Shown here piece by piece: positions 1 through 64,000 of a stretch of DNA of 64,000 nucleotides. Positions within the stretch are counted from its first letter, which is position 1, and the number at the start of each line of letters is the position of its first letter. A program made the position numbers and the translations under genes. The notes beneath the pieces are model-generated. The model saw only the letters and a list, made by a program, of their open reading frames with translations, was not told the DNA's origin and ran no database searches. Source of the stretch: Ignavibacteria bacterium (GTDB taxonomy: Bacteria > Bacteroidota > Ignavibacteria > Ignavibacteriales > SURF-24); NCBI GenBank assembly GCA_025612375.1, contig JAAXKN010000002.1, positions 186,001 through 250,000 on the forward strand. The letters run 5' to 3'.

Positions 1-205
1 ACTGACCGTGTTGTTTGGTAAGGGTAATATAGTCCCAGTTAATGAATTTTATTCCGTCTTTGGTTTTCACCTTAGCGGCTCTCACGCGCGGATTTCTGAC
101 ATCGTTAGTAACTGCCACATCTTTGAGCTTACCAATAATCTGGTAATCGTGAGAAAAGATATTAATGTCTAGTATTCTGCTGAAATCAAAACTAATAAAC
201 TGCAT
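1..205 (-). CDS. PRC-barrel domain protein, 3' part outside window
   Basis: The reading frame starts at an ATG read leftwards from 205 and runs off the window edge, giving 68 residues. A clear ribosome binding site (GGGGAGGTT) lies a few bases upstream, which fixes the start. The peptide begins MQFISFDFSRILDI and contains IIGKLKDVAV, the pattern of a PRC-barrel domain (a small beta-barrel found alone or at the N-terminus of MgtE-like magnesium transporters and ribosome maturation factors). Which of these it belongs to cannot be told from the fragment. The PRC-barrel call is by residue pattern only. Confidence 0.5.
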   Translation of the reverse strand, partial: MQFISFDFSRILDINIFSHDYQIIGKLKDVAVTNDVRNPRVRAAKVKTKDGIKFINWDYITLTKQHGQ

Positions 206-1011
206 TTTAACCTCCCCTTTAGAGAGAAATTAAGCGTTAAGAAATAAATCCTTGTCATTTAATCCATGGCATTGATACACCGTATCCCGGCTTAATTACA
301 AAACCAATAGCAGCAAGAAAAGGCACTGGAAAACAGGTTCCCAATATGTCTTTTTAAGCAAAACGCCTGGAGACAGAAGAGATGTTACACTTGTAAAAAT
401 TGGAATTGGAACAAAAAAGATTATTCCTGCTCCGAAATTTTGATAGATGCAATCTTTACAAATTCGCTGGAAGCACTAACCGGGGATTAAAATAGGGAGT
501 TCAGAAAAAGATCAGCCTCAAACCCGGAGATTGTACTTCCCTGGAATATCGGGATAAATTCTTCGAGCAAAATAAGCAACGCTTATCACCGCCAGAATCG
601 TCCACAGTATCTCCTCTGTTTGTTGCTAAAATTTTTTTCCTGCATGTAATTTTAATTAAAATATTAAGTTTTGTCAATTATTTTTTGAAGCAATGCGGAA
701 TAAAATTCACGTTCGCAACAAAAAATCCCGGTCTGGCAGACCGGGAATCCGTAATGCAGTGAATTCCGGATTGTAACCGGGTGTAATATTTAGTATTTTA
801 GAACTGCAAATTTTTATAGTCTGCGCGATTAGCAAATGAATTCTGGTTTTTCCCTCTTCATTTTTATAGTTGACCTGGCCTAACCTGCTCTTAATCCTCT
901 TTGCAGATAATCTAACATGCAAAATTACCTGGTGAGAAAAAGTTACCAAAAGCTATGTGCTGATCAGTATGAACAAACTATCTTTAACCTTAAATACAAC
1001 AGAAAAAATAT
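206..1011. other. intergenic stretch, no convincing gene
   Basis: About 800 bases without a supported gene. It is A/T-rich with many stops in all frames. An 80-codon frame read leftwards from 949 runs straight through a terminator hairpin and has no recognisable product, so it is not called. The only clear structure is the hairpin at 719-745. Confidence 0.5.
719..745 (-). terminator. Rho-independent terminator, minus strand
   Basis: CCCGGTCTG and CAGACCGGG form a nearly perfect stem at 727-745. On the minus strand the hairpin is followed by a T-rich run (revcomp of 719-726). No gene is visible just upstream on the minus strand, so the transcript it ends is unknown; a small RNA or lost gene between 750 and 1000 is possible. 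Confidence 0.6.
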
Positions 1012-2643
1012 ATGATAAGTACTAGTAATCTGTCACTCAGATTTGGTAAAAGGGCATTATTTGAAGAAGTTAATCTGAAATTTACTCCCGGCAACTGCTA
1101 CGGCATTATTGGCGCCAATGGCTCAGGCAAATCCACCTTTATTAAAATCCTTTCAGGTGAGATCGAGCCAAGCTCAGGAGAAGTCATTATTACTCCCGGG
1201 GACAGGCTTGCCACATTAAAGCAGGACCATTTCCAGTATGATGAGTTTCAGGTAATTAAAACCGTACTGATGGGGCACCAGAAGCTGTTCTCAATTATTG
1301 AAGAAAAGGACAAACTGTACGCTAAGGCTGAATTCAGCGATAAAGACGGAATAAGAATTTCAGAACTTGAATGTGAATTTTCAGAATTAAACGGCTGGGA
1401 AGCTGAATCCGAGGCGGCTGAACTGTTAAATGGACTTGGGATCGGCAATGACCTTCATGAAAAACTCATGAAGGACCTCTCGGGAAATGAGAAGGTAAAG
1501 GTCCTCCTGGCGCAGGCATTATTCGGGAACCCCGATATACTGCTTCTGGATGAACCTACAAACCACCTTGATATTATTTCCATACAGTGGCTTGAAGAGT
1601 TTCTTGAGAAATTTAAGAACACCGTTATTGTTATTTCGCACGACAGGCACTTCCTTAACCAGGTATGTACGCATACAGCCGACATTGATTTTGGAAAAAT
1701 TCAGATGTACACCGGGAATTACGATTTCTGGCTTGAAAGCAGCCAGCTTGCGGCAAAGCAGGCCAGGGATGCAAACAAAAAAATTGAAGCAAAGAGGGCT
1801 GAACTTCAGGAGTTTATTTCCCGGTTCAGCGCCAACGCTTCAAAGTCCAAGCAGGCAACTTCCAGAAAAAAGCAGCTTGAAAACCTTACACTTGAGGACA
1901 TAAAGCCCTCCTCGCGCAAGATGCCTTATATTGCTTTTAAGCAGGAACGTGAAGCCGGAAACAACCTGCTCGATATTAAGGATCTCACCAAATTCTACGG
2001 CGAAGAGATACTTCTGAATGATATTTCCTTAAAGGTGGATAAGGGGGATAAGATTGCCCTTGTGGGGCCCAATGACCTGGCAAAAACTACGCTGCTTAAT
2101 ATTCTTATGGAGAAAGAAAAAGCTGATAAAGGCAGTTTCGAATGGGGAACTACAACCAGACAAGCCTATTTCCCCAAGGACAATGCTGATTTTTTTAATG
2201 TTGATTTGAACCTCATCGACTGGCTGCGCCAATACTCGGCAGAAAAGGAAGAGACTTACATAAGGGGATTTCTTGGACGAATGCTTTTTAGCGGAGAGGA
2301 ATCCTTAAAAAAAGCCAATGTACTCTCCGGAGGTGAGCGAGTACGCTGCATGCTTGCCAAAATGATGCTTACAGGCGCAAATGTCCTGCTGCTTGACGGC
2401 CCGACAAATCACCTTGATCTTGAATCGATCTCTGCATTGAATAAAAGTCTGATAGATTTTCCCGGGACCATCCTTTTCAGTTCACACGATCATCAGTTTA
2501 TTCATACAATTGCAAACAGGATAATTGAAATCATACCAACCGGAATTATTGACAGGAACATGACATTTGACGAGTATTTAAATGACCCGGAAATCAAAAG
2601 GCTCCACATTGAAGTATACCAGGCTTCTGCGATTGACCTCTGA
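1012..2643 (+). CDS. ABC-F family ATPase (YbiT/YkpA-like), second site degenerate
   Basis: A 543-residue protein with two ABC domains and no membrane segments, the layout of ABC-F translation factors that bind the ribosomal E site. The first domain has Walker A GANGSGKST (residues 34-42) and Walker B/D-loop LLLDEPTNHLD. The second has a weak Walker A, GPNDLAKTT (352-360), and LLLDGPTNHLD with Gly at residue 463 where the catalytic Glu is expected. The linker between domains (about 240-320) is rich in Lys, Arg and Glu. The order and motifs such as WGTTTRQAYFPKDN fit the YbiT/YkpA branch. The degenerate Walker A may be usual in that branch; the Glu-to-Gly change is more striking. Target and role (antibiotic resistance or translation tuning) are not visible. 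It is a single gene next to tRNA-Asn. Confidence 0.85.
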   Translation: MISTSNLSLRFGKRALFEEVNLKFTPGNCYGIIGANGSGKSTFIKILSGEIEPSSGEVIITPGDRLATLKQDHFQYDEFQVIKTVLMGHQKLFSIIEEKDKLYAKAEFSDKDGIRISELECEFSELNGWEAESEAAELLNGLGIGNDLHEKLMKDLSGNEKVKVLLAQALFGNPDILLLDEPTNHLDIISIQWLEEFLEKFKNTVIVISHDRHFLNQVCTHTADIDFGKIQMYTGNYDFWLESSQLAAKQARDANKKIEAKRAELQEFISRFSANASKSKQATSRKKQLENLTLEDIKPSSRKMPYIAFKQEREAGNNLLDIKDLTKFYGEEILLNDISLKVDKGDKIALVGPNDLAKTTLLNILMEKEKADKGSFEWGTTTRQAYFPKDNADFFNVDLNLIDWLRQYSAEKEETYIRGFLGRMLFSGEESLKKANVLSGGERVRCMLAKMMLTGANVLLLDGPTNHLDLESISALNKSLIDFPGTILFSSHDHQFIHTIANRIIEIIPTGIIDRNMTFDEYLNDPEIKRLHIEVYQASAIDL

Positions 2644-2780
2644 GAAACAGCTGGTCATGTGCTTAACGGCAAATATTCCGGGAAAACAAAATTTTTCAAT
2701 AGATTCTAAAGAAAAAAATAATTAGCTTAAATTTATCTGAAGAAAATTGGGATTAATTAAAAAATTAATCCTTTTATAGC

Positions 2781-2809
2781 TTGACAAGTAGCGATTAATT
2801 ACATATTTT
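2781..2809 (+). promoter_or_regulatory. sigma-70-type promoter for the tRNA-Asn locus
   Basis: TTGACA at 2781-2786, a 17-base spacer and TATTTT at 2804-2809. Transcription would start near 2816, ahead of the degenerate tRNA copy (2851) and the intact tRNA-Asn (2948), so both probably lie on one primary transcript. Confidence 0.55.
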
Positions 2810-2850
2810 TATAACTCAAATTTTTGCTCGACATAAAATTTGATTTACAC

Positions 2851-2922
2851 TCCGCGATAGCTCAATGGCAGAGCATTCGACTGTTATCCCGAAAGCTTTC
2901 GGGATGCAGGTTCGAAAAGCGG
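2851..2922 (+). pseudogene. degenerate tRNA-Asn copy with palindrome (relic A)
   Basis: This stretch matches the intact tRNA-Asn at 2948 through the acceptor 5' strand, D arm and anticodon loop, including some 10-15 bases of leader. After CTGTTA the sequence switches to the perfect 16-base palindrome CCCGAAAGCTTTCGGG (2888-2903) instead of the anticodon-stem 3' strand and variable loop. It rejoins the tRNA at TGCAGGTTCGA but the T-arm 3' strand is lost, ending in AGCGGA. It cannot fold as a normal tRNA. It is one of four relics in the window with the same substitution (see 23664, 24086, 25371). Confidence 0.7.
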
Positions 2923-2947
2923 AAAACATAGATTTTGATTTTTACAC

Positions 2948-4603
<1,656 letters not shown>

Positions 4604-4645
4604 TTACTTTTCTCCCACATACTTTTATTGAAATTTTAATTATAA

Positions 4646-4674
4646 GGTGATGGGCCGCTCAAAAACCCATCACC
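4646..4674 (-). terminator. strong hairpin between small gene and recombinase
   Basis: GGTGATGGG and CCCATCACC form a nine-base stem with an 11-base loop. No T run follows on either strand, so it may be an attenuator or processing signal between the 4683-4835 gene and the recombinase rather than a true terminator. Confidence 0.35.
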
Positions 4675-4682
4675 TAATTCAA

Positions 4683-4835
4683 TTACAGAGCTTTGTTCTT
4701 TGTGGAAACAACCGCCTTAAGGAGGCTTAACAATTTTGAAGCCCTATCAGTTGCTTCTGAAGCGGAAATTTCTTCACCAAAATATTTTTTATATAATTCC
4801 TGAAATTCCCTTAGCTCATTATCCTTAATAATCAT
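4683..4835 (-). CDS. small unknown protein upstream of recombinase (50 aa)
   Basis: A 50-residue frame beginning MIIKDNELREFQELYKKYFG and continuing EEISASEATDRASKLLSLLK. It is mostly helical, acidic/basic mixed, without a signal peptide. Small proteins with a similar '(D)xFxxLYKKxFGxEISxxEAxxxAxxLLxLxK' look are commonly seen near recombinases of integrative elements; this is recalled family resemblance, not a search result. Its start codon overlaps the stop of the preceding 32-residue frame by an ATGA junction. It lies 80 bases upstream of the recombinase on the same strand, so the two are probably co-transcribed. A role in controlling the recombinase is possible but not shown. Confidence 0.6.
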   Translation of the reverse strand: MIIKDNELREFQELYKKYFGEEISASEATDRASKLLSLLKAVVSTKNKAL

Positions 4836-4930
4836 TGTTGTCTTCTGGAAATACCGTCAGTATAAGTGCTATCTGACTCCTGTATAATGACGGCCCATTT
4901 GTAGGCGCTATGACTATCCGCACTTATCAT
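4832..4930 (-). CDS. possible 32-aa protein, coupled to next gene
   Basis: ATG at 4930 opens a 32-codon frame (MISADSHSAYKWAVIIQESD...) that stops in an ATGA overlap with the start of the 50-residue gene at 4835. An AGGTG sits seven bases before the start. The tight overlap is the main support. No family is recognised; it could also be a leader peptide. Confidence 0.35.
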   Translation of the reverse strand: MISADSHSAYKWAVIIQESDSTYTDGISRRQQ

Positions 4931-5224
4931 AATGCACCTGGGTTCTAAGCTGGTCTTTTTCTTTCAATGCGGCGATAGCACAAAAAAGCCAGCCTATCAG
5001 GTTAAACTACTTTCTTTATTTTAACCCTGCGAATAATAGCCAATTAAAGGTTACATCTAAATGAAAAATTTTATATTGTACTTTTATAACATATATCCTC
5101 CTTACGATTACTGTACATAAATGAGTCCTTTAGTTTAAGTTCTTACCGAAAAGAGCATAGAATTCCCTTGTAGAAGCCTACCAATTTTTCAAACAGAATA
5201 TTTTAATGTTACTTGAAAAGGGTT
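4931..5224. other. intergenic region upstream of recombinase operon
   Basis: About 290 A/T-rich bases without a gene. The minus strand has a perfect Shine-Dalgarno (AAGGAGGATAT, near 5090) followed by ATG TTA TAA, a two-codon frame, which may be a decayed start. One TGTACA hexamer is at 5112-5117. The promoter for the recombinase operon should lie here, but no clear -35/-10 pair was found. Confidence 0.4.
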
Positions 5225-6610
5225 TTAAGCTACAAGATCAACTGGTACCCTGTAGACGATTACGGCATCTGGGAAATTAGGAGCAAACCGCTGTCTGGAA
5301 GACTGTATCCCTGCTCTTTTCAAGGCTTTTGTCACATCTGCCTGGTGTGTGTAAGAATTCACTTTGTCTTTCTCAGTTACTTCGACGGTAAACTCCTCTG
5401 CCAAGACATAGTAAAAGTTGCTGTCCATTTTGGGGACTTTATTTACATCGGTCTTGTTCGACTTAATAAAGTCAATTATCACGCATTTGCATACATTTTC
5501 AGGTTTAGTGGCCTGGGCCTCACTCTTTTTCATAATTATCTCTCTCGCATAGTTATTCAGCATGGCGAGATAATCGTTTCCTGGAGAGCTTAAGATCTGT
5601 GACAAGACAAGCAAGGGAAACCATTTATCCAGGTCTCTGTTTTTAATTAGGGGGTTAATATAGATGCCGCTCTGCAAAGTTGAGTGCTCATAAACCGCCT
5701 TCCCATTTTCTTTTAGCCACGAATAGATAAAGGCTTTTATTTTGGTGGTTTCTGCCTGATCTGCCGCGGTGTTAAGAAATGGTTTGATCTGGGCCCCTTT
5801 AGCCGAATGCATATTTAGGATATGGCACCTGTCTTCGATTGTAGGGATAAGGCGGGCTATTGCTCCCAGTATTTTGGGGCAGTATGTCGAGAACTCGACT
5901 GTATCGCCTTTTATGGTCCTTACCGCCTTGCCATTTTTCTCATACCCAGAGTTGATTATTTGGAAGGTCTGAAGGTTGGTGCTGACATGGCTGCCTAAAT
6001 TTTCCACCTCATCTAAAAACAGGGTTGGCTTCTGCTCATTAACGACTCTGATAATTGAAGCGTCGGTTGTATTAGAAAAGAATTGCGGCTTTGCAACTAA
6101 CAATCCCATAACGTGCATAAGTGTGGTCTTGCCTGTGCCCTGTTCTCCAGTGATGTTCAGATATGGAATGCGATTGAACATTTCAAAGCAGTAAGTCAGC
6201 ACCGAATAAACAGAAACCAAGAAATACTCTTCCTCTCTTTCGAGATAAACGTACTTTTTAATGAAAGAGGCAATCATCTGAAGTAAATCTTTGCCGTCAC
6301 TTTGATCAGTTCCATCTTTGTCTTCAATGTCCGATGCCTCCTGCCCTGATGCTTTTGATAAAGACTTTGCATATTCCATCGCCGAATCATGGTCGCTGAA
6401 TTCTTTGTCGATTGTAATTACCGACTTATACTTTTTTACCCCGCTTCTAACCGTCACATGGAACGGCACCCCAAATAACATTACCAGAGAGGCCTCTTCG
6501 GGAGATTCCTCCTCGGCAGATTCTTTCTTGGCAGATTCTTCCTGAGGGTTCTTATCTTTCTGTTCATCTGAAGTTTCATTCAGATCATCGGTAGTAAAAT
6601 TATCACTCAT
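5225..6610 (-). CDS. P-loop ATPase, replication/DUF3631-type
   Basis: A 461-residue protein. Residues 1-45 are a low-complexity Glu/Lys/Ser tail. A P-loop ATPase core follows with Walker A GEQGTGKTT and Walker B TLFLDEVENLG, resembling phage and plasmid ATPases of the DUF3631/DUF927 helicase-like group. The start at 6610 is chosen because AAGGAG lies six to seven bases before it; the frame is open ten codons further, but that extension crosses the TGTACA repeats at 6625-6647. It is divergent from the Xre gene at 6860 and probably acts in element replication or its control. A DNA-translocating role is inferred only from the ATPase motifs. Confidence 0.7.
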   Translation of the reverse strand: MSDNFTTDDLNETSDEQKDKNPQEESAKKESAEEESPEEASLVMLFGVPFHVTVRSGVKKYKSVITIDKEFSDHDSAMEYAKSLSKASGQEASDIEDKDGTDQSDGKDLLQMIASFIKKYVYLEREEEYFLVSVYSVLTYCFEMFNRIPYLNITGEQGTGKTTLMHVMGLLVAKPQFFSNTTDASIIRVVNEQKPTLFLDEVENLGSHVSTNLQTFQIINSGYEKNGKAVRTIKGDTVEFSTYCPKILGAIARLIPTIEDRCHILNMHSAKGAQIKPFLNTAADQAETTKIKAFIYSWLKENGKAVYEHSTLQSGIYINPLIKNRDLDKWFPLLVLSQILSSPGNDYLAMLNNYAREIIMKKSEAQATKPENVCKCVIIDFIKSNKTDVNKVPKMDSNFYYVLAEEFTVEVTEKDKVNSYTHQADVTKALKRAGIQSSRQRFAPNFPDAVIVYRVPVDLVA

Positions 6611-6624
6611 ATGTTCTCCTTTCT

Positions 6625-6647
6625 TGTACAAGCTGTACACTTGTACA
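6625..6647. promoter_or_regulatory. three TGTACA repeats upstream of ATPase gene
   Basis: TGTACA occurs at 6625, 6634 and 6642, just upstream of the ATPase start. The 15-base TGTACAAGCTGTACA here is the exact reverse complement of TGTACAGCTTGTACA at 9986-10000. A further TGTACA is at 6735. The location between promoter and start suggests an operator; iterons for a replication protein are an alternative. Confidence 0.6.
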
Positions 6648-6798
6648 GATTTGTGTTGTTATGTTACTATCCCTTCATTACAATCAAATTGATTTTGCGA
6701 ACGATAGTTTTTGAATTAAAACGTTCAACTCACATGTACATAAGCAATATTTTTATTGAAATAGTTTCATCGATTTAAAAAATATTTAAAATTTTATA

Positions 6799-6834
6799 AA
6801 TGTGCTTGACACATTCATAATAATTTATTATATT
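6799..6834 (+). promoter_or_regulatory. promoter and overlapping operator of Xre gene
   Basis: TTGACA at 6806-6811, a 17-base spacer and TATATT at 6829-6834 make a near-consensus promoter. The inverted repeat AATGTG-N5-CACATT (6799-6815) covers the -35 box, a typical arrangement for autorepression by the regulator encoded at 6860. Confidence 0.65.
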
Positions 6835-6859
6835 TATTAAATAAACATATAAAAGTTCT

Positions 6860-7309
6860 ATGTCACTAATGACCATAAGAAAACAGAGAAAGCTGACGGG
6901 CGAGCAGGTAGCAAAACAGCTCGGCATTTCAAGAGCGCACTATACTCATCTTGAGAACGGTACCCGACCTCTTACTAATGAGCTTATTGCAAAGATAGCA
7001 AAGGTGCTTGAGGTTAGTCCTAAAATTGTCAGGGCCGAGACAGAAGTTCAGAGGTTGCGCAATCTTGTCCCGAACAGTTGGATTTTTAAAATAAAAATAA
7101 ACGGGCAGCCTTTCATTAAGGCCTTCCTTGAATACTTAAATGAGTCAGGCAGGTACTCATCCTTAAATAATGATGAGCTTTCCGAGAGACTCATTAAATT
7201 TATTTTTCTTCACATTGAGCATTCCTTAAGCCAGGAGCTCATGGAGAACAGTGAGATAATTGGATTTATCTCTCGAAAGTTAGGGCACAACCAAAATACC
7301 CCTAAATAA
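6860..7309 (+). CDS. Xre-family transcriptional regulator
   Basis: A 149-residue protein with an N-terminal helix-turn-helix of the Cro/CI type (residues about 4-58: TIRKQRKLTGEQVAKQLG, then ISRAHYTHLENGTRPL) and a C-terminal helical region of unknown function, probably for oligomerisation. There is no strong ribosome site; either ATG6860 or the ATG three codons on could start it. It follows a near-consensus promoter with an inverted repeat over the -35 box, which suggests it represses itself. It is divergent from the ATPase gene and followed in the same direction by the replication genes, so it probably controls the replication module. Confidence 0.85.
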   Translation: MSLMTIRKQRKLTGEQVAKQLGISRAHYTHLENGTRPLTNELIAKIAKVLEVSPKIVRAETEVQRLRNLVPNSWIFKIKINGQPFIKAFLEYLNESGRYSSLNNDELSERLIKFIFLHIEHSLSQELMENSEIIGFISRKLGHNQNTPK

Positions 7310-7347
7310 CCCGAACAGGGTTTATTAACTTCTAATCAAAATCACAG

Positions 7348-7641
7348 ATGGAAAGACACTTCGTTACGCAGGATTTCTACCTGGCCGCGGCGGCAATGGC
7401 CAAAAACTACGACCTGGTAGATTATTACCGTGAAGGCGGTTTTACCACCTTCCTATTCAGAGAGACACCAGAGCTCCATCAGTTTATAAAGGAATATTAT
7501 TCCGAACTGACTACAATTGAGCCCGTAAAGCATGCAAGAGCAATAAAATCCTTAAAATCTCTTTGCCACAGTCTCTCTTTATCAATATCTAAATCAACAT
7601 CTAACAATGAATTACACAACAAAAAGAAAGGATTCAATTGA
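7348..7641 (+). CDS. small DUF5659-like protein
   Basis: A 97-residue protein starting MERHFVTQDFYLAAAAMAK. The pattern 'F-x-T-x-D-xx-L-A-A-xx-x-A' followed by a phenylalanine-rich strand (GGFTTFLFRET) resembles DUF5659, a short domain frequent in phages and integrative elements, though this is only a motif impression. Its 3' end overlaps the start of the primase-helicase gene by 35 bases in another frame, which implies translational coupling. Function is unknown; position suggests a replication accessory protein. Confidence 0.65.
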   Translation: MERHFVTQDFYLAAAAMAKNYDLVDYYREGGFTTFLFRETPELHQFIKEYYSELTTIEPVKHARAIKSLKSLCHSLSLSISKSTSNNELHNKKKGFN

Positions 7642-9652
7642 ATTATCTGTAAAAGAAAAAACATACGACACATGGGATAATATTCATTTTAAAAGTGAAG
7701 TCACCCCATATTCAGATCTGGAGAAGACTTTCAAATCGAAGAACTTCAGCCCAATAATATGGAATGGAACAAGGGCGCAGGGCAATTACTCTTATGCCAC
7801 GGCTTTCGTCGTCGACATTGACAAGCACGGCTGGACAATCGAAAAAGCCGAGCAAATTCTTAAGGACCACAATCTAAATTATGCTCTTATCACGAGCAAG
7901 CGCCACACAGATGAAGCACACCGCTTCCACATTCTCCTACCATTTAGCAGACCTGTATTCACACTAAAGAATTATGAAGAAATAACTGCAAGGATCTACA
8001 AAGACCTTTTCCCGAAGTCAGACGACCAGGTTCTAGGTGGTGAAAGATTCATATTCGGAAGCAGGGAGGACTCTTATTATTCAGCCCATTTCAGCGGAGA
8101 GAATTATCAGGTCGATGTAGGACCCCAAATAAATAATGCCTGGGATGACGAATTTGAAGTGACTCTGCCTACGGGAGAAAGCAAAAGGGCAACAGACATT
8201 GAATTAGCCGACGGTGAAACAAAGCCCATTTACTGCCCATTCCACGATGACAACAGCCCCTCGGCATTTCTGGCATATTCAGGGGACAGTTTTAATCACT
8301 TCATTCATTGCTCATCCTGCGGAAGAACTTACTGGAAAATACAGAGCAAAGATATAAAGGAATTAAGGTGCCGCGATTTCTGGTCCACAGGTACGGGAAT
8401 TTTTGAAGCTGGCATCGTGAATGATACCTTTTCACTGGAGCTAATCGGGGAAAAGAAATTCTACAGCAAGGTTAAGGTAAAGACAAAAGAGCAGAAAGAC
8501 AGCTATTATGATTATCTGGTTCAAAACAAAGACCTTCACCGCCTGGACCGCATTGACTATGTGGGTGATCTCACGGTAGATGAATCGGAATATTCAGCTG
8601 ATGCAGGATCGGGGATTTTTACGGTGAAAGTTAAGGCCATTGCTGAAAGGACAAGAGATAATCAGTTTATTGAGAACTATCTTGAAGAGATGTTTGGTCG
8701 GCATAAACAGTTCATCAAAGAATGGCTGGCTGTATTCTGCTACACTAATTATGAAAAACTTCCGACCATTATCCTGACTGGTCCGCGCGGCGCTGGGAAA
8801 AATACCTTTGCTGAGATGATACAGGCAATTTATCCGACGCTGTCTACCGTGGCTGGCGACATTAAGGGCAGTTTCAATCCCTTTGCAGAAAAAAAGTTCG
8901 TCTACATCGATGAATCTGCTTCCGACGGTAAAGTCCAGTACCAGATGCTGAAAAAATTCTCGGGACAGGGTTTCGTTGAGGTGAATAAAAAATATATACC
9001 GCAGTATCTGGTCAGAAATAATTTGAATATAATGCTTCTGTCAAACGATGATCTGCCCATTTATGTCTCACGGGATGAACTGCCGACAGACGAAAAAAAT
9101 AATCAGTTCTTCGTCTTTCAGGTTAAATCCAGAAATACATTTGATCCGAGAATAAAGGAAAAGCTAATTGACAGGCTGGGGTATTATATTCGCACCGAAC
9201 TGAAAAATGTCTTTGAGAATCTAAGCACAGGAGGTTACAGGTACTCAATTAGTGTGCCGATTACAGATGAAGAGAAAAAGCTCTTCAATAACAGCCTTAC
9301 TGACATTGAAGCAGAAGCTGACAGGGTGATAGACCTTTTTGAAAGCAGGATAACTGACCCGTCATGGCAGTACAATGCCTTCATAAAATCAGGGCTAATT
9401 CCTTCAGAATTCTTTGATGATGCCGTCAGGAATTATAATGTAAATAAGGTAAAGGTAATCCAGTACTTTCAGAAAAAGCAGTATCTGGCAAATGAAAAGG
9501 CTGACAAGTACCAGCAGATAAACGGAAGGCGCCCTTATTCATACAAACTGGGGAAGATTTGGTTGGATTTAATAAGCAGACAGCCCAACTACCAAACCCC
9601 TAAAGTGCCTGTTGACCTTTTTACCGACAGGCATCTGAACGGGCAGTCATAG
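7607..9652 (+). CDS. primase-helicase replication protein
   Basis: A 681-residue protein that combines three parts. Residues about 40-160 carry AEP-type primase signatures (AFVVDIDKHG and, 40 residues on, EAHRFHILLPF). Residues about 205-245 hold a zinc-binding segment with CPFH and CSSC pairs like CHC2 primase zinc ribbons. Residues about 385-520 form a superfamily 3-like helicase core with Walker A TGPRGAGKNT and Walker B FVYIDES. This layout is usual for replication proteins of phages, plasmids and satellites that prime and unwind their own origin. No Shine-Dalgarno precedes ATG7607, consistent with coupling to the upstream gene. Immediately downstream lie repeated GTGCCTG heptamers, a candidate origin for it to act on. 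Confidence 0.85.
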   Translation: MNYTTKRKDSIELSVKEKTYDTWDNIHFKSEVTPYSDLEKTFKSKNFSPIIWNGTRAQGNYSYATAFVVDIDKHGWTIEKAEQILKDHNLNYALITSKRHTDEAHRFHILLPFSRPVFTLKNYEEITARIYKDLFPKSDDQVLGGERFIFGSREDSYYSAHFSGENYQVDVGPQINNAWDDEFEVTLPTGESKRATDIELADGETKPIYCPFHDDNSPSAFLAYSGDSFNHFIHCSSCGRTYWKIQSKDIKELRCRDFWSTGTGIFEAGIVNDTFSLELIGEKKFYSKVKVKTKEQKDSYYDYLVQNKDLHRLDRIDYVGDLTVDESEYSADAGSGIFTVKVKAIAERTRDNQFIENYLEEMFGRHKQFIKEWLAVFCYTNYEKLPTIILTGPRGAGKNTFAEMIQAIYPTLSTVAGDIKGSFNPFAEKKFVYIDESASDGKVQYQMLKKFSGQGFVEVNKKYIPQYLVRNNLNIMLLSNDDLPIYVSRDELPTDEKNNQFFVFQVKSRNTFDPRIKEKLIDRLGYYIRTELKNVFENLSTGGYRYSISVPITDEEKKLFNNSLTDIEAEADRVIDLFESRITDPSWQYNAFIKSGLIPSEFFDDAVRNYNVNKVKVIQYFQKKQYLANEKADKYQQINGRRPYSYKLGKIWLDLISRQPNYQTPKVPVDLFTDRHLNGQS

Positions 9653-9911
9653 CCATAACAGGCGCCAACGCAACAAAAAGCGTCTGAAATGTGCCTGTCC
9701 TGTCTGCTGAAGTGCCTGCCTATTAGGTGACGGGCAGGCACTTTATGCTTTGAAAACATGTCATATTCAAAGAATTTACCTAAAATGCCTGTTGTGCCTG
9801 TTGAAATACATAAAAATGGGAAAAAGTAAAATATGTGTATTTAATGGTGAAAATAAGAGCAAACAATATAGTTATAGAAAGGTTCCACTTTTGGACAGGC
9901 ACTATAGGCAC
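9605..9911. other. candidate iteron replication origin
   Basis: Copies of GTGCCTG or its complement CAGGCAC lie at 9605, 9691, 9712, 9735 (inverted), 9794 and 9896 (inverted), with shorter matches at 9786 (TGCCTG) and 9906 (AGGCAC). The copies at 9712 and 9735 sit in an 11-base-pair hairpin (9710-9743). An A/T-rich stretch (9801-9890) separates the last groups. Iterons plus an A/T-rich segment next to a replication gene is the standard picture of an origin. The hairpin may also terminate the primase transcript. Confidence 0.55.
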
Positions 9912-9985
9912 TTTGGGTGCGCTTGTTGCGCAGGGAAAGCAAGCCGATGCCGATGATGCACAACAAAACCCCCCTATTAATGACA

Positions 9986-10009
9986 TGTACAGCTTGTACA
10001 GCGTGTACA
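9986..10009. promoter_or_regulatory. three TGTACA repeats, nine-base period
   Basis: TGTACA at 9986, 9995 and 10004 with constant nine-base spacing, some 80 bases upstream of the 10091 gene. Shares TGTACAGCTTGTACA with the inverted copy at 6625-6639. Probable operator or iteron set. Confidence 0.6.
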
Positions 10010-10090
10010 TGGGTTAGCAGGTATTGACCATTTAAGGCCATGGAAAAGATAATTCTTACCATGGTAAATTTTTTGAGGAGGTAAATAACA

Positions 10091-10305
10091 ATGAAAAAAT
10101 TAGATTTAACACCCAAGCCTTAAACAGCAAAGCTGAACAGGCTTACCTTAAACTTAAAAAACTTTACAACCGCCCGCCAGACTTTCAGTTCGGCAGCATG
10201 GAGAGCAAGGTGTCTCAGTATGCAAGGGCGGAAAAAGAGAGAGTAGAGGAACAAACAAACACTTCTACTCCAGAACTTATACATGATTGGATATACAACA
10301 AATAA
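10091..10305 (+). CDS. small unknown protein with frameshift in A6 tract
   Basis: A strong ribosome site (GAGGAGG) precedes ATG10091, but the zero frame stops after 10 codons. Two codons after the start, within six A (10094-10099), a shift by minus one opens a frame to TAA10303 that encodes a 71-residue, protein-like sequence (KIRFNTQALNSKAEQAYLK ... PELIHDWIYNK). One extra A would make the gene intact. So either the A tract lost a base (mutation or sequencing error) or expression needs polymerase or ribosome slippage on the A run. It directly precedes the 10321 gene, whose ribosome site follows its stop, so they form an operon. No family is recognised. Confidence 0.6.
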
Positions 10306-10320
10306 AAGGAGGTAAAATGA

Positions 10321-10842
10321 ATGGTACTGGCAGAAGCCTATTCGGTCATAATAAGAACACACGCAATAAAAACTAATTTCAAGGGAGGCTATGAAGCTTT
10401 CCTATACAACCTACCCAACAAAACCCACTGCTCGGATAGTGACGAGCTGGATCGTATTGGATTTATGGTATGGGATGACATGATGATCTACGTGAAATCC
10501 CTGGTGGAGAATAATCTTTCGCTCTCAGCCGACTTTACATTATTCCACATGTTAGATGGTCCGATCATAAAAGCAGACTGGCTTGAATGGGCAAGACTAG
10601 CATGGTTTGAAGAGTCTATTGATGAATTCACCTTTGCATGGTTAAGCCCAAATTACGGCGGCGAAGAGGAACTTCTCTTTGCATACCCAAACGACTGGAC
10701 GCCCGAGAAGAGCATCAAAGCGACGGACTACACGCCAGAAGGAGAATTAAGGAAGAGATTCCAACTGCTAAAGAATGATAAAGGATTCTGCACTTACTGG
10801 GATCCATTGTCAGGAAAGGTCAGATATGTCGGACGGTCATAG
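10321..10842 (+). CDS. unknown protein (173 aa)
   Basis: A soluble 173-residue protein with an AAAGGAGGT ribosome site seven bases before ATG10321. A second ATG at 10317 in another frame is closer to that site and gives only 19 codons, so 10321 is preferred. The sequence is acidic and rich in aromatic residues (e.g. IKADWLEWARLAWFEE, FTFAWLSPNYGGEEEL), with no signal peptide or known motif that I recognise. It follows the frameshifted 71-residue gene and is ended by a hairpin at 10849. Function unknown. Confidence 0.7.
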   Translation: MVLAEAYSVIIRTHAIKTNFKGGYEAFLYNLPNKTHCSDSDELDRIGFMVWDDMMIYVKSLVENNLSLSADFTLFHMLDGPIIKADWLEWARLAWFEESIDEFTFAWLSPNYGGEEELLFAYPNDWTPEKSIKATDYTPEGELRKRFQLLKNDKGFCTYWDPLSGKVRYVGRS

Positions 10843-11143
10843 GTAAAAGGCTTTGTCAGAATTTACGCTGGCAAAGCCGAACTTTTCTTTTGCGGGAATT
10901 GTGAAGGGGTACCCGTACCTTCTGTTTGCACCTGAGCAATCAAATGGAATTACATACCCCCTATTTAGCTCCTCCAATTTTTTGGTGCCCTAACATTTTT
11001 GTCTTCTTTTAGCGCTCCAGCAAAAGTTACTGTGGTTTTAGGATTATAAAACCCAAATAGAAAATTTTTTAGGTGATCATAAAATGTCTATATAGAGCTC
11101 AAAAATAATTTAGATTACGGTGAATTCAATTTCAGGGATTATT
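10843..11143. other. gap between convergent genes, possible gene remnant
   Basis: On the minus strand a TTG-initiated frame of 46 codons (10977 down to 10837) reads like real protein (GYVIPFDCSGANRR, YGYPFTIPAKEKFG) and ends overlapping the stop of the 10321 gene. It lacks a good start; it may be the 3' remnant of a lost gene. The rest of the gap is A/T-rich and shows nothing else. Confidence 0.3.
10849..10891 (+). terminator. terminator after the 10321 gene
   Basis: GGCTTTG (10849-10855) pairs with CAAAGCC (10872-10878), followed by a T-rich run (ACTTTTCTTTT). Confidence 0.55.
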
Positions 11144-11827
11144 TCACTCACGAATTATTTTACCTCTGGTGGATGGATCTTTATCTATGTAATCTGTTAA
11201 ATTTTTTAGTAGGGATATTTCATGAGTATCCAAGTTAGGGAAATTTGAAAAATAAAACTTGTAATCGATTAAATCGGTTTTGTACAAATGTTCCATCTTT
11301 CCTAACCAGGAATTGTTACTTTTATCACATTCACCATATGTGAGCTTGAAAGCCTTCTTTAGAACATACTGTATTTGGGTTTCAAGATATTTAGCCACTT
11401 CTTTAGTCTTAAAGTTTTCATTATTCTCTACAGGGCACACCCAAAGCTCTACCTTTGATAGAAAGTCATTTATTTCCTTTCTTTCCCAGTCCCCGAAGGT
11501 ATGAGGGTAGGCGGGAGAATATAACTGTCTTTGATGGACTAATGCAAAAAAATCACTTCCAAGTTTTTTATAGTATGTATATGGGTCCTCAGTTTCAACT
11601 AGTCTGAAAAAAGATCCTAATCCAAAGTAAGCATTCCCCACATGCTGTGCGGTCCTACCTCTGAAGCCTAAACCTGAACATGCTGTCCCTACATAAATGA
11701 TCCTGTTTGGGTTCCCTATGTAAATCCATAAATAAACCCCAAATTTGTTAAACAATGGATCTGATGTTATGGGATTATTAAGAGTGCCAAGAGGGTGCCA
11801 GGCAAGGTTAAAATTATGAATTGACAT
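11144..11827 (-). CDS. GIY-YIG nuclease domain protein
   Basis: A 227-residue protein. The GIY-YIG core is visible as GVYLW (from residue 30), IIYVGTA (43-49), an arginine block FRGR (55-58) and QH (61-62), with a later conserved Glu in KYLETQ (about 149) that can serve as the metal ligand. This family cuts DNA with one metal ion and includes homing, repair and some restriction enzymes. The C-terminal 60 residues are unmatched. It is transcribed alone, leftwards, at the edge of the cargo region, and no methyltransferase partner is nearby. A restriction or defence role is inference. Confidence 0.7.
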   Translation of the reverse strand: MSIHNFNLAWHPLGTLNNPITSDPLFNKFGVYLWIYIGNPNRIIYVGTACSGLGFRGRTAQHVGNAYFGLGSFFRLVETEDPYTYYKKLGSDFFALVHQRQLYSPAYPHTFGDWERKEINDFLSKVELWVCPVENNENFKTKEVAKYLETQIQYVLKKAFKLTYGECDKSNNSWLGKMEHLYKTDLIDYKFYFSNFPNLDTHEISLLKNLTDYIDKDPSTRGKIIRE

Positions 11828-11931
11828 AGAAACTCCTTGTAACTAAAAGATAAAACGTGAGAGGAAGATATTATTTTAAGGATATTAAAGCAAGAATACT
11901 GCGTTTATTTATGTTTAACACTCATTGCTGG

Positions 11932-12453
11932 TTATAGCTCTTTATTGTATGCAGCTCTTATCAGGTCATACATGCAGGCATCAGGAATAATCTTCTCATG
12001 GGTTTTTCTGTTAATCACCGCCGAATAGGTGTGATAACCTAACTCGGGGGATAGTGAGCCTAACCAGAAATTCCCTATGCGTGTGCGGCAGGAATGTTGT
12101 TCGGCGTACCAGTCCTGAATCTTATACTTCTGGAGCAGATAAGTGATGACCGCCGCCTGCAAAGATCCATACCCTAGGCAGTTTACATTTCTGGTCTGCC
12201 AGGCAAGGTTCGGATTGCGCACTGAAGAAGAGTATCGGTAGCTTAGATGCTCCGATACAATCTGGTTGGAGAAGTCACAAATGTCTTCAATGCCAGCAAG
12301 CTGTTTCCCGTGGGCCTCCTTTTCGATCCAGGCTATGACCTCGGGGCTTATTTGTTGTGCAGGGTAGGTTTTGGTGTGCTGGTAGTTTACTTGGCTTAAA
12401 ATGAGCCAAATGCCAGGCGGCAAGAGAAGTAAGAGCAGAAAAAGCCTCTTCAT
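11932..12453 (-). CDS. exported transglutaminase-like cysteine protein
   Basis: A 173-residue protein with an N-terminal hydrophobic segment (residues 3-20) acting as signal peptide or membrane anchor. The mature part carries a papain/transglutaminase-type triad: Cys92 in NVNCLGYGS, His141 in GYHTYSAVI and Asp158 in IPDAC. AAAAGGAGGAT precedes the start. Similar small transglutaminase-like proteins cut or cross-link peptides or act as inactive scaffolds; the substrate is not evident. It lies with other small leftward genes of the element, which gives no functional hint. Confidence 0.65.
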   Translation of the reverse strand: MKRLFLLLLLLPPGIWLILSQVNYQHTKTYPAQQISPEVIAWIEKEAHGKQLAGIEDICDFSNQIVSEHLSYRYSSSVRNPNLAWQTRNVNCLGYGSLQAAVITYLLQKYKIQDWYAEQHSCRTRIGNFWLGSLSPELGYHTYSAVINRKTHEKIIPDACMYDLIRAAYNKEL

Positions 12454-12511
12454 AAATCCTCCTTTTATAATTATAATAAAAAAGAGCAGGAACTATCCTG
12501 CCCTAAAGTCA

Positions 12512-12946
12512 TCATCTGGACTCAACCAATTTGCCCTGCCAGGACTTTGGCTCCTCGATAATACGATCCAAGAGTCCGTCATAAATGAAGCTTTCTATAC
12601 TGTGAAGTGTATCATTTTGCTGGGGACCAAATATGGCAATGCAGGGGCTGTTCAGGTGATAAGCATTGCTTTTAACACCAGTGCCTTTGGACCCATACGC
12701 CCAACAAATGTCATATTGTGAGACATCGAGTGCCCTTTGATATATTTCTTGGACTCTCCTGGTAATGCGGTTTACCTTAGGTCCGCCAATTGAGATGATG
12801 AAATATCCGTTTGACCTGTAGCTTCTAATAAACTCCTCGTCTGTTATGACAGAAGCTTCAATGTTTCTTTGTCTTAAGCTGTTGCATACAAGTTCAGCTG
12901 CATCCACATCACAATCCATATGTCCGTGAACGATTAAAAAGTGCAT
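12512..12946 (-). CDS. unknown cytoplasmic protein (144 aa)
   Basis: A 144-residue protein with a clear GGAGGT ribosome site. It begins MHFLIVHGHMDCDVDAAELV and alternates strands and helices (YFIISIGGPKVNRIT), the look of a Rossmann-like alpha/beta fold. A CxxxxAAELV and a GGP-x-V-N motif are visible. I do not recognise the family. It lies 58 bases upstream of the exported transglutaminase-like gene on the same strand and may share its transcript. Confidence 0.7.
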   Translation of the reverse strand: MHFLIVHGHMDCDVDAAELVCNSLRQRNIEASVITDEEFIRSYRSNGYFIISIGGPKVNRITRRVQEIYQRALDVSQYDICWAYGSKGTGVKSNAYHLNSPCIAIFGPQQNDTLHSIESFIYDGLLDRIIEEPKSWQGKLVESR

Positions 12947-12971
12947 GTTAAACCTCCAGTCTTTTTATTTA

Positions 12972-13133
12972 TTATTTCCAGATAGAATCGCTATCAGTAT
13001 CTCGATTACGATAGTAGTCATCGGGCGGATTATATTCCTGCAATCTATTCTCATTTTTAGATTTCCTTTCTTCCAGTTCATTTTCTACGACGGTCAGGAC
13101 CGCCTTAATAATTCTTATAACTACGAGTGCCAT
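12972..13133 (-). CDS. small unknown protein (53 aa)
   Basis: A frame starting at ATG13133 (MALVVIRIIKAVLTVVENEL) with a hydrophobic helix followed by a highly charged tail ending in DDYYRNRDTDSDSIWK. The frame is open further upstream, but that would overlap the 13105-13284 gene by more than 100 bases, so the inner ATG is preferred; the overlap is then 29 bases. Function unknown. Confidence 0.4.
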   Translation of the reverse strand: MALVVIRIIKAVLTVVENELEERKSKNENRLQEYNPPDDYYRNRDTDSDSIWK

Positions 13134-13284
13134 TTTCACTTCTACTTCCTCTAAGCTTTCCCAGGTATCCTTTGGCGGCCTCATAGGTTGAAGCTGCAAG
13201 GGGTTTACCTGCTTCAATGATACACTCACCTAATTTGCGTAAAGTCTGTTTTAAGACCTTCGGCATTGGCTGATAAATACACAT
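13105..13284 (-). CDS. small unknown protein (59 aa)
   Basis: A frame read from ATG13284 (MCIYQPMPKVLKQTLRKLGE) chosen over ATG13290 because AAAGGA is six bases away. The product is basic and helical. It overlaps the start of the 53-residue gene. No family is recognised; the two overlapping frames may be a coupled pair. Confidence 0.4.
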   Translation of the reverse strand: MCIYQPMPKVLKQTLRKLGECIIEAGKPLAASTYEAAKGYLGKLRGSRSENGTRSYKNY

Positions 13285-13397
13285 ATACATTCCTTTCTAA
13301 AACCTTAATAAATCCGTTAACTAAATACCAGTATATACAATCAGTCCAGGCGGAAATCTTCTGTCCACTCCTGAACAAGATTCTTATACCAAATCTG

Positions 13398-13434
13398 GGG
13401 TAAAGGAAAGGCGTGTGGGCCTTATCCTTTACCC
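13398..13434 (-). terminator. long hairpin after the small helical gene
   Basis: GGGTAAAGGA (13398-13407) pairs with TCCTTTACCC (13425-13434) and an inner AAGGC/GCCTT extends the stem to about 15 base pairs with one bulge. There is no T run, so termination would be weak or factor-dependent. Confidence 0.5.
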
Positions 13435-13441
13435 AGTATTA

Positions 13442-13594
13442 TTACTTGGGACCGCCCTTCGATTTATCCTCTTCTCTCTGGATATACTGTTCTATTGCCT
13501 CCTGGACTAATTCTGTAATGGGTTTTTTCTTCGTCTGTTTTAGCTGGTACAATTTTTTAAGCAATTTTTCATTTGATATTTTGGGTGAATACAT
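13442..13594 (-). CDS. small ribbon-helix-helix-like protein (50 aa)
   Basis: AAGGAGGAGTAAT precedes ATG13594, one of the strongest ribosome sites in the element. The 50-residue product (MYSPKISNEKLLKKLYQLKQ, then TKKKPITELVQEAIEQYIQR) has a short strand-like segment followed by two helices with hydrophobic spacing as in CopG/Arc regulators. The family call is by pattern. It starts right at the end of the receiver-like gene (13596), so the two are co-translated. Confidence 0.6.
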   Translation of the reverse strand: MYSPKISNEKLLKKLYQLKQTKKKPITELVQEAIEQYIQREEDKSKGGPK

Positions 13595-13595
13595 A

Positions 13596-13979
13596 TTACT
13601 CCTCCTTACATGATTTTAGAAACTGGTGCGCTGCATCAAACATTCCTGGTATTCCCTCCAGACCAAATGGACGTATAAGGAAGAGTATGCTGCCCGATGC
13701 CTTTTTGAGTATGCTATTAAACCCAACTGCCTCACATAGTATTATGGTTGGGATGGACCTGATATAAGGGAATATTTCAAATCCAGCTTGCATGACAATG
13801 CCGTCTCCGACCATCAAAAGTGAAACCTGCTCGGATTTAATTATCTCAAGAGCTTCAGTAGCTGAGTTGCAGAATATTAAATTAAAAGGCAGTGCCTGGA
13901 AAGAAGTTATTTCTTTTAACATCGTATTATTTGCTATGCTGTCGAGTATAAGAATGTTAGAACCCAAGTTATTCTCCAT
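13596..13979 (-). CDS. degenerate response-regulator receiver-like protein
   Basis: A 127-residue protein with the secondary-structure rhythm of a CheY receiver: ILILDS at the first strand, ATEALEII in helix 2, VSLLMVGDG at the third strand, and IRPFG where the conserved Lys-Pro normally sits. The usual acidic pair is reduced to one Asp, the phospho-site position is shifted, and Lys is replaced by Arg, so it is probably a pseudo-receiver working without phosphorylation. No output domain is fused. The next gene on the strand is the ribbon-helix-helix protein, which could be its DNA-binding partner. Confidence 0.5.
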   Translation of the reverse strand: MENNLGSNILILDSIANNTMLKEITSFQALPFNLIFCNSATEALEIIKSEQVSLLMVGDGIVMQAGFEIFPYIRSIPTIILCEAVGFNSILKKASGSILFLIRPFGLEGIPGMFDAAHQFLKSCKEE

Positions 13980-14096
13980 TGTTTGTTTACTAATTCTCTT
14001 ATACCGAATACATTAGAGGATTTTACTAATGAGAGCAAATAAGTTTATGTTTTTTATAATAAAATATCTAATTTGGGTTCAAAAAGGAGAGGAAGC

Positions 14097-15191
14097 ATGG
14101 CGACGTTTCATATTTTACCTGGCCAGACTTTAATTGATGACTCCTGGCTTAACAGGATGAATGATTTTGAGCGGACAGAAACTATTAAACAGTGTGAATT
14201 CAAGGAAAAGCATTTTGGACAAGTCTCGTACGGCAAATTTATTAAGAAGCCAGAGCATTTTTATCCACATATATTGCCCGATGGATATGAAGATAAAGTT
14301 TATTATGGAAAATATGAGGAAATTGAGAACTATTTTAAGACAAATAACATTGAATTTCACAGCGAGTCTCTGAACCTTAGGAGTTCCCAGGTTTGCTGCA
14401 TTAACTTTCTGTTTCCATTATTCCTTGATCATAATTTAGCCACCAAGTCCCTTTCTAATCTATCCCAAAGTCATAAGAATATATTTACAAATATTAAAAA
14501 TGTATCAAGAGTTGAATTTGAGTATACAGGAGACAATAATGAATATAAGATTCTTGGAGAATCAGACAATGGCAAGAGAGGACAGAACAGGACAAGTATC
14601 GATGTCGCCATATTTTGGACGGATGACGCGAAAAATCATCTGACATTAATTGAATGGAAATATACCGAGAAGAATTTTGGAGGTTGTAGAGCCTGCGCCG
14701 ACGCTAAAAAGAAGGGAAATTACGCCTGCCTCAAAGTTGACGTATTAAGTAATCCCAGTAATAATTGTTTATTAGTAGGTAATCCTCCTTTAAGAAATCG
14801 TACTTACTGGCAAATTATGGACAAAGCTGGAATTGATCTTAATAAGTTAGTATCTGATAATGGCTGCCCGTTTCAGGGACCATTTTATCAGCTGATGCGG
14901 CAGTATCTTCTGGCTTATGCGATAAAACAAAGCAACCCAACACTGGAAATTGATTTAATCTCGATCGGATTTAAGAATAATATAAGTTTGCATAAAGTTC
15001 CAGATCATTTATTAGAATTACAGCAGATAGTAGGCAAGAAGACAGACATAATCAATTTATGGAACAATTGTTTAAGTAATGTTGCTCCACTTCAACATAT
15101 CTATGTAGAGGATCTTACTAAAGCTATCGAACAAACTAAAGCTTTTGATGATGATTGGAGAAAATATATTGCCGCAAGATATTCCCTTTGA
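14097..15191 (+). CDS. PD-(D/E)XK nuclease (PGN_0703-like)
   Basis: A 364-residue protein. ATG14097 is chosen because AAGGAGAGGA lies just before it; the frame opens at TTG14073 but that part includes the ribosome site. Asp169 (SIDVAIFW) and Glu186-x-Lys188 (LIEWKYT) form the PD-(D/E)XK active site. An upstream RSSQVCCINFLFPL segment is like that seen in PGN_0703-type restriction nucleases. Three cysteines (about 197, 200, 211; CRACADAKKKGNYAC) may bind metal or an iron-sulfur cluster. It is a lone gene, divergent from the receiver gene. A role against foreign DNA is likely by family but not shown. Confidence 0.75.
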   Translation: MATFHILPGQTLIDDSWLNRMNDFERTETIKQCEFKEKHFGQVSYGKFIKKPEHFYPHILPDGYEDKVYYGKYEEIENYFKTNNIEFHSESLNLRSSQVCCINFLFPLFLDHNLATKSLSNLSQSHKNIFTNIKNVSRVEFEYTGDNNEYKILGESDNGKRGQNRTSIDVAIFWTDDAKNHLTLIEWKYTEKNFGGCRACADAKKKGNYACLKVDVLSNPSNNCLLVGNPPLRNRTYWQIMDKAGIDLNKLVSDNGCPFQGPFYQLMRQYLLAYAIKQSNPTLEIDLISIGFKNNISLHKVPDHLLELQQIVGKKTDIINLWNNCLSNVAPLQHIYVEDLTKAIEQTKAFDDDWRKYIAARYSL

Positions 15192-15301
15192 AAGGAGAAT
15201 AATGTAGTCATATTTATGATATTTGCATTAAAAAGGAAATGTAAAAGAATACAGAATGATTTCCTAATCGGAAACATACTATAATCTACTGTTCAATAAA
15301 C

Positions 15302-15331
15302 AAGGCAGGTTGGTAAATTTCCACCTGCCTT
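15302..15331. terminator. hairpin between convergent genes
   Basis: AAGGCAGGT and ACCTGCCTT form a nine-base perfect stem with a 12-base loop, between the nuclease gene and the Schlafen-like gene that converge here. T content after the stem is low. Confidence 0.5.
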
Positions 15332-15356
15332 AACAACTTAAATTATTTCATAGAAG

Positions 15357-16346
15357 TCATGCCGTTTCTTTTTTAGTCCGCCTTTCATTGCGAAATTCTT
15401 TTCTTAGTATTTTTAGAATGTGGGGCTTTCTCTTTAATAAATTTTGTATACGACTCAAAAATTCTTCCGTATACTTATGGAGACAAGATTTTTTACCAGC
15501 TTTAATTTTAGTATGGTATTTGGGGTTTCCTTTTACTTTATATTTCCAAATAATCGCTTGAAAATCATACTGATTGATTTTGCATTTTTCTTGAATGTCA
15601 TTTGAGCTATATGGATATGCTTTATCTGGGGGAAATATTGTCTCAGTATTAACCAGGCCTGATATTTCACCCATTAATGTTAAGGTAGGAGCCCCACCTT
15701 TTTCAATAAAATGGCCCTCCTTGACAAATTTTATTTTACTTAATAACTCTTCTGAAAGGAGTATTTTTTTGTTGTCAGTTAAAATCTCACCATTATAAGT
15801 GTCTAAAAGATTAATATTCTGTGGCCCTATCCTTGCAATTCTTTCAATATGCTGCATCCATAACAGCCGTTCCTTTTCTCTTTCTTTGGCTAAAATATTT
15901 ATTAATTCGGGGTACTGGATTTCTCTTGTTTGTCCGCGGTAGCGATAGTAAATTGCACTTTCACGTAAAGTATTATCGCCATTTTTCTTACATACAACAG
16001 GCTTGGTAGCAGCTTCCTCAACGGACAGACTTCCAAACTTCTTCCCCTGAAATTCCACAGTATTCATTTCCCATTCAAGTGAAGGTGAAAAGTATTCAAG
16101 TAACAAAGCGCTTATTTTGGCTGGGTCACAGGTTACAAATTTATCATTGGTCATACCAACAGGAATTCGGGGCTTATCTTTTATTCCGAAGATGATTCTC
16201 CCACCATGATTATTTGCCATTCCGACTAATGAGCGAAGGTATTCAAGTAGGTTATTCCCAAGATGAAAATTTTCCTTGAACTCCAAATCATCAGATTCCC
16301 TTCTTTTGATATAACCCTTTTCATTTGTTTCTAATCTTAGGGGCAT
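15357..16346 (-). CDS. Schlafen-like AlbA_2 protein
   Basis: A 329-residue protein. Residues about 15-150 form an AlbA_2 (Schlafen core) domain: ESDDLEFKENF (17-27), MANNHGGRIIFGI (43-55), and a YYRYRGQTR segment. The C-terminal half contains a helical region and a basic tail (KRKPHILKILRKEFRNERR). Bacterial proteins of this group are often found in defence islands, and eukaryotic Schlafens cut RNA; catalytic activity here is not evident from the sequence alone. It is the first of a leftward block of cargo genes (16379-23218), followed by a convergent nuclease. Confidence 0.7.
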   Translation of the reverse strand: MPLRLETNEKGYIKRRESDDLEFKENFHLGNNLLEYLRSLVGMANNHGGRIIFGIKDKPRIPVGMTNDKFVTCDPAKISALLLEYFSPSLEWEMNTVEFQGKKFGSLSVEEAATKPVVCKKNGDNTLRESAIYYRYRGQTREIQYPELINILAKEREKERLLWMQHIERIARIGPQNINLLDTYNGEILTDNKKILLSEELLSKIKFVKEGHFIEKGGAPTLTLMGEISGLVNTETIFPPDKAYPYSSNDIQEKCKINQYDFQAIIWKYKVKGNPKYHTKIKAGKKSCLHKYTEEFLSRIQNLLKRKPHILKILRKEFRNERRTKKETA

Positions 16347-16378
16347 ATTATTTTATTAAATTATTGGATAAACGATTA

Positions 16379-16633
16379 TTAAAGTTCATTTTCTTTTCCA
16401 GCATTATAAACCATGCAGAGAGAGGATATTAACTCAATAAATCTTTCAGACGATGCAATTGGTAATTCAGCACCAAGATGCAAAGAATTATCCTCGTTAT
16501 TTCTTTTTGCCTGAATACGTATGACATCACATCCAGCCCAGTCCCGATTGGGTGCTCTATCTTGAGATGGAATATAAGTAACTCTTATGTTATCAACCTC
16601 TAAATAAAAATGGTTTTTACTGTCTCGGTCCAT
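16379..16633 (-). CDS. small unknown protein (84 aa)
   Basis: ATG16633 follows a CTGGAG ribosome site. The 84-residue product (MDRDSKNHFYLEVDNIRVTY ...) is predicted to be mainly beta strands followed by one helix (SSERFIELISSLCMVYN). No signal or motif is recognised. The frame is open 16 codons further upstream without a ribosome site. It precedes the Schlafen-like gene by 32 bases on the same strand, so it is probably co-transcribed and could be its partner. Confidence 0.6.
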   Translation of the reverse strand: MDRDSKNHFYLEVDNIRVTYIPSQDRAPNRDWAGCDVIRIQAKRNNEDNSLHLGAELPIASSERFIELISSLCMVYNAGKENEL

Positions 16634-16782
16634 GCTATTCTCCAGTAGAACGAGGAGGATGATCTGTTGTTTAATTTGCAAAATGCTATTGTTTAGAAAA
16701 ACTCTTATTCATCCAACATAATTGTAAGTACAAGAAGACTTTTGATATAAGGGAAAATCAATTTAATTAAAAAATTACTCCT

Positions 16783-17157
16783 TTATAAAAAAATTATTGC
16801 CAGAATTATGATTACAATAATTCCGATAACTGTTACTATGGGGATTATAAATTTTGTATCTCCACCTCTCACCTTAATTTCAATTTTCCCTGAGCCAGTT
16901 TCAACAGTTTGAGAATGAGTATAATACCTGTTTGTTGCCGTCAGCCCCTCTAAATTATCTTGGCCGATTTTCAAGTCGTGCTCAGCAACACGACTTTTAA
17001 TTACTTTTTCATTCTTTATTCTTTCCAAGTCAACATTATTTTGAAAATGCTTCTCAATGATTTTATCTTGTTTCTCTTTATCAAGCTTTCCAATTAATGA
17101 ATCAAGTGATGAAGGGATTTCATCAATTCGCTTTAATTTGTTCTTGTTTTCTTCCAT
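16783..17157 (-). CDS. tail-anchored membrane protein, second of pair
   Basis: A 124-residue protein whose first 100 residues are hydrophilic and partly coiled (DSLIGKLDKEKQDKIIEKH), ending in a single hydrophobic segment (about 103-124, FIIPIVTVIGIIVIIILAII) with no residues after it, the design of a C-tail-anchored protein. A MEENKNKLKRIDE start overlaps the upstream 389-residue membrane gene by 35 bases, so translation of the two is coupled. Function is unknown; the coupling implies both act in one membrane complex. Confidence 0.7.
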   Translation of the reverse strand: MEENKNKLKRIDEIPSSLDSLIGKLDKEKQDKIIEKHFQNNVDLERIKNEKVIKSRVAEHDLKIGQDNLEGLTATNRYYTHSQTVETGSGKIEIKVRGGDTKFIIPIVTVIGIIVIIILAIIFL

Positions 17158-18292
17158 AAATTATGGCCTCCATCCTAAAAGTTTTTGCGTTATTATATTC
17201 AGAAAATACTTGTATTATTAAAAGTATTGCTATGATAATATATAAATAGTTTAATCCGCCGCTATACTTGAAAGAATTGAATTTGAATAATAAATAAATC
17301 TCCAAGACAAATCCCGATAAGGACGCTATCGCTTTACTTGTACTCAGAACGAAATAATGTTTTAGCTTAGCCCTTGATTTCAATTGAATTCCAATTGAAA
17401 AAACCCCACCTTTTCCTTTAAATTCCGATGATATGTGGGCCTCCTTATCATTTAATAATAATTCATTATATTGATTGTAAAGCAGCCCTAGATCGTTCCG
17501 ACTAATTTCCTGGTTTATATTGCCTAACTCTTGGATATACGTTAATCTTAATATTTCATCAATTAGGTGGGATAGCATCCATTCATCCATATCATGAGTT
17601 AATGTTGGTGCTGAGATGCCTTTGGTTATTAACTGCATTTTAATATCAGGAAAATTACTCAAACTTACCTTAGCTTTAAAGAAGTCAATTGCATAATATG
17701 CACTTACAATTCCAAGCGATATTTTGCTAATTTCTGAATATAAGATGTGCAGATCACTTTTTACTTGGTTATATGACTGTTCAAGTTTCTTCTGTACAAC
17801 ATATTTTGAAATTTCAACATATGTATCGATTTCAACTTTTGTAAAAACATCCTTTACGAACCAACGTAAATCTTCCTTGGAGAAGGAACCTATAGCATTA
17901 CCGAAGTCCTTATAAAAGCCATCAATATTATAGTAACTAATAGATCTGTTTTCAAATCTTTTTTGTTGGCGATCAATGAACTGAATAATCTCAGACTTCA
18001 GAATAAACAATCTTTTCTCTTTTGAAAGGAATTTGGGGACACATTTAAGGATGCGAGCCATAGTTTGATCTGAGACTTTTCTTTCCCCCTTCTTCCAATG
18101 GTCATATGCCTCAAGTAAATAGCTGTATGGCTTTTGACCATAAAGAGATTTGTACAAATCTGCAATTTGTAGCAAAGTAGTTCTATCTACATTAAAAAAT
18201 TCTCTACGTACATAGGATTGAATTTCATCACGATACGAGGTATAAGTATGTGAATTGTAATATGGTTTATTTCTATAGTGGTATTTTGTCAT
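17123..18292 (-). CDS. unknown membrane protein, first of pair
   Basis: A 389-residue protein with a long soluble N-terminal region (about 1-310) and two C-terminal hydrophobic helices (about 315-340 and 345-366). The N-terminal part is helical; residues about 38-90 (TLLQIADLYKSLYG ... WKKGERKVSDQTMARILK) look like a helix-turn-helix-type fold but no family is recognised. It overlaps by 35 bases with a tail-anchored gene. A soluble sensing domain on a membrane module next to nuclease cargo is a common plan of abortive-infection systems, so this is a candidate new defence pair; that is inference only. Confidence 0.65.
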   Translation of the reverse strand: MTKYHYRNKPYYNSHTYTSYRDEIQSYVRREFFNVDRTTLLQIADLYKSLYGQKPYSYLLEAYDHWKKGERKVSDQTMARILKCVPKFLSKEKRLFILKSEIIQFIDRQQKRFENRSISYYNIDGFYKDFGNAIGSFSKEDLRWFVKDVFTKVEIDTYVEISKYVVQKKLEQSYNQVKSDLHILYSEISKISLGIVSAYYAIDFFKAKVSLSNFPDIKMQLITKGISAPTLTHDMDEWMLSHLIDEILRLTYIQELGNINQEISRNDLGLLYNQYNELLLNDKEAHISSEFKGKGGVFSIGIQLKSRAKLKHYFVLSTSKAIASLSGFVLEIYLLFKFNSFKYSGGLNYLYIIIAILLIIQVFSEYNNAKTFRMEAIIYGRKQEQIKAN

Positions 18293-18376
18293 TTCTTTAA
18301 TGATAAATGAGAAAAACAGATATTCACAAAAACAAAAAATACTTCTGAAAACTAAGAAAACAATCCAAGCCGCATC

Positions 18377-19291
18377 CTACATTTCAAAATAGTCGGAGTC
18401 GATCTTTTTAATTTCAAAACTTTTAACAGTAGTAACACCGACATTATACTCAATCATATACTCTGCTAATTTTTGGCCATCAATCAGAACTATTTTAGTG
18501 TCATTTCTTGGAATGTAATTTAGAGCGTCATTTGAAAAGCAGGAAGTGGTAATAAAAATTCCTTTGTTTGCACCCTGCCCAGCAAGAGCCCCCACAAACT
18601 TCTGTATTTCAGGTCTTCCAACAGAACCCTCCCATCTTTTTGCTTGAACATAAATAACATCCAATCCGAGCTTATCCTCCTTTATTATCCCGTCGATTCC
18701 CTCATCTTTTACTTTCCGTGTCGCCCGCCCTGCATCTTTAAGTGAGCCTCCATATCCCATCTTTACGAGTAATTCAACAACAAGCCTTTCAAAAAAGTCA
18801 GACGGAGAGCTTTTCACCTTTCCTAGTAACTCTTCTGCCAAAGAGGTTTTAATTTCCTGATAAGCATATTCTAAAGCTTCCTCGGGAGTATTATCTGATA
18901 ATCTTTCTTCGTTTTTACCTGTGGTCGAGTGGGATCCATTCTTCCTGGCTGGTTTTGTAAATTCAACATATTCGGGGAACTGGCGAAGAAAAGCCATGTT
19001 TATTATTGGGGGATTACTCTGAAGGACCTGTTTCCCTCTTTCAGAGATAGTAAATACTGAACGCCGCGGAGAAAAAAGCAGGCCTGCCTTTGAGAGGTGG
19101 GTTTTTGCCCAACCAACTCTGTTATCAAAAATTGCCTGGCTTCCGCTGGGTAATAATTCTGTTTTCTCTTCTTCGGTCAAATTAAATTCTTTTGCTAAGC
19201 AGTCACTTGTTTCCCGCAGGGTATGTTCTTTATCATCACTGGCATATTTCATCAAGGGAAGCATTACGGATTGAAAATCAGGAATCGGCAT
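18377..19291 (-). CDS. mrr: Mrr-type modification-dependent restriction nuclease
   Basis: A 304-residue protein, the same length as E. coli Mrr. The N-terminal 90 residues form a winged-helix Mrr_N domain (HTLRETSDCLAKEF ... GRAKTHLSKAGLL-like region) and residues about 160-290 the Mrr catalytic domain with Asp200 (DEGIDGII) and Gln216-x-Lys218 (YVQAKRW), the D-QxK variant of the PD-(D/E)XK site. Mrr cleaves DNA carrying certain modified bases, so no companion methylase is needed and none is seen. It is a single gene among the leftward cargo of the element. Confidence 0.92.
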   Translation of the reverse strand: MPIPDFQSVMLPLMKYASDDKEHTLRETSDCLAKEFNLTEEEKTELLPSGSQAIFDNRVGWAKTHLSKAGLLFSPRRSVFTISERGKQVLQSNPPIINMAFLRQFPEYVEFTKPARKNGSHSTTGKNEERLSDNTPEEALEYAYQEIKTSLAEELLGKVKSSPSDFFERLVVELLVKMGYGGSLKDAGRATRKVKDEGIDGIIKEDKLGLDVIYVQAKRWEGSVGRPEIQKFVGALAGQGANKGIFITTSCFSNDALNYIPRNDTKIVLIDGQKLAEYMIEYNVGVTTVKSFEIKKIDSDYFEM

Positions 19292-19505
19292 TTTCTTCTC
19301 TCTGATTATTGTTTTGATAGGTGCAATTTTCGAAATAATAAGCTTTTTGTCAACAAATATTCCTTGTAAATGTAGTCATTAGGTGGACTATGGCGGAAAA
19401 TATCCGTCATAATAAAATTTTTGTAACAAAAATACCCTTGGAGCTCGGCACAGTTGCCTAAGGATAAAGAAGCTAAGGCAAATGCACTTAGCGCATATAA
19501 TCAAA

Positions 19506-20414
19506 CTAATTATTATTTTTCATACCCCGCTTTAGGAGGTCATCTTCAATGGCTATTTGGATCTTTGGTCGGGGTTGGAACCCATAATATTCTGAATTAC
19601 TTATATTTTTGATTGCCTGATTATATTCGTCGACTTTCTTATTATACGAATCTATATTGCTTTTGATTTCCTGAATAACCTGAACATATTGATTCCAAAG
19701 TTTGGTAAATTTAATTTTTTGCGGGTTTGTAAGTTTAGAAAAGAAATTATCGGCTTGTGATTTTGTGTCCTGATAACTTCTCATGAATTTATTAAAATAT
19801 TCAGAGTCGGAGAAAATTTTCACTTTCTTGCTTACGCTTCGACTTACTACAGAACCATACCCACCTTCATAAAATTCCGAAAGGCCTCCATCTGGAAAAC
19901 CTGAATATTCGGGATCATATCCAGTACTATATCCTGTATAATTGCAATTATAATATTGGGTATTAAGAAAATATCTTAAACTAAAAAAGCCGTAATCATA
20001 TAGGTCGGCCCAAGAATAGTAAATTTTTTTTTCTAATCTTAATAACGTTGAAACATTTTCTGCATCGGCATCATCTATTCGTACAAATTTAGTTGTAATT
20101 TCCTTCTTTGTCTCTTTTGTTACTAGATTAGTTTTATTCACCCAGATTTTAAGTAATTCATTTTCCAAACCAGATGCTGCCTTTACAAAAACTTCATCTT
20201 TACTTATAAAATTATATTTGGCAGAAAGTAGTTGTTTCTCAGGAGCATCAAAATTATCGATCTGAATCAGCAACGTCCCCTCAGATGTAAAATGGACAAT
20301 TTCTCTCCCATTAATTCTTTTCCATTTGCCGATAATTTGCTCTTTAGGCTCTTTTGTACAGGAAGAAAGAAGAAGTAAACATAGGAGAATACCGAATAGG
20401 TGCAAGTTTTTCAT
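19506..20414 (-). CDS. lipoprotein of unknown function
   Basis: A 302-residue protein with signal peptide and lipobox LLLLSSC (Cys19), so it is anchored to a membrane, most likely the outer membrane. Residues 25-115 are mostly strands and contain GKWKRINGREIVHF, similar in feel to lipocalin-like domains of Bacteroidota lipoproteins. A glycine/tyrosine-rich stretch follows (about 150-190), then a long helical part (about 200-270). Family not recognised. It is one of three adjacent envelope proteins in the element's right part. Confidence 0.7.
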   Translation of the reverse strand: MKNLHLFGILLCLLLLSSCTKEPKEQIIGKWKRINGREIVHFTSEGTLLIQIDNFDAPEKQLLSAKYNFISKDEVFVKAASGLENELLKIWVNKTNLVTKETKKEITTKFVRIDDADAENVSTLLRLEKKIYYSWADLYDYGFFSLRYFLNTQYYNCNYTGYSTGYDPEYSGFPDGGLSEFYEGGYGSVVSRSVSKKVKIFSDSEYFNKFMRSYQDTKSQADNFFSKLTNPQKIKFTKLWNQYVQVIQEIKSNIDSYNKKVDEYNQAIKNISNSEYYGFQPRPKIQIAIEDDLLKRGMKNNN

Positions 20415-20576
20415 TTTTACTCCAAATTAATTAGAATCTATTTAGCTTTATGGAATTAACATATTACCTGTTCTGATCTGGCAACTGTCCTAATGGAAGT
20501 TTTGTTGCCGATTATATTTTCTCTTCAAGAAATACTTCTATGACCAATAGGGCTCAGCTTCTAAAACTATTATTAT

Positions 20577-20590
20577 AGGCTGTACAGCCT
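20577..20590. promoter_or_regulatory. 14-base palindrome containing TGTACA
   Basis: AGGCTGTACAGCCT is a perfect palindrome between the lipoprotein and membrane-protein genes, sharing the TGTACA core with the repeats at 6.6, 10.0 and 23.4 kb. A binding site for the same regulator is plausible. Confidence 0.4.
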
Positions 20591-20696
20591 GAATATTTCA
20601 TTCAAGGAAGCTAAGCCTCAGCTTGAGAAATTATAACCTGTGTCAATAAACGGGGCTAAATTCATATATTCTGGGGTGATTATATAAATACATGCT

Positions 20697-21506
20697 TTAA
20701 TTAAATACCCTAATTCCCCAAGTTGGAGAAGCCTCAGCGATCTTTTTACCTGTTAAATCATCAATAAATTGTATTTTAGTTGCCTTTTTTTCTATAACTG
20801 CATGTGCATCTGCTACTGATTGCATCAGCTGATATCTTTTGTCAGAGTCTGCACTTTCCCATAATTGGTGTATAATGTAATATTTGTCTGCCCCTCTGTC
20901 TATGCGGGAAGTTAGCACTTCCATACCACTTAAAATTGACTTAGCGTCATCTATTTCTTGTAATTTTTTATCATTCATTGATTTTTCAGCCAAATATTTT
21001 GATTTATTCTTAAGATAATCCCCATATTTAACTACCAAGCTGTCTTCAACCATAACAGGTATCTGCTCCAGCTTTTTACTAAGTGAGTTATATTTTAATT
21101 CTCTTGAGGGATCATCTGATTTTCCCATGCTAATGTAGCTGTTTACTTCATCAATTTCTTCTGGGAGATAATAACATTCATGGAGTTTATGATGTTTCCC
21201 TTTTATGCCGATAAAGGGACAATTTAAATTTTTTGAGTTTACTTCATTCTCCCAGCGATAATAATCGGCTTCTCTCATGCTGGCTTCACTTTGCATCTTT
21301 TCAATGGGATCTAAAACTAATGGTTTAAGCACCATATAGAAACAAACAATGGCAGCGATTGCCAGAGGAATTTTTGCTTCGTAAGTTAGATCTTTAAATC
21401 TAAACAATAGCACTAATCCTAGCGGTGGGAAAATAAATGATAATCCTAAAATTATAATTATGTTATCATACCATCTTGATTTCTTTTCGAAAGATGAATA
21501 ATTCAT
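20697..21506 (-). CDS. membrane protein of unknown function
   Basis: A 269-residue protein with two N-terminal membrane helices (about 16-36 and 45-65) and a 200-residue hydrophilic remainder rich in helices (KNKSKYLAEKSMNDKKLQEI). ATG21506 has an AGGAGGT ribosome site upstream. No motif is recognised. It lies between two genes for exported proteins in the same direction, so the three may act together at the envelope. Confidence 0.65.
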   Translation of the reverse strand: MNYSSFEKKSRWYDNIIIILGLSFIFPPLGLVLLFRFKDLTYEAKIPLAIAAIVCFYMVLKPLVLDPIEKMQSEASMREADYYRWENEVNSKNLNCPFIGIKGKHHKLHECYYLPEEIDEVNSYISMGKSDDPSRELKYNSLSKKLEQIPVMVEDSLVVKYGDYLKNKSKYLAEKSMNDKKLQEIDDAKSILSGMEVLTSRIDRGADKYYIIHQLWESADSDKRYQLMQSVADAHAVIEKKATKIQFIDDLTGKKIAEASPTWGIRVFN

Positions 21507-21654
21507 TTTTACCTCCTGAAATTCCTTGTTGAAAAAGAGAATTAAATTGGGAAATGAAACATTAATATAATACCCAAATCAAAAGTCAGCATGATTAAAT
21601 GCTGGGAAAAGCATTTTGACACTCCAAGATGTACAAAGGTTCTGATAGACGCCA

Positions 21655-22617
21655 TTAGTTTTCATGGCTAATAGTATTTTTCTCTAAATCAACTATGTAA
21701 GGATCATCTTCAGACTCGAACATCTTAATAATATTATCAGATACAAATTTTACATTTGGAAGCCAGCTATATGGGTCTTCGGGAACCCAAATCACAAAAT
21801 AAGATTTTTTGATTTTATCATATCCAATTATATTGTCTTTGTAGAACGAAATTATGATGTATTTGGAGTTTTCTATTTTATCCCAAATATCGCCATGCTT
21901 CACTGTATTAAATAGGTCCGCGGTATAATGAGGAAAAACGATTTCACAAGTACCTTTTATGGAGGTTAACAAGGAATAAATATGTGAATTCTTAATCCTC
22001 CATTTTTTTTTATAGTTTTTGAAATAATTAATATCAAGCTCAGCAGCAGACTTCTTATGAAAGATTTTGGATAAAGTAACTTTTTTTTCTAAGTATCCTA
22101 AAAGCTTTTTATTATTTTTTAAGTTAGGATCTATTTGGGACATTTCATCATATTCACCAATATTTTCACCCAAAAAGTCTATCGAATATTCCTCCATTTT
22201 CGGAATAGAAACCAAATTAAAATCAGCAAAACATCCTCCTTTAGTACACCCAGTTGCGCAATAATAAACGTATTCAACGTTACCTAGCTTTACTATTTCG
22301 GCATCCTCAATTTTAGGAAGATCCAATAAATCAATGCATATCTCTTCTTGCCAATTATTAGCAAATTCTGTCAATATAATTAACTTTTCTCGTAAAGGTT
22401 CGGGGTTGATAACAGCAATTATCGCTCTTTTTAAACTTAAGTTAGATATAAAAACCGTATCAGGTTCACACTCATATTTGTTTTCAACAATTTGTTTTGC
22501 TACTTTATATGTTATATTGAGGGAAGCAGATGGCCGTTCAGCAGACTTTATATTTTCACTACCTGATATAAAGAAAAATAGAAGTGAGATTAAAATAATG
22601 TCCAGTTCTTTTCCCAT
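21655..22617 (-). CDS. exported protein of unknown function
   Basis: A 320-residue protein. The start at 22617 is preferred over an ATG 12 codons upstream because a GGGAG ribosome site precedes it and the hydrophobic stretch DIILISLLFFFISG then sits at the N-terminus as a signal peptide. The mature part has several cysteines (CEPD, YYCATGCTKGGC), suggesting disulfides outside the cytoplasm. No family is recognised. It is part of the leftward envelope cluster. Confidence 0.6.
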   Translation of the reverse strand: MGKELDIILISLLFFFISGSENIKSAERPSASLNITYKVAKQIVENKYECEPDTVFISNLSLKRAIIAVINPEPLREKLIILTEFANNWQEEICIDLLDLPKIEDAEIVKLGNVEYVYYCATGCTKGGCFADFNLVSIPKMEEYSIDFLGENIGEYDEMSQIDPNLKNNKKLLGYLEKKVTLSKIFHKKSAAELDINYFKNYKKKWRIKNSHIYSLLTSIKGTCEIVFPHYTADLFNTVKHGDIWDKIENSKYIIISFYKDNIIGYDKIKKSYFVIWVPEDPYSWLPNVKFVSDNIIKMFESEDDPYIVDLEKNTISHEN

Positions 22618-22637
22618 TGTTTGCTCCCTTATTTGTT

Positions 22638-23218
22638 TTAGTTGTTTAGCCAAGTTAAAAGCGCAGATATTTGTGTCTCGTTTATAACACGACCTTTTCT
22701 ACCGATTATTGAGAACACATCTGGAGCTTTAGAATTAAATACCTTCTGAAGTGTAGGTAAAAAGTACCTTGAAAGATGCTTTATTTCCTCATTTTTAAGT
22801 AATCTAGAGTGAGTCTTATCTCCAACAATGTAATAGTTTTTTATGCTCTCAAACCGATCTTTATGGATACCTTGATCATAGTCATTATAATTCCCACGAA
22901 TATCTGTTATAATGTTCCCGTTTGGATTCTTGTTCCTCATTCTTTTGTTGGGGAATCTTTTGAAAGCTTCACAATGTGGAATATTTTCAACTATCTTAAT
23001 ATACCCGTAAATCATTTGAGGAAGTTTAATATTTTTAGGTAGGACAAAAAATATATAGTCGTCTTTATTTAGCATTCTTCGGAAATCTGTTCTACAAATA
23101 CCCATGTGGGTGGATTTGACCAAAAATGAGGATCGTTATCGAGCCATTCATTGTTTGGTTTACATTTGACGTAGTTTAGATTAGTGAAAGCACCCGAAAT
23201 ATAAATTCTACCCTGCAT
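22638..23218 (-). pseudogene. Nmad-like nucleotide-modification protein, frameshifted
   Basis: Two leftward frames join into one sensible protein of about 193 residues. The first, from ATG23218 (MQGRIYISGAFTNLNYVKCK) reaches DPHFWSNPP near 23105; the second continues THMGICRTDFRRM and ends at 22638. The frames differ by a single base (minus one) and the second has no good start. The pattern THxGICRTxFR...DYIFFV...GRKGR resembles Nmad-type nucleotide-modification-associated proteins, but that is motif memory only. Either a real one-base deletion or a sequence error explains it. A stop codon at 23069 ends the first frame. Confidence 0.5.
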
Positions 23219-23610
23219 AATAATCCATAAATGAATATCAATAATCAAAAAATTAAGCTGGGGCTGTGATGTGCATCTGTAGCTCAAAATGTAAGTATAC
23301 TTCTCGTAGCATTGCGAATTGACAATTGCAATTTTATAAATTATTCTTTTATTGTCAACAATCATTTCTTTTGGCCTGTACACCCTGCACGGGATGTACA
23401 GCGTGGACTTTTTATTGTCACTACCCAGCTTCAGTCTTGCTAACTATAACGTGAGATCGTCAAGTAACTGGTTCAGAGAGTGCATATTTGGTCTAAGACA
23501 TGAATGCATTATAAATGGGGTTTTCTGCTCAAAATCATAGAATTTAAAATATATTTATATGGCTTAAAGTCCTTGCTGGTCATAAAACAGGTTCTAATTG
23601 CTTTCAGTTT
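23219..23610. other. right end of element, no gene
   Basis: About 390 A/T-rich bases between the frameshifted gene and the right att site. It holds four nine-base repeats (23377-23409). On the minus strand it would supply the alternative C-terminal codons of the recombinase in the circular form (23617 to 23509). Nothing else is seen. Confidence 0.45.
23377..23409. promoter_or_regulatory. four nine-base TGTACA-type repeats
   Basis: TGTACA (23377), TGCACG (23386), TGTACA (23395) and TGGACT (23404) follow each other at an exact nine-base spacing. The same period is used at 9986-10009. The site is 160 bases upstream of the Nmad-like gene and near the element's right end. Confidence 0.55.
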
Positions 23611-23617
23611 GCGGAGC
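23611..23617. other. candidate attR core
   Basis: GCGGAGC here matches the tRNA 3' end (3014-3020). To its right lies a terminator homologous to the one behind relic B, as expected for the native downstream flank of a tRNA-Asn. The alternative is the longer 15-base match at 23716-23730. Confidence 0.5.
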
Positions 23618-23623
23618 TGATAT

Positions 23624-23656
23624 AAAGCCCTGAATGCCATCAGGGCTTTTCTCTTT
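23624..23656 (+). terminator. displaced host tRNA-Asn terminator
   Basis: AAAGCCCTGA (23624-23633) and TCAGGGCTTT (23640-23649), followed by TCTCTTTTT. In the uninterrupted chromosome it would end tRNA-Asn transcription about 10 bases after the gene. Confidence 0.7.
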
Positions 23657-23663
23657 TTAAAGG

Positions 23664-23729
23664 GGCAGAGCATTCGGCTGTTATCCCGAAAGCTTTCGGG
23701 ATGCAGGTTCGTGATCCCTGCTCGCGGAG
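23664..23729 (+). pseudogene. tRNA-Asn relic with palindrome (relic B)
   Basis: Starts within the D loop (GGCAGAGC), keeps TTCGGCTGTTA, then has the 16-base palindrome CCCGAAAGCTTTCGGG (23685-23700) instead of the anticodon-stem 3' strand and variable loop, then TGCAGGTTCG, an enlarged T loop and the full 3' acceptor strand. The 5' acceptor strand is missing. It is followed directly by its own terminator. Confidence 0.7.
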
Positions 23730-23734
23730 CGATT

Positions 23735-23767
23735 AAAGCCCTGAGATTTTCTCGGGGCTTTTTCTTT
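23735..23767 (+). terminator. terminator behind tRNA relic B
   Basis: AAAGCCCTGAG and CTCGGGGCTT form the stem, followed by TTTCTTTTT. It is similar in sequence to the terminator at 23624, so tRNA end plus terminator were duplicated as a unit. Confidence 0.7.
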
Positions 23768-23820
23768 TTCAAATGTGAGAGATATCAAGAGTTTCTGGTG
23801 TTGAATCATTATATTCAGGT

Positions 23821-24078
23821 ATGGCATACTACCTGTATATATTGAAATCCCGGTCTGCAGAAAAATTCTACGTCGGCTCTTCGGAACATCCCCAAACAAG
23901 ACTCACTTATCATAATACTTTTGAAAAAGGTTTTACTTCAAGATACAGGCCGTGGGAAATTGTTTTCACAAAGGAATATTCCGGCAAGTCTGAAGCACAG
24001 AGTGCTGAAAGAAAGGTCAAATCCTGGAAAAGTTCTATTATGATCAGGCGCTTAATAAATAATGAGCTTCAGATATAG
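23821..24078 (+). CDS. small GIY-YIG nuclease (UPF0213/YhbQ-like)
   Basis: An 85-residue single-domain protein: MAYYLYILKS (first motif), FYVGSS (second motif), the arginine in QTRLTYHN, SRYRPWEIVF and a C-terminal SAERKVKSWKSS with the conserved Glu. This is the minimal GIY-YIG fold of UPF0213. It has no obvious ribosome site. It is flanked on both sides by tRNA-Asn relics, each followed by a terminator, which suggests it travels with tRNA sequence as a unit. A link with tRNA-targeted mobility is inference. Confidence 0.85.
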   Translation: MAYYLYILKSRSAEKFYVGSSEHPQTRLTYHNTFEKGFTSRYRPWEIVFTKEYSGKSEAQSAERKVKSWKSSIMIRRLINNELQI

Positions 24079-24085
24079 TTTATTT

Positions 24086-24150
24086 GGTACGTCAGAACCT
24101 TCGGCTGTTATCCCGATTAATCGGGTTGCAGGCGCCCAGCCCCTGCCCGC
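24086..24150 (+). pseudogene. tRNA-Asn relic with different palindrome (relic C)
   Basis: Begins like a D arm (GGTACGTCAGAACC), carries TTCGGCTGTTA, then the palindrome CCCGATTAATCGGG (24112-24125), then TTGCAGG and CCCTGCCCGC resembling T and acceptor strands. The 5' half is absent, as in relic B. The centre of the palindrome differs (TTAA versus AGCT) while arms and junctions are the same. Confidence 0.6.
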
Positions 24151-24160
24151 AACACACTCA

Positions 24161-24187
24161 GCACCTGGTTTTTGACGGTGCCTTTTT
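24161..24187 (+). terminator. terminator behind tRNA relic C
   Basis: GCACC and GGTGC with an 11-base loop, followed by CTTTTTCTT. It also abuts the 3' end of the desaturase gene on the other strand. Confidence 0.55.
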
Positions 24188-24188
24188 C

Positions 24189-25193
24189 TTAAATGCCCCG
24201 GTGTTTTAATTGCCTGAAGCTGATAAGTTTTTTCTGCTCCTCATCCCAGAGGTGAAGCATCATACTCCTGAAGCTTTTGCGGATTGTTAATACCGGAGCC
24301 TTCTGCAGCGCGGGAGTCTTCCTGTAGCACTTCTCCAGCAGGTAATTCGGTATCCCGGGGTTTAAGTGATGGATATGATGGAATCCGATATTTCCGGAAA
24401 ACCATTGCAGGACTTTGGGCAATTTGTAATATGAACTGCCCTGAATGGCTGCTTTTGAATAATTCCACTCTTCCTTGTTTGCCCAGTATGTTTCTTCGAA
24501 CTGATGCTGGACGTAAAACAGCCAGTTGCCAATGGATGTTGAGATGAAAATTATGGGAAGCTGAATAAGAAGAAACATTTTCAGGCTGACCAGCCATATC
24601 ATTGTTCCTACAAGCAGTATAAGCACCAGATCTGTCCAGTATACATTCGGCTCAACCTTTTTTAAGGCTTTATTTTTCGAAGTCGGAAACCTGTACCATA
24701 TAATAAAAACAATTGCCGGAATAAAAAGGAATAAAAATAAAGGATGGCGGTAAAGCCTGTACTTGATCCTTTCCCATTTGGACTTCTGCAGATATTCTTT
24801 GACTGTTATGGTATAAACGTCCCCAATGCCTCTGCCCTCAAGATTGCCGGCATTGGCATGATGGATGCCATGACCTTTCCGCCAGTAAAAGTAGGGAGTC
24901 CAGGTAAAGAAACTGCAGAAGAGGCCTACAATATTATTTGCCTTCTTTGATTTGAAAAAAGATCCGTGGCCGCAATCGTGCTGAATTATAAAAATACGCA
25001 CCAGAAAGCCGGCCTCAGGTATTGCCAAAAGCAGTGTCAGCCAATAGCTGTATTCAACAGAGAGAAACATAAGATACCAGGTAATGAAAAAGGGGATAAA
25101 GGAATTTAGAAGCTGCCAGACACTTTTGAGTGTATGAGATGTCTGATAATTCGCGAGCATATTTTTCCAACTCCTGGAGTCGGTATTATCCAT
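24189..25193 (-). CDS. fatty acid desaturase
   Basis: A 334-residue integral membrane protein with several hydrophobic helices and the three histidine clusters of the membrane di-iron desaturase family: HDCGH (72-76), HGIHHANAG (108-116) and HHIHH (272-276). Such enzymes insert double bonds into acyl chains with molecular oxygen, adjusting membrane fluidity or making special lipids. Electron donor and exact position of the bond are not predictable. The gene is single, leftward, with its stop next to the terminator at 24161. Confidence 0.9.
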   Translation of the reverse strand: MDNTDSRSWKNMLANYQTSHTLKSVWQLLNSFIPFFITWYLMFLSVEYSYWLTLLLAIPEAGFLVRIFIIQHDCGHGSFFKSKKANNIVGLFCSFFTWTPYFYWRKGHGIHHANAGNLEGRGIGDVYTITVKEYLQKSKWERIKYRLYRHPLFLFLFIPAIVFIIWYRFPTSKNKALKKVEPNVYWTDLVLILLVGTMIWLVSLKMFLLIQLPIIFISTSIGNWLFYVQHQFEETYWANKEEWNYSKAAIQGSSYYKLPKVLQWFSGNIGFHHIHHLNPGIPNYLLEKCYRKTPALQKAPVLTIRKSFRSMMLHLWDEEQKKLISFRQLKHRGI

Positions 25194-25444
25194 ATATGGA
25201 AGACCTTATAAAATTAATAGGGTAAAAACGAAAAAAGGCGTCTTGTTGGTTTATTAAAACTATTTTAATTCGTTTATATCCGTATAGTATAAGGACTTGA
25301 GCCAGGAACAGCAAGCCACTTATCTATGACCATGAAGCAAATGGACTTACAAAGGGCTTTGTATTTTGAAAATGGCAGAAAATCCGGCTATGATCCCGGA
25401 AGCTCTCGGTGTCAGGCTTTATTCCGCAGAGCAGGCAAGTTAAC
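25194..25444. other. intergenic region with decayed tRNA relic
   Basis: About 250 bases between desaturase and glycosidase genes; apart from relic D at 25371 nothing is seen. Confidence 0.4.
25371..25417 (+). pseudogene. decayed tRNA-Asn relic (relic D)
   Basis: AATGGCAGAAAATCCGGCTATG followed by ATCCCGGAAGCTCTCGGTGTCAGG is clearly related to relic B over about 45 bases, with substitutions throughout. It again starts in the D loop and contains the imperfect palindrome. It marks an older copy of the same unit. Confidence 0.5.
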
Positions 25445-27436
25445 TTATTGAATAATTATCTTTTGTGTTAATGGCTTTGACTGATTAATGACAGCTTTCA
25501 GGAAGTAGACTCCCTTTGACAGGTTATTTAACTGCAATGTCGTAGTGCCGCCATTCAGCTTATCCCTTTTTACCAATTCTCCTAAAATGTTATAAAGCTC
25601 AACTGTCCCATCATTAAACGTGGAATTAAACCTGACATTTAAATGATTTCCTGCCGGATTAGGATAAACGCTAAACATAGGGACCTGGGCCTGCTCTTCA
25701 TTTACTGAAGCATCCGTATCCGAAGTTATAACAAACCGGTCGATATTAAAAGAGGGCACTGCAACTAAGCTTAAACGCATTATCTGCAGCCCTTTGCTTA
25801 AATTGGCCTTAATACTCACTGGCACAAGGGTTGTCCAGCTGCCTGTTTTGGGTACGGCCAGAGCCTGTGTGGCAGTACCCCCGAATTCAAACCGGAATTT
25901 CCCGCCTCCATCCATGGACGCGGTATAAGCCGTAATTGTATAAACACCAGCCTGTTTGACATTCAGTGTATATTCAAGCCATTCTCCGGCAGCAACGTAA
26001 GCAAGCTGATATCCGCCCGGACGCGCTTCTATATCCACACCTTCCGAAGGCCTGTAGGCGCCTGGAACATTGGCGGGATCAGTGTCGTGATAGGTTAAGC
26101 CCTCGCCGCCGATATCGTAATCTTCTGCTTCAATTGTGCCGGGTGCATCAAAGGGGATTCCTTTATAGGAGCTTCTGTTTTTGGGAATTATAGTGACTTT
26201 AACAGGATAGGAATACATATCCGCCGGGCTGTTCGAGATGGTAACTACCCGGTAGTAATATGTTTTCCCGGGTTCTAATCCAGTGTCATTAAATGAAACA
26301 GCATCAGGACTTAATGCTGCAATTCCGGTAAACTGGCCGGCATCAGTCTTTCTCTCGATTCTTATTCCGCTGCCCGAGCTCGTCCGGTTTGTCCACTTCA
26401 GAGTTACATTTGTATCGTTTACAACTGATGCAGTCAATGCTGTGGGACCCTGTGGATAAGTTTTTGTAAGAATATCTTTTATTTCATCCCACGAGCGGCC
26501 GCTTCTGTTATACAGCCCGAAATCCCCGCCGTCATCCCAGGCCTGAAAAGCTATTCCGTTATTCAGGGCTTCCGAGACATAAGTTGAGTAATGATACATG
26601 CGGCTGTTGTAATCGCAGGATTTTACGGCGCCAAATTCACTGATCATTACAGGAATGTTATTTTTAGCTGACCACTGAGCAACAGTTTGAAACATGGCTT
26701 TTATGCTGTTTACGTCTGAGGCAGTGCCCCAGGTGCCCTGTCCCAGGCCTGCAAAGTTCCATGGATCATAGGAGTGAAAGTAGCCCATGATGTAATTATC
26801 CTTTGGAATGGCTGCAGCCATTAATGCACCTGAAGGGGTATAATCATTTCCTGAATAAATGATAATACGTGTGGGGTTTGTTTTACGGATTATCGGAATA
26901 ATTCTCTGATTAAGATCATTGACCTGCTGGACAGACATCCCGAAGGGTTCATTAAGAATTTCAAATAACAATTTATCGGATTTGTCCTTAAACCTGAATG
27001 CTACCTGAGCCCAAATGCTGTCGAAGCGGTCCCTGTAGTTTTTAATCGAGTAATTTTGCTTCAGCCAGTCCTCATGATGTGCATTTATAATTATATAAAG
27101 TCCGCGCTGCAGCCCCCAGTCTACAACCTGTTCAACTCTTGCCAGCCACGCCTGGTCCACTGTGTAAGGAGCGTTTTCCATTGTATGCTTTTCCCACCTG
27201 ACGGGAATACGTATGCAGGTAAAACCAGCACTTTTATAATCATCAAAGTAATACTCCTTTACGGCACTGTTATTCCACCCGCCTTCAGTGGGAGGTTCCA
27301 TTGTGTTCCCGATATTGATGCCGCGTTTAATCTGTTTTGCAGCTTCCTGCGGAGTGATTTGCGCCTTTGCTGTAAAATTAATAACAAAGAGAGATAATAA
27401 AAGCAAGTGCGTCAGGTTTAATCTGGCAATGTTCAT
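25445..27436 (-). CDS. secreted GH5 glycoside hydrolase with CBM6 and T9SS tail
   Basis: A 663-residue protein. A signal peptide (1-25) is followed by a GH5 catalytic domain (about 30-330) with acid/base Glu163 (LNEPFG) and nucleophile Glu267 (ISEFGA), typical of endoglucanases and related beta-glycanases. Then come a fibronectin type III domain (about 335-420), a carbohydrate-binding module of family 6 type (about 425-565; TIEAEDYDIGGEG) and a C-terminal T9SS sorting domain (FSVYPNPAGNHLNVRF). It is therefore released or surface-bound after export by the type IX system and degrades a beta-glucan or similar polymer. Substrate is not determined. Confidence 0.9.
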   Translation of the reverse strand: MNIARLNLTHLLLLSLFVINFTAKAQITPQEAAKQIKRGINIGNTMEPPTEGGWNNSAVKEYYFDDYKSAGFTCIRIPVRWEKHTMENAPYTVDQAWLARVEQVVDWGLQRGLYIIINAHHEDWLKQNYSIKNYRDRFDSIWAQVAFRFKDKSDKLLFEILNEPFGMSVQQVNDLNQRIIPIIRKTNPTRIIIYSGNDYTPSGALMAAAIPKDNYIMGYFHSYDPWNFAGLGQGTWGTASDVNSIKAMFQTVAQWSAKNNIPVMISEFGAVKSCDYNSRMYHYSTYVSEALNNGIAFQAWDDGGDFGLYNRSGRSWDEIKDILTKTYPQGPTALTASVVNDTNVTLKWTNRTSSGSGIRIERKTDAGQFTGIAALSPDAVSFNDTGLEPGKTYYYRVVTISNSPADMYSYPVKVTIIPKNRSSYKGIPFDAPGTIEAEDYDIGGEGLTYHDTDPANVPGAYRPSEGVDIEARPGGYQLAYVAAGEWLEYTLNVKQAGVYTITAYTASMDGGGKFRFEFGGTATQALAVPKTGSWTTLVPVSIKANLSKGLQIMRLSLVAVPSFNIDRFVITSDTDASVNEEQAQVPMFSVYPNPAGNHLNVRFNSTFNDGTVELYNILGELVKRDKLNGGTTTLQLNNLSKGVYFLKAVINQSKPLTQKIIIQ

Positions 27437-27840
27437 GGTTATAATATTATTAATGTGTTAAAAAAGAATTTTCTTATTTGATCCCATGCCCCACATTTAG
27501 TGCCAGAATGACAAGCGTAAATCTCAGATTCAATTTATTGCGGCTTTACAATTCCCATCCGCAAAATTCCGCATTAAGGAATAAAACGGCTCAATAAGGC
27601 CGGGAAACGTCTTCAAAATTGAGCTTTTTCTTCAAAAACCCGTTTTTTTGAGCGGCTTTAATTTTTATCTTCTCAGATCTGCATATTCCAGGATGGTTTC
27701 ATTTTTATTAAATCAATAATTTCTTTTATTAAATTAATAATAATATGGGGCAGCAGAAGGACCTGCTGTCCGTTTAGCCTTCATGAAAATATGGGATAAA
27801 ATAGCTATTTTAGATTACGAAAATTAATATCTGCTATTTT
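27437..27840. other. intergenic region
   Basis: About 400 A/T-rich bases between divergent genes, so both promoters should lie here. The inverted repeat AAAATAGC (27798-27805) / GCTATTTT (27833-27840) ends exactly before the ATG at 27841 and could hide the start in a hairpin. No gene is seen. Confidence 0.4.
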
Positions 27841-28353
27841 ATGGAAACAGAATTTGAAAGCGTCTTATTAAGCTTCTACAGACCTGATATGATTTCCTAT
27901 ATGGATAACCATCCCGAAGAGTTTGAAGAAGCAATTCTTCTTGCTGTTTCAGGCAAACAGCCATTTGCATGGCGGGCAGCCTGGCTTTTAGGCGTCTGTA
28001 TGGAAGAAAACGACAAGAGGATTAAGGCATATACGGGATTTATAATAGGCTCCCTGGCAGACAAAACCGAAGGCCACCAAAGGGAACTACTTAAGATACT
28101 TTCAAAAATGGAATTAAATGAAGATCAGAAAGGGCTCTTATTTGATTTCTGTGTTAATTTGTGGAAGGATATTTATAAACAGCCCTCTGTGCGTTCTACA
28201 GCGTTAAAAATAATTGTTAAAATAGCGAAACAATATCCAGACTTATACAAAGAGGTCACGTTACTTACTAAAGACCAGTACCTCAATACATTGTCCCCTG
28301 CAATAAAAAAATCAGTCCCAAAAATCTTAAAAGAATTAGGACAAAAAACCTAA
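27841..28353 (+). CDS. HEAT-repeat-like protein
   Basis: A 170-residue all-helical soluble protein with paired helices of HEAT/armadillo type (WRAAWLLGVCMEENDKRIKA ... SVRSTALKIIVKIAKQYPD). Such proteins act as binding scaffolds. There is no Shine-Dalgarno; the ATG follows an inverted repeat. No enzymatic motif is present and partners are unknown. Confidence 0.65.
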   Translation: METEFESVLLSFYRPDMISYMDNHPEEFEEAILLAVSGKQPFAWRAAWLLGVCMEENDKRIKAYTGFIIGSLADKTEGHQRELLKILSKMELNEDQKGLLFDFCVNLWKDIYKQPSVRSTALKIIVKIAKQYPDLYKEVTLLTKDQYLNTLSPAIKKSVPKILKELGQKT

Positions 28354-28395
28354 ATCTGCAATCCATGTATTTAAATAATGAATTCAGGATCTCAA

Positions 28396-28536
28396 TCATA
28401 TGAGTGTCGGGAAAGCATTAAGCTGCCTGTTGGTTAACTCGGGATGATTCCAGATGTAAATGCCCGTTGATATTCCCCCGCCAAAGGCAATTCCATAAAG
28501 CAGGCCTTTGTAAAATGATTCTGTATACAGCACCAT
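28396..28536 (-). CDS. possible 46-aa membrane protein
   Basis: A leftward frame from ATG28536 (GGGAG nine bases upstream) encodes MVLYTESFYKGLLYGIAFGG and continues with a glycine-rich hydrophobic segment and a polar tail. The sequence reads as a real single-pass membrane peptide, but no family is known, and another frame over the same DNA is longer without being more protein-like. Confidence 0.35.
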   Translation of the reverse strand: MVLYTESFYKGLLYGIAFGGGISTGIYIWNHPELTNRQLNAFPTLI

Positions 28537-28746
28537 TTGATCCAACTCCCAGAGCATGACAAGACTGTATCATGATCATGTGTATTATATTGAAATTGCA
28601 GCATATCACAGCCGAATCCGGATTCCGGAAGGTTTTATTTATGATCATAAAACTTTTATTTTTGAAGCAGATATTTGCAATTGATTTATGTGAGTTCTAA
28701 ATTATCGGCGGTTGATTTGAGAACTAATCATAATGCAGGACACATC

Positions 28747-31239
28747 ATGAAAAAACTTCTACTTTTATTTTTTCTTTCATTTACATTTTACTCTGTACTG
28801 AATGCTCAAAGACTTGATACTCTTTCGAGCCGTTATGTGGGACCCGGTGTGCTTTATTCAGATATTATTGCACGGGATGTCCCCTGGACAATCAAGGTTT
28901 TGAGAGTTAACCTAAAAAACCCATTCATTTCGCTCGAAGCCGTTAAAGCCAAGGAATCTTACTACGGCTATGAAAGGACCAGTGCGATGGCACAGCGCAG
29001 GACCTCTCCGGGCCACTTTGTTGTCGGCGCAATTAATGCCGATTACTACGACACGAAAAACGGAGCAATTACCAATATACAGATCGGAAAAGGCCAGATA
29101 TACAGGGGCCCGATTGTATCAACACTTATCGGCTTCGACACAAATAACAAGCCTATGATGGATATTTGTACGTTGAACTCTTTTGTCGTCAGCGGCGATT
29201 CATTACTGAAAATCAATGAGGTTAATCAGACGCGCGGGTCAGACAAGCTGATCCTTTATAACTTCTACATGGGAGCTTCCACGGGAACCAATGCTTATGG
29301 CAGTGAAGTTCTTGTAACGCCTACTACCGAATGGCTGGTAAACGACACGCTCAAATGCGTGGTGGAAAAAGTTGAAAAAAATGTTGGAAATATGGCTATC
29401 CCGGCGGGAAAAGCTGTACTTTCGGGCCACGGAATTGCGGCTTCTTTTATAAATAATAATTTTCACGTGGGCGATACTGTAAAACTGTACATGGGGCTTA
29501 GCACTGACCTGAAGAAAATCAAAGAGCTCGTTGGCGGTCACCCCAGGCTTGTTAAAAACGGTGTCAACTACCTTGATGAAGCCCTCAAAAGAGGAGAACC
29601 GGGTTCAAGCACTACAACAGCTGCACCCCGCTCCATAGCAGGTATTTCAAAGGACAGTACTTATCTCTACCTGGTAACCCTCGACGGCCGTCAGACAAGC
29701 AGCGCCGGAGCCATACTTGATGACCTGGCTAATCTTATGATCAGACTGGGCCTTTACGATGCCTTTAACCTTGATGGCGGCGGATCTACCACGATGGTTG
29801 TGAGAAATTCTGTAATGAATTCTCCATCCGATGGCAACGAGCGTTCAGTGGCAAACTGCCTCCTCGTTGTTTCTTCTGCTCCAAAGGTTCCGGAGACGCT
29901 GGGCAAAGTGGCTTTTACTTACAATTACAACAAGTTTCTTATCTACTGCGCACAAAAGCTTCAGCTGAGCGTGTATGCAAATGATATTAATGATAACGAA
30001 GCCGCAATTGATGCTACGCAGCTGAGTTTCAGCGTGTCTCCTGAACTGGGTACAGTTGACAGCAAGGGGCTTTTTACCGCCTCCAAAACACCGGCCAATG
30101 GATACCTGTACCTCAGGTATAAGAATTTCTCGGATTCTTCTTATGTCAGCTTAATACCTATAAACAAACTGTCAGTTACGCCGAAGACCGCGGTTATTGA
30201 CGGTTCAACTCCTGTAAAACTGACTGCCACTGCTTATGCCAGCGATCTGACCGAAAGAACTCTTTCTATATCTGACATCAGCTGGACATCCCTTGATACC
30301 AGTATAGCTACCGTCAAGGCTGATGGATCGGTACTTGGAAAGAATGAGGGAAAGGTTAAAATCGCCGCTTCTTTTCTTAGTAATGTTACCGATACTGCAG
30401 AAGTAACCGTCATGATCGGAAGGGGAACTCCTGTGGTTGCACAGATGGACAGCCTTACGGGCTGGACATTTGCCGGCTCTTACCTGGATTTGGCAGCTTC
30501 AAAGCTTGAAGTATCAAATGACATTAAATCCGAAGGAGCAGCTTCATTTAAGGTCGGTTTTAACTATGCATATAATACGACTTACAATAACCTCGTTTAC
30601 CTGAACTGCAATATTCCTTTTTACGGCCTGCCGGATACAGTATTTATAGATGCCAAATCGGATACTTCTGTATCTTCCGCCTTTCTTATTGTGGTAAACG
30701 GACAGAATAAATCATTCAAAATACCCGCATCTTCAGATATCTCGGGCAGTGATAAATTCAGGACTATTGCCTTCCCATTCAAGAATAATATTCCTCTGAA
30801 CACTGTCGCACTGACATATCCTGTTAAGCTGGCAAGGATAGTTGTTCAGCCGCAGTATAATGATACGCGCAGAGTAGCCGGACAAAAATATTCCGGAACA
30901 TTTTATCTCGATAATATGAGACTGCATTACCCCGCAGAAGTAACCGCAGTTGAAGAATCCGGTACGAAAATGCCGCAAGGATATTCCTTAAAGCAGAATT
31001 ACCCGAATCCCTTTAATCCCTCGACCATAATCGAGTTCAGCATAATGCAGGAAGGGAATACTTCTCTTAAAGTATTCGATTTATTGGGAAGGGAAGTGGC
31101 AGTACTGTTAAACGGAAGACTTAACGCCGGAGGCCACAGGGCCGTATGGAATGCATCAGGAGTTCCAAGCGGAATTTATTTCTACAGACTCCAAAGCGGA
31201 AACTTTGTTGAGACTAAGAAAATGATGCTGGTAAGATAA
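28747..31239 (+). CDS. secreted phosphodiester glycosidase (NAGPA) with T9SS tail
   Basis: An 830-residue protein. ATG28747 is preferred because it starts a signal peptide (MKKLLLLFFLSFTFYSVLNA); the frame opens 24 codons earlier without a signal. Residues about 40-375 form a NAGPA domain (VVGAINADYYDT, YNLDGGGSTTMVV-like DAFNLDGGGSTTMV), which removes GlcNAc from phosphodiesters in the mammalian enzyme and acts on exopolysaccharide in bacteria. Then follow bacterial Ig-like repeats (about 400-560), a carbohydrate-binding-like region, and a T9SS sorting domain (QNYPNPFNPSTIIEF). It is exported to the surface. Confidence 0.85.
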   Translation: MKKLLLLFFLSFTFYSVLNAQRLDTLSSRYVGPGVLYSDIIARDVPWTIKVLRVNLKNPFISLEAVKAKESYYGYERTSAMAQRRTSPGHFVVGAINADYYDTKNGAITNIQIGKGQIYRGPIVSTLIGFDTNNKPMMDICTLNSFVVSGDSLLKINEVNQTRGSDKLILYNFYMGASTGTNAYGSEVLVTPTTEWLVNDTLKCVVEKVEKNVGNMAIPAGKAVLSGHGIAASFINNNFHVGDTVKLYMGLSTDLKKIKELVGGHPRLVKNGVNYLDEALKRGEPGSSTTTAAPRSIAGISKDSTYLYLVTLDGRQTSSAGAILDDLANLMIRLGLYDAFNLDGGGSTTMVVRNSVMNSPSDGNERSVANCLLVVSSAPKVPETLGKVAFTYNYNKFLIYCAQKLQLSVYANDINDNEAAIDATQLSFSVSPELGTVDSKGLFTASKTPANGYLYLRYKNFSDSSYVSLIPINKLSVTPKTAVIDGSTPVKLTATAYASDLTERTLSISDISWTSLDTSIATVKADGSVLGKNEGKVKIAASFLSNVTDTAEVTVMIGRGTPVVAQMDSLTGWTFAGSYLDLAASKLEVSNDIKSEGAASFKVGFNYAYNTTYNNLVYLNCNIPFYGLPDTVFIDAKSDTSVSSAFLIVVNGQNKSFKIPASSDISGSDKFRTIAFPFKNNIPLNTVALTYPVKLARIVVQPQYNDTRRVAGQKYSGTFYLDNMRLHYPAEVTAVEESGTKMPQGYSLKQNYPNPFNPSTIIEFSIMQEGNTSLKVFDLLGREVAVLLNGRLNAGGHRAVWNASGVPSGIYFYRLQSGNFVETKKMMLVR

Positions 31240-31264
31240 AACAATAATACAGCTCTAAATTCTT

Positions 31265-31302
31265 AGGCCTGGCAGTGAGTGACTTCACTGACAGGCTTTT
31301 TT
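31265..31302 (+). terminator. terminator after the NAGPA gene
   Basis: GCCTGgCAGTGA and TCACTGaCAGGC make a long stem with a six-base loop, followed by TTTTTTA. Confidence 0.75.
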
Positions 31303-31407
31303 ATTTTTAAAGCTTACCGCTATATCTTTTTATGATTTTCTGTGTATATTACCCTCGTACAACTGGTACTGTAGAGCACATAAAACATGAAGGACCGGAG
31401 GTGACAT

Positions 31408-32490
31408 ATGAATACAGAGCCTGGAAAAGCTGAAAGGCTGGGCTTTGATGAATGGTTCAGAAATAATCAGGCTTCCCGGGAGCCGTCTGATACTTCTGTG
31501 GCCAGAGTTATTTCTGTTAACAAAAATAACTTTATTGTCTCGGATGGCAAAAATGAAATCTTTGCAGAGCTGGCAGGCAGGTTTATGTATGAGGCGGATT
31601 CCCCGCTGGATCTTCCTGCCGTTGGCGACTGGGTAAGCGTCCGTTTATTCAATGATGATACTTTTGCGGTTATATTTGATATCTTTCCGAGGAAGTCACT
31701 GTTAAAAAGAAAAACAGCAGGCAGCAAGGTTGAATACCAGCTGATTGCCGCAAATATTGATGTAGCCATAATTATCCAGGCGCTCGATTCAAACTACAAC
31801 ATTAGAAGACTGGAGCGATACCTGGTTATGATAAATGAGGGCGGAATCAAGCCTTTTGTCTTTTTAAGTAAGAGCGACCTGGCTTCCCCCGATGAAATTG
31901 AAAAAAAGAAATCGGAGATCCTTCGGTCTTTCCCGGGCCTTGACATTCTTGCCTTCAGCAACCAGCATGCTTCTGATATGGATTCGATAAAGGGAATATT
32001 AGCTCCCCGGAAAACCTACTGCCTGCTCGGCTCTTCTGGAGTCGGTAAGACCACTTTAATAAATAACCTCATCAGCGAGGATTTATTTAAGACTCAGCCG
32101 ATTAGAGAAAAAGACGGAAGAGGAAAGCATACTACTACACGCCGCGAGCTGATTGTCCTAAATAACGGGGCTATTATTATCGATAACCCCGGAATGCGTG
32201 AGCTTGGTGTTATCTCGGCTGAAAATGGCATTGATGAGACTTTTGGTGAGATAGCGGAACTCTCAAAGCAATGCCGGTTTTCCGATTGCACGCACACTGT
32301 TGAAAAAGGCTGTGCAGTCTTAAACGCTCTGGAAGAAGGAATAATTTCAAAAGAACGCTACTCCAATTACATGAAAATGCAAAAGGAATCTTTATATCAC
32401 GAGATGTCTTACGTGGAAAAAAGACAAAAGGATAAAAAGTTCGGGAAATATGTGCGTTCTATATTGAAATATAAAAATGATAAAAAATAA
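31408..32490 (+). CDS. rsgA: ribosome small subunit GTPase RsgA
   Basis: A 360-residue protein with an N-terminal OB fold (about 35-100), a circularly permuted GTPase domain (G4 SKSDL near 155; G1 LGSSGVGKTTL near 207-217; G3 DNPGMRE near 258) and a C-terminal zinc finger (CRFSDCTHTVEKGC). RsgA checks assembly of the 30S ribosome subunit and releases late assembly factors. GGAGGTGACAT precedes the start. It is monocistronic; the next gene converges. Confidence 0.93.
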   Translation: MNTEPGKAERLGFDEWFRNNQASREPSDTSVARVISVNKNNFIVSDGKNEIFAELAGRFMYEADSPLDLPAVGDWVSVRLFNDDTFAVIFDIFPRKSLLKRKTAGSKVEYQLIAANIDVAIIIQALDSNYNIRRLERYLVMINEGGIKPFVFLSKSDLASPDEIEKKKSEILRSFPGLDILAFSNQHASDMDSIKGILAPRKTYCLLGSSGVGKTTLINNLISEDLFKTQPIREKDGRGKHTTTRRELIVLNNGAIIIDNPGMRELGVISAENGIDETFGEIAELSKQCRFSDCTHTVEKGCAVLNALEEGIISKERYSNYMKMQKESLYHEMSYVEKRQKDKKFGKYVRSILKYKNDKK

Positions 32491-32513
32491 ACGCTGGTAT
32501 CTTTAGCCCGGCT

Positions 32514-33131
32514 CTAATCCAGAAGCAAGCTGGCAAAGGCGTATATGCCTGCAATAAGTACCAGCACCCCGGCAATTTTGTTTGCCAGTCGCATCTTAGG
32601 CATATCCAGTTTGTGCTTCAAATGCTTAATGACATAAGTAAGCACTATGAACCAGATAAATGAACCGATGAAAACCCCTGAAACTATGGCAAGAGCATGA
32701 ATACGGCTATACTCATGTGCAAGACCAACTGTGGCAAAAAGGGCAAGAAAAGCAAAAATTGTGATCGGGTTTGTAAATGCAATTACTGCCGCAGAAAGAT
32801 ATAACTTAAGAGTCCCGCCGTTGGGAACGTGATTTTTCGGGTCGGGCGGTTCGGCACGGAACATCCTGAACCCCATAAAGAAAAGAATTATCCCGCCTAT
32901 AATATGAATCCATAATCTCTCGGCTATTAAGAAATCTGAAATTATAGTAATGCCAAAAGCAGCAACTGAACTGTAAAAAAGATCTCCTGTTGAAGCCCCC
33001 AGACCGACGGCAAGCCCGCGCAATTGCCCCGCTGCAAGTGTCTCGCGAATACACATTATTGTAAGGGGCCCGATGGAAATAGTCATTGCAAGGCCAATTA
33101 GAAATCCTTTTACGAAATAGGCTAATATCAT
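32514..33131 (-). CDS. LysE/RhtB-type amino acid exporter
   Basis: A 205-residue membrane protein with six predicted helices. The N-terminal GLAMTISIGPLTIMCIRETL contains the conserved GPG-like motif of the LysE superfamily, and AVIAFTNPITIFAFLALF the second signature. Members export amino acids or related solutes by proton exchange. Substrate cannot be inferred. It converges with rsgA. Confidence 0.85.
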   Translation of the reverse strand: MILAYFVKGFLIGLAMTISIGPLTIMCIRETLAAGQLRGLAVGLGASTGDLFYSSVAAFGITIISDFLIAERLWIHIIGGIILFFMGFRMFRAEPPDPKNHVPNGGTLKLYLSAAVIAFTNPITIFAFLALFATVGLAHEYSRIHALAIVSGVFIGSFIWFIVLTYVIKHLKHKLDMPKMRLANKIAGVLVLIAGIYAFASLLLD

Positions 33132-33663
33132 TTAATAATCCTTTTATATACTCTGGCTTTTTCAGAAGCTGTAATAATTCCCTTAAACCAAACTCCTGAA
33201 TATATAAAACTGAACCGTCTTTTTCTCTAGTATAATTTAAGAAAAGATTTTTAAGAGTCCGCGGGCAGAAATTTCAAATATTGATTAATTAGTAACTATT
33301 TTTTTTCAGTGCCAGGCTCTTAAGAAAAGAAGAGATAATAAAATAGCTTTGCTGAATAATGACAGAAGAATCATACTGTCTTAAATCAATTGACTTGTCA
33401 AAGGTAATCTCGTAATTTGTTAGCACATGAAAAACGATTTATGGCGCTCTGCCGTAAATGATTATTCACCAGACTTCAGAAAAATGAAATTTTAATCTCC
33501 TTTCAAATATGCACCTTATCTTAAAAGGTGCCGGTTCTTATCCCCATACCGGGGAAGTCTATACATATATTAAATTTCAGCGGCCTCAGGCAGTTCAGAT
33601 AGTGTTGCTTTTATTGCATGTTTTGTCTGCCGCAATGCCGCCCATAGACGAAAGGAGTATTAA
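33132..33663 (+). promoter_or_regulatory. long leader of ABC-F gene with candidate uORF
   Basis: About 530 bases separate the LysE and ABC-F genes. The last 160 contain stem-forming segments (CACCTTATCTTAAAAGGTG at 33512-33530; a CCGG-CCGG stem at 33531-33553) and a 57-codon frame (33509-33682, MHLILKGAGSYPHTGEVYTY...) that overlaps the ABC-F start by 19 bases. Antibiotic-responsive ABC-F genes are often controlled by translated leaders with alternative hairpins. There is no Shine-Dalgarno for the leader frame, so this is only a candidate. Confidence 0.4.
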
Positions 33664-35253
33664 ATGTCTCAGATATCATTAAATAATGTAAGCTTTCATT
33701 ACGACACGCCTTTTCAGGAGGTCTTCCGCTCATTTTCAATTGTAATTGACGATAAATGGAAAACAGCACTTATAGGAAGAAACGGAAGAGGCAAGACTAC
33801 CCTTTTTAAGCTTCTGTCGGGAATGCATTTGCCCTCTTCAGGACAGGTGCATGTGCCTTTTGAAATAAAATACTTTCCCTACTTCCCGGCCGATTCAAAT
33901 GAAATTACTCAAAGAGTTATAAAGGAATCAATAGCACCTTTTTCTTTCTGGGAAGAGAAGATGACGCTCCTGCTCGAAAAGGGGGATGAGGATAGCCTGA
34001 AGGAGTATTCAGCTTACTTCGACCTCTTTATGCACTTTGAGGGATACACAATCGATTCGGCAATTGAAAAGGAAGCCGCAGCTATAGGCCTGGACATGGA
34101 GGTACTCTGCAGGCCGTTTAATACCTTAAGCGGGGGAGAAAAAACACGTGCCCTTATTCTGCCCCTTTTCATGAGGCAGGATACTTTCCCTCTTCTTGAT
34201 GAACCGACGGACCACCTGGACCTGAACGGACGGGAACACCTGGCTGAGTATCTTTCCGCAAGTAAAAAGGGGTTTATTGTTGCCTCGCACGACAGGTATC
34301 TTCTTGACAGGTGCACAGATCACGTCATCTCAATAAACAAGACTGACGTAAAAGTAATGCAGGGAAATTATTCCACATGGCGTTACCAGACCGGTATTGA
34401 GGAAGAGTTCGAACAGAGGCGCTATGAGAATATTCAGCGTGATATCCAAAGCCTTGAAAAAGCAGCACAGCAGAAGAGAAAGTGGTCAAACAAAAAGGAA
34501 AAGGAAAAAAACAGCGCTGCTGACAGCGGCTTTGTTTCGCATAAAGCCGCAAAGCTGATGAAAAGGGCTACTGCAATTGAAAGGCGCATTGAAAATAATA
34601 TTGAAAGCAGGAAAGACCTCCTTAAAAACAGGGAATCTGAACACACTCTTAAAATGAAAGGGAGCAGTAAACTCCCTGAGCGGCTTATTTCCGTAAACAA
34701 CCTGGCCGTAAGCATAGAGGGCAGGGAAATCATTTCGGGAATATACCTGAATGTGTTTAAGGGTGACAGGATTGCAATTACCGGTGACAACGGGACGGGC
34801 AAGACTACACTTCTTAATGCAATTGAAGGGACTATTCCGATTACAAACGGCGATATATTTACCGCACCCAACTTAAAGATTGCACGCGCTTATCAGAGCC
34901 CCCTGTGGCAGACCGGATACCTTAAGGATCATTTATATGAAGCAGGCCTGGAGGTAACAAATTTCCGCTTCATAATGTCTGCATTTAAGATGACGGGCGA
35001 GATATTTGACCATCCGCTTGAGACTTTCAGCAAGGGACAGCTGCGGAAAATAGACCTCTGCCGGACTATTGTTTCCTCACCGCAGCTTCTAATATGGGAT
35101 GAGCCGCTTAACTATCTCGATATCGCTTCACGCGAACAGCTGGAGGATTTTCTGCAGAATGATGAGCCGACAATTATTTTTGTCGAGCACGACAGGTTCT
35201 TTATTGAGTCTGCTGCAACGGAAATAATAAGGCTTGAAAAAACTAATGTATAG
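33664..35253 (+). CDS. ABC-F ribosome-protection-type ATPase (Lsa-like)
   Basis: A 529-residue twin ABC protein without membrane helices. NBD1 has GRNGRGKTT and LLDEPTDHLD; NBD2 has GDNGTGKTT, FSKGQLRKIDLCR and IWDEPLNYLD, the wording seen in the Lsa/Vga group of antibiotic-resistance ABC-F proteins. The inter-domain linker (about 245-340) is long and strongly charged, as expected for reaching the peptidyl-transferase centre. AGGAGTATTAA precedes the start. A role in protecting ribosomes from lincosamide or pleuromutilin-like drugs is plausible by similarity. A long leader suggests drug-dependent expression. Confidence 0.8.
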   Translation: MSQISLNNVSFHYDTPFQEVFRSFSIVIDDKWKTALIGRNGRGKTTLFKLLSGMHLPSSGQVHVPFEIKYFPYFPADSNEITQRVIKESIAPFSFWEEKMTLLLEKGDEDSLKEYSAYFDLFMHFEGYTIDSAIEKEAAAIGLDMEVLCRPFNTLSGGEKTRALILPLFMRQDTFPLLDEPTDHLDLNGREHLAEYLSASKKGFIVASHDRYLLDRCTDHVISINKTDVKVMQGNYSTWRYQTGIEEEFEQRRYENIQRDIQSLEKAAQQKRKWSNKKEKEKNSAADSGFVSHKAAKLMKRATAIERRIENNIESRKDLLKNRESEHTLKMKGSSKLPERLISVNNLAVSIEGREIISGIYLNVFKGDRIAITGDNGTGKTTLLNAIEGTIPITNGDIFTAPNLKIARAYQSPLWQTGYLKDHLYEAGLEVTNFRFIMSAFKMTGEIFDHPLETFSKGQLRKIDLCRTIVSSPQLLIWDEPLNYLDIASREQLEDFLQNDEPTIIFVEHDRFFIESAATEIIRLEKTNV

Positions 35254-35364
35254 TGTTTTTACCTGAATCTTTTTATTTTCCGGTTGCCGGCAATTTCAAA
35301 GAAATACTATATTTTGCTGTCGGAAAATATTGTTTACACAGATAACAAAAAACGGTTAAATAAA

Positions 35365-36000
35365 ATGAAAGTAATAGCAATAAACGGAAGCCCCAGGGCA
35401 GACGGAAATACTTTTCACGCCCTTAATCTGGTGGGGAATGAACTGAAGGCTGAGGGAATTGATTTTGCGATCCTTCACATAGGCCACAAAGCAATCCATG
35501 GATGTCTTGGATGCAACAAGTGTGCTAAGAATAAAGATGAGAAATGCTCAATTAAAACAGATGACCTGAACGGTTACATACAGGCATTAAAAGAAGCTGA
35601 TGGAATTATTATCGGCTCGCCTGTTTATTATTCGGGCGTTGCAGGTACAATGAAATGCTTCTTAGACCGCGTGTTTTATGTCTCGGGCTCTAATGGCAAT
35701 CTCTTCCGTCATAAAGTTGCCGCAGCCGTAACAGCTGTAAGAAGAACAGGAGGCTCAGCCACACTTGACAGCTTATATCATTATCTGACGTACTCTGAGA
35801 TGATTCTGGCTACAGCCAATTACTGGAATGTCATTCATGGCAGAAGTGAAGGCGAGGCTCTCCAGGATACAGAAGGCAGCCAGATAATGAGCGTACTTGG
35901 AAAGAATATGGCGTGGCTTTTGAAGATGAAAGAAGCTGCATCATGCACTGTTACGCCGCCTGAGAAACAGAAAAAAGTAAGCATGAATTTTATAAGATAA
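35365..36000 (+). CDS. NADPH-dependent FMN reductase family protein
   Basis: A 211-residue flavodoxin-like protein. ATG35365 (MKVIAINGSPRADGNTFHAL) is chosen because the conserved first strand and FMN-phosphate loop GSPRADGNT then lie at the N-terminus; 27 further codons upstream are open. CLGCNKC gives a cysteine cluster typical of iron-sulfur flavoprotein-like members, and IIGSPVYYSGVAGTMKCFLDR is the second FMN-binding loop. It reduces flavin or quinone-type substrates. The YciI-like gene follows by 11 bases, so they form an operon. Confidence 0.85.
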   Translation: MKVIAINGSPRADGNTFHALNLVGNELKAEGIDFAILHIGHKAIHGCLGCNKCAKNKDEKCSIKTDDLNGYIQALKEADGIIIGSPVYYSGVAGTMKCFLDRVFYVSGSNGNLFRHKVAAAVTAVRRTGGSATLDSLYHYLTYSEMILATANYWNVIHGRSEGEALQDTEGSQIMSVLGKNMAWLLKMKEAASCTVTPPEKQKKVSMNFIR

Positions 36001-36011
36001 TAAGGAATAGT

Positions 36012-36314
36012 ATGCATTATTTATTGATTTACGAACTGACTCCTGACTACCTGGAAAGAAGGGTAGAATTCAGGGATGAGCATCTAAGGCTTGCCTGGGA
36101 GGCACACGATAATGAGGAGCTGATCTTAGGAGGCGCACTTTCTGATCCTGTTGATGAGGCGATACTCTTGTTTAAGGGTGAGACGCCTGAGGTGGCAGAG
36201 AAGTTTGCCCGCGTTGATCCATACGTTAAAAACGGGCTTATAAAAAAGTGGCAGGTCAGGCCATGGACAACTGTCGTAGGAAGCCTGGCTTCAACTCCTG
36301 TTAAACCTGCATGA
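36012..36314 (+). CDS. YciI-like protein
   Basis: A 100-residue protein of the YCII dimeric ferredoxin-like fold: MHYLLIYELTPDYLERR, RDEHLRLAWEAHDNEELILGGAL and the strand pair ending WQVRPWTTVVG. The conserved His (EHLRLA) and Asp (SDPVDEAIL) are present. Members are small enzymes or binding proteins acting on aromatic ring intermediates. It is linked to the FMN reductase gene and followed by a terminator. Confidence 0.8.
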   Translation: MHYLLIYELTPDYLERRVEFRDEHLRLAWEAHDNEELILGGALSDPVDEAILLFKGETPEVAEKFARVDPYVKNGLIKKWQVRPWTTVVGSLASTPVKPA

Positions 36315-36342
36315 GTAAAATTAAGATATACGTAAGCTTTAC

Positions 36343-36372
36343 GATCCCGGCCTGAAACCGGGATCTTTTGTT
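36343..36372 (+). terminator. terminator after YciI gene
   Basis: GATCCCGG (36343-36350) pairs with CCGGGATC (36358-36365), then TTTTGTTTTT. Confidence 0.85.
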
Positions 36373-36527
36373 TTTGCCGGCTCACAATTCAGCATTAGCC
36401 AGTGCTTCTTTTTGCATTGTAGATGGTTCCGAAGAATGGCAGGAATATATTCTAAACTCTGATTATATTAAGAAAAATGCAGCTTTAATTAAGTCTGCAG
36501 TATTTCTTAACATTTAATGGCAGAAGC

Positions 36528-36911
36528 ATGAAAAAGCCCGAAGAAGTTCTGAAAGCCTGGATTGAGACTGTTAACAAAAGAGATATTGAAAACATTCTTG
36601 CCTTCTATAACCGGGATGCCGTTCTGATCCCGACATTTTCAAACAGGATACTCGACACCCCGGTAAAAATACGCGGTTACTTTGAGAAGCTGGGCTCAAA
36701 TGAGGAGCTTAATGTTAAACTGCATGAAAATACGGTGAAGGTGCAGAAGGTATCGGCAACCGTTTTTGCCCTTTCGGGAATATATCTCTGGCGTTTATCT
36801 GTTGAAGGGGAATTACTTAATTTTGAAGCAAGGTTTAGTTTCGTGCTGGATCTTAACTTGCAGGGAGCAATCATTCAGCATCACTCATCGCAGATTCCGC
36901 GGATGCTATGA
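36528..36911 (+). CDS. SnoaL/NTF2-like protein
   Basis: A 127-residue protein with a cone-shaped alpha+beta fold of the NTF2 superfamily: VLKAWIETVNKRDIENILAFYNRDAVLIPT, then FEKLGS and alternating strands to the end. The first part resembles the calcium/calmodulin-kinase association type used by bacterial stand-alone members. Catalysis or binding cannot be predicted. Its stop overlaps the TonB receptor start by four bases (ATGA), so the two are translationally coupled. Confidence 0.75.
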   Translation: MKKPEEVLKAWIETVNKRDIENILAFYNRDAVLIPTFSNRILDTPVKIRGYFEKLGSNEELNVKLHENTVKVQKVSATVFALSGIYLWRLSVEGELLNFEARFSFVLDLNLQGAIIQHHSSQIPRML

Positions 36912-39067
36912 TGTACATAAGGAAAATTGCACTTTTAGCAATTATCAGCTGCTTACTATTCCAGTTGTCATATGCGCAGCCGGAAGGCTCAGGAAAAAGG
37001 GTAAAGTCCGATTCCACAGTATACTACTTAAATCAGATTACCGTATCTGCAGCCCGTTATCCTGAAGAGATTATGCGGATTCCTTATGCGGTCACTGTCC
37101 TTGGCAAAGAGCAGCTTAAGACCAGCAGGGGCTACGGCTTGGATGAGATATTAAGAACCGTGCCGGGTGTACTGGCACAGTCCAGATACGGCAGCCAGGA
37201 TGTGCGCCTTACAATCCGGGGCTTCGGGGCCCGCGGCGCAGGCGACCGCTCCAACTCCGGGACTTCCAGGGGGGTGAAAATACTGGTTGACGGCATACCC
37301 GAAACTGAGCCTGACGGCAGGACGTCCTTTGATCTTATCGACCCGAATATTGCCGAGAACGTGGAGGTCATACGCTCGAATGCCTCAGCGTTGTGGGGAA
37401 ATGCCTCCGGGGGAGTAATAAACATTTCAACCGTGCCTGACTTCAGTAGTCATTTTATCACGGCCTCAGAAACCTTCGGAAGCTACGGGCTGAATAACTT
37501 TATTTTAAGGACGGGTACGCCGCTGGGGCAGGGAAAGCTTTATGCGTCTTTCTCAAACGTCAATTTCCAGGGCTGGCGGAGGCATTCCCAAAGCACGAGG
37601 TCGCTTGTGAATATCGGAATTTTGACAAAGCCTGATGAGTCTTCCGCTTTGGGAATTTTCATCGCAGGTGCCTCAGACGTATTTCATATACCGGGACCTT
37701 TAACAAAGGCACAGTTTGATGCCGATCCTCAAATGGCAAATCCCACCTATGAGGCAAGGGATGAACGCAGGTTTAACCGCCTGGGCAGAATTGGGGTTTC
37801 TTTTGAAGACGATTTAAGTGAGTCCAACTCAATATCGGCGCTGGCTTACATAAACCCCAAGTATCTGCAGCGCTCGGAAAGAGGTACCTTCAGAGACTTT
37901 ACGCGTTACCACACGGGGGGCAATTTCATTTTCAGAAATGCTTTTAATCCGGCAAATGAAATTGAGAACAGGTCCTCTATCGGTATGGATGAAGCTTACC
38001 AGGATGGAGCAATTCTTTTTTACAGCCTGTCTGCCGTAAACGGGCGCGGAAGTGAGCTGAGGGATAATAAAAGAGAAGGTGCAAACAGTTTTGGCGCATT
38101 CCTGCAGAATGAAATAACTTTCTTTGGAAAGCTCAGTCTTACACTTGGAGGCAGGTACGACAACATAACATATTTCAATGAGAACTACCTGGCCCAGACA
38201 AATAACTACCAGAAAAAATCTTTTGAAAAATTTACTCCCAAGGCGGGATTAGTTTACAGAATTACGCCCCTGCAGAGCTTCTATGCAAATCTTGGAGGAG
38301 GCATTGAGGTCCCGGCGGGCAATGAAACAGACCCGGCAGGAACATACGGGCAGGATACAGTCTACCTCATAAATCCTCTACTCGAGCCGATCACATCAAC
38401 AACTTTTGAGGCGGGCACAAGGCACACTCTCCCTTTAGGCGGCTTTATTACTTCAGTCACCTATGACTTGGCATTCTATCATATCCGTATAAAAAACGAT
38501 ATCATACCTTACAGGGGAGGAAGGTTTTTCTTTACCGCGGGCAGGACCCACAGAACCGGTGTGGAAGCAGGCACCGTCTTAAATTTCTTCCGCACACTGG
38601 TCTTACAGGGGAGCATCAGCTACTCTATAAATAAATATGATGAATATAAAGTTGACTCGGTGCACTATAATCTGTCCAAGGCAGGAAAGTTCGCCGACTA
38701 CTCCGGGAATAAAACAGCCGGAGTGCCTGATATATTTTACAATGCCGGAATAACCTGGTCGCCCGCCTTTCTTATGGGCATTTACCTGAACGTTGATTTT
38801 ATGGGAGTTGGCAGATATTTTGCCGATGACGCAAATAAAACTGAGGTGCCGGCCTATAACACATTAAACGCATCCATAGGATTTGAAGATCTGAGAGTCA
38901 TTGGCAGCCTGAGCCTTAAGGGGCGGGTAAGTATAAATAATCTCACGGATCAGAAATATGCCGCCTCGGCTTTTGTAAATCCCGACGTCGTCGGGGGGAG
39001 TCCCGTTTACCTGGAGCCCGGACTGCCGCGTAACATATCAACATCCGTTTCCATTGGCTTCAACTGA
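36908..39067 (+). CDS. TonB-dependent outer membrane receptor
   Basis: A 719-residue protein with a signal peptide (1-24), a plug domain (about 45-160; NQITVSAARYPEE, VPGVLAQSRYGSQDVRLTIRGFG-type motif, GVKILVDGIPETEPDGRT) and a C-terminal beta barrel ending in an aromatic residue (SIGFN). It takes up a ligand such as an iron chelate, vitamin or sugar using the TonB system. The ligand is not evident and no TonB or SusD partner is adjacent. It is coupled to the NTF2-like gene. Confidence 0.9.
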   Translation: MMYIRKIALLAIISCLLFQLSYAQPEGSGKRVKSDSTVYYLNQITVSAARYPEEIMRIPYAVTVLGKEQLKTSRGYGLDEILRTVPGVLAQSRYGSQDVRLTIRGFGARGAGDRSNSGTSRGVKILVDGIPETEPDGRTSFDLIDPNIAENVEVIRSNASALWGNASGGVINISTVPDFSSHFITASETFGSYGLNNFILRTGTPLGQGKLYASFSNVNFQGWRRHSQSTRSLVNIGILTKPDESSALGIFIAGASDVFHIPGPLTKAQFDADPQMANPTYEARDERRFNRLGRIGVSFEDDLSESNSISALAYINPKYLQRSERGTFRDFTRYHTGGNFIFRNAFNPANEIENRSSIGMDEAYQDGAILFYSLSAVNGRGSELRDNKREGANSFGAFLQNEITFFGKLSLTLGGRYDNITYFNENYLAQTNNYQKKSFEKFTPKAGLVYRITPLQSFYANLGGGIEVPAGNETDPAGTYGQDTVYLINPLLEPITSTTFEAGTRHTLPLGGFITSVTYDLAFYHIRIKNDIIPYRGGRFFFTAGRTHRTGVEAGTVLNFFRTLVLQGSISYSINKYDEYKVDSVHYNLSKAGKFADYSGNKTAGVPDIFYNAGITWSPAFLMGIYLNVDFMGVGRYFADDANKTEVPAYNTLNASIGFEDLRVIGSLSLKGRVSINNLTDQKYAASAFVNPDVVGGSPVYLEPGLPRNISTSVSIGFN

Positions 39068-39232
39068 TCCGGATAGGTCAGGTATATGCAAATAATCCTC
39101 ATTCGCAATTTCCAAAACCAGGCGAAAGGATATTGGTGAAAAAAACGTGCTGCAGATGACACTTTCTTATTGCATAAGAGTTCTGCATTTTAGTACTCAT
39201 ATATTAATGTGAAAATATTAAAGTATAACATT

Positions 39233-39517
39233 ATGCGTTCTTCAGGGAAAGAAAGCGGAAGGCTTGCCGGAAAAGCCATTCTTGAAGTAGGCGATAACCA
39301 GCTAAGAGCCGGGGATCCTCCAGAGACACGGGAAACATTCAATCGTTTGCTTAACGAAGGTTACTCTGAAAATGAAGCAAAGCGTCTGATTGCCAATGTT
39401 GTTTTGTCAGAAGTATATGATGTGCTTAAAGAGGGAAGAAAGTCGGATCCTTTCAAATATACCAAGCGACTGAACAATCTTCCCGCAATGCCCTGGGAGA
39501 CCGAAGAAGACAAGTAG
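39233..39517 (+). CDS. DUF1841-like small protein
   Basis: A 94-residue protein (MRSSGKESGRLAGKAILEV) with NPPETRETFNRLL-like motif (GDPPETRETFNRLLNEGYSE) and LIANVVLSEVYDVLKEG, the pattern of DUF1841. The longer GTG start at 39209 is open but not supported by a ribosome site. Function is unknown. It is 42 bases upstream of the SNF2 helicase gene and may be co-transcribed with it. Confidence 0.7.
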   Translation: MRSSGKESGRLAGKAILEVGDNQLRAGDPPETRETFNRLLNEGYSENEAKRLIANVVLSEVYDVLKEGRKSDPFKYTKRLNNLPAMPWETEEDK

Positions 39518-39558
39518 AAGCCATTTAACCGATATTTAATAGAGGATTATTTCAGACT

Positions 39559-42500
39559 ATGGGTTACGGGAAAATATACGGCCGGACATGGTGGGGGCGT
39601 GCCTGGGTCGAAGCTCTTGAGAGAATAGACTTTGGCCTCAACAGGCTCCCCAGGGGAAGAACCTACGCCAACACCGGCAGGGTCAGAAGTATAAACATTG
39701 ATCCCCGAGGCAGAATCAAAGCGAGCGTCCAGGGTTCGCGCAGAACTCCCTATAGTGTTGAGATTGAAATGAGGAAATTTTCAGCCTCTCAGATTTCAGC
39801 AATAAAAAAACTTATTGGGTCAAACCCGGTCATTTCCTCAGAACTCAGTCTTGGCATGCTGCCCGAGGCTCTGCTTGGATTGCTGAATAATATGAAAATA
39901 CGCCTGCTTCCAGACAGATGGAAGGAAATCAGCGCGGATTGTTCATGCCCCGACTGGGCCAACCCTTGCAAGCACCTGGCGGCTGTTTATTACATTATTG
40001 CCAACGAAATAGACAAAAACCCTTTCATACTTTTCAGCCTGAGAGGCATTCCTCAGGAAGCCTTTGCAACCCTTCAGGACTCCCCTGCCGGAAGTAAGCT
40101 GCCTTATGGAGAAGATGGCGATTTTGTGAATTCCTATTCGTATAAACCGCGTGGGACAAGTATTTCTTCTGAAGATTTAGATCTTAACTTTCCAGTGCTC
40201 GATATTAATTCAATATTTACTATCGTTAAAAGTGATCCGCTTTTTTACAGCATGGGTGATTTTAAGGCAATGCTGCTGGAGAAGTACCATTATCTCGCTT
40301 CAAAAGTGGATTCTATAGAGGTGCTGGATGAGGGAAGTGCTGTTGACCTGAGGAATATCTTTTTTCATCTGGCTTTCAGAAAAACCGACGGCAGGACGTC
40401 AAAGACTTCCGCTCAGGCAAAGGGAATTTATGACAGGACGTGTATTATTGCACATGGTTTTTCAAATGACGGCGGCTTTAAGAGCGCTGATATTTTCAAG
40501 AAAGCGCAAAAACGCGTGAGCTTTGATGTTCCAATGATCTCAAAAGAGGAATTTGAAATAAAAAAGGTACCTGCTGTTTTAATAAACCCGTCTGCAGCAG
40601 TTGCCTTTTTTGTATCTCAGCCCCTGTCCGGCAAACCTGAAAAATTAAATCCTTCGGCTCTTTATTTCAACCTGGCTTCTTCAATTGCACTGGCCATAAT
40701 TAAGTCACATTCATTTATTCCCGAAGTTGCATCTTTCGGCAAAGGAAGTTTTGGCATACATTACATTCCTCTGCTGCACAATGAGAAGATAAAAGGCGCA
40801 ATTGAGTATCTAAGAGGGCTCAATCCTGGGAACCTTATATTCAGGGAAAAAGACGGAGCTCTCTTTAATGGGGATACGGAACTGTTTATCCTCTCTTTTT
40901 TTATTACCAATATAATATCTGGTTTCATACGCCTTCCGGACCCGCATGAGAGTGTGCTCCCCGACAAGGTATTCAAGGCATTCTTCTTCGGTGAGATTTT
41001 CGTTCCGCAAAGGTTTGAGGAGAACAACACTCAAAAAGCTGTAACGGACTGGCTTGAAGTACTCTCAATAAGAACAAAGGACATTTCTCCCGTAATAAAA
41101 ATTGACGACATTGGAAATGAGAGTTTCAGTGTGGGGCTGGAGCTTGAAAATAAGAGGGATCCCCTCGCAGGCACTGTTCCATTTTACGAACTCTTCAGTC
41201 CCTCGGGCAGGCTCTTCAACCAGGATGCCGGCCTGATAATGAACAGCATACTGAGGCAGACAAAAATTGCTGCAATGTACCTGCCCGTGCTGGATGAGGT
41301 GGTAAGCAGCAGGGGGCAAAAAGAAGAAATAATTACGCTTCAGGGTATGTATGGTGTTCTAACCGGCTCTGCCGGTGCCTTAAGGCTGCTTGGGATAAAA
41401 ATCATTATTCCAAGGGCACTCAGGAATATACTTACTCCGCGAGCAGTACTTACAGCTTCGGGCAAAAAAACAGTGAAAAACGTAAGCTATCTGTCGCTCG
41501 ATGACCTTGTAAGCTTCAAATGGCAGATAGCAATAGGTGACAAGAAAATCTCCAGAGAGGAGTTTCTCCAGCTATCCAAATCCGCAGGGCGTCTGCTGAA
41601 GTTCAGGGATGAATACATCATGCTGGATCCTGAAGAGGTAAAGAGCATACTGGGACGTATTAAGTCAGGTTCCCCCAGGCTCTCAGGCACAGAGATCCTG
41701 AAAACCCTTCTTACGGGTGAATACTCAGGTATTAGATTTGACCCGGATGAAGCCGTAAGAAAAATAAGGGAAGATTTAATAAAGTCCGGGCAAATCCCTG
41801 TTCCTGGGGACCTGGCGGCAGCACTGCGCGCTTACCAGGTAAACGGCTTCAGGTGGCTATATTCAAATGCTGCAAAGGGATTCGGCTCCTGCCTGGCAGA
41901 CGACATGGGACTCGGAAAGACGGTACAGGTTATTTCACTGCTCCTGAAGCTCAAGGCCGAAAAGAGGCTTGAAAAACCGGCACTGGTGGTATGCCCAACA
42001 ACACTTCTGGGCAACTGGTACAAGGAGTGCGCCAGGTTTGCCCCATCACTTAAAACCTTTATCTATCATGGACAGTCCAGAAAACTTGAAACTAAGAATA
42101 TTGATCTGGTTATGACCACCTATGGGACGCTCAGGAGTGACAGGCAGAAGTTCAGCAGCCTGGAATGGGGAAGCCTTATTGTTGACGAGGCGCAGAATAT
42201 AAAGAATTATCAGACCGACCAGAGCCGCGCAGTCAAGGATATAAAAGCCTCAAGCTATATTGCCATGACAGGCACTCCCGTGGAAAACAGGCTGAGCGAG
42301 CTTTGGAGCATTTTTGATTTCCTTAACAGGGGATACCTGGGAAGTTTTGAGTATTTCAGGAAGGAGTTTTCCAACCCTATAGAAAAATACAGGGATAAGG
42401 AAAGCATTGAGAAATTAAAAATGCTGACTGCCCCCTTTATTCTGCGCCGTCTTAAAACCGATAGGAACATTATCAGCGACCTGCCGGAAAAACTTGTATT

Positions 42501-43218
42501 TGATGAATATTGTTATTTATCGCCGGGCCAGGCGGTGCTATATGAACAGACAGTCAGAAAGATGCTGGATGAAATAAAAGGAAGCGAAGGCATCAGCCGC
42601 AAGGGACTTATTCTCAAGATGATTACATCACTAAAGCAGATATGCAATCATCCCGTACAGTTTACTAAATCGGGCAGTCCCGAAGTTAATTACTCAGGCA
42701 AATCCGAAAAGCTGATAGAACTTCTCTTAAGGATTATCGACAGTAAGGAGAAAGCTCTCATTTTCACCCAGTATAAAGAGATGGGGGAACTGCTCGTGAA
42801 AATGCTCCGGAGCCATCTTCAGGTAAATACACTTTTCTTTCATGGAAGCCTGCCTAGAATAAAGCGCGATAAAATGGTTGCGGAATTTCAGGCAGGGGAT
42901 AAGGCTGATGTAATGATAATTTCACTTAAGGCCGGGGGCACGGGCTTAAACCTGACCGGGGCCTCGAATGTAATCCATTACGACCTCTGGTGGAATCCTG
43001 CCGTTGAAAACCAGGCTACAGACCGCGCATACAGGATCGGGCAGAAGAAAAATGTATCTGTTTACCGCCTGATTTCACTAGGCACGTTCGAGGAAAAAAT
43101 CGACGAAATGATAAAAAAGAAGCAGGAACTGGCAGACATAACAGTTTCTGCAGGGGAAAGCTGGATAACGGAACTCACGGACAAGAAACTGAAGGAACTG
43201 TTTTCTTTTAGGCAATGA
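39559..43218 (+). CDS. SWIM zinc-finger and SNF2 helicase fusion
   Basis: A 1219-residue protein. The N-terminal part ends in a SWIM zinc finger: Cys128-x-Cys130-x6-Cys137-x-His139 (CSCPDWANPCKH). A central region (about 250-740) includes the bacterial SNF2-associated domain. The SNF2 ATPase follows with DDMGLGKTVQ (Lys787), DEAQ (876-879, instead of DEAH), and the helicase C half with GGTGLNLT and QATDRAYRIGQ. Such ATPases remodel protein-DNA or protein-nucleic-acid complexes. In many bacteria the SWIM protein and the SNF2 protein are separate neighbouring genes; here they are fused in one chain. Targets are unknown. Confidence 0.88.
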   Translation: MGYGKIYGRTWWGRAWVEALERIDFGLNRLPRGRTYANTGRVRSINIDPRGRIKASVQGSRRTPYSVEIEMRKFSASQISAIKKLIGSNPVISSELSLGMLPEALLGLLNNMKIRLLPDRWKEISADCSCPDWANPCKHLAAVYYIIANEIDKNPFILFSLRGIPQEAFATLQDSPAGSKLPYGEDGDFVNSYSYKPRGTSISSEDLDLNFPVLDINSIFTIVKSDPLFYSMGDFKAMLLEKYHYLASKVDSIEVLDEGSAVDLRNIFFHLAFRKTDGRTSKTSAQAKGIYDRTCIIAHGFSNDGGFKSADIFKKAQKRVSFDVPMISKEEFEIKKVPAVLINPSAAVAFFVSQPLSGKPEKLNPSALYFNLASSIALAIIKSHSFIPEVASFGKGSFGIHYIPLLHNEKIKGAIEYLRGLNPGNLIFREKDGALFNGDTELFILSFFITNIISGFIRLPDPHESVLPDKVFKAFFFGEIFVPQRFEENNTQKAVTDWLEVLSIRTKDISPVIKIDDIGNESFSVGLELENKRDPLAGTVPFYELFSPSGRLFNQDAGLIMNSILRQTKIAAMYLPVLDEVVSSRGQKEEIITLQGMYGVLTGSAGALRLLGIKIIIPRALRNILTPRAVLTASGKKTVKNVSYLSLDDLVSFKWQIAIGDKKISREEFLQLSKSAGRLLKFRDEYIMLDPEEVKSILGRIKSGSPRLSGTEILKTLLTGEYSGIRFDPDEAVRKIREDLIKSGQIPVPGDLAAALRAYQVNGFRWLYSNAAKGFGSCLADDMGLGKTVQVISLLLKLKAEKRLEKPALVVCPTTLLGNWYKECARFAPSLKTFIYHGQSRKLETKNIDLVMTTYGTLRSDRQKFSSLEWGSLIVDEAQNIKNYQTDQSRAVKDIKASSYIAMTGTPVENRLSELWSIFDFLNRGYLGSFEYFRKEFSNPIEKYRDKESIEKLKMLTAPFILRRLKTDRNIISDLPEKLVFDEYCYLSPGQAVLYEQTVRKMLDEIKGSEGISRKGLILKMITSLKQICNHPVQFTKSGSPEVNYSGKSEKLIELLLRIIDSKEKALIFTQYKEMGELLVKMLRSHLQVNTLFFHGSLPRIKRDKMVAEFQAGDKADVMIISLKAGGTGLNLTGASNVIHYDLWWNPAVENQATDRAYRIGQKKNVSVYRLISLGTFEEKIDEMIKKKQELADITVSAGESWITELTDKKLKELFSFRQ

Positions 43219-43352
43219 AGCATGCTCCCACTGCAAATTAAAGCAGGGCCATCTCCGAAATGGCTCTGATCAGGGTAATTCGTTTGAATTTGCTTATTTT
43301 GCAGCTTATCTTAAATTTTATTTCTATAGGTCCATAAAATTCCGGAGTCAGT

Positions 43353-44366
43353 ATGAAAATTAAAAAACTTGGTCGTACTGGACTTAAGGTAAGCGAAGTA
43401 TGCCTGGGAACGATGACCTTCGGCTACCAGTGCGATGAGACAACGTCTTTTCAGATCTTAGACCGCGCCTATGAAGGAGGCGTAAACTTTATCGATACGG
43501 CAGACGTCTATCCCCTGCCTCCTCAGCTTTCAACTGTAGGAAGAACTGAAGAGATAATAGGAAACTGGCTAAAGGCCAACCCAGGAAGGCGCCACGAGAC
43601 AATCCTTGCAACCAAATGCAACGGAAAGATGGGTCCCGGTGTAAACGACCAGGGGCTTTCAAGGCGTCACATAATGGACGCAATTGATGCAAGCCTTAAA
43701 AGGCTTAAAACAGATTTTATTGATCTTTACCAGGTGCATTTCTTTGATGGCGAAACTCCCCTGGATGAAACCCTGAGGGCTTTGGACGACCTCGTAAGAT
43801 CAGGCAAGGTGCACTACATAGGGTGCAGCAACTACCAGGCTTACCAACTTGCAAAGGCCCTCTGGGTGAGCGACAAGCTTTCAATATCGCGCTACGATTC
43901 AATTCAGCCGAGGTATAATCTTCTTTTCAGGGAATTTGAAAATGAGCTTTTCCCTCTCTGCAAGTCGGAAGAGGTGGGAGTAATAGTTTATAATCCGCTG
44001 GCCGGAGGGTTTTTAACCGGCAAGCATGAGCGCGATAAGGAGCCCGAGGAGATGGGACGCTTTAAGCTGGGCGATTCGGGGAAACTCTACCAGGCACGCT
44101 ACTGGCAGGATGCACAGTTCGACCAGGTTGATTTAATGAAGGAATTCTTTAAGGACAGGAACAAGTCCCTTACACAGGTCTCCCTGGCCTGGGTATTGTC
44201 GCATTCTTATGTCACTTCGGCAATTGTCGGGGCCAGTAAGTCCAATCAGTTAGATGAAAGCTTGCCGGGGGTGGATTTAAGCCTGGATGAAGAAGAAATG
44301 ACATTCTTAAACGGACTGTGGTATAATCTGCCGCGTATGCAGGACCCGAGAGTTGCCCTAAGATAA
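43353..44366 (+). CDS. aldo/keto reductase
   Basis: A 337-residue TIM-barrel oxidoreductase. Catalytic Asp-Tyr-Lys-His are visible as FIDTADVYP, ETILATKC and IDLYQVHFFD; the motif ending VGASKSNQLDESL binds NADPH at the C-terminus. It follows the KCH-beta/L-glyceraldehyde-reductase-like pattern (KIKKLGRTGLKVSEVCLGTMTFGY). It reduces carbonyls or oxidises alcohols; substrate unknown. It stands alone and is ended by a terminator at 44418. Confidence 0.9.
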   Translation: MKIKKLGRTGLKVSEVCLGTMTFGYQCDETTSFQILDRAYEGGVNFIDTADVYPLPPQLSTVGRTEEIIGNWLKANPGRRHETILATKCNGKMGPGVNDQGLSRRHIMDAIDASLKRLKTDFIDLYQVHFFDGETPLDETLRALDDLVRSGKVHYIGCSNYQAYQLAKALWVSDKLSISRYDSIQPRYNLLFREFENELFPLCKSEEVGVIVYNPLAGGFLTGKHERDKEPEEMGRFKLGDSGKLYQARYWQDAQFDQVDLMKEFFKDRNKSLTQVSLAWVLSHSYVTSAIVGASKSNQLDESLPGVDLSLDEEEMTFLNGLWYNLPRMQDPRVALR

Positions 44367-44417
44367 TAGGACCGATTTTTGGCGTTTGGATTTATCATAA
44401 ATTTATGATATTTGCAG

Positions 44418-44440
44418 GGCTCTTACCGAGCCCTTTTTTA
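44418..44440 (+). terminator. terminator after aldo/keto reductase
   Basis: GGGCTC/GAGCCC stem with a five-base loop and six T. Confidence 0.8.
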
Positions 44441-44460
44441 ATTATAAGAATTCCGGACAG

Positions 44461-45537
44461 ATGACCAGATTAAATTTAAAGTATGTTTTAGGCTGTTTCC
44501 TTCTGATTATATTTCTTTCGCCGCTTAAAGCTCAGGCTCAGGAATGCAACTACTGCGGTAAAAAGATCACGGGCAGATATGTTGAAGCCGACGGGAAATA
44601 TTTCCATCCCCGGCACTTTATATGTGCCAGGTGCGGAAAAGTAATTACAGGCTCCTTTGCCGAAAAAGACGGCAGGTTCTTTCACCCCGACTGTTATGCC
44701 GTAAAAGAAGGCCTCGTTTGCGACTACTGCAGCAAAATAATTAGAGGGGAGTATGTTACCAGCGAGGGGAAAAAGTATCATCCTTCGTGCTATGAAAATT
44801 ATGTGCTTCCCAAATGCTCCGTATGCGGGAAGCCTCTTGACGGGGAATATACAATTGATCCTTACGGTAATAAGTACCATTCCTATCACAGCCATGAGCT
44901 CTCCAGATGCGATAACTGCAGCAGGATCATCTCCAATAAGACCACAGGCGGGGGAAGAGAATATTCCGACGGGAGGACTATATGCAATCTGTGCTATAAA
45001 GAGGCGGTATTCGATAACTCCCGGATAAACGCTCTTATGGGTAAGGTTATGCAGAGGCTTAAAAGCCTGGGGCTTAGCTTTAATGAAAGAACCATTTCCA
45101 TCAGGGGAGTGGACAGAAGGGAACTTAAAAAAGCTGCCGGAAGCAGGTACGACGGCAATATGAAGGGGATCTGCAATACCAGTTCAAGAACTGAGTACAT
45201 AAATCAGCGTGCATCAAAAAGCTTGAAGAGGCATGAAATTTTTGTTCTTAACGGTGTGCCTGCTCTGAATATTGAATCGGTAATTGCCCACGAGCTGATG
45301 CACGTTTGGCTTAATGATAATACAAAAGACGATCATCCGGATTTTCTCCGCGAGGGGAGCTGCAACTATATATCTTATCTTTACCTCAGGTCTGTAAGCG
45401 GCTCAAAGGCACGCGAGCTGATGAAGCAGCTTGAAGATGACGATGACGATACATACGGTAAAGGGTTCCTGAAAGTGAAGTCGGAATTTGGTGATAGGAG
45501 TCTGAATCAACTCCTGAGTTATTTGAAAAGGTATTAG
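44461..45537 (+). CDS. secreted LIM-domain zinc peptidase (DA1-like)
   Basis: A 358-residue protein with a signal peptide (about 1-26). Mature residues 28-190 contain two LIM-type double zinc fingers plus a further zinc ribbon (CNYCGKKITGRY ... HPRHFICARC; CDYCSKIIRGEY; CDNCSRIISNK ... CNLC). Residues about 195-358 are a DA1-like peptidase: HELMH (277-281) with downstream Glu in FLREGSCNYISYLY. Plant DA1 is a ubiquitin-activated peptidase with LIM followed by the same peptidase. This bacterial version is exported, so ubiquitin is not its partner; envelope protein processing is possible. The resemblance is by motif and domain order. Confidence 0.8.
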   Translation: MTRLNLKYVLGCFLLIIFLSPLKAQAQECNYCGKKITGRYVEADGKYFHPRHFICARCGKVITGSFAEKDGRFFHPDCYAVKEGLVCDYCSKIIRGEYVTSEGKKYHPSCYENYVLPKCSVCGKPLDGEYTIDPYGNKYHSYHSHELSRCDNCSRIISNKTTGGGREYSDGRTICNLCYKEAVFDNSRINALMGKVMQRLKSLGLSFNERTISIRGVDRRELKKAAGSRYDGNMKGICNTSSRTEYINQRASKSLKRHEIFVLNGVPALNIESVIAHELMHVWLNDNTKDDHPDFLREGSCNYISYLYLRSVSGSKARELMKQLEDDDDDTYGKGFLKVKSEFGDRSLNQLLSYLKRY

Positions 45538-45630
45538 AGAGATACTAAATCCCGGGGAATTTAGTTATCTTTACAAATCCGGATCCCGGGTGTTATTTGG
45601 GTCCGGTTTATAAACCATGAGGGAAAGAAA

Positions 45631-45987
45631 ATGGTGAAAGGAAATAAACTTACATTCATTGTATTTGCAGTAATATTCCTTTTTATCTCACTTGGGATAG
45701 ATATGAGGAATGTTATTTCAAATGGCGAGATCTTCAGGATGAACGGGGACTTTCTGGACCAAATACATTTCTATCTTCAGATACCGGGAGCCATACCGGT
45801 GTTTCTGGTTGTCGGGCTATTCTTTAAGGACTCGCACGCCTATAATTTCTATTCCCTCTGGTCCCTTACACTCCTCTTGAACTGCCTTTTCTATGGTTTT
45901 GCAGGCTACTGGATATATCCGGCAGTTAAGAATTTATTTGGGCGTAGACAGAAAAACGCCGGTAAGAGTGGTGAAACACGTGCCTGA
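45631..45987 (+). CDS. small membrane protein (118 aa)
   Basis: A 118-residue protein with three predicted helices (about 8-25, 50-70 and 78-98) and a basic tail. Start ATG45631 follows GAGGGAAAGAAA. No motif is recognised. It lies between the LIM peptidase and a large T9SS cargo protein without overlap. Confidence 0.65.
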   Translation: MVKGNKLTFIVFAVIFLFISLGIDMRNVISNGEIFRMNGDFLDQIHFYLQIPGAIPVFLVVGLFFKDSHAYNFYSLWSLTLLLNCLFYGFAGYWIYPAVKNLFGRRQKNAGKSGETRA

Positions 45988-46372
<385 letters not shown>

Positions 46373-49300
46373 ATGCCAATGGTAATTAGAAAAAAACAGT
46401 TCCTTTCGGCTTTTCTGCTCTTCTTTATTGCTCTCACTGTTCTGGCTTATGCAGGTGATAAACAAGGCAAAAATCATGTAAGCACAAACAATGCTTCACT
46501 GACCTTTACAAAGCTAAACCTAAACAACCTTTCCACATTTATTTATAATAATGGTTATTCAGATTTTAACCTTTCCGGGAAATCGGGTTTGGCGTTTCCA
46601 CGGGGAGGCGAGAAGACAGTTGCATACCAGTCGGGGTTCGTCTGGGGCGGAAAAGTTAATGAAAACATACGTGTAGGCGGTTCCACCTATGGGTCGGGTC
46701 TCCAGCCGGGAAGGATAATCTCAACCGGGGTGGCTGAAGATACAAACGCCGCAAAGAGTAAATTATTCAGGGTCAGGCCGGATTATAAAACAGCCGACCT
46801 GACAATTGAGGCAGCCGAGGAAGAAAAGACTCAAAGTGAGGTCAGGGCAAAATATGAAAAAGACTGGATGGAATGGCCGGCATCTGAGGGGGCTCCATAC
46901 TGGGACCAGGATGGCGACGGGAAATATGACCCTGCTAAGGATATACCGGGAGTCAAAGATGCCGTTCAAACCATATGGTTTGTAGCAAATGACCTGGACA
47001 CGGCTAAAACCTGCGCACTTTACGGATCACTTCCAATGGGAGTGGAACTTCAAACTACAGTCTGGGCATACGACAAGGACTGGATCCTGAATAATACGTA
47101 CTTTAAGAAGTTTAAGATTATCAATAAAAGTAACAACGAATTTAAGGACTTTTATCTTTCTTTCTGGATAGATCCTGATATTGGTGATGCAAATGATGAC
47201 CTTGCCGGATGCGACACCCTGCAAAACATGGGGTATGTTTACAACGGCAACGTAATGGATCATGTGTATGGAAATTTCCCTCCGGCAGTGGGGTTCAAAC
47301 TCCTTCAGGGGCCCCGGGTTAACGCTACACTTTCAGATACTGCATCCTATGACGGCAGGAAAGTTCCCGGTAAGAAAAACCTTCCTATGACAGCTTTTTA
47401 CTATTTCATCAACGGCAGCGATACATATGCTGATCCTAAGCTCGGCCAATATTATGAACTAGGAACTATGTCTTTCTACAGGTTAATGCGGGGGAAAATG
47501 AGTACAAAGGACGAAGAATTCCCGATACCTTCAAACTTGGGCGGAGGCCTGACAAAGTTCCCTCTTTCAGGCGATCCTGTTGCGGGTTCGGGCTACCTGG
47601 ATGGCAGACTTTTCGATCCTGGTGACCGCAGGACCGGCCTGTCTTCGGGCCCTTTCAATATGGCTCCCGGTGACACGCAGGAAGTTGTAATTTCAGAGAT
47701 GGCTGCACAGAGCAGCAGTAATATTAATTCCGTTAAATTGCTGAAATTTTTCTCGGCAGAAGTTCAGAAGAAGTACAATAATTACTTCAAATTCCAGGAA
47801 ATCCCGGCGCCCGAGGCTCCTAAAGTAACAGGTACATACTCCAATAACTCTTTAACAGTTAAAATCCCTGAAAACACCCAAATAGAAAACTTTGATAAAG
47901 AGGGTTATCAATTCCAGGGCTACAACCTCTATCAGCTACCTTCAGGTGTGCCCGAAAAAAAGGGAGCAGTATACCTCGGCACTTACGACAAAATTGACGG
48001 AGTTAAATCCATTACAGGCCTTGGGCCTGATACTCTTACAGGAAATGAGATCAGTCTCATTCAGCAGAGAGGAACCGATTCGGGAATATTAAGAGAAATT
48101 ACTTTTTACAGGGACTCGCTTACTCATGCACCTTTACTTGCCGGGAAGAAATATTACTTCGGCATCTCGGCGTATACTTACAGAAATGACCCGGAAAATA
48201 AACTTACAAATATCGAAGGTCCGCTTGGGGTTTGTTCAGTCATTTATCAGGATAGTCTTATCGGTCCCAAATATAATGACGTTCTTAGCCTTGATAAAGT
48301 TTCAGGCCATGGGGAAGGAACAATTACTCCTATAGTAATTGATGCTTCAAAATTAACAGGGCATGAATATCAGATCGGTTTTAACGGCGAATCAGGAAGT
48401 GCGGTAATGTATCTGAAAGATCTCACACGGAATGGATTAGTACAGGATGACCAGTCTGCAATGTACGGTAACATTTATTCTCCTGTTTATGATGGGATTT
48501 ATTTTAAGATAAATGACGTTAAGCCCGGAATGAAGGAATGGCAGATTCCTCAGGGCACTCTCAAGTGGTCATGGTCAGGAGCATCTCTTTCTCTGGAAGG
48601 ATTCAGCGGTTCAATCGGCTATGCTGGCGGCTGGCTTACTTCATCTGCAGGGCCTGAGAAACTGCATGATGTTTTAATTAAATTTGCCGCAACTGACAGC
48701 AGTGGAAATGTACTTGACCCGAGTGACCCTGACGTCTCTTATGCTTACCGCTACTTAAGAGGTGCTTCAAACTATCCGCAGATGCCTGAGTTTATTCCTT
48801 ATATGATTAATAAAACTTCTGGTTATCCATATCAGGATTTCAAGAAGAACTTCCCGTTTGCAGCCTATGATGTGGAAGATCCTGCACATCCAAGGCAGCT
48901 TGCAGTGGGCTATCTTGAAAATAACACCCCGAAAGGGGCTGTTGACGGCAAATACTGGCCTCCGCAAAAGGGGCTGGATAATGTAGGGGCAGGGAGTCCA
49001 AGAGAATGGTTTTTTATATTTGATGTGAATTACAGAGAGACAGCTGATGCTTCTTTGCAGGGTGATCTGTTAAATGGAGAGCTGCCGGTGCTCTGGATGG
49101 GTACTCCTACAGTAAACAGCAAATTAGAGTCAAACGACCAGTTCCTGATCATTAGAAGTCATCCGTTTACTTCTGAAGATGTATTCAGGTTTACGGTAGG
49201 AAAACTTTCCAGAGTTGAATCTGGGAATATTCCATCAACATACGAAATGTCTCAGAACTACCCGAACCCGTTTAATCCTGTAACAACAATAAGCTACAGT

Positions 49301-49498
49301 TTGCCTGAGGTCTCAAAGGTGGAACTGAAAGTCTATGACATACTGGGCCGCGAGGTAATGACGCTTGTTAACAAAGAGCAGAATGCGGGCAGGTACAACG
49401 TTCAGTTTAATGCCGGAAGACTCAGCTCCGGAATTTACATCTACAGAATCTTGGCAAAGAACTTCACAAGGACCAATAAAATGGTTCTGCTGAAGTAA
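46373..49498 (+). CDS. large secreted T9SS cargo protein
   Basis: A 1041-residue protein with an N-terminal signal peptide (about 1-27) and a C-terminal T9SS sorting domain (QNYPNPFNPVTTISYSL ... SSGIYIYRILAKNF). A calcium-loop-like DQDGDGKYDPAKD motif is near residue 183 and there is a possible fibronectin-like region in the middle (about 490-620). No catalytic motif is recognised, so a structural or adhesive surface role is likely. ATG46379 is a possible alternative start. The (AT)15 tract lies upstream. Confidence 0.75.
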   Translation: MPMVIRKKQFLSAFLLFFIALTVLAYAGDKQGKNHVSTNNASLTFTKLNLNNLSTFIYNNGYSDFNLSGKSGLAFPRGGEKTVAYQSGFVWGGKVNENIRVGGSTYGSGLQPGRIISTGVAEDTNAAKSKLFRVRPDYKTADLTIEAAEEEKTQSEVRAKYEKDWMEWPASEGAPYWDQDGDGKYDPAKDIPGVKDAVQTIWFVANDLDTAKTCALYGSLPMGVELQTTVWAYDKDWILNNTYFKKFKIINKSNNEFKDFYLSFWIDPDIGDANDDLAGCDTLQNMGYVYNGNVMDHVYGNFPPAVGFKLLQGPRVNATLSDTASYDGRKVPGKKNLPMTAFYYFINGSDTYADPKLGQYYELGTMSFYRLMRGKMSTKDEEFPIPSNLGGGLTKFPLSGDPVAGSGYLDGRLFDPGDRRTGLSSGPFNMAPGDTQEVVISEMAAQSSSNINSVKLLKFFSAEVQKKYNNYFKFQEIPAPEAPKVTGTYSNNSLTVKIPENTQIENFDKEGYQFQGYNLYQLPSGVPEKKGAVYLGTYDKIDGVKSITGLGPDTLTGNEISLIQQRGTDSGILREITFYRDSLTHAPLLAGKKYYFGISAYTYRNDPENKLTNIEGPLGVCSVIYQDSLIGPKYNDVLSLDKVSGHGEGTITPIVIDASKLTGHEYQIGFNGESGSAVMYLKDLTRNGLVQDDQSAMYGNIYSPVYDGIYFKINDVKPGMKEWQIPQGTLKWSWSGASLSLEGFSGSIGYAGGWLTSSAGPEKLHDVLIKFAATDSSGNVLDPSDPDVSYAYRYLRGASNYPQMPEFIPYMINKTSGYPYQDFKKNFPFAAYDVEDPAHPRQLAVGYLENNTPKGAVDGKYWPPQKGLDNVGAGSPREWFFIFDVNYRETADASLQGDLLNGELPVLWMGTPTVNSKLESNDQFLIIRSHPFTSEDVFRFTVGKLSRVESGNIPSTYEMSQNYPNPFNPVTTISYSLPEVSKVELKVYDILGREVMTLVNKEQNAGRYNVQFNAGRLSSGIYIYRILAKNFTRTNKMVLLK

Positions 49499-49506
49499 CC
49501 TTATGT

Positions 49507-49544
49507 AAAAAGGGCAGAATAAGAAACTATTCTGCCCTTTTTCT
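49507..49544 (+). terminator. terminator after T9SS cargo gene
   Basis: AAAAAGGGCAGAAT and ATTCTGCCCTTTTT form a long stem with an 8-base loop and T tail. Confidence 0.85.
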
Positions 49545-49838
49545 CTTTAAAATACATCCGTTGTTAGTTAAGGCTTTAATTCGTATATTTGTGCCGGAGT
49601 TGTTATTAAATAAAACAATTCCGTATAGAAAGCTTGCATTATCAGCTTGGATTGCTTCCGGTGAGTCCCTTCAACACTAACGTGTTCCTTTTCATCCGAA
49701 TAAACAAGAAATAAGAAGATTTTGATTTCATGATCAGGTCGGCAGGTGAATCTAATAACAGAAGATCAATTGCTGACTAAGCGGAATAATTCCATTCCGC
49801 CGCCCGTGATTTTTAAATACGAGAAAGGAAACTTGTTT

Positions 49839-51098
49839 ATGTCGTTCGAAAACTTAAATCTTATTGAACCTATTCTGAAAGCGCTTAAAACTGAGGGCTA
49901 TACCGCCCCTACCCCCATACAGCAGAAGGCTATTCCTGTTATCTTGGACAGGCGCGACCTGCTTGGCTGCGCACAGACGGGAACGGGGAAAACAGCCGCT
50001 TTTGCCATCCCTGTTTTACAGATACTTTATTCTGAAAAGCAGCCGGAGAAAAAAGATAAGACCATAAAGGCACTCATATTGACCCCTACACGCGAACTTG
50101 CCATTCAGATAGGCGAGAGCTTTAACGCATACGGAAGACACACCGGCCTGCGCCACAGGGTTATCTTTGGAGGGGTTCCGCAGAAGGCCCAGACAGATGC
50201 CCTGCGAAGCGGCGTGGATATTCTTGTTGCAACCCCCGGAAGGCTGCTTGACCTTATGCAACAGGGCTTTATCAGCCTTCAGAATGTTAAAATGTTTGTC
50301 CTCGATGAGGCAGACCGCATGCTTGACATGGGTTTTATAAATGACGTCAAAAAAGTAATTGCAAAGCTTCCATCTAAAAAACAAACGATGCTTTTTTCTG
50401 CAACTATGCCGCAGGATATCCAAAAGCTCTCTTCTACAATACTGGTAAATCCTTCACACGTTGCAGTTACCCCTGTCTCTTCAACCGTGGATATGATTAA
50501 ACAGTCGGTATACTTTGTGGATAAATCCAATAAGAAGTCTCTTCTGATTCACCTGCTGAAAGATACAAAAATAGCTTCTGCACTCGTTTTTACGCGTACC
50601 AAGCACGGCGCAAATAAAGTTGCCCAGGACCTTGCAAAAGCAGGTATCATTGCCGAAGCCATTCACGGCAATAAATCGCAGAGCGCACGCCAGAAGGCTT
50701 TAAGTAATTTCAAAGCCAAAAGAACCAGAGTACTGGTTGCAACCGATATTGCCGCAAGAGGAATTGATGTTGAAGACCTGTCGCACGTAATAAATTATGA
50801 AATGTCAAATGTTGCCGAGACTTATGTCCACCGCATCGGGCGTACAGGAAGAGCCGGGGCTGCAGGAACAGCGCTTTCTTTCTGCGATGCTGAAGAGAAA
50901 TTGTACCTGAAGGATGTATGCAAACTTATTAATAAAACTATACCTGTAGTTGAAGACCATCCGTTCCCCATGAAAAATCAGGAACCTGTAAGTACCCCCC
51001 GCGAAAATATGGGTCAGAATACCCAGGGCTCGGAAAGAAAAAGAAGTTTTTCTTCCAAAGACAGGAACCGGAGATGGAAAAGAAAGTTAAATCACTAA
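49839..51098 (+). CDS. rhlE: DEAD-box RNA helicase (RhlE-like)
   Basis: A 419-residue DEAD-box helicase. ATG49839 (MSFENLNLIEPIL) is chosen over the open frame from 49746 because GAAAGGAA precedes it and the Q motif then sits at the N-terminus (TAPTPIQQKAIP). Walker A AQTGTGKT, DEAD (LDEADRMLDMGF), SAT and the C-terminal HRIGRTGRAG are complete. A basic, Ser/Arg-rich tail (last 45 residues) may bind RNA. RhlE-type proteins remodel structured RNA in ribosome assembly and cold adaptation. Confidence 0.9.
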   Translation: MSFENLNLIEPILKALKTEGYTAPTPIQQKAIPVILDRRDLLGCAQTGTGKTAAFAIPVLQILYSEKQPEKKDKTIKALILTPTRELAIQIGESFNAYGRHTGLRHRVIFGGVPQKAQTDALRSGVDILVATPGRLLDLMQQGFISLQNVKMFVLDEADRMLDMGFINDVKKVIAKLPSKKQTMLFSATMPQDIQKLSSTILVNPSHVAVTPVSSTVDMIKQSVYFVDKSNKKSLLIHLLKDTKIASALVFTRTKHGANKVAQDLAKAGIIAEAIHGNKSQSARQKALSNFKAKRTRVLVATDIAARGIDVEDLSHVINYEMSNVAETYVHRIGRTGRAGAAGTALSFCDAEEKLYLKDVCKLINKTIPVVEDHPFPMKNQEPVSTPRENMGQNTQGSERKRSFSSKDRNRRWKRKLNH

Positions 51099-51115
51099 GG
51101 TTTGCAATAGATTTT

Positions 51116-51144
51116 AATCCCGGCATAAACCCCGGGATTTTTGT
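51116..51144 (+). terminator. terminator after rhlE
   Basis: AATCCCGG and CCGGGATT with an eight-base loop and TTTTTGTTTTT. Confidence 0.85.
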
Positions 51145-51324
51145 TTTTAAAGAAAGACAAAAAATCATTTCCTGATAAGCCTCTGATCATTCCTTAATTT
51201 TCTTTTGTCTTTTTCATGACTACGCTTAAGACAGGGAAATTTGAGTCATATGGAATTCAATCGCAGCTAAATATAATTAGGCTTATATTTAATACTTAAT
51301 TTATATGTAGTTGGAATTATAACA

Positions 51325-53814
51325 CTGGAAAGAAAAGTTTATCCCATAGAAGAAGCCCTCCCGCGCCTGAAGGCGGCGCTTCATGAAAGTAACCTGTGTA
51401 TTCTTGTAGCCCCTCCGGGAGCAGGTAAAACGACCATCGTGCCCGTGGCGCTTATGGGTGAGGAGTGGCTTCAAGGCAGGAAAATATTAATGCTCGAGCC
51501 GCGCCGCCTGGCTGCAAGGCGTTCGGCTGAATACATGTCCTCACAAAGAAATGAAAAATGCGGCCAGACAATAGGATACCGCATAAGGACTGAGGCCTGT
51601 ACGGGTCCAAATACAAAAATTGAAGTTGTAACAGAAGGCATACTTACGCGCATGCTGCAGTCTGATGCCGAACTGCCTGAGGCCGCGCTCGTAATATTTG
51701 ATGAATTTCATGAAAGGAGCATTCATGCCGATACCGGGCTTGCATTCCTTCTGGACGTACAGAAGAACCTTCGTCCTGACATAAAAATCCTTATCATGTC
51801 GGCAACGCCGGACATAGAAAAGCTTTCTTCCCTGCCGGGCAATCCTCCCGTAGTTGAATCTCTTGGAAGGGCTTATCCCGTTGAAACGCATTACCTGAGG
51901 CATACAAGTGATAAAAGACTTGAAGTTAAAACTGCCGAGGCCGTTCTTAGTGCAATAAAAAAAGAAGATGGCGACCTGCTTGTTTTCCTGCCCGGGAAAA
52001 AGGAAATTAAACGTACATCTGAACTTTTAATTGACCGCTTCCATGGAAGTGACGTTATACTGCATGAGCTCTATGGCGAGGCCTCCAGAGAGGAGCAGGA
52101 GGCCTCACTGCGTCCGGCCCCTATGGGCAAAAGAAAAGTTATTCTTTCCACAAGCATTGCCGAGACGAGCCTTACAATTGATGGCGTCCGCATAGTAATT
52201 GACGCAGGGCTTTCACGCCTGTCTTCTTTTGACGTTAAAAGAGGAATGCCGGGGCTTATAACCGTCCCGGTCTCCAAAGCTTCGGCCGATCAAAGGCGGG
52301 GGCGTGCCGGGCGCCAGATGGCAGGCGTCTGCTACAGGCTGTGGACAAAAGAGGAAGAAGAGTTTCATCCTCCCTTTACACAGCCCGAAATACTCTCGGC
52401 TGACCTGGCCCCTCTGGCCCTTGAGCTTGCGCAGTGGGGAACGCCGGAAGGAGAAGGGCTTATGTTTCCTGATGCTCCTCCCAGGGTAAACCTTCAGCAG
52501 GCAAGATCAATTCTTTTCATGCTGGGTGCCGTGGACAAAATGGGAAAGCTTACATCATTCGGAAAGGCTATGTCGGGGCTCCCCGTACACCCGCGCCTTA
52601 GTGCAATGATCCTGCACGCGCGCGAAAAACGCCTGGAGGCCGAAGCATGCCTTCTTGCATCGCTTCTTGAAGAGACCGCTGCCGCGGGAAGAGAGATAAA
52701 CCTCTACGGGCGCTGGCACCAGTTGGAAAATCCAAAAGATGACAGGCAGGCACAGCATTCTAAAAGAATATATCAGCACGCGCGGCGTCTTATGAAGATA
52801 GTTCATGCTTCTGAAGATAAGATAACGGGGGAGAATCTGGGAGTGCTGCTTGCTTATGCATACCCGGAAAGAGTAGCCGTAAAGAAGTCTTCAAATCAGT
52901 ACCAACTGGCACAGGGTACAATGGTATCGGTTCCTGAAGGGGATCTTCTTTTAAGAGAGGAATTTCTTTCTGTAGCCGATGTGGATGCTGCGGGTGCAGT
53001 GGCAAAAGTATTCCTTGCTGCACCAGTTTCAAGGGACGAAATTCTTGAGGCCTTCAGGGATATCATATCAAATGAAGAAACTGTTGAGTGGTCGGGCACC
53101 GCAGTAAAGGGGATAAGGAAACTCAGGCTGGGATCCATATCAATTCAGGAAAAGGAATTCAGCCCAAATGAAGAAGAAATTGAAAAGGCAGTATTAGATC
53201 ACCTGCGAAGTGAAGGCATTAACTCTCTGCCGTGGGATAAAGAAAGTGTGAGTATAAAAGAAAGGTCCGAATGGCTGAGGCTTTATGTAATGGATGAAAA
53301 TGACCACAGGTTCCTTAACTGGCCTATACTGACGGATGAGAACCTGATTGGTACAATAGACTATTGGCTTAAACCATTCCTCAACGGTGTTAGAAAGCAG
53401 AAGGATATTGAAGCGCTTGATATGGCTTCAATTATAAAATCCATTTATTCTTATGAACAGTTAAACTTGCTTGAGGCGCTTGCGCCATCGGCAGTTAAAG
53501 TCCCGGGCGGATCCAATATAAGACTGAAATATGACGAGGGTGAAAAGCCCGTTCTTGCAGTAAGGCTCCAGGAGCTCTTCGGGCAGACAGATACACCAAG
53601 GATTGCAGGAGGGAAAATTCCTGTGCTCATACACCTGCTTTCCCCGGCAATGAGGCCGCTTGCCATTACGCAGGACCTCAGGAGTTTCTGGGTAAATACA
53701 TATCCTGAAATATTAAAGCAGATGCGCATAAAATATCCCAAACATGTCTGGCCCGATGATCCGCTTAAGGCTGAGGCTACAAATAAGACCAAAAGAGGGA
53801 ACACGCTAAGATAA
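51325..53814 (+). CDS. hrpB: HrpB ATP-dependent helicase
   Basis: A DEAH-type helicase of about 829 residues. Motifs: Walker A VAPPGAGKTT, PRRLAARRSAEY, DEFHER (motif II) and QRRGRAGR (motif VI), then the HrpB-specific HA2 and C-terminal domains. The Walker A is encoded at 51406-51435, before the first GTG (51439) of the frame, so the real start lies upstream; the frame remains open to about 51300 with no ATG, GTG or TTG in it. CTG51325 (LERKVYPIEEALPR) is used here as a placeholder and an ATT lies at 51316. Function of HrpB is poorly known; it unwinds RNA or RNA-DNA hybrids. Confidence 0.85.
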   Translation: MERKVYPIEEALPRLKAALHESNLCILVAPPGAGKTTIVPVALMGEEWLQGRKILMLEPRRLAARRSAEYMSSQRNEKCGQTIGYRIRTEACTGPNTKIEVVTEGILTRMLQSDAELPEAALVIFDEFHERSIHADTGLAFLLDVQKNLRPDIKILIMSATPDIEKLSSLPGNPPVVESLGRAYPVETHYLRHTSDKRLEVKTAEAVLSAIKKEDGDLLVFLPGKKEIKRTSELLIDRFHGSDVILHELYGEASREEQEASLRPAPMGKRKVILSTSIAETSLTIDGVRIVIDAGLSRLSSFDVKRGMPGLITVPVSKASADQRRGRAGRQMAGVCYRLWTKEEEEFHPPFTQPEILSADLAPLALELAQWGTPEGEGLMFPDAPPRVNLQQARSILFMLGAVDKMGKLTSFGKAMSGLPVHPRLSAMILHAREKRLEAEACLLASLLEETAAAGREINLYGRWHQLENPKDDRQAQHSKRIYQHARRLMKIVHASEDKITGENLGVLLAYAYPERVAVKKSSNQYQLAQGTMVSVPEGDLLLREEFLSVADVDAAGAVAKVFLAAPVSRDEILEAFRDIISNEETVEWSGTAVKGIRKLRLGSISIQEKEFSPNEEEIEKAVLDHLRSEGINSLPWDKESVSIKERSEWLRLYVMDENDHRFLNWPILTDENLIGTIDYWLKPFLNGVRKQKDIEALDMASIIKSIYSYEQLNLLEALAPSAVKVPGGSNIRLKYDEGEKPVLAVRLQELFGQTDTPRIAGGKIPVLIHLLSPAMRPLAITQDLRSFWVNTYPEILKQMRIKYPKHVWPDDPLKAEATNKTKRGNTLR

Positions 53815-53816
53815 AA

Positions 53817-54323
53817 CTACCTGAGTGTCTTTGTCAGAAGATTTACACTTGAGGCGGAGAAAACTGTAATGCTGTCTATTCTTATATATGCGGGCTTTGG
53901 TATGTCTTCAGGACTGTTTATGGAATTTGTTTTCTGAAGCCTTTTGAACGTTTTCTCCCGGTTTGTGTACCAGATAAAAACAGTGTCATTTATCCGGCTT
54001 ATGTCCAGAAAGACTTTCGGCTTTTCAGCGTAATAATTCCCGTATGAGACAAATAATTTTAGTCTTGTGGAATCCGTTGAAGCTGCAATAACGGAGTAAG
54101 GAATGTTTTCTTTCAGCCTGGGAGCCAAAGGGATCTGTTCAACTACAATGTTTACACTTCCCGAAAGCGTCTTAAAGGCAATTTCATCGGTGTAATTCCC
54201 CTCATAAAAACGGGAGCTGTCGTCCTCAGCATTCTCTTTTGTGCATGAGGTGAAAATTACGGCAAAAGGAATTAAAAGGATGAATAATAGTAAGCCTGCC
54301 GGCGCGTTTTTCTTTAATTTCAT
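53817..54323 (-). CDS. lipoprotein of unknown function
   Basis: A 168-residue lipoprotein with signal peptide and lipobox (VIFTSC, Cys about 27). The mature part is rich in strands (SGSVNIVVEQIPLAPRLKE, TVFIWYTN) and might form a small beta-sandwich; the family is similar in look to DUF2807-type surface proteins. It converges with hrpB, stop codons three bases apart. Confidence 0.6.
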   Translation of the reverse strand: MKLKKNAPAGLLLFILLIPFAVIFTSCTKENAEDDSSRFYEGNYTDEIAFKTLSGSVNIVVEQIPLAPRLKENIPYSVIAASTDSTRLKLFVSYGNYYAEKPKVFLDISRINDTVFIWYTNREKTFKRLQKTNSINSPEDIPKPAYIRIDSITVFSASSVNLLTKTLR

Positions 54324-54571
54324 TGTTATGCCTCTTCTACGTTAAGTCCCGTATTACCTGAATACAATATAATACTTCCAATATTACCCGCAAAATGACA
54401 ATTTTCTCCTTAACTTTTGACAAAAACAGAAAAGGGCACTAAATTGCAACCTCGCTTTATACGATAATGGAAATGGCGTTTTATAATTTTCCTGAAATCC
54501 GTTAAAACGCCGGCTTTTAAGATAGAAAAAGATATATCACTAATCTCCACTACAATTATTGGGGGAATTAA

Positions 54572-55339
54572 ATGCGTTCGAAATTCTATTACCTGCCTGT
54601 AATTTTATTTATTTCATTATTCCTTGGCCCCTCAACTCTTCCGGCTCAGGAAGCAGAAGATTCAACAAAAGAAGAGTCAAAACCATATTCATTTAATTTT
54701 GGCGCAGACGTCGTAAGCCGCTATGTATGGCGCGGAATTGAACTTGGAGAGTCCATGCCGCAGGTCCAGCCATACGGTTCATTTGACCTGAGCCTTAATT
54801 CTGCGGGAAGTCTCAGCCTGGGGGTCTGGGGATCATACGGTTTTACAGGAAATTACGCTGAAAATGACTTTTATCTGAAATATTCTTATGAAACCTCAGC
54901 CGGCACATTCTCGGCTACGGCAACAGATTATTATTATCCCTATATCGATACCCTGAAGCTCTCTGACTTTAAGAATAACGGTGAAGGAGCCCACACGATG
55001 GAAGCCTCCTTCCTTTATAACGGTCCTGAAAGCTTTCCCATTAGTTTTACACTGAGCAGCAACATTTATAACGACCTGCCTGAGAATAAGTCGCTTTATG
55101 TAGAAGTTGGCTACCCGGTTAAATTTAACGGGACCTCGTTAAATTTCTTTGCCGGAGCTGCCCAGGGTCCGAGCGTCTGGCACTGCGTTACAAGTGATAA
55201 ATTTGAAATAATTAACCTCGGCTTTAATGTCTCAAAAGATATTAAAATCACACAGGATTTTAACCTGCCTGTGGGGCTTTCCTTTGTTATGAACCCACAC
55301 GTAAAAAATACATATATAGTATTTAAGGTCAGTTTATAA
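54572..55339 (+). CDS. TorF-type putative porin
   Basis: A 255-residue outer membrane protein with signal peptide (1-25). The barrel begins with the family hallmark VVSRYVWRGIELGES ... PQVQPYGSFDLSL (TorF/Gcw_chp) and continues with regular alternating strands to the final FKVSL. TorF-like porins serve uptake of small solutes. A hairpin follows at 55382. The next gene encodes a chemoreceptor and is probably unlinked. Confidence 0.8.
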   Translation: MRSKFYYLPVILFISLFLGPSTLPAQEAEDSTKEESKPYSFNFGADVVSRYVWRGIELGESMPQVQPYGSFDLSLNSAGSLSLGVWGSYGFTGNYAENDFYLKYSYETSAGTFSATATDYYYPYIDTLKLSDFKNNGEGAHTMEASFLYNGPESFPISFTLSSNIYNDLPENKSLYVEVGYPVKFNGTSLNFFAGAAQGPSVWHCVTSDKFEIINLGFNVSKDIKITQDFNLPVGLSFVMNPHVKNTYIVFKVSL

Positions 55340-55381
55340 ATATTTAAAACTTTTTACGGCTTCAGGCTGTATAAGCCTGTG

Positions 55382-55409
55382 CTGAGCCGGAACTTTAGTT
55401 CCGGCTCAG
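55382..55409 (+). terminator. strong hairpin after porin gene
   Basis: CTGAGCCGGAAC and GTTCCGGCTCAG form a 12-base perfect stem with a four-base loop. The T run after it is weak. Confidence 0.65.
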
Positions 55410-55447
55410 AAGCCGTTTTATTACAAACTATTTGAGGGGAAAGTTTT

Positions 55448-57361
55448 ATGTTCCGAACTATCAAACACAAGTTGAGCAACCTCCTGATTCGTGACAAAAT
55501 AATGCTCCTGATCTCATTGTTCGGGTTCGTTATGATAGGCTTTTACACCTATTTCTCATACAGCAATGAAAAAGAAATTTTATCCAAATCTATTGATGAA
55601 AAACTTATAGCGGCTGCATACGGCGTTTATTATGCATTCGGGGATGCATACCATGACAGCCTTACAGGGCCTAATTCCGTCTCGGAAGCACAGAACCTCG
55701 AGAACACCAAGAAACTCAACATCATTACAAAAAAGCTTGGTCTTTCTTATGTCTATACCATGGCGCAGACCCCGGATGACAGCCTTCACTTTACTTCATC
55801 CAGCGCAACAGACGAGGAATTAGCCAAGGGAGAATACTCCCCTTTCTTTGAAACCTATCCTGAGGCTTCAGAAGCGCTGCATAACATCTTTCATAATAAG
55901 AAGATGTATTTTGAAGATACAAATGACAAATGGGGCTCACTGCGTTCAGTGCTCATACCTTTTACAACCCCAAACGGTAAGACCTATATTATTGGGGCTG
56001 ATTATTCCTTGAAAGATATTCATTCGGCCAGGGTAAGAACGTTCCTTACAAATATCGGTTCAGGAGCTGTATTGTATATCCTGTTCCTGCTTCTTACCTC
56101 AATGGTGGTTAAAAAGATTACCGGTCCCATTAACTATCTTGCACAGACTGCAAAGAAAATATCCGATGGCGACCTCGGTTTGTCTCTTGCCGTTAACAGT
56201 AAAGATGAAACACGTCTGCTTTCGGAATCGCTTGCCAAAATGGTGGGAAATATCAAAGAAAATCTGGAAAACCTCAAGTCTGAAAAAGCAGGAGTGGAAA
56301 AGAAAGTTGAAGAAGCCGTAAGAGAATCTGAAGCCCAAAAGGGATATCTTGCCAGATCGGTTGAGGAAATTCTCCAGGCAATGGAAAAGTTTTCAAATGG
56401 CGACCTGACCGTAAGGCTTCACAGCGATAAGGACGATGTAATCGGCAGGCTGTTCAAGGGCTTTAACTCTACGGTTGAGAATTTCAATTATATGGTTTCC
56501 AACGTTGCACAGGCGGTTAGTGAAACTGCCGGTGCAAGCAGCCAGATCTCCTCAAGCACTGAGCAGATTGCCAAGGGAAGTACGAGCCAGGCAGAGCAGG
56601 CGGCAGAAATTGCCGCGGCAATTGACCAGATGACAAGAACTATAATTGATACAACACAGAACACTTCACTTGCCGCTGACACTGCAAAGCAGGCAGGAGA
56701 AAAAGCACGCGACGGCGGAAAAGTAGTAAAAGAAACTATTTCCGGAATGAATAAAATTGCCGATGTTGTCCTGACTTCTGCAACAACTGTTGAGGAACTG
56801 GGAAGAAACAGCGGACAGATCGGTGAGATAATTCAGGTAATTGACGACATTGCAGACCAGACAAACCTCCTTGCCTTAAATGCCGCAATTGAGGCTGCCA
56901 GGGCCGGTGAGCAGGGACGCGGTTTTGCTGTTGTGGCAGACGAAGTGCGCAAGCTTGCAGAAAAAACCACAAAGGCCACAAAGGAAATTTCACTTATGAT
57001 CAATCAGATCCAGAAAGATACTGCTGCTGCAATAGACTCAATTTCCAAGGGCACTTTAGAAGTGGAAAATGGGAAAAACCTTGCAAACCGTGCCGGTTCT
57101 GCGCTGGATGAAATTATCAGGGGAACTGAAAAGGTAAGTGAACTTATTCTTCAGATCGCTTCAGCCAGCCAGGAACAGTCTACAGCAAGCGAAGAAATAA
57201 GTAAAAGCGTTGAGGCTATTACAGACGTAACGCGCCAGTCCTCTTCAGGACTTCACGAAGTGGCACAGGCTGCCGAAGGGCTCGAACACCTGACACTCGA
57301 CCTGCAGACACTTGTAAATAAATTTAATACCGGTTCTGAAGTCCCCGTCCACCAGCGTTAA
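55448..57361 (+). CDS. methyl-accepting chemotaxis protein
   Basis: A 637-residue chemoreceptor: TM1 (about 17-39), a periplasmic sensing domain (about 40-195), TM2 (about 197-221), a HAMP domain (about 222-275), further HAMP-like segment (about 300-350) and the MCP signalling hairpin with the conserved tip (EIIQVIDDIADQTNLLALNA, then AIEAARAGEQGRGFAVVADE). It relays ligand signals to CheA. There is no C-terminal CheR-binding pentapeptide (the end is PVHQR). No chemotaxis genes flank it. Confidence 0.92.
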   Translation: MFRTIKHKLSNLLIRDKIMLLISLFGFVMIGFYTYFSYSNEKEILSKSIDEKLIAAAYGVYYAFGDAYHDSLTGPNSVSEAQNLENTKKLNIITKKLGLSYVYTMAQTPDDSLHFTSSSATDEELAKGEYSPFFETYPEASEALHNIFHNKKMYFEDTNDKWGSLRSVLIPFTTPNGKTYIIGADYSLKDIHSARVRTFLTNIGSGAVLYILFLLLTSMVVKKITGPINYLAQTAKKISDGDLGLSLAVNSKDETRLLSESLAKMVGNIKENLENLKSEKAGVEKKVEEAVRESEAQKGYLARSVEEILQAMEKFSNGDLTVRLHSDKDDVIGRLFKGFNSTVENFNYMVSNVAQAVSETAGASSQISSSTEQIAKGSTSQAEQAAEIAAAIDQMTRTIIDTTQNTSLAADTAKQAGEKARDGGKVVKETISGMNKIADVVLTSATTVEELGRNSGQIGEIIQVIDDIADQTNLLALNAAIEAARAGEQGRGFAVVADEVRKLAEKTTKATKEISLMINQIQKDTAAAIDSISKGTLEVENGKNLANRAGSALDEIIRGTEKVSELILQIASASQEQSTASEEISKSVEAITDVTRQSSSGLHEVAQAAEGLEHLTLDLQTLVNKFNTGSEVPVHQR

Positions 57362-57390
57362 ATCTTAATCCCCCGGTTAAACCTATGAAA

Positions 57391-57445
57391 GATTAGCAGA
57401 CTAAAAGAAGCATTGTTTCTTTTGCTGCTAATCTTTATTTTTTTT
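57391..57445 (+). terminator. terminator after chemoreceptor gene
   Basis: GATTAGCAG (57391-57399) and CTGCTAATC (57425-57433) with an inner AAAGAA/TTCTTT stem, then TTTATTTTTTTTC. Confidence 0.8.
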
Positions 57446-57489
57446 CACATCAGTCAAGACTCCGAACTTTAAGATAATTGCTTTTATGA

Positions 57490-59010
57490 ATGTGGTTTGT
57501 AATGATGAAGTGGAAACGTTTTATACCGCTGCTTGTTTTTCTAATATTTGCCGGGAATTCTGCTGCACAGGACTCTGCCGGGATAGGTGCGCCAAATTGC
57601 CTTAAAGTCTTAAAGGCTCTTTCCCTTGAGGTCGGCCGCCTGGAAAGGCAGTATAACAGCCCCTCGGCAAAAAAGATTGTTGAGGCCTCAGATAAGATTT
57701 CTTCAGGTGAAATAACGGATAACTCCCCGGGTGACTTCGACTCAATGCTCGTGGAAATTGAGAATACTCACCTTCCCGGTGATGCACTGGCGGTATACTC
57801 ATCTATATCAAATGATTTTATGCCGGAAATTTCTTTTTCGGAAGCCGGCTTCCGCATCCTTAACGCGGTTCAAAAACGGCTGGAAAACCTTTTCCAAAGT
57901 CTGCGTTCTGACAAAAAAATGGTAAGCTTGGCCATTTTTGCCACCACGAACCTGGATGTAAGCCGTATGAAAACCGCCCTTGTGAGAAGGCAGATCAGGA
58001 TACTTTCCGAATGCGGGAAAAAAGAGGAGCGCATGCGCTGCTGGCTTGCCGTAAAAAGAATGCTCGGTGAAATAGACATCCCTAAATCTGAAAGCGGTAA
58101 CATGGTTGTACAGAACAGCCCGTACGGCATTCAGATACTTCCGGGCGAAATCCTGGCAAAGCTTAAGCCTCTTTCGGAAAACGAAACTGATGATGATGTA
58201 CGGCAATATTCTCTGGGGGCAATTAAAGCGGTCGAATCGGCACCTCCCAGGTATAAAGAAGGTGTGACGCAGATTGCACTTAATGAGCTTGATGGCTATA
58301 ACGCCAAAGACCGTCTTATTAAATCAGATGCCCTCAGGCTTTTCCAAAAAGCCGACAGCGCCATTGGCAGGAGCGGGAAAATATCGCTTTATACAGATGC
58401 CATAAAAATGGACCCGCGCTTTACCGCAGCATACAGCAACCGCGGAAGCCTGTTATATGAAATTGGGGACTTTAAGCATGCCGAAGAGGACTTTCAAAAA
58501 GCTCTTTCTCTGGATCCGGGCTACTACACGCTTTATAAATATCTTGGCAACTGCAGCTATAAAATGGGCCGCCTTGAAGATGCCGTGAAGAATTTCTCTG
58601 AGGCCCTGAAGTATGAAATTACAGACACGCTCTTAATTAACAGGGGAATATGCTTAAGGAAATTAGGACGGACAAAGCAGGCGGCAAGCGACTTTTCGGC
58701 AGCAATAAGGTTTAACTCCAAATCGCTTCCGGCCCGTATAAACCGTGTGCAGTGCTATATTGCACTTAAAGAGTATAATGAGGCCGCAAGGGATTACGAG
58801 AAACTCATAGAGCTTCAGCCCCAAAACAGCAGCTACTATTATAACCTCGGGTGCCTGTATTCAATTCAGAAGGACTGGAATAAAGTGGTGGGAATATGGG
58901 AAGAGGGGCTCCGGGTGAATCCTCAGGATGAAAACATACTGAAAAACCTTCCAAAAGTAAGAGCCCGGCAGTCAGCAAAGGCTGAAGAAGAGAATAAGGG
59001 TGAAAAATAA
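57490..59010 (+). CDS. exported TPR-repeat protein
   Basis: A 506-residue protein with signal peptide (MMKWKRFIPLLVFLIFAGNSAA; the start may be ATG57502 or 57505 rather than 57490). The C-terminal 180 residues contain at least four tetratricopeptide repeats (AAYSNRGSLLYEIGDFKHAE; YKYLGNCSYKMGRLEDAVK; KEYNEAARDYEKLIELQP). The N-terminal 300 residues are unassigned helices. TPR proteins of this kind scaffold envelope complexes. The next gene follows by 77 bases in the same direction. Confidence 0.8.
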   Translation: MWFVMMKWKRFIPLLVFLIFAGNSAAQDSAGIGAPNCLKVLKALSLEVGRLERQYNSPSAKKIVEASDKISSGEITDNSPGDFDSMLVEIENTHLPGDALAVYSSISNDFMPEISFSEAGFRILNAVQKRLENLFQSLRSDKKMVSLAIFATTNLDVSRMKTALVRRQIRILSECGKKEERMRCWLAVKRMLGEIDIPKSESGNMVVQNSPYGIQILPGEILAKLKPLSENETDDDVRQYSLGAIKAVESAPPRYKEGVTQIALNELDGYNAKDRLIKSDALRLFQKADSAIGRSGKISLYTDAIKMDPRFTAAYSNRGSLLYEIGDFKHAEEDFQKALSLDPGYYTLYKYLGNCSYKMGRLEDAVKNFSEALKYEITDTLLINRGICLRKLGRTKQAASDFSAAIRFNSKSLPARINRVQCYIALKEYNEAARDYEKLIELQPQNSSYYYNLGCLYSIQKDWNKVVGIWEEGLRVNPQDENILKNLPKVRARQSAKAEEENKGEK

Positions 59011-59087
59011 TGAACCTCAAATCCATCTTATCCGTCTAAAACATTAAAATAGCCCTATTTAACTCATATTGTCTTCCGGAGGTAACA

Positions 59088-60563
59088 ATGAATCTGCGCA
59101 TTCGGTCCGTTTTGTTATCTTTTATTCTTTTCACCCCATGCTGTTTTATAAGAGCCAATGCTGCCCACTCAGGTAAAGGGGGTGCCTTAAATGAAAAGGC
59201 GGTACTCGACAGCGCAATTGTAAAATTTCATTCCGGTGAACTTAGAAAAGGGCTCCTCTTAATTGACAGCCTCCTTAAGGCCGGGTGCAGCAGTCCATAT
59301 GCTTTATATCTCAAGGGTGAATGTCTCCTACTTTCGGGAAAAGAAGAAACCCTCGCGCTTATTGATACACTAAGAAAATTAAATAATCATGAGTATGCCG
59401 GCGTGCTGGATCTTAAGACGGAGCTTTTTCTGGGGGACTCGGAATTTCCTGCGAAATTAAAAGAAATGAAGGAAAAGTACCCCGCCAACCCTGAAGTGGA
59501 GCTTTCGGAATGGCTCTTCAGGCTGGATCATGGTGAATTTGAGTGGGCAAAGAAAAAAGTTGATGAAGTTTCAGATAAAGTTCTCTTCCGGTTCCTGCCT
59601 TATGAGGCTTTCTATTTTTTAGCCGTAAATTCGGATTATGAGGCTGCTTACTCAGTAATAAAAAAGGCAATGGATAAGAAGCTCTTAAAAATGACCAAAA
59701 CTTTCCTTCAGCAGGAAGCGCTTCACAGACTCCCTGTTTCCACCTCTGAAATTTATGTGGCTGAAATCCCTTATGCCGAATGCGGGCCTTACTTCGGAAT
59801 TGAGCTTGAAGACACTTCAGGCAATAAGATAAAGGCAAGCCTGGATACCGGAACAAGCGGCAGATATCTGTCAATTCACAAAAAGCTTCTGGGAGAAAAG
59901 ATCCCGGGCGGAAATGCAATCTGTATTGAAAAAGGTATTCAATACCGCTATATGAGTGCTCCCAGTGATGCATTTATAAAGGCGGCATCGCTGAAAACCC
60001 CATCAGTAAAGGACTTCCCCGTATTGTACTTTGAGGGCAGCCTTACTTCCTCCGACGGGGTCTTCTCCCCCTTTGCCTTTAAGGACCTGGCTTTAACTGT
60101 GGATCCGGTAAACAGGAAGTTTACGCTCAGGAACGAAGCCGCCTTAAAAAAATACTATTCAGAAATGAGTAATAAGTTTGAGGAAATAAACTACATCGAG
60201 CGCTTCGGATGGATTTTTATTCCATGCAGGCTTCGGGGCAGGGAAGTTCTCATGATGCTTGAAACAGGCTCGAGGGATGTCAATTTCAACTCCCTGGCGG
60301 CAAGGAAATACAAAATTCCGGTAGCAAAGAGTACCACCTTGTGGAATGGTAAAGAATATCCGGTTACACGCCCGGATCTGACAATCAGGATAGGCGGCAT
60401 GGATTATAAGCCTGAAGACGGTTTTGTGGAAGATTTTGTAATGGGAAACAATATCTACGGACTTGCCTGTGCAGGGGATATAGGACCTGAATTTCTAAGG
60501 AATTACAGATTTACAATTGATCCTTTTGAAAAAAAGATCGTACTGGAAAGGCAGCCCCGGTAA
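59088..60563 (+). CDS. retropepsin-like aspartyl protease family protein
   Basis: A 491-residue exported protein (signal peptide about 1-25). Residues about 30-225 are TPR-like helices. Residues about 235-345 contain SLDTGTSGRYL with Asp253-Thr-Gly, the active-site triad of retropepsin-type aspartyl proteases; a second lobe (about 360-491) has LETGSRD where the matching Asp is Glu. GGAGGTAACA precedes the start. The altered second site raises doubt about activity. It follows the TPR gene and may be in the same operon. Confidence 0.7.
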   Translation: MNLRIRSVLLSFILFTPCCFIRANAAHSGKGGALNEKAVLDSAIVKFHSGELRKGLLLIDSLLKAGCSSPYALYLKGECLLLSGKEETLALIDTLRKLNNHEYAGVLDLKTELFLGDSEFPAKLKEMKEKYPANPEVELSEWLFRLDHGEFEWAKKKVDEVSDKVLFRFLPYEAFYFLAVNSDYEAAYSVIKKAMDKKLLKMTKTFLQQEALHRLPVSTSEIYVAEIPYAECGPYFGIELEDTSGNKIKASLDTGTSGRYLSIHKKLLGEKIPGGNAICIEKGIQYRYMSAPSDAFIKAASLKTPSVKDFPVLYFEGSLTSSDGVFSPFAFKDLALTVDPVNRKFTLRNEAALKKYYSEMSNKFEEINYIERFGWIFIPCRLRGREVLMMLETGSRDVNFNSLAARKYKIPVAKSTTLWNGKEYPVTRPDLTIRIGGMDYKPEDGFVEDFVMGNNIYGLACAGDIGPEFLRNYRFTIDPFEKKIVLERQPR

Positions 60564-60646
60564 ATCTGAAGATTCAACGTTTATTCCAGAAGAACTTTTT
60601 TACTCATAAACTGCGTTATTATTATAACAGTTTAAGAGGAAATAAT

Positions 60647-61159
60647 ATGTTAAGGCTATTCATGGTTACACTCATAAGCGGACTCCTTTTTGCGTCTTCC
60701 GGGAGCATTACAACGCTGAAGGAAGGTGACAAGGCACCCGACTTTACGCTGAAGGATGCTTACGGCAAAAGCTACACTCTTTCATCCTTCAGGGATAAAT
60801 CTCCCGTTGTCCTCTACTTTTATCCAAAGGCCGGAACCACGGGCTGCACAAAGGAAGCCTGCGGCATCAGGGACGATATGAGTAAATTCAGGAAAAATAA
60901 TATTACAGTTCTTGGCGTCAGCGTGGATTCTAAGGAAGCCATTAAGAAATTTATAGATGATTACCATCTTAATTTCCCCCTCCTTTCCGACAAAGATAAA
61001 AACATCTCCAGGGATTACGGAGTATTAAATAAACTTGGGGTGGATAACAGAATTACTTTTATAATTGATAAGAAGGGGATCATTAGCTCCATAATCCGCG
61101 ATGTCGACGTAACGACACACTCAGAACAGGCGTATAATCTTGCTTCAAAACTGCTCTGA
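60647..61159 (+). CDS. bcp: exported Bcp-type peroxiredoxin
   Basis: A 170-residue thioredoxin-fold peroxidase. The N-terminal 16-18 residues look like a signal peptide, so it probably acts outside the cytoplasm. Peroxidatic Cys67 (GTTGC) and resolving Cys72 (EACGIRDD) in the atypical 2-Cys pattern of BCP/PrxQ, with the conserved Thr64 and a later catalytic Arg region. It reduces peroxides with thioredoxin. It is last in the run from 57490 and ended by a hairpin near 61184. Confidence 0.85.
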   Translation: MLRLFMVTLISGLLFASSGSITTLKEGDKAPDFTLKDAYGKSYTLSSFRDKSPVVLYFYPKAGTTGCTKEACGIRDDMSKFRKNNITVLGVSVDSKEAIKKFIDDYHLNFPLLSDKDKNISRDYGVLNKLGVDNRITFIIDKKGIISSIIRDVDVTTHSEQAYNLASKLL

Positions 61160-61183
61160 AAGCTTTAGAGAAATGATTTAAGT

Positions 61184-61222
61184 CCTGCCCCTTAGTGGCC
61201 TATAGTCACGCTCAGGGGCGGG
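61184..61222 (+). terminator. hairpin after bcp
   Basis: CCTGCCCCT (61184-61192) pairs with AGGGGCGGG (61214-61222) with one wobble. There is no T run after it, so termination is uncertain. Confidence 0.4.
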
Positions 61223-61356
61223 AGGCTTTCGCTCCCTTGCTATTATGCCCTATTTCCGTTATTTTTTGCTTGTCCGGGCTATTCCTGAGTTTATGTGCAT
61301 TTTACGGAAGTCCGGCAATTTTTTTTAAATCAGTCCCATTTGGGAGAAGTCCTTTT

Positions 61357-64000
<2,644 letters not shown>

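Follow-up and report, generated by a model that had tools for sequence, protein, structure and literature searches.

A probably exported bacterial peptidase with LIM and LIM-like zinc modules in the domain order of plant DA1

The window, a 64,000-nucleotide stretch of Ignavibacteria DNA, contains a gene for a DA1-like zinc peptidase that is preceded by LIM and LIM-like zinc modules and, judging from its N-terminal sequence, is probably exported across the inner membrane. The reading we prefer, with a probability of roughly 60%, is that its product is an envelope endopeptidase that uses LIM fingers as docking arms, requires its LIM-like module for activity and is not activated by ubiquitin. The properties computed for it are the domain order, the predicted fold, the conserved catalytic and zinc residues, purifying selection and the lack of conserved gene partners. 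Both the domain architecture and its conservation are far beyond chance.

The open reading frame of the DA1-like peptidase occupies exactly positions 44461-45537 on the plus strand, from ATG to TAG, and specifies 358 amino acids; its delineation as the gene of an apparently exported LIM/LIM-like/DA1-like peptidase draws on the reading frame, Pfam matches and selection on the coding sequence. In the 5.2-Mb source genome, the window protein is the sole DA1-like and the sole LIM protein found. The nearest named relative at the locus comes from a sister genome, the Ignavibacteria MAG bin-C14, with a protein identity of 81%, and a dN/dS of about 0.11 against this sister (Nei-Gojobori with Jukes-Cantor; dS about 1) points to purifying selection. 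The DNA match between the window and the sister locus spans 44375-45537, and a terminator-like hairpin (44416..44434, plus strand) lies between an upstream aldo/keto reductase-like gene and the peptidase gene. The sister genome has kept the peptidase gene, while the genes directly on either side differ. Both the aldo/keto reductase-like gene (43353-44366) and the gene for a 118-aa membrane-like protein (45631-45987) are absent at the sister locus, indicating that rearrangement affected the neighbourhood but spared the peptidase gene. At 46373-49498 the window also encodes a large protein that looks exported and, by eye, has a sorting-type tail at its C-terminus; the sister locus carries two tandem relatives of it (66% and 48% identical).

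When the flanking genes of 81 loci were clustered, no family recurred beside the gene except in small clades, the largest recurrent ones being ABC ATPases, found at 8 scattered loci, and an upstream MATE-like gene at 6 Ignavibacteria loci. Since, in addition, the direct neighbours differ in the sister genome, an operon partner was rejected, and the peptidase gene looks like a single-gene unit. The MATE-like transporter gene, assigned by eye, lies 79-156 bp upstream on the opposite strand (L061, L062, L063, L064, L065 and L110), and a class A penicillin-binding-protein-like gene, likewise assigned by eye, is found 64-193 bp upstream on the same strand in one clade (L082, L083 and L101).

The window protein matches the Pfam families LIM (E 8.1e-19, 68.1 bits, cut-off 22.9; best stretch, residues 29-80) and DA1-like, PF12315 (E 2.9e-12, 46.9 bits, gathering cut-off 25). 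Among 67 aligned proteins, LIM was recovered at E 0.001 in 60 and DA1-like in all 67. Taken together with an alignment to DA1, these matches bear out the first-pass annotation, which had proposed LIM-type fingers and a HELMH peptidase in the order seen in DA1; the alignment also covers the LIM-like module. A scan of the protein against NCBIfam returned nothing over the cut-off, and no UIM was present among the 22 Pfam families listed for it; its signal-like N-terminus leads directly into the zinc ligands.

After the N-terminal 27 residues, 14 cysteines and 6 histidines fit five four-ligand zinc sites, predicted at residues 29/32/49/52, 55/58/75/78, 87/90/107/110, 119/122/140/143 and 150/153/175/178; the positions themselves come from the alignment, whereas their grouping into sites is interpretive. 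The first two sites (C29 C32 H49 H52 and C55 C58 H75 C78) make up a canonical LIM domain at residues 29-80 (44545..44700, plus strand), as indicated by the Pfam LIM match and a match to the LIM domains of PINCH. It is followed by a single-zinc half-LIM (C87 C90 H107 C110; 44719..44790, plus strand), which in the alignment falls opposite the second half of the LIM domain of DA1 and at which the second Pfam LIM match in the genome starts. The last element, delimited by conservation and the fold of the segment, is a LIM-like double zinc module (C119 C122 H140 H143 and C150 C153 C175 C178; 44815..44994, plus strand), whose two sites are separated by six residues instead of two. Its cysteines C119, C122, C150, C153, C175 and C178 are kept in 68 of 68 rows, and in each of these rows the module lies ahead of the peptidase. 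Instead of a series of plain LIM repeats, the zinc part combines a canonical LIM with a single-zinc half-LIM and a LIM-like pair. The 20 proteins of the window's order, including the window's own, all have the LIM-like pair and the peptidase but differ in how many N-terminal modules they carry, and the number of CxxC/H pairs ranges from 3 to 9 across the 66 loci of alignment A2, suggesting that the outer modules are not all needed. Two 367-aa proteins from the Zixibacteria phylum (L183 and L188) have 12 and 13 CxxC/H pairs, roughly double what is usual.

An AlphaFold2 model based on the 67-row alignment reached a mean pLDDT of 95.4 and a pTM of 0.83. Foldseek returned 27 PDB matches at E 0.001 or better, every one a LIM protein, with PINCH LIM4-5 as the best (E 4.7e-8), and VIA-align superposes residues 25-115 of the model on the same structure (Z 11.1, 3.1 Å, 91 residues). 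As far as these comparisons reach, the model gives no sign that the zinc geometry of a LIM domain, on whose presence the first-pass annotation had hinged, is absent. Modelled alone, the LIM-like segment 119-178 had a pLDDT of 91.1 and no PDB match at E 0.001 or better; given that its nearest neighbours were GATA and LIM fingers and that a profile comparison reached PINCH at E 2.4e-4, the segment is predicted to be a pair of zinc-finger halves that is LIM-like rather than LIM. DA1 chains were not among the PDB sequence matches of the window protein. Viral relatives were sought, and IMG/VR contained none for either the window protein or alignment A1; structure matches in BFVD at E 0.001 or better comprised three giant-virus proteins, two of them annotated as RING or E3-ligase, and a search for plasmid relatives gave no match.

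The peptidase domain (residues 184-358; 45010..45534, plus strand) has the gluzincin fold of clan MA, superposing on E. coli aminopeptidase N (2dq6) with a Z of 11.1 (2.8 Å, 144 residues, model 184-358), and it shares the conserved residues of DA1; to this extent, the C-terminal part of the protein agrees with the DA1-like peptidase originally suggested. The VIA-align rows of ACE and ACE2 begin at residue 118, and we read them as fold matches to the peptidase alone. The HELMH zinc-binding and catalytic motif (residues 277-281; 45289..45303, plus strand) contributes H277, E278 and H281; E298 (45352..45354, plus strand), in the spacing HELMH-x16-E, is the likely third protein ligand of the catalytic zinc; and Y332 of the YGxGF motif (45454..45456, plus strand) may be a transition-state tyrosine, a possible role taken from the YxKG motif of M1 peptidases. 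These five residues are invariant in 67 of the 67 proteins of alignment A2 (66 proteins from named contigs plus the window protein), whose 14 invariant columns include C119, C122, C150, C175, C178, H277, E278, H281, E298 and Y332. A cysteine switch or disulfide between C238 and C301 was discarded as a family-wide mechanism, since position 238 is a cysteine in just 18 of 68 rows.

Similarity to DA1 extends across the LIM, LIM-like and peptidase regions. BLASTP against an approximate, spot-checked Arabidopsis DA1 sequence gave E 5e-23 with 25% identity over 392 columns; residue comparisons depend on this approximate sequence, while the Pfam DA1-like result is independent of it. In this alignment, C153, H277, H281, E298 and Y332 presumably correspond to DA1 C274, H418, H422, E439 and Y501, with HELMH placed opposite H418-H422. 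Likewise, we take the LIM-like cysteines to match DA1 C232-C297, the four zinc sites of DA1 to match sites 1, 3, 4 and 5 of the window protein, and R358, the residue of the da1-1 allele, to match K235. C274 and R358 of the sequence used agree with the study by Dong et al. (2017; PMC5322733).

Residues 1-27 (44461..44541, plus strand) resemble a signal peptide by eye, by hydropathy and by a helix at residues 6-19 of the model, in which pLDDT ranges from 68 to 84 across residues 1-30. A positive start and a hydrophobic core lead to an AQA-Q end, near which cleavage would occur, with 27 residues ahead of the first zinc cysteines. A hydropathy rule detected an N-terminal hydrophobic segment in 66 of 74 complete homologues, and in the comparison set 144 of 571 flanking open reading frames of at least 200 aa had a hydrophobic segment at the N-terminus only; the export counts exclude L077, L107, L109, L111, L117 and L118, 6 of the 80 loci, whose sequences are cut or frameshifted. 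The segment is clearly absent from L071, L081, L098, L105, L106, L112 and L115, and L055 narrowly misses. These data agree with the export-type signal proposed in the first-pass annotation. Among loci of the Zixibacteria phylum, the segment occurs in 26 of 27 complete rows, and in a sample of the Cyanobacteriota phylum, in which several genomes are multi-copy, it is present in 8 and absent in 14 of 22 complete rows (for both phyla, three loci lacked a motif-bearing reading frame, two were cut and already-seen copies were skipped). Both exported and signal-less forms therefore exist in bacteria, the latter in several phyla. Thiol-rich zinc fingers are unusual outside the cytosol and might fail to form in an oxidising periplasm; a search of the source genome found no VKOR and one weak Thioredoxin_4 match, which is not decisive for periplasmic oxidation.

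The N-terminal segment could be a membrane anchor instead of a cleaved signal, in which case an uncleaved helix would hold the enzyme at the outer face of the inner membrane for the processing of membrane proteins. Such an arrangement would fit the presence of one N-terminal hydrophobic segment, with a later second segment in just 2 of 74 complete rows, as well as the short link from the segment to the first zinc cysteine, and it would be in line with the 2011 abstract of Burroughs et al., which reportedly presents prokaryotic LIM domains as partners of membrane-associated peptidases. However, the AQA-Q end looks by eye like a typical signal peptidase I site, and several related rows have similar AQ or SQ ends, leading us to regard a permanent anchor as rather unlikely.

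Homologues occur in 20 of 59 relatives, including the window's own genome. Of 22 genomes initially counted among these 59, two (G007 and G013) were dropped, as they match only through M1 peptidases (L191, assigned by Pfam, and L192, 53% identical to L191). PF12315 was detected in 18 of 395 genomes of the phylum sample, all within the window's order. The Zixibacteria phylum gave hits in 40 of its 132 genomes, the Cyanobacteriota-phylum sample in 14 of 339 and the Nitrospirota sample in 2 of 245, one of the latter with internal stops and below the cut-off. A contig search with one peptide pattern found 90 relatives, of which 80 were kept.

A 68-row tree, built after fragments and the most distant sequences (14 of 81 rows) had been omitted and a plant row added, covers 15 phylum labels as given in the records, with the caveat that single MAG rows may be misbinned. 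For a second tree of 69 rows, 16 of the 68 rows were omitted and 19 Cyanobacteriota-phylum rows were added, two of which were dropped. Both trees are unrooted and contain one plant sequence, which is approximate. The window protein falls firmly inside an Ignavibacteria clade (support 100/95 and 100/97 in the first and second tree, respectively), whereas the plant row, on a long branch, adjoins L102 in the first and L113 in the second tree with a support of 87/19 in both. Holding the plant row together with the Ignavibacteria was not rejected by the AU test in either case (p-AU 0.16 and 0.238). The phylogeny called for in the first-pass annotation places the window protein clearly and the plant row weakly. 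On the 69-row tree, which has 47 rows with and 22 without the segment, the export state changes at least 6 times, compared with a mean of 18.8 and a minimum of 14 changes in 200 shuffles; in the analysis of the first tree, L118 was left unscored for export. Several Cyanobacteriota-phylum genomes hold two or three LIM-DA1 genes (L139-L157), some of them encoding proteins of about 450-500 aa without an export signal, and eight Cyanobacteriota-phylum rows form one clade in the second tree (99/98).

These results bear on the idea that plant DA1 descends from an exported bacterial form acquired by plants, with loss of the signal and gain of UIMs. In its favour, exported rows are the majority of the named set (66 of 74), and the rows that the plant sequence adjoins, L102 or L113, are exported. 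Yet the placement is weak (87/19) and involves a long branch, unrooted trees and a single, approximate plant sequence; signal-less Nitrospirota rows (L071 and L098) belong to the same group as the plant row, and the segment is absent from 14 of 22 complete Cyanobacteriota-phylum rows. We consider such a descent improbable, and the signal-less Cyanobacteriota-phylum DA1 radiation may be a more suitable comparison for plants. The window's own clade is without special claim to an ancestral position, and the suggestion that the protein represents the ancestral form of the family is unproven and was not upheld, given the weak plant placement, the unrooted trees and the at least 6 export-state changes.

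Another possibility, which we rate as doubtful, is that the protein is a latent or inactive protease acting as a zinc or redox sensor, in which the cysteine-rich fingers respond and the peptidase is a scaffold or is released by the signal. A small exported protein with five structural zinc sites and 14 cysteines would suit such a role, and DA1 itself is described in PMC5322733 as latent until ubiquitylated. However, a protein serving only as a scaffold would have no need of the catalytic residues, all of which are unchanged in 67 of 67 rows, and several rows lack the outer zinc modules. Finally, the notion that the protein is a relative of M1-type aminopeptidases to which LIM fingers were added independently, rather than of DA1, is highly improbable, because the gluzincin fold shared with aminopeptidase N, a weak Pfam M1 match (E 0.0021) and an hhalign probability of 90.5 over 52 columns against five Ignavibacteria M1 proteins, in which the HExxH-E core was aligned and Y332 was not, are outweighed by a DA1-like E-value better by almost nine orders of magnitude, by the spacing H-x16-E instead of the H-x18-E of M1 and by a LIM-like module with the ligands of DA1 ahead of the peptidase in all 68 rows.

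For the preferred reading of an envelope endopeptidase, we infer export, peptidase activity, substrate docking, the compartment and the mode of activation from the features described above. The stand-alone zinc endopeptidase would cross the inner membrane, after which its LIM and half-LIM fingers may, by analogy, dock a protein partner or substrate. The LIM-like module would pack against the peptidase and be needed for its activity, and the gluzincin domain would cut the docked envelope protein at one or few sites. Activation would proceed without ubiquitin, the likeliest switches being export, zinc loading and partner binding. Cytosolic ubiquitylation, as in DA1, cannot activate a protein that is exported, and the claim that the window protein must be activated differently from DA1 stands insofar as the export-type signal and the lack of a UIM in the Pfam scan make ubiquitin-driven activation very unlikely. 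Searches of the source genome for ubiquitin and E2 with PF00240 and PF00179 gave no match, and the controls were silent too, making them uninformative. Weighing against the envelope-endopeptidase reading, alongside the doubts about thiol fingers outside the cytosol, the possible membrane anchor and the variable number of CxxC/H pairs, the accessible literature describes no activity for any bacterial DA1-like member.

In plants, the size of seeds and organs is under the control of DA1, which is also a target in crops. Bacterial versions that are small, free of ubiquitin and confidently modelled would make it possible to test directly how the LIM and LIM-like parts govern the DA1 peptidase, with C153 as the equivalent of DA1 C274. 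Should the fingers work outside the cytosol, LIM domains, usually seen as eukaryotic intracellular adaptors, would have a wider role. It is tempting to speculate, if only tentatively, that exported LIM-DA1 peptidases are widespread envelope proteases in a dozen or more phyla, with thiol zinc fingers, variable in number, as interchangeable docking arms outside the cytosol, and that plant DA1 branched off late from this bacterial diversity, leaving the envelope, shedding modules and becoming subject to regulation by ubiquitin.

Among known systems, the plant DA1/DAR proteins (PF12315 plus LIM) share with the window protein the succession of LIM, LIM-like module with C/H pairs in like positions and HExxH-x16-E peptidase with YGxGF. 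They differ in having N-terminal UIMs where the window protein has an export-type signal, in lacking a counterpart, in the approximate sequence used, of its extra site 2 (C55 C58 H75 C78), in carrying R358 where it has K235, and in overall sequence (25% identity). The study by Dong et al. (2017; PMC5322733), from which the term "LIM-like" for the DA1 module is taken, reports that the C274Y exchange abolishes both the ubiquitylation of DA1 and its peptidase activity towards BB, that the HEMMH motif is required for cleavage and that DA1 is latent until ubiquitylated. Citing Burroughs et al. (2011), the same source mentions bacterial DA1 homologues, namely Roseiflexus proteins with four CxxC/H pairs and a region reported as highly similar to DA1. 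A further article concerns DA1 and WUSCHEL (PMC11143343). Our search, which was thin on subscription literature, found no published work devoted to bacterial or exported DA1/LIM peptidases. Aminopeptidase N and other M1 gluzincins have the same catalytic-domain fold and an HExxH motif with a downstream Glu, but they combine H-x18-E with an M1 N-terminal domain, whereas the window protein has H-x16-E with LIM and LIM-like modules in front. The LIM domains of PINCH and paxillin show the ligand pattern and fold of window residues 29-80; these proteins are, however, eukaryotic adaptors without a peptidase, unlike the probably exported window protein, in which a half-LIM and a LIM-like pair follow the LIM domain. 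Bacterial DA1 relatives are already known, and the window protein adds to this family; the analysis adds the lack of a conserved gene neighbour, one zinc module beyond DA1 and the exported look of 66 of 74 complete homologues. The window protein is an ordinary DA1-like member, and what is mildly surprising is how common the exported form with thiol zinc fingers is.
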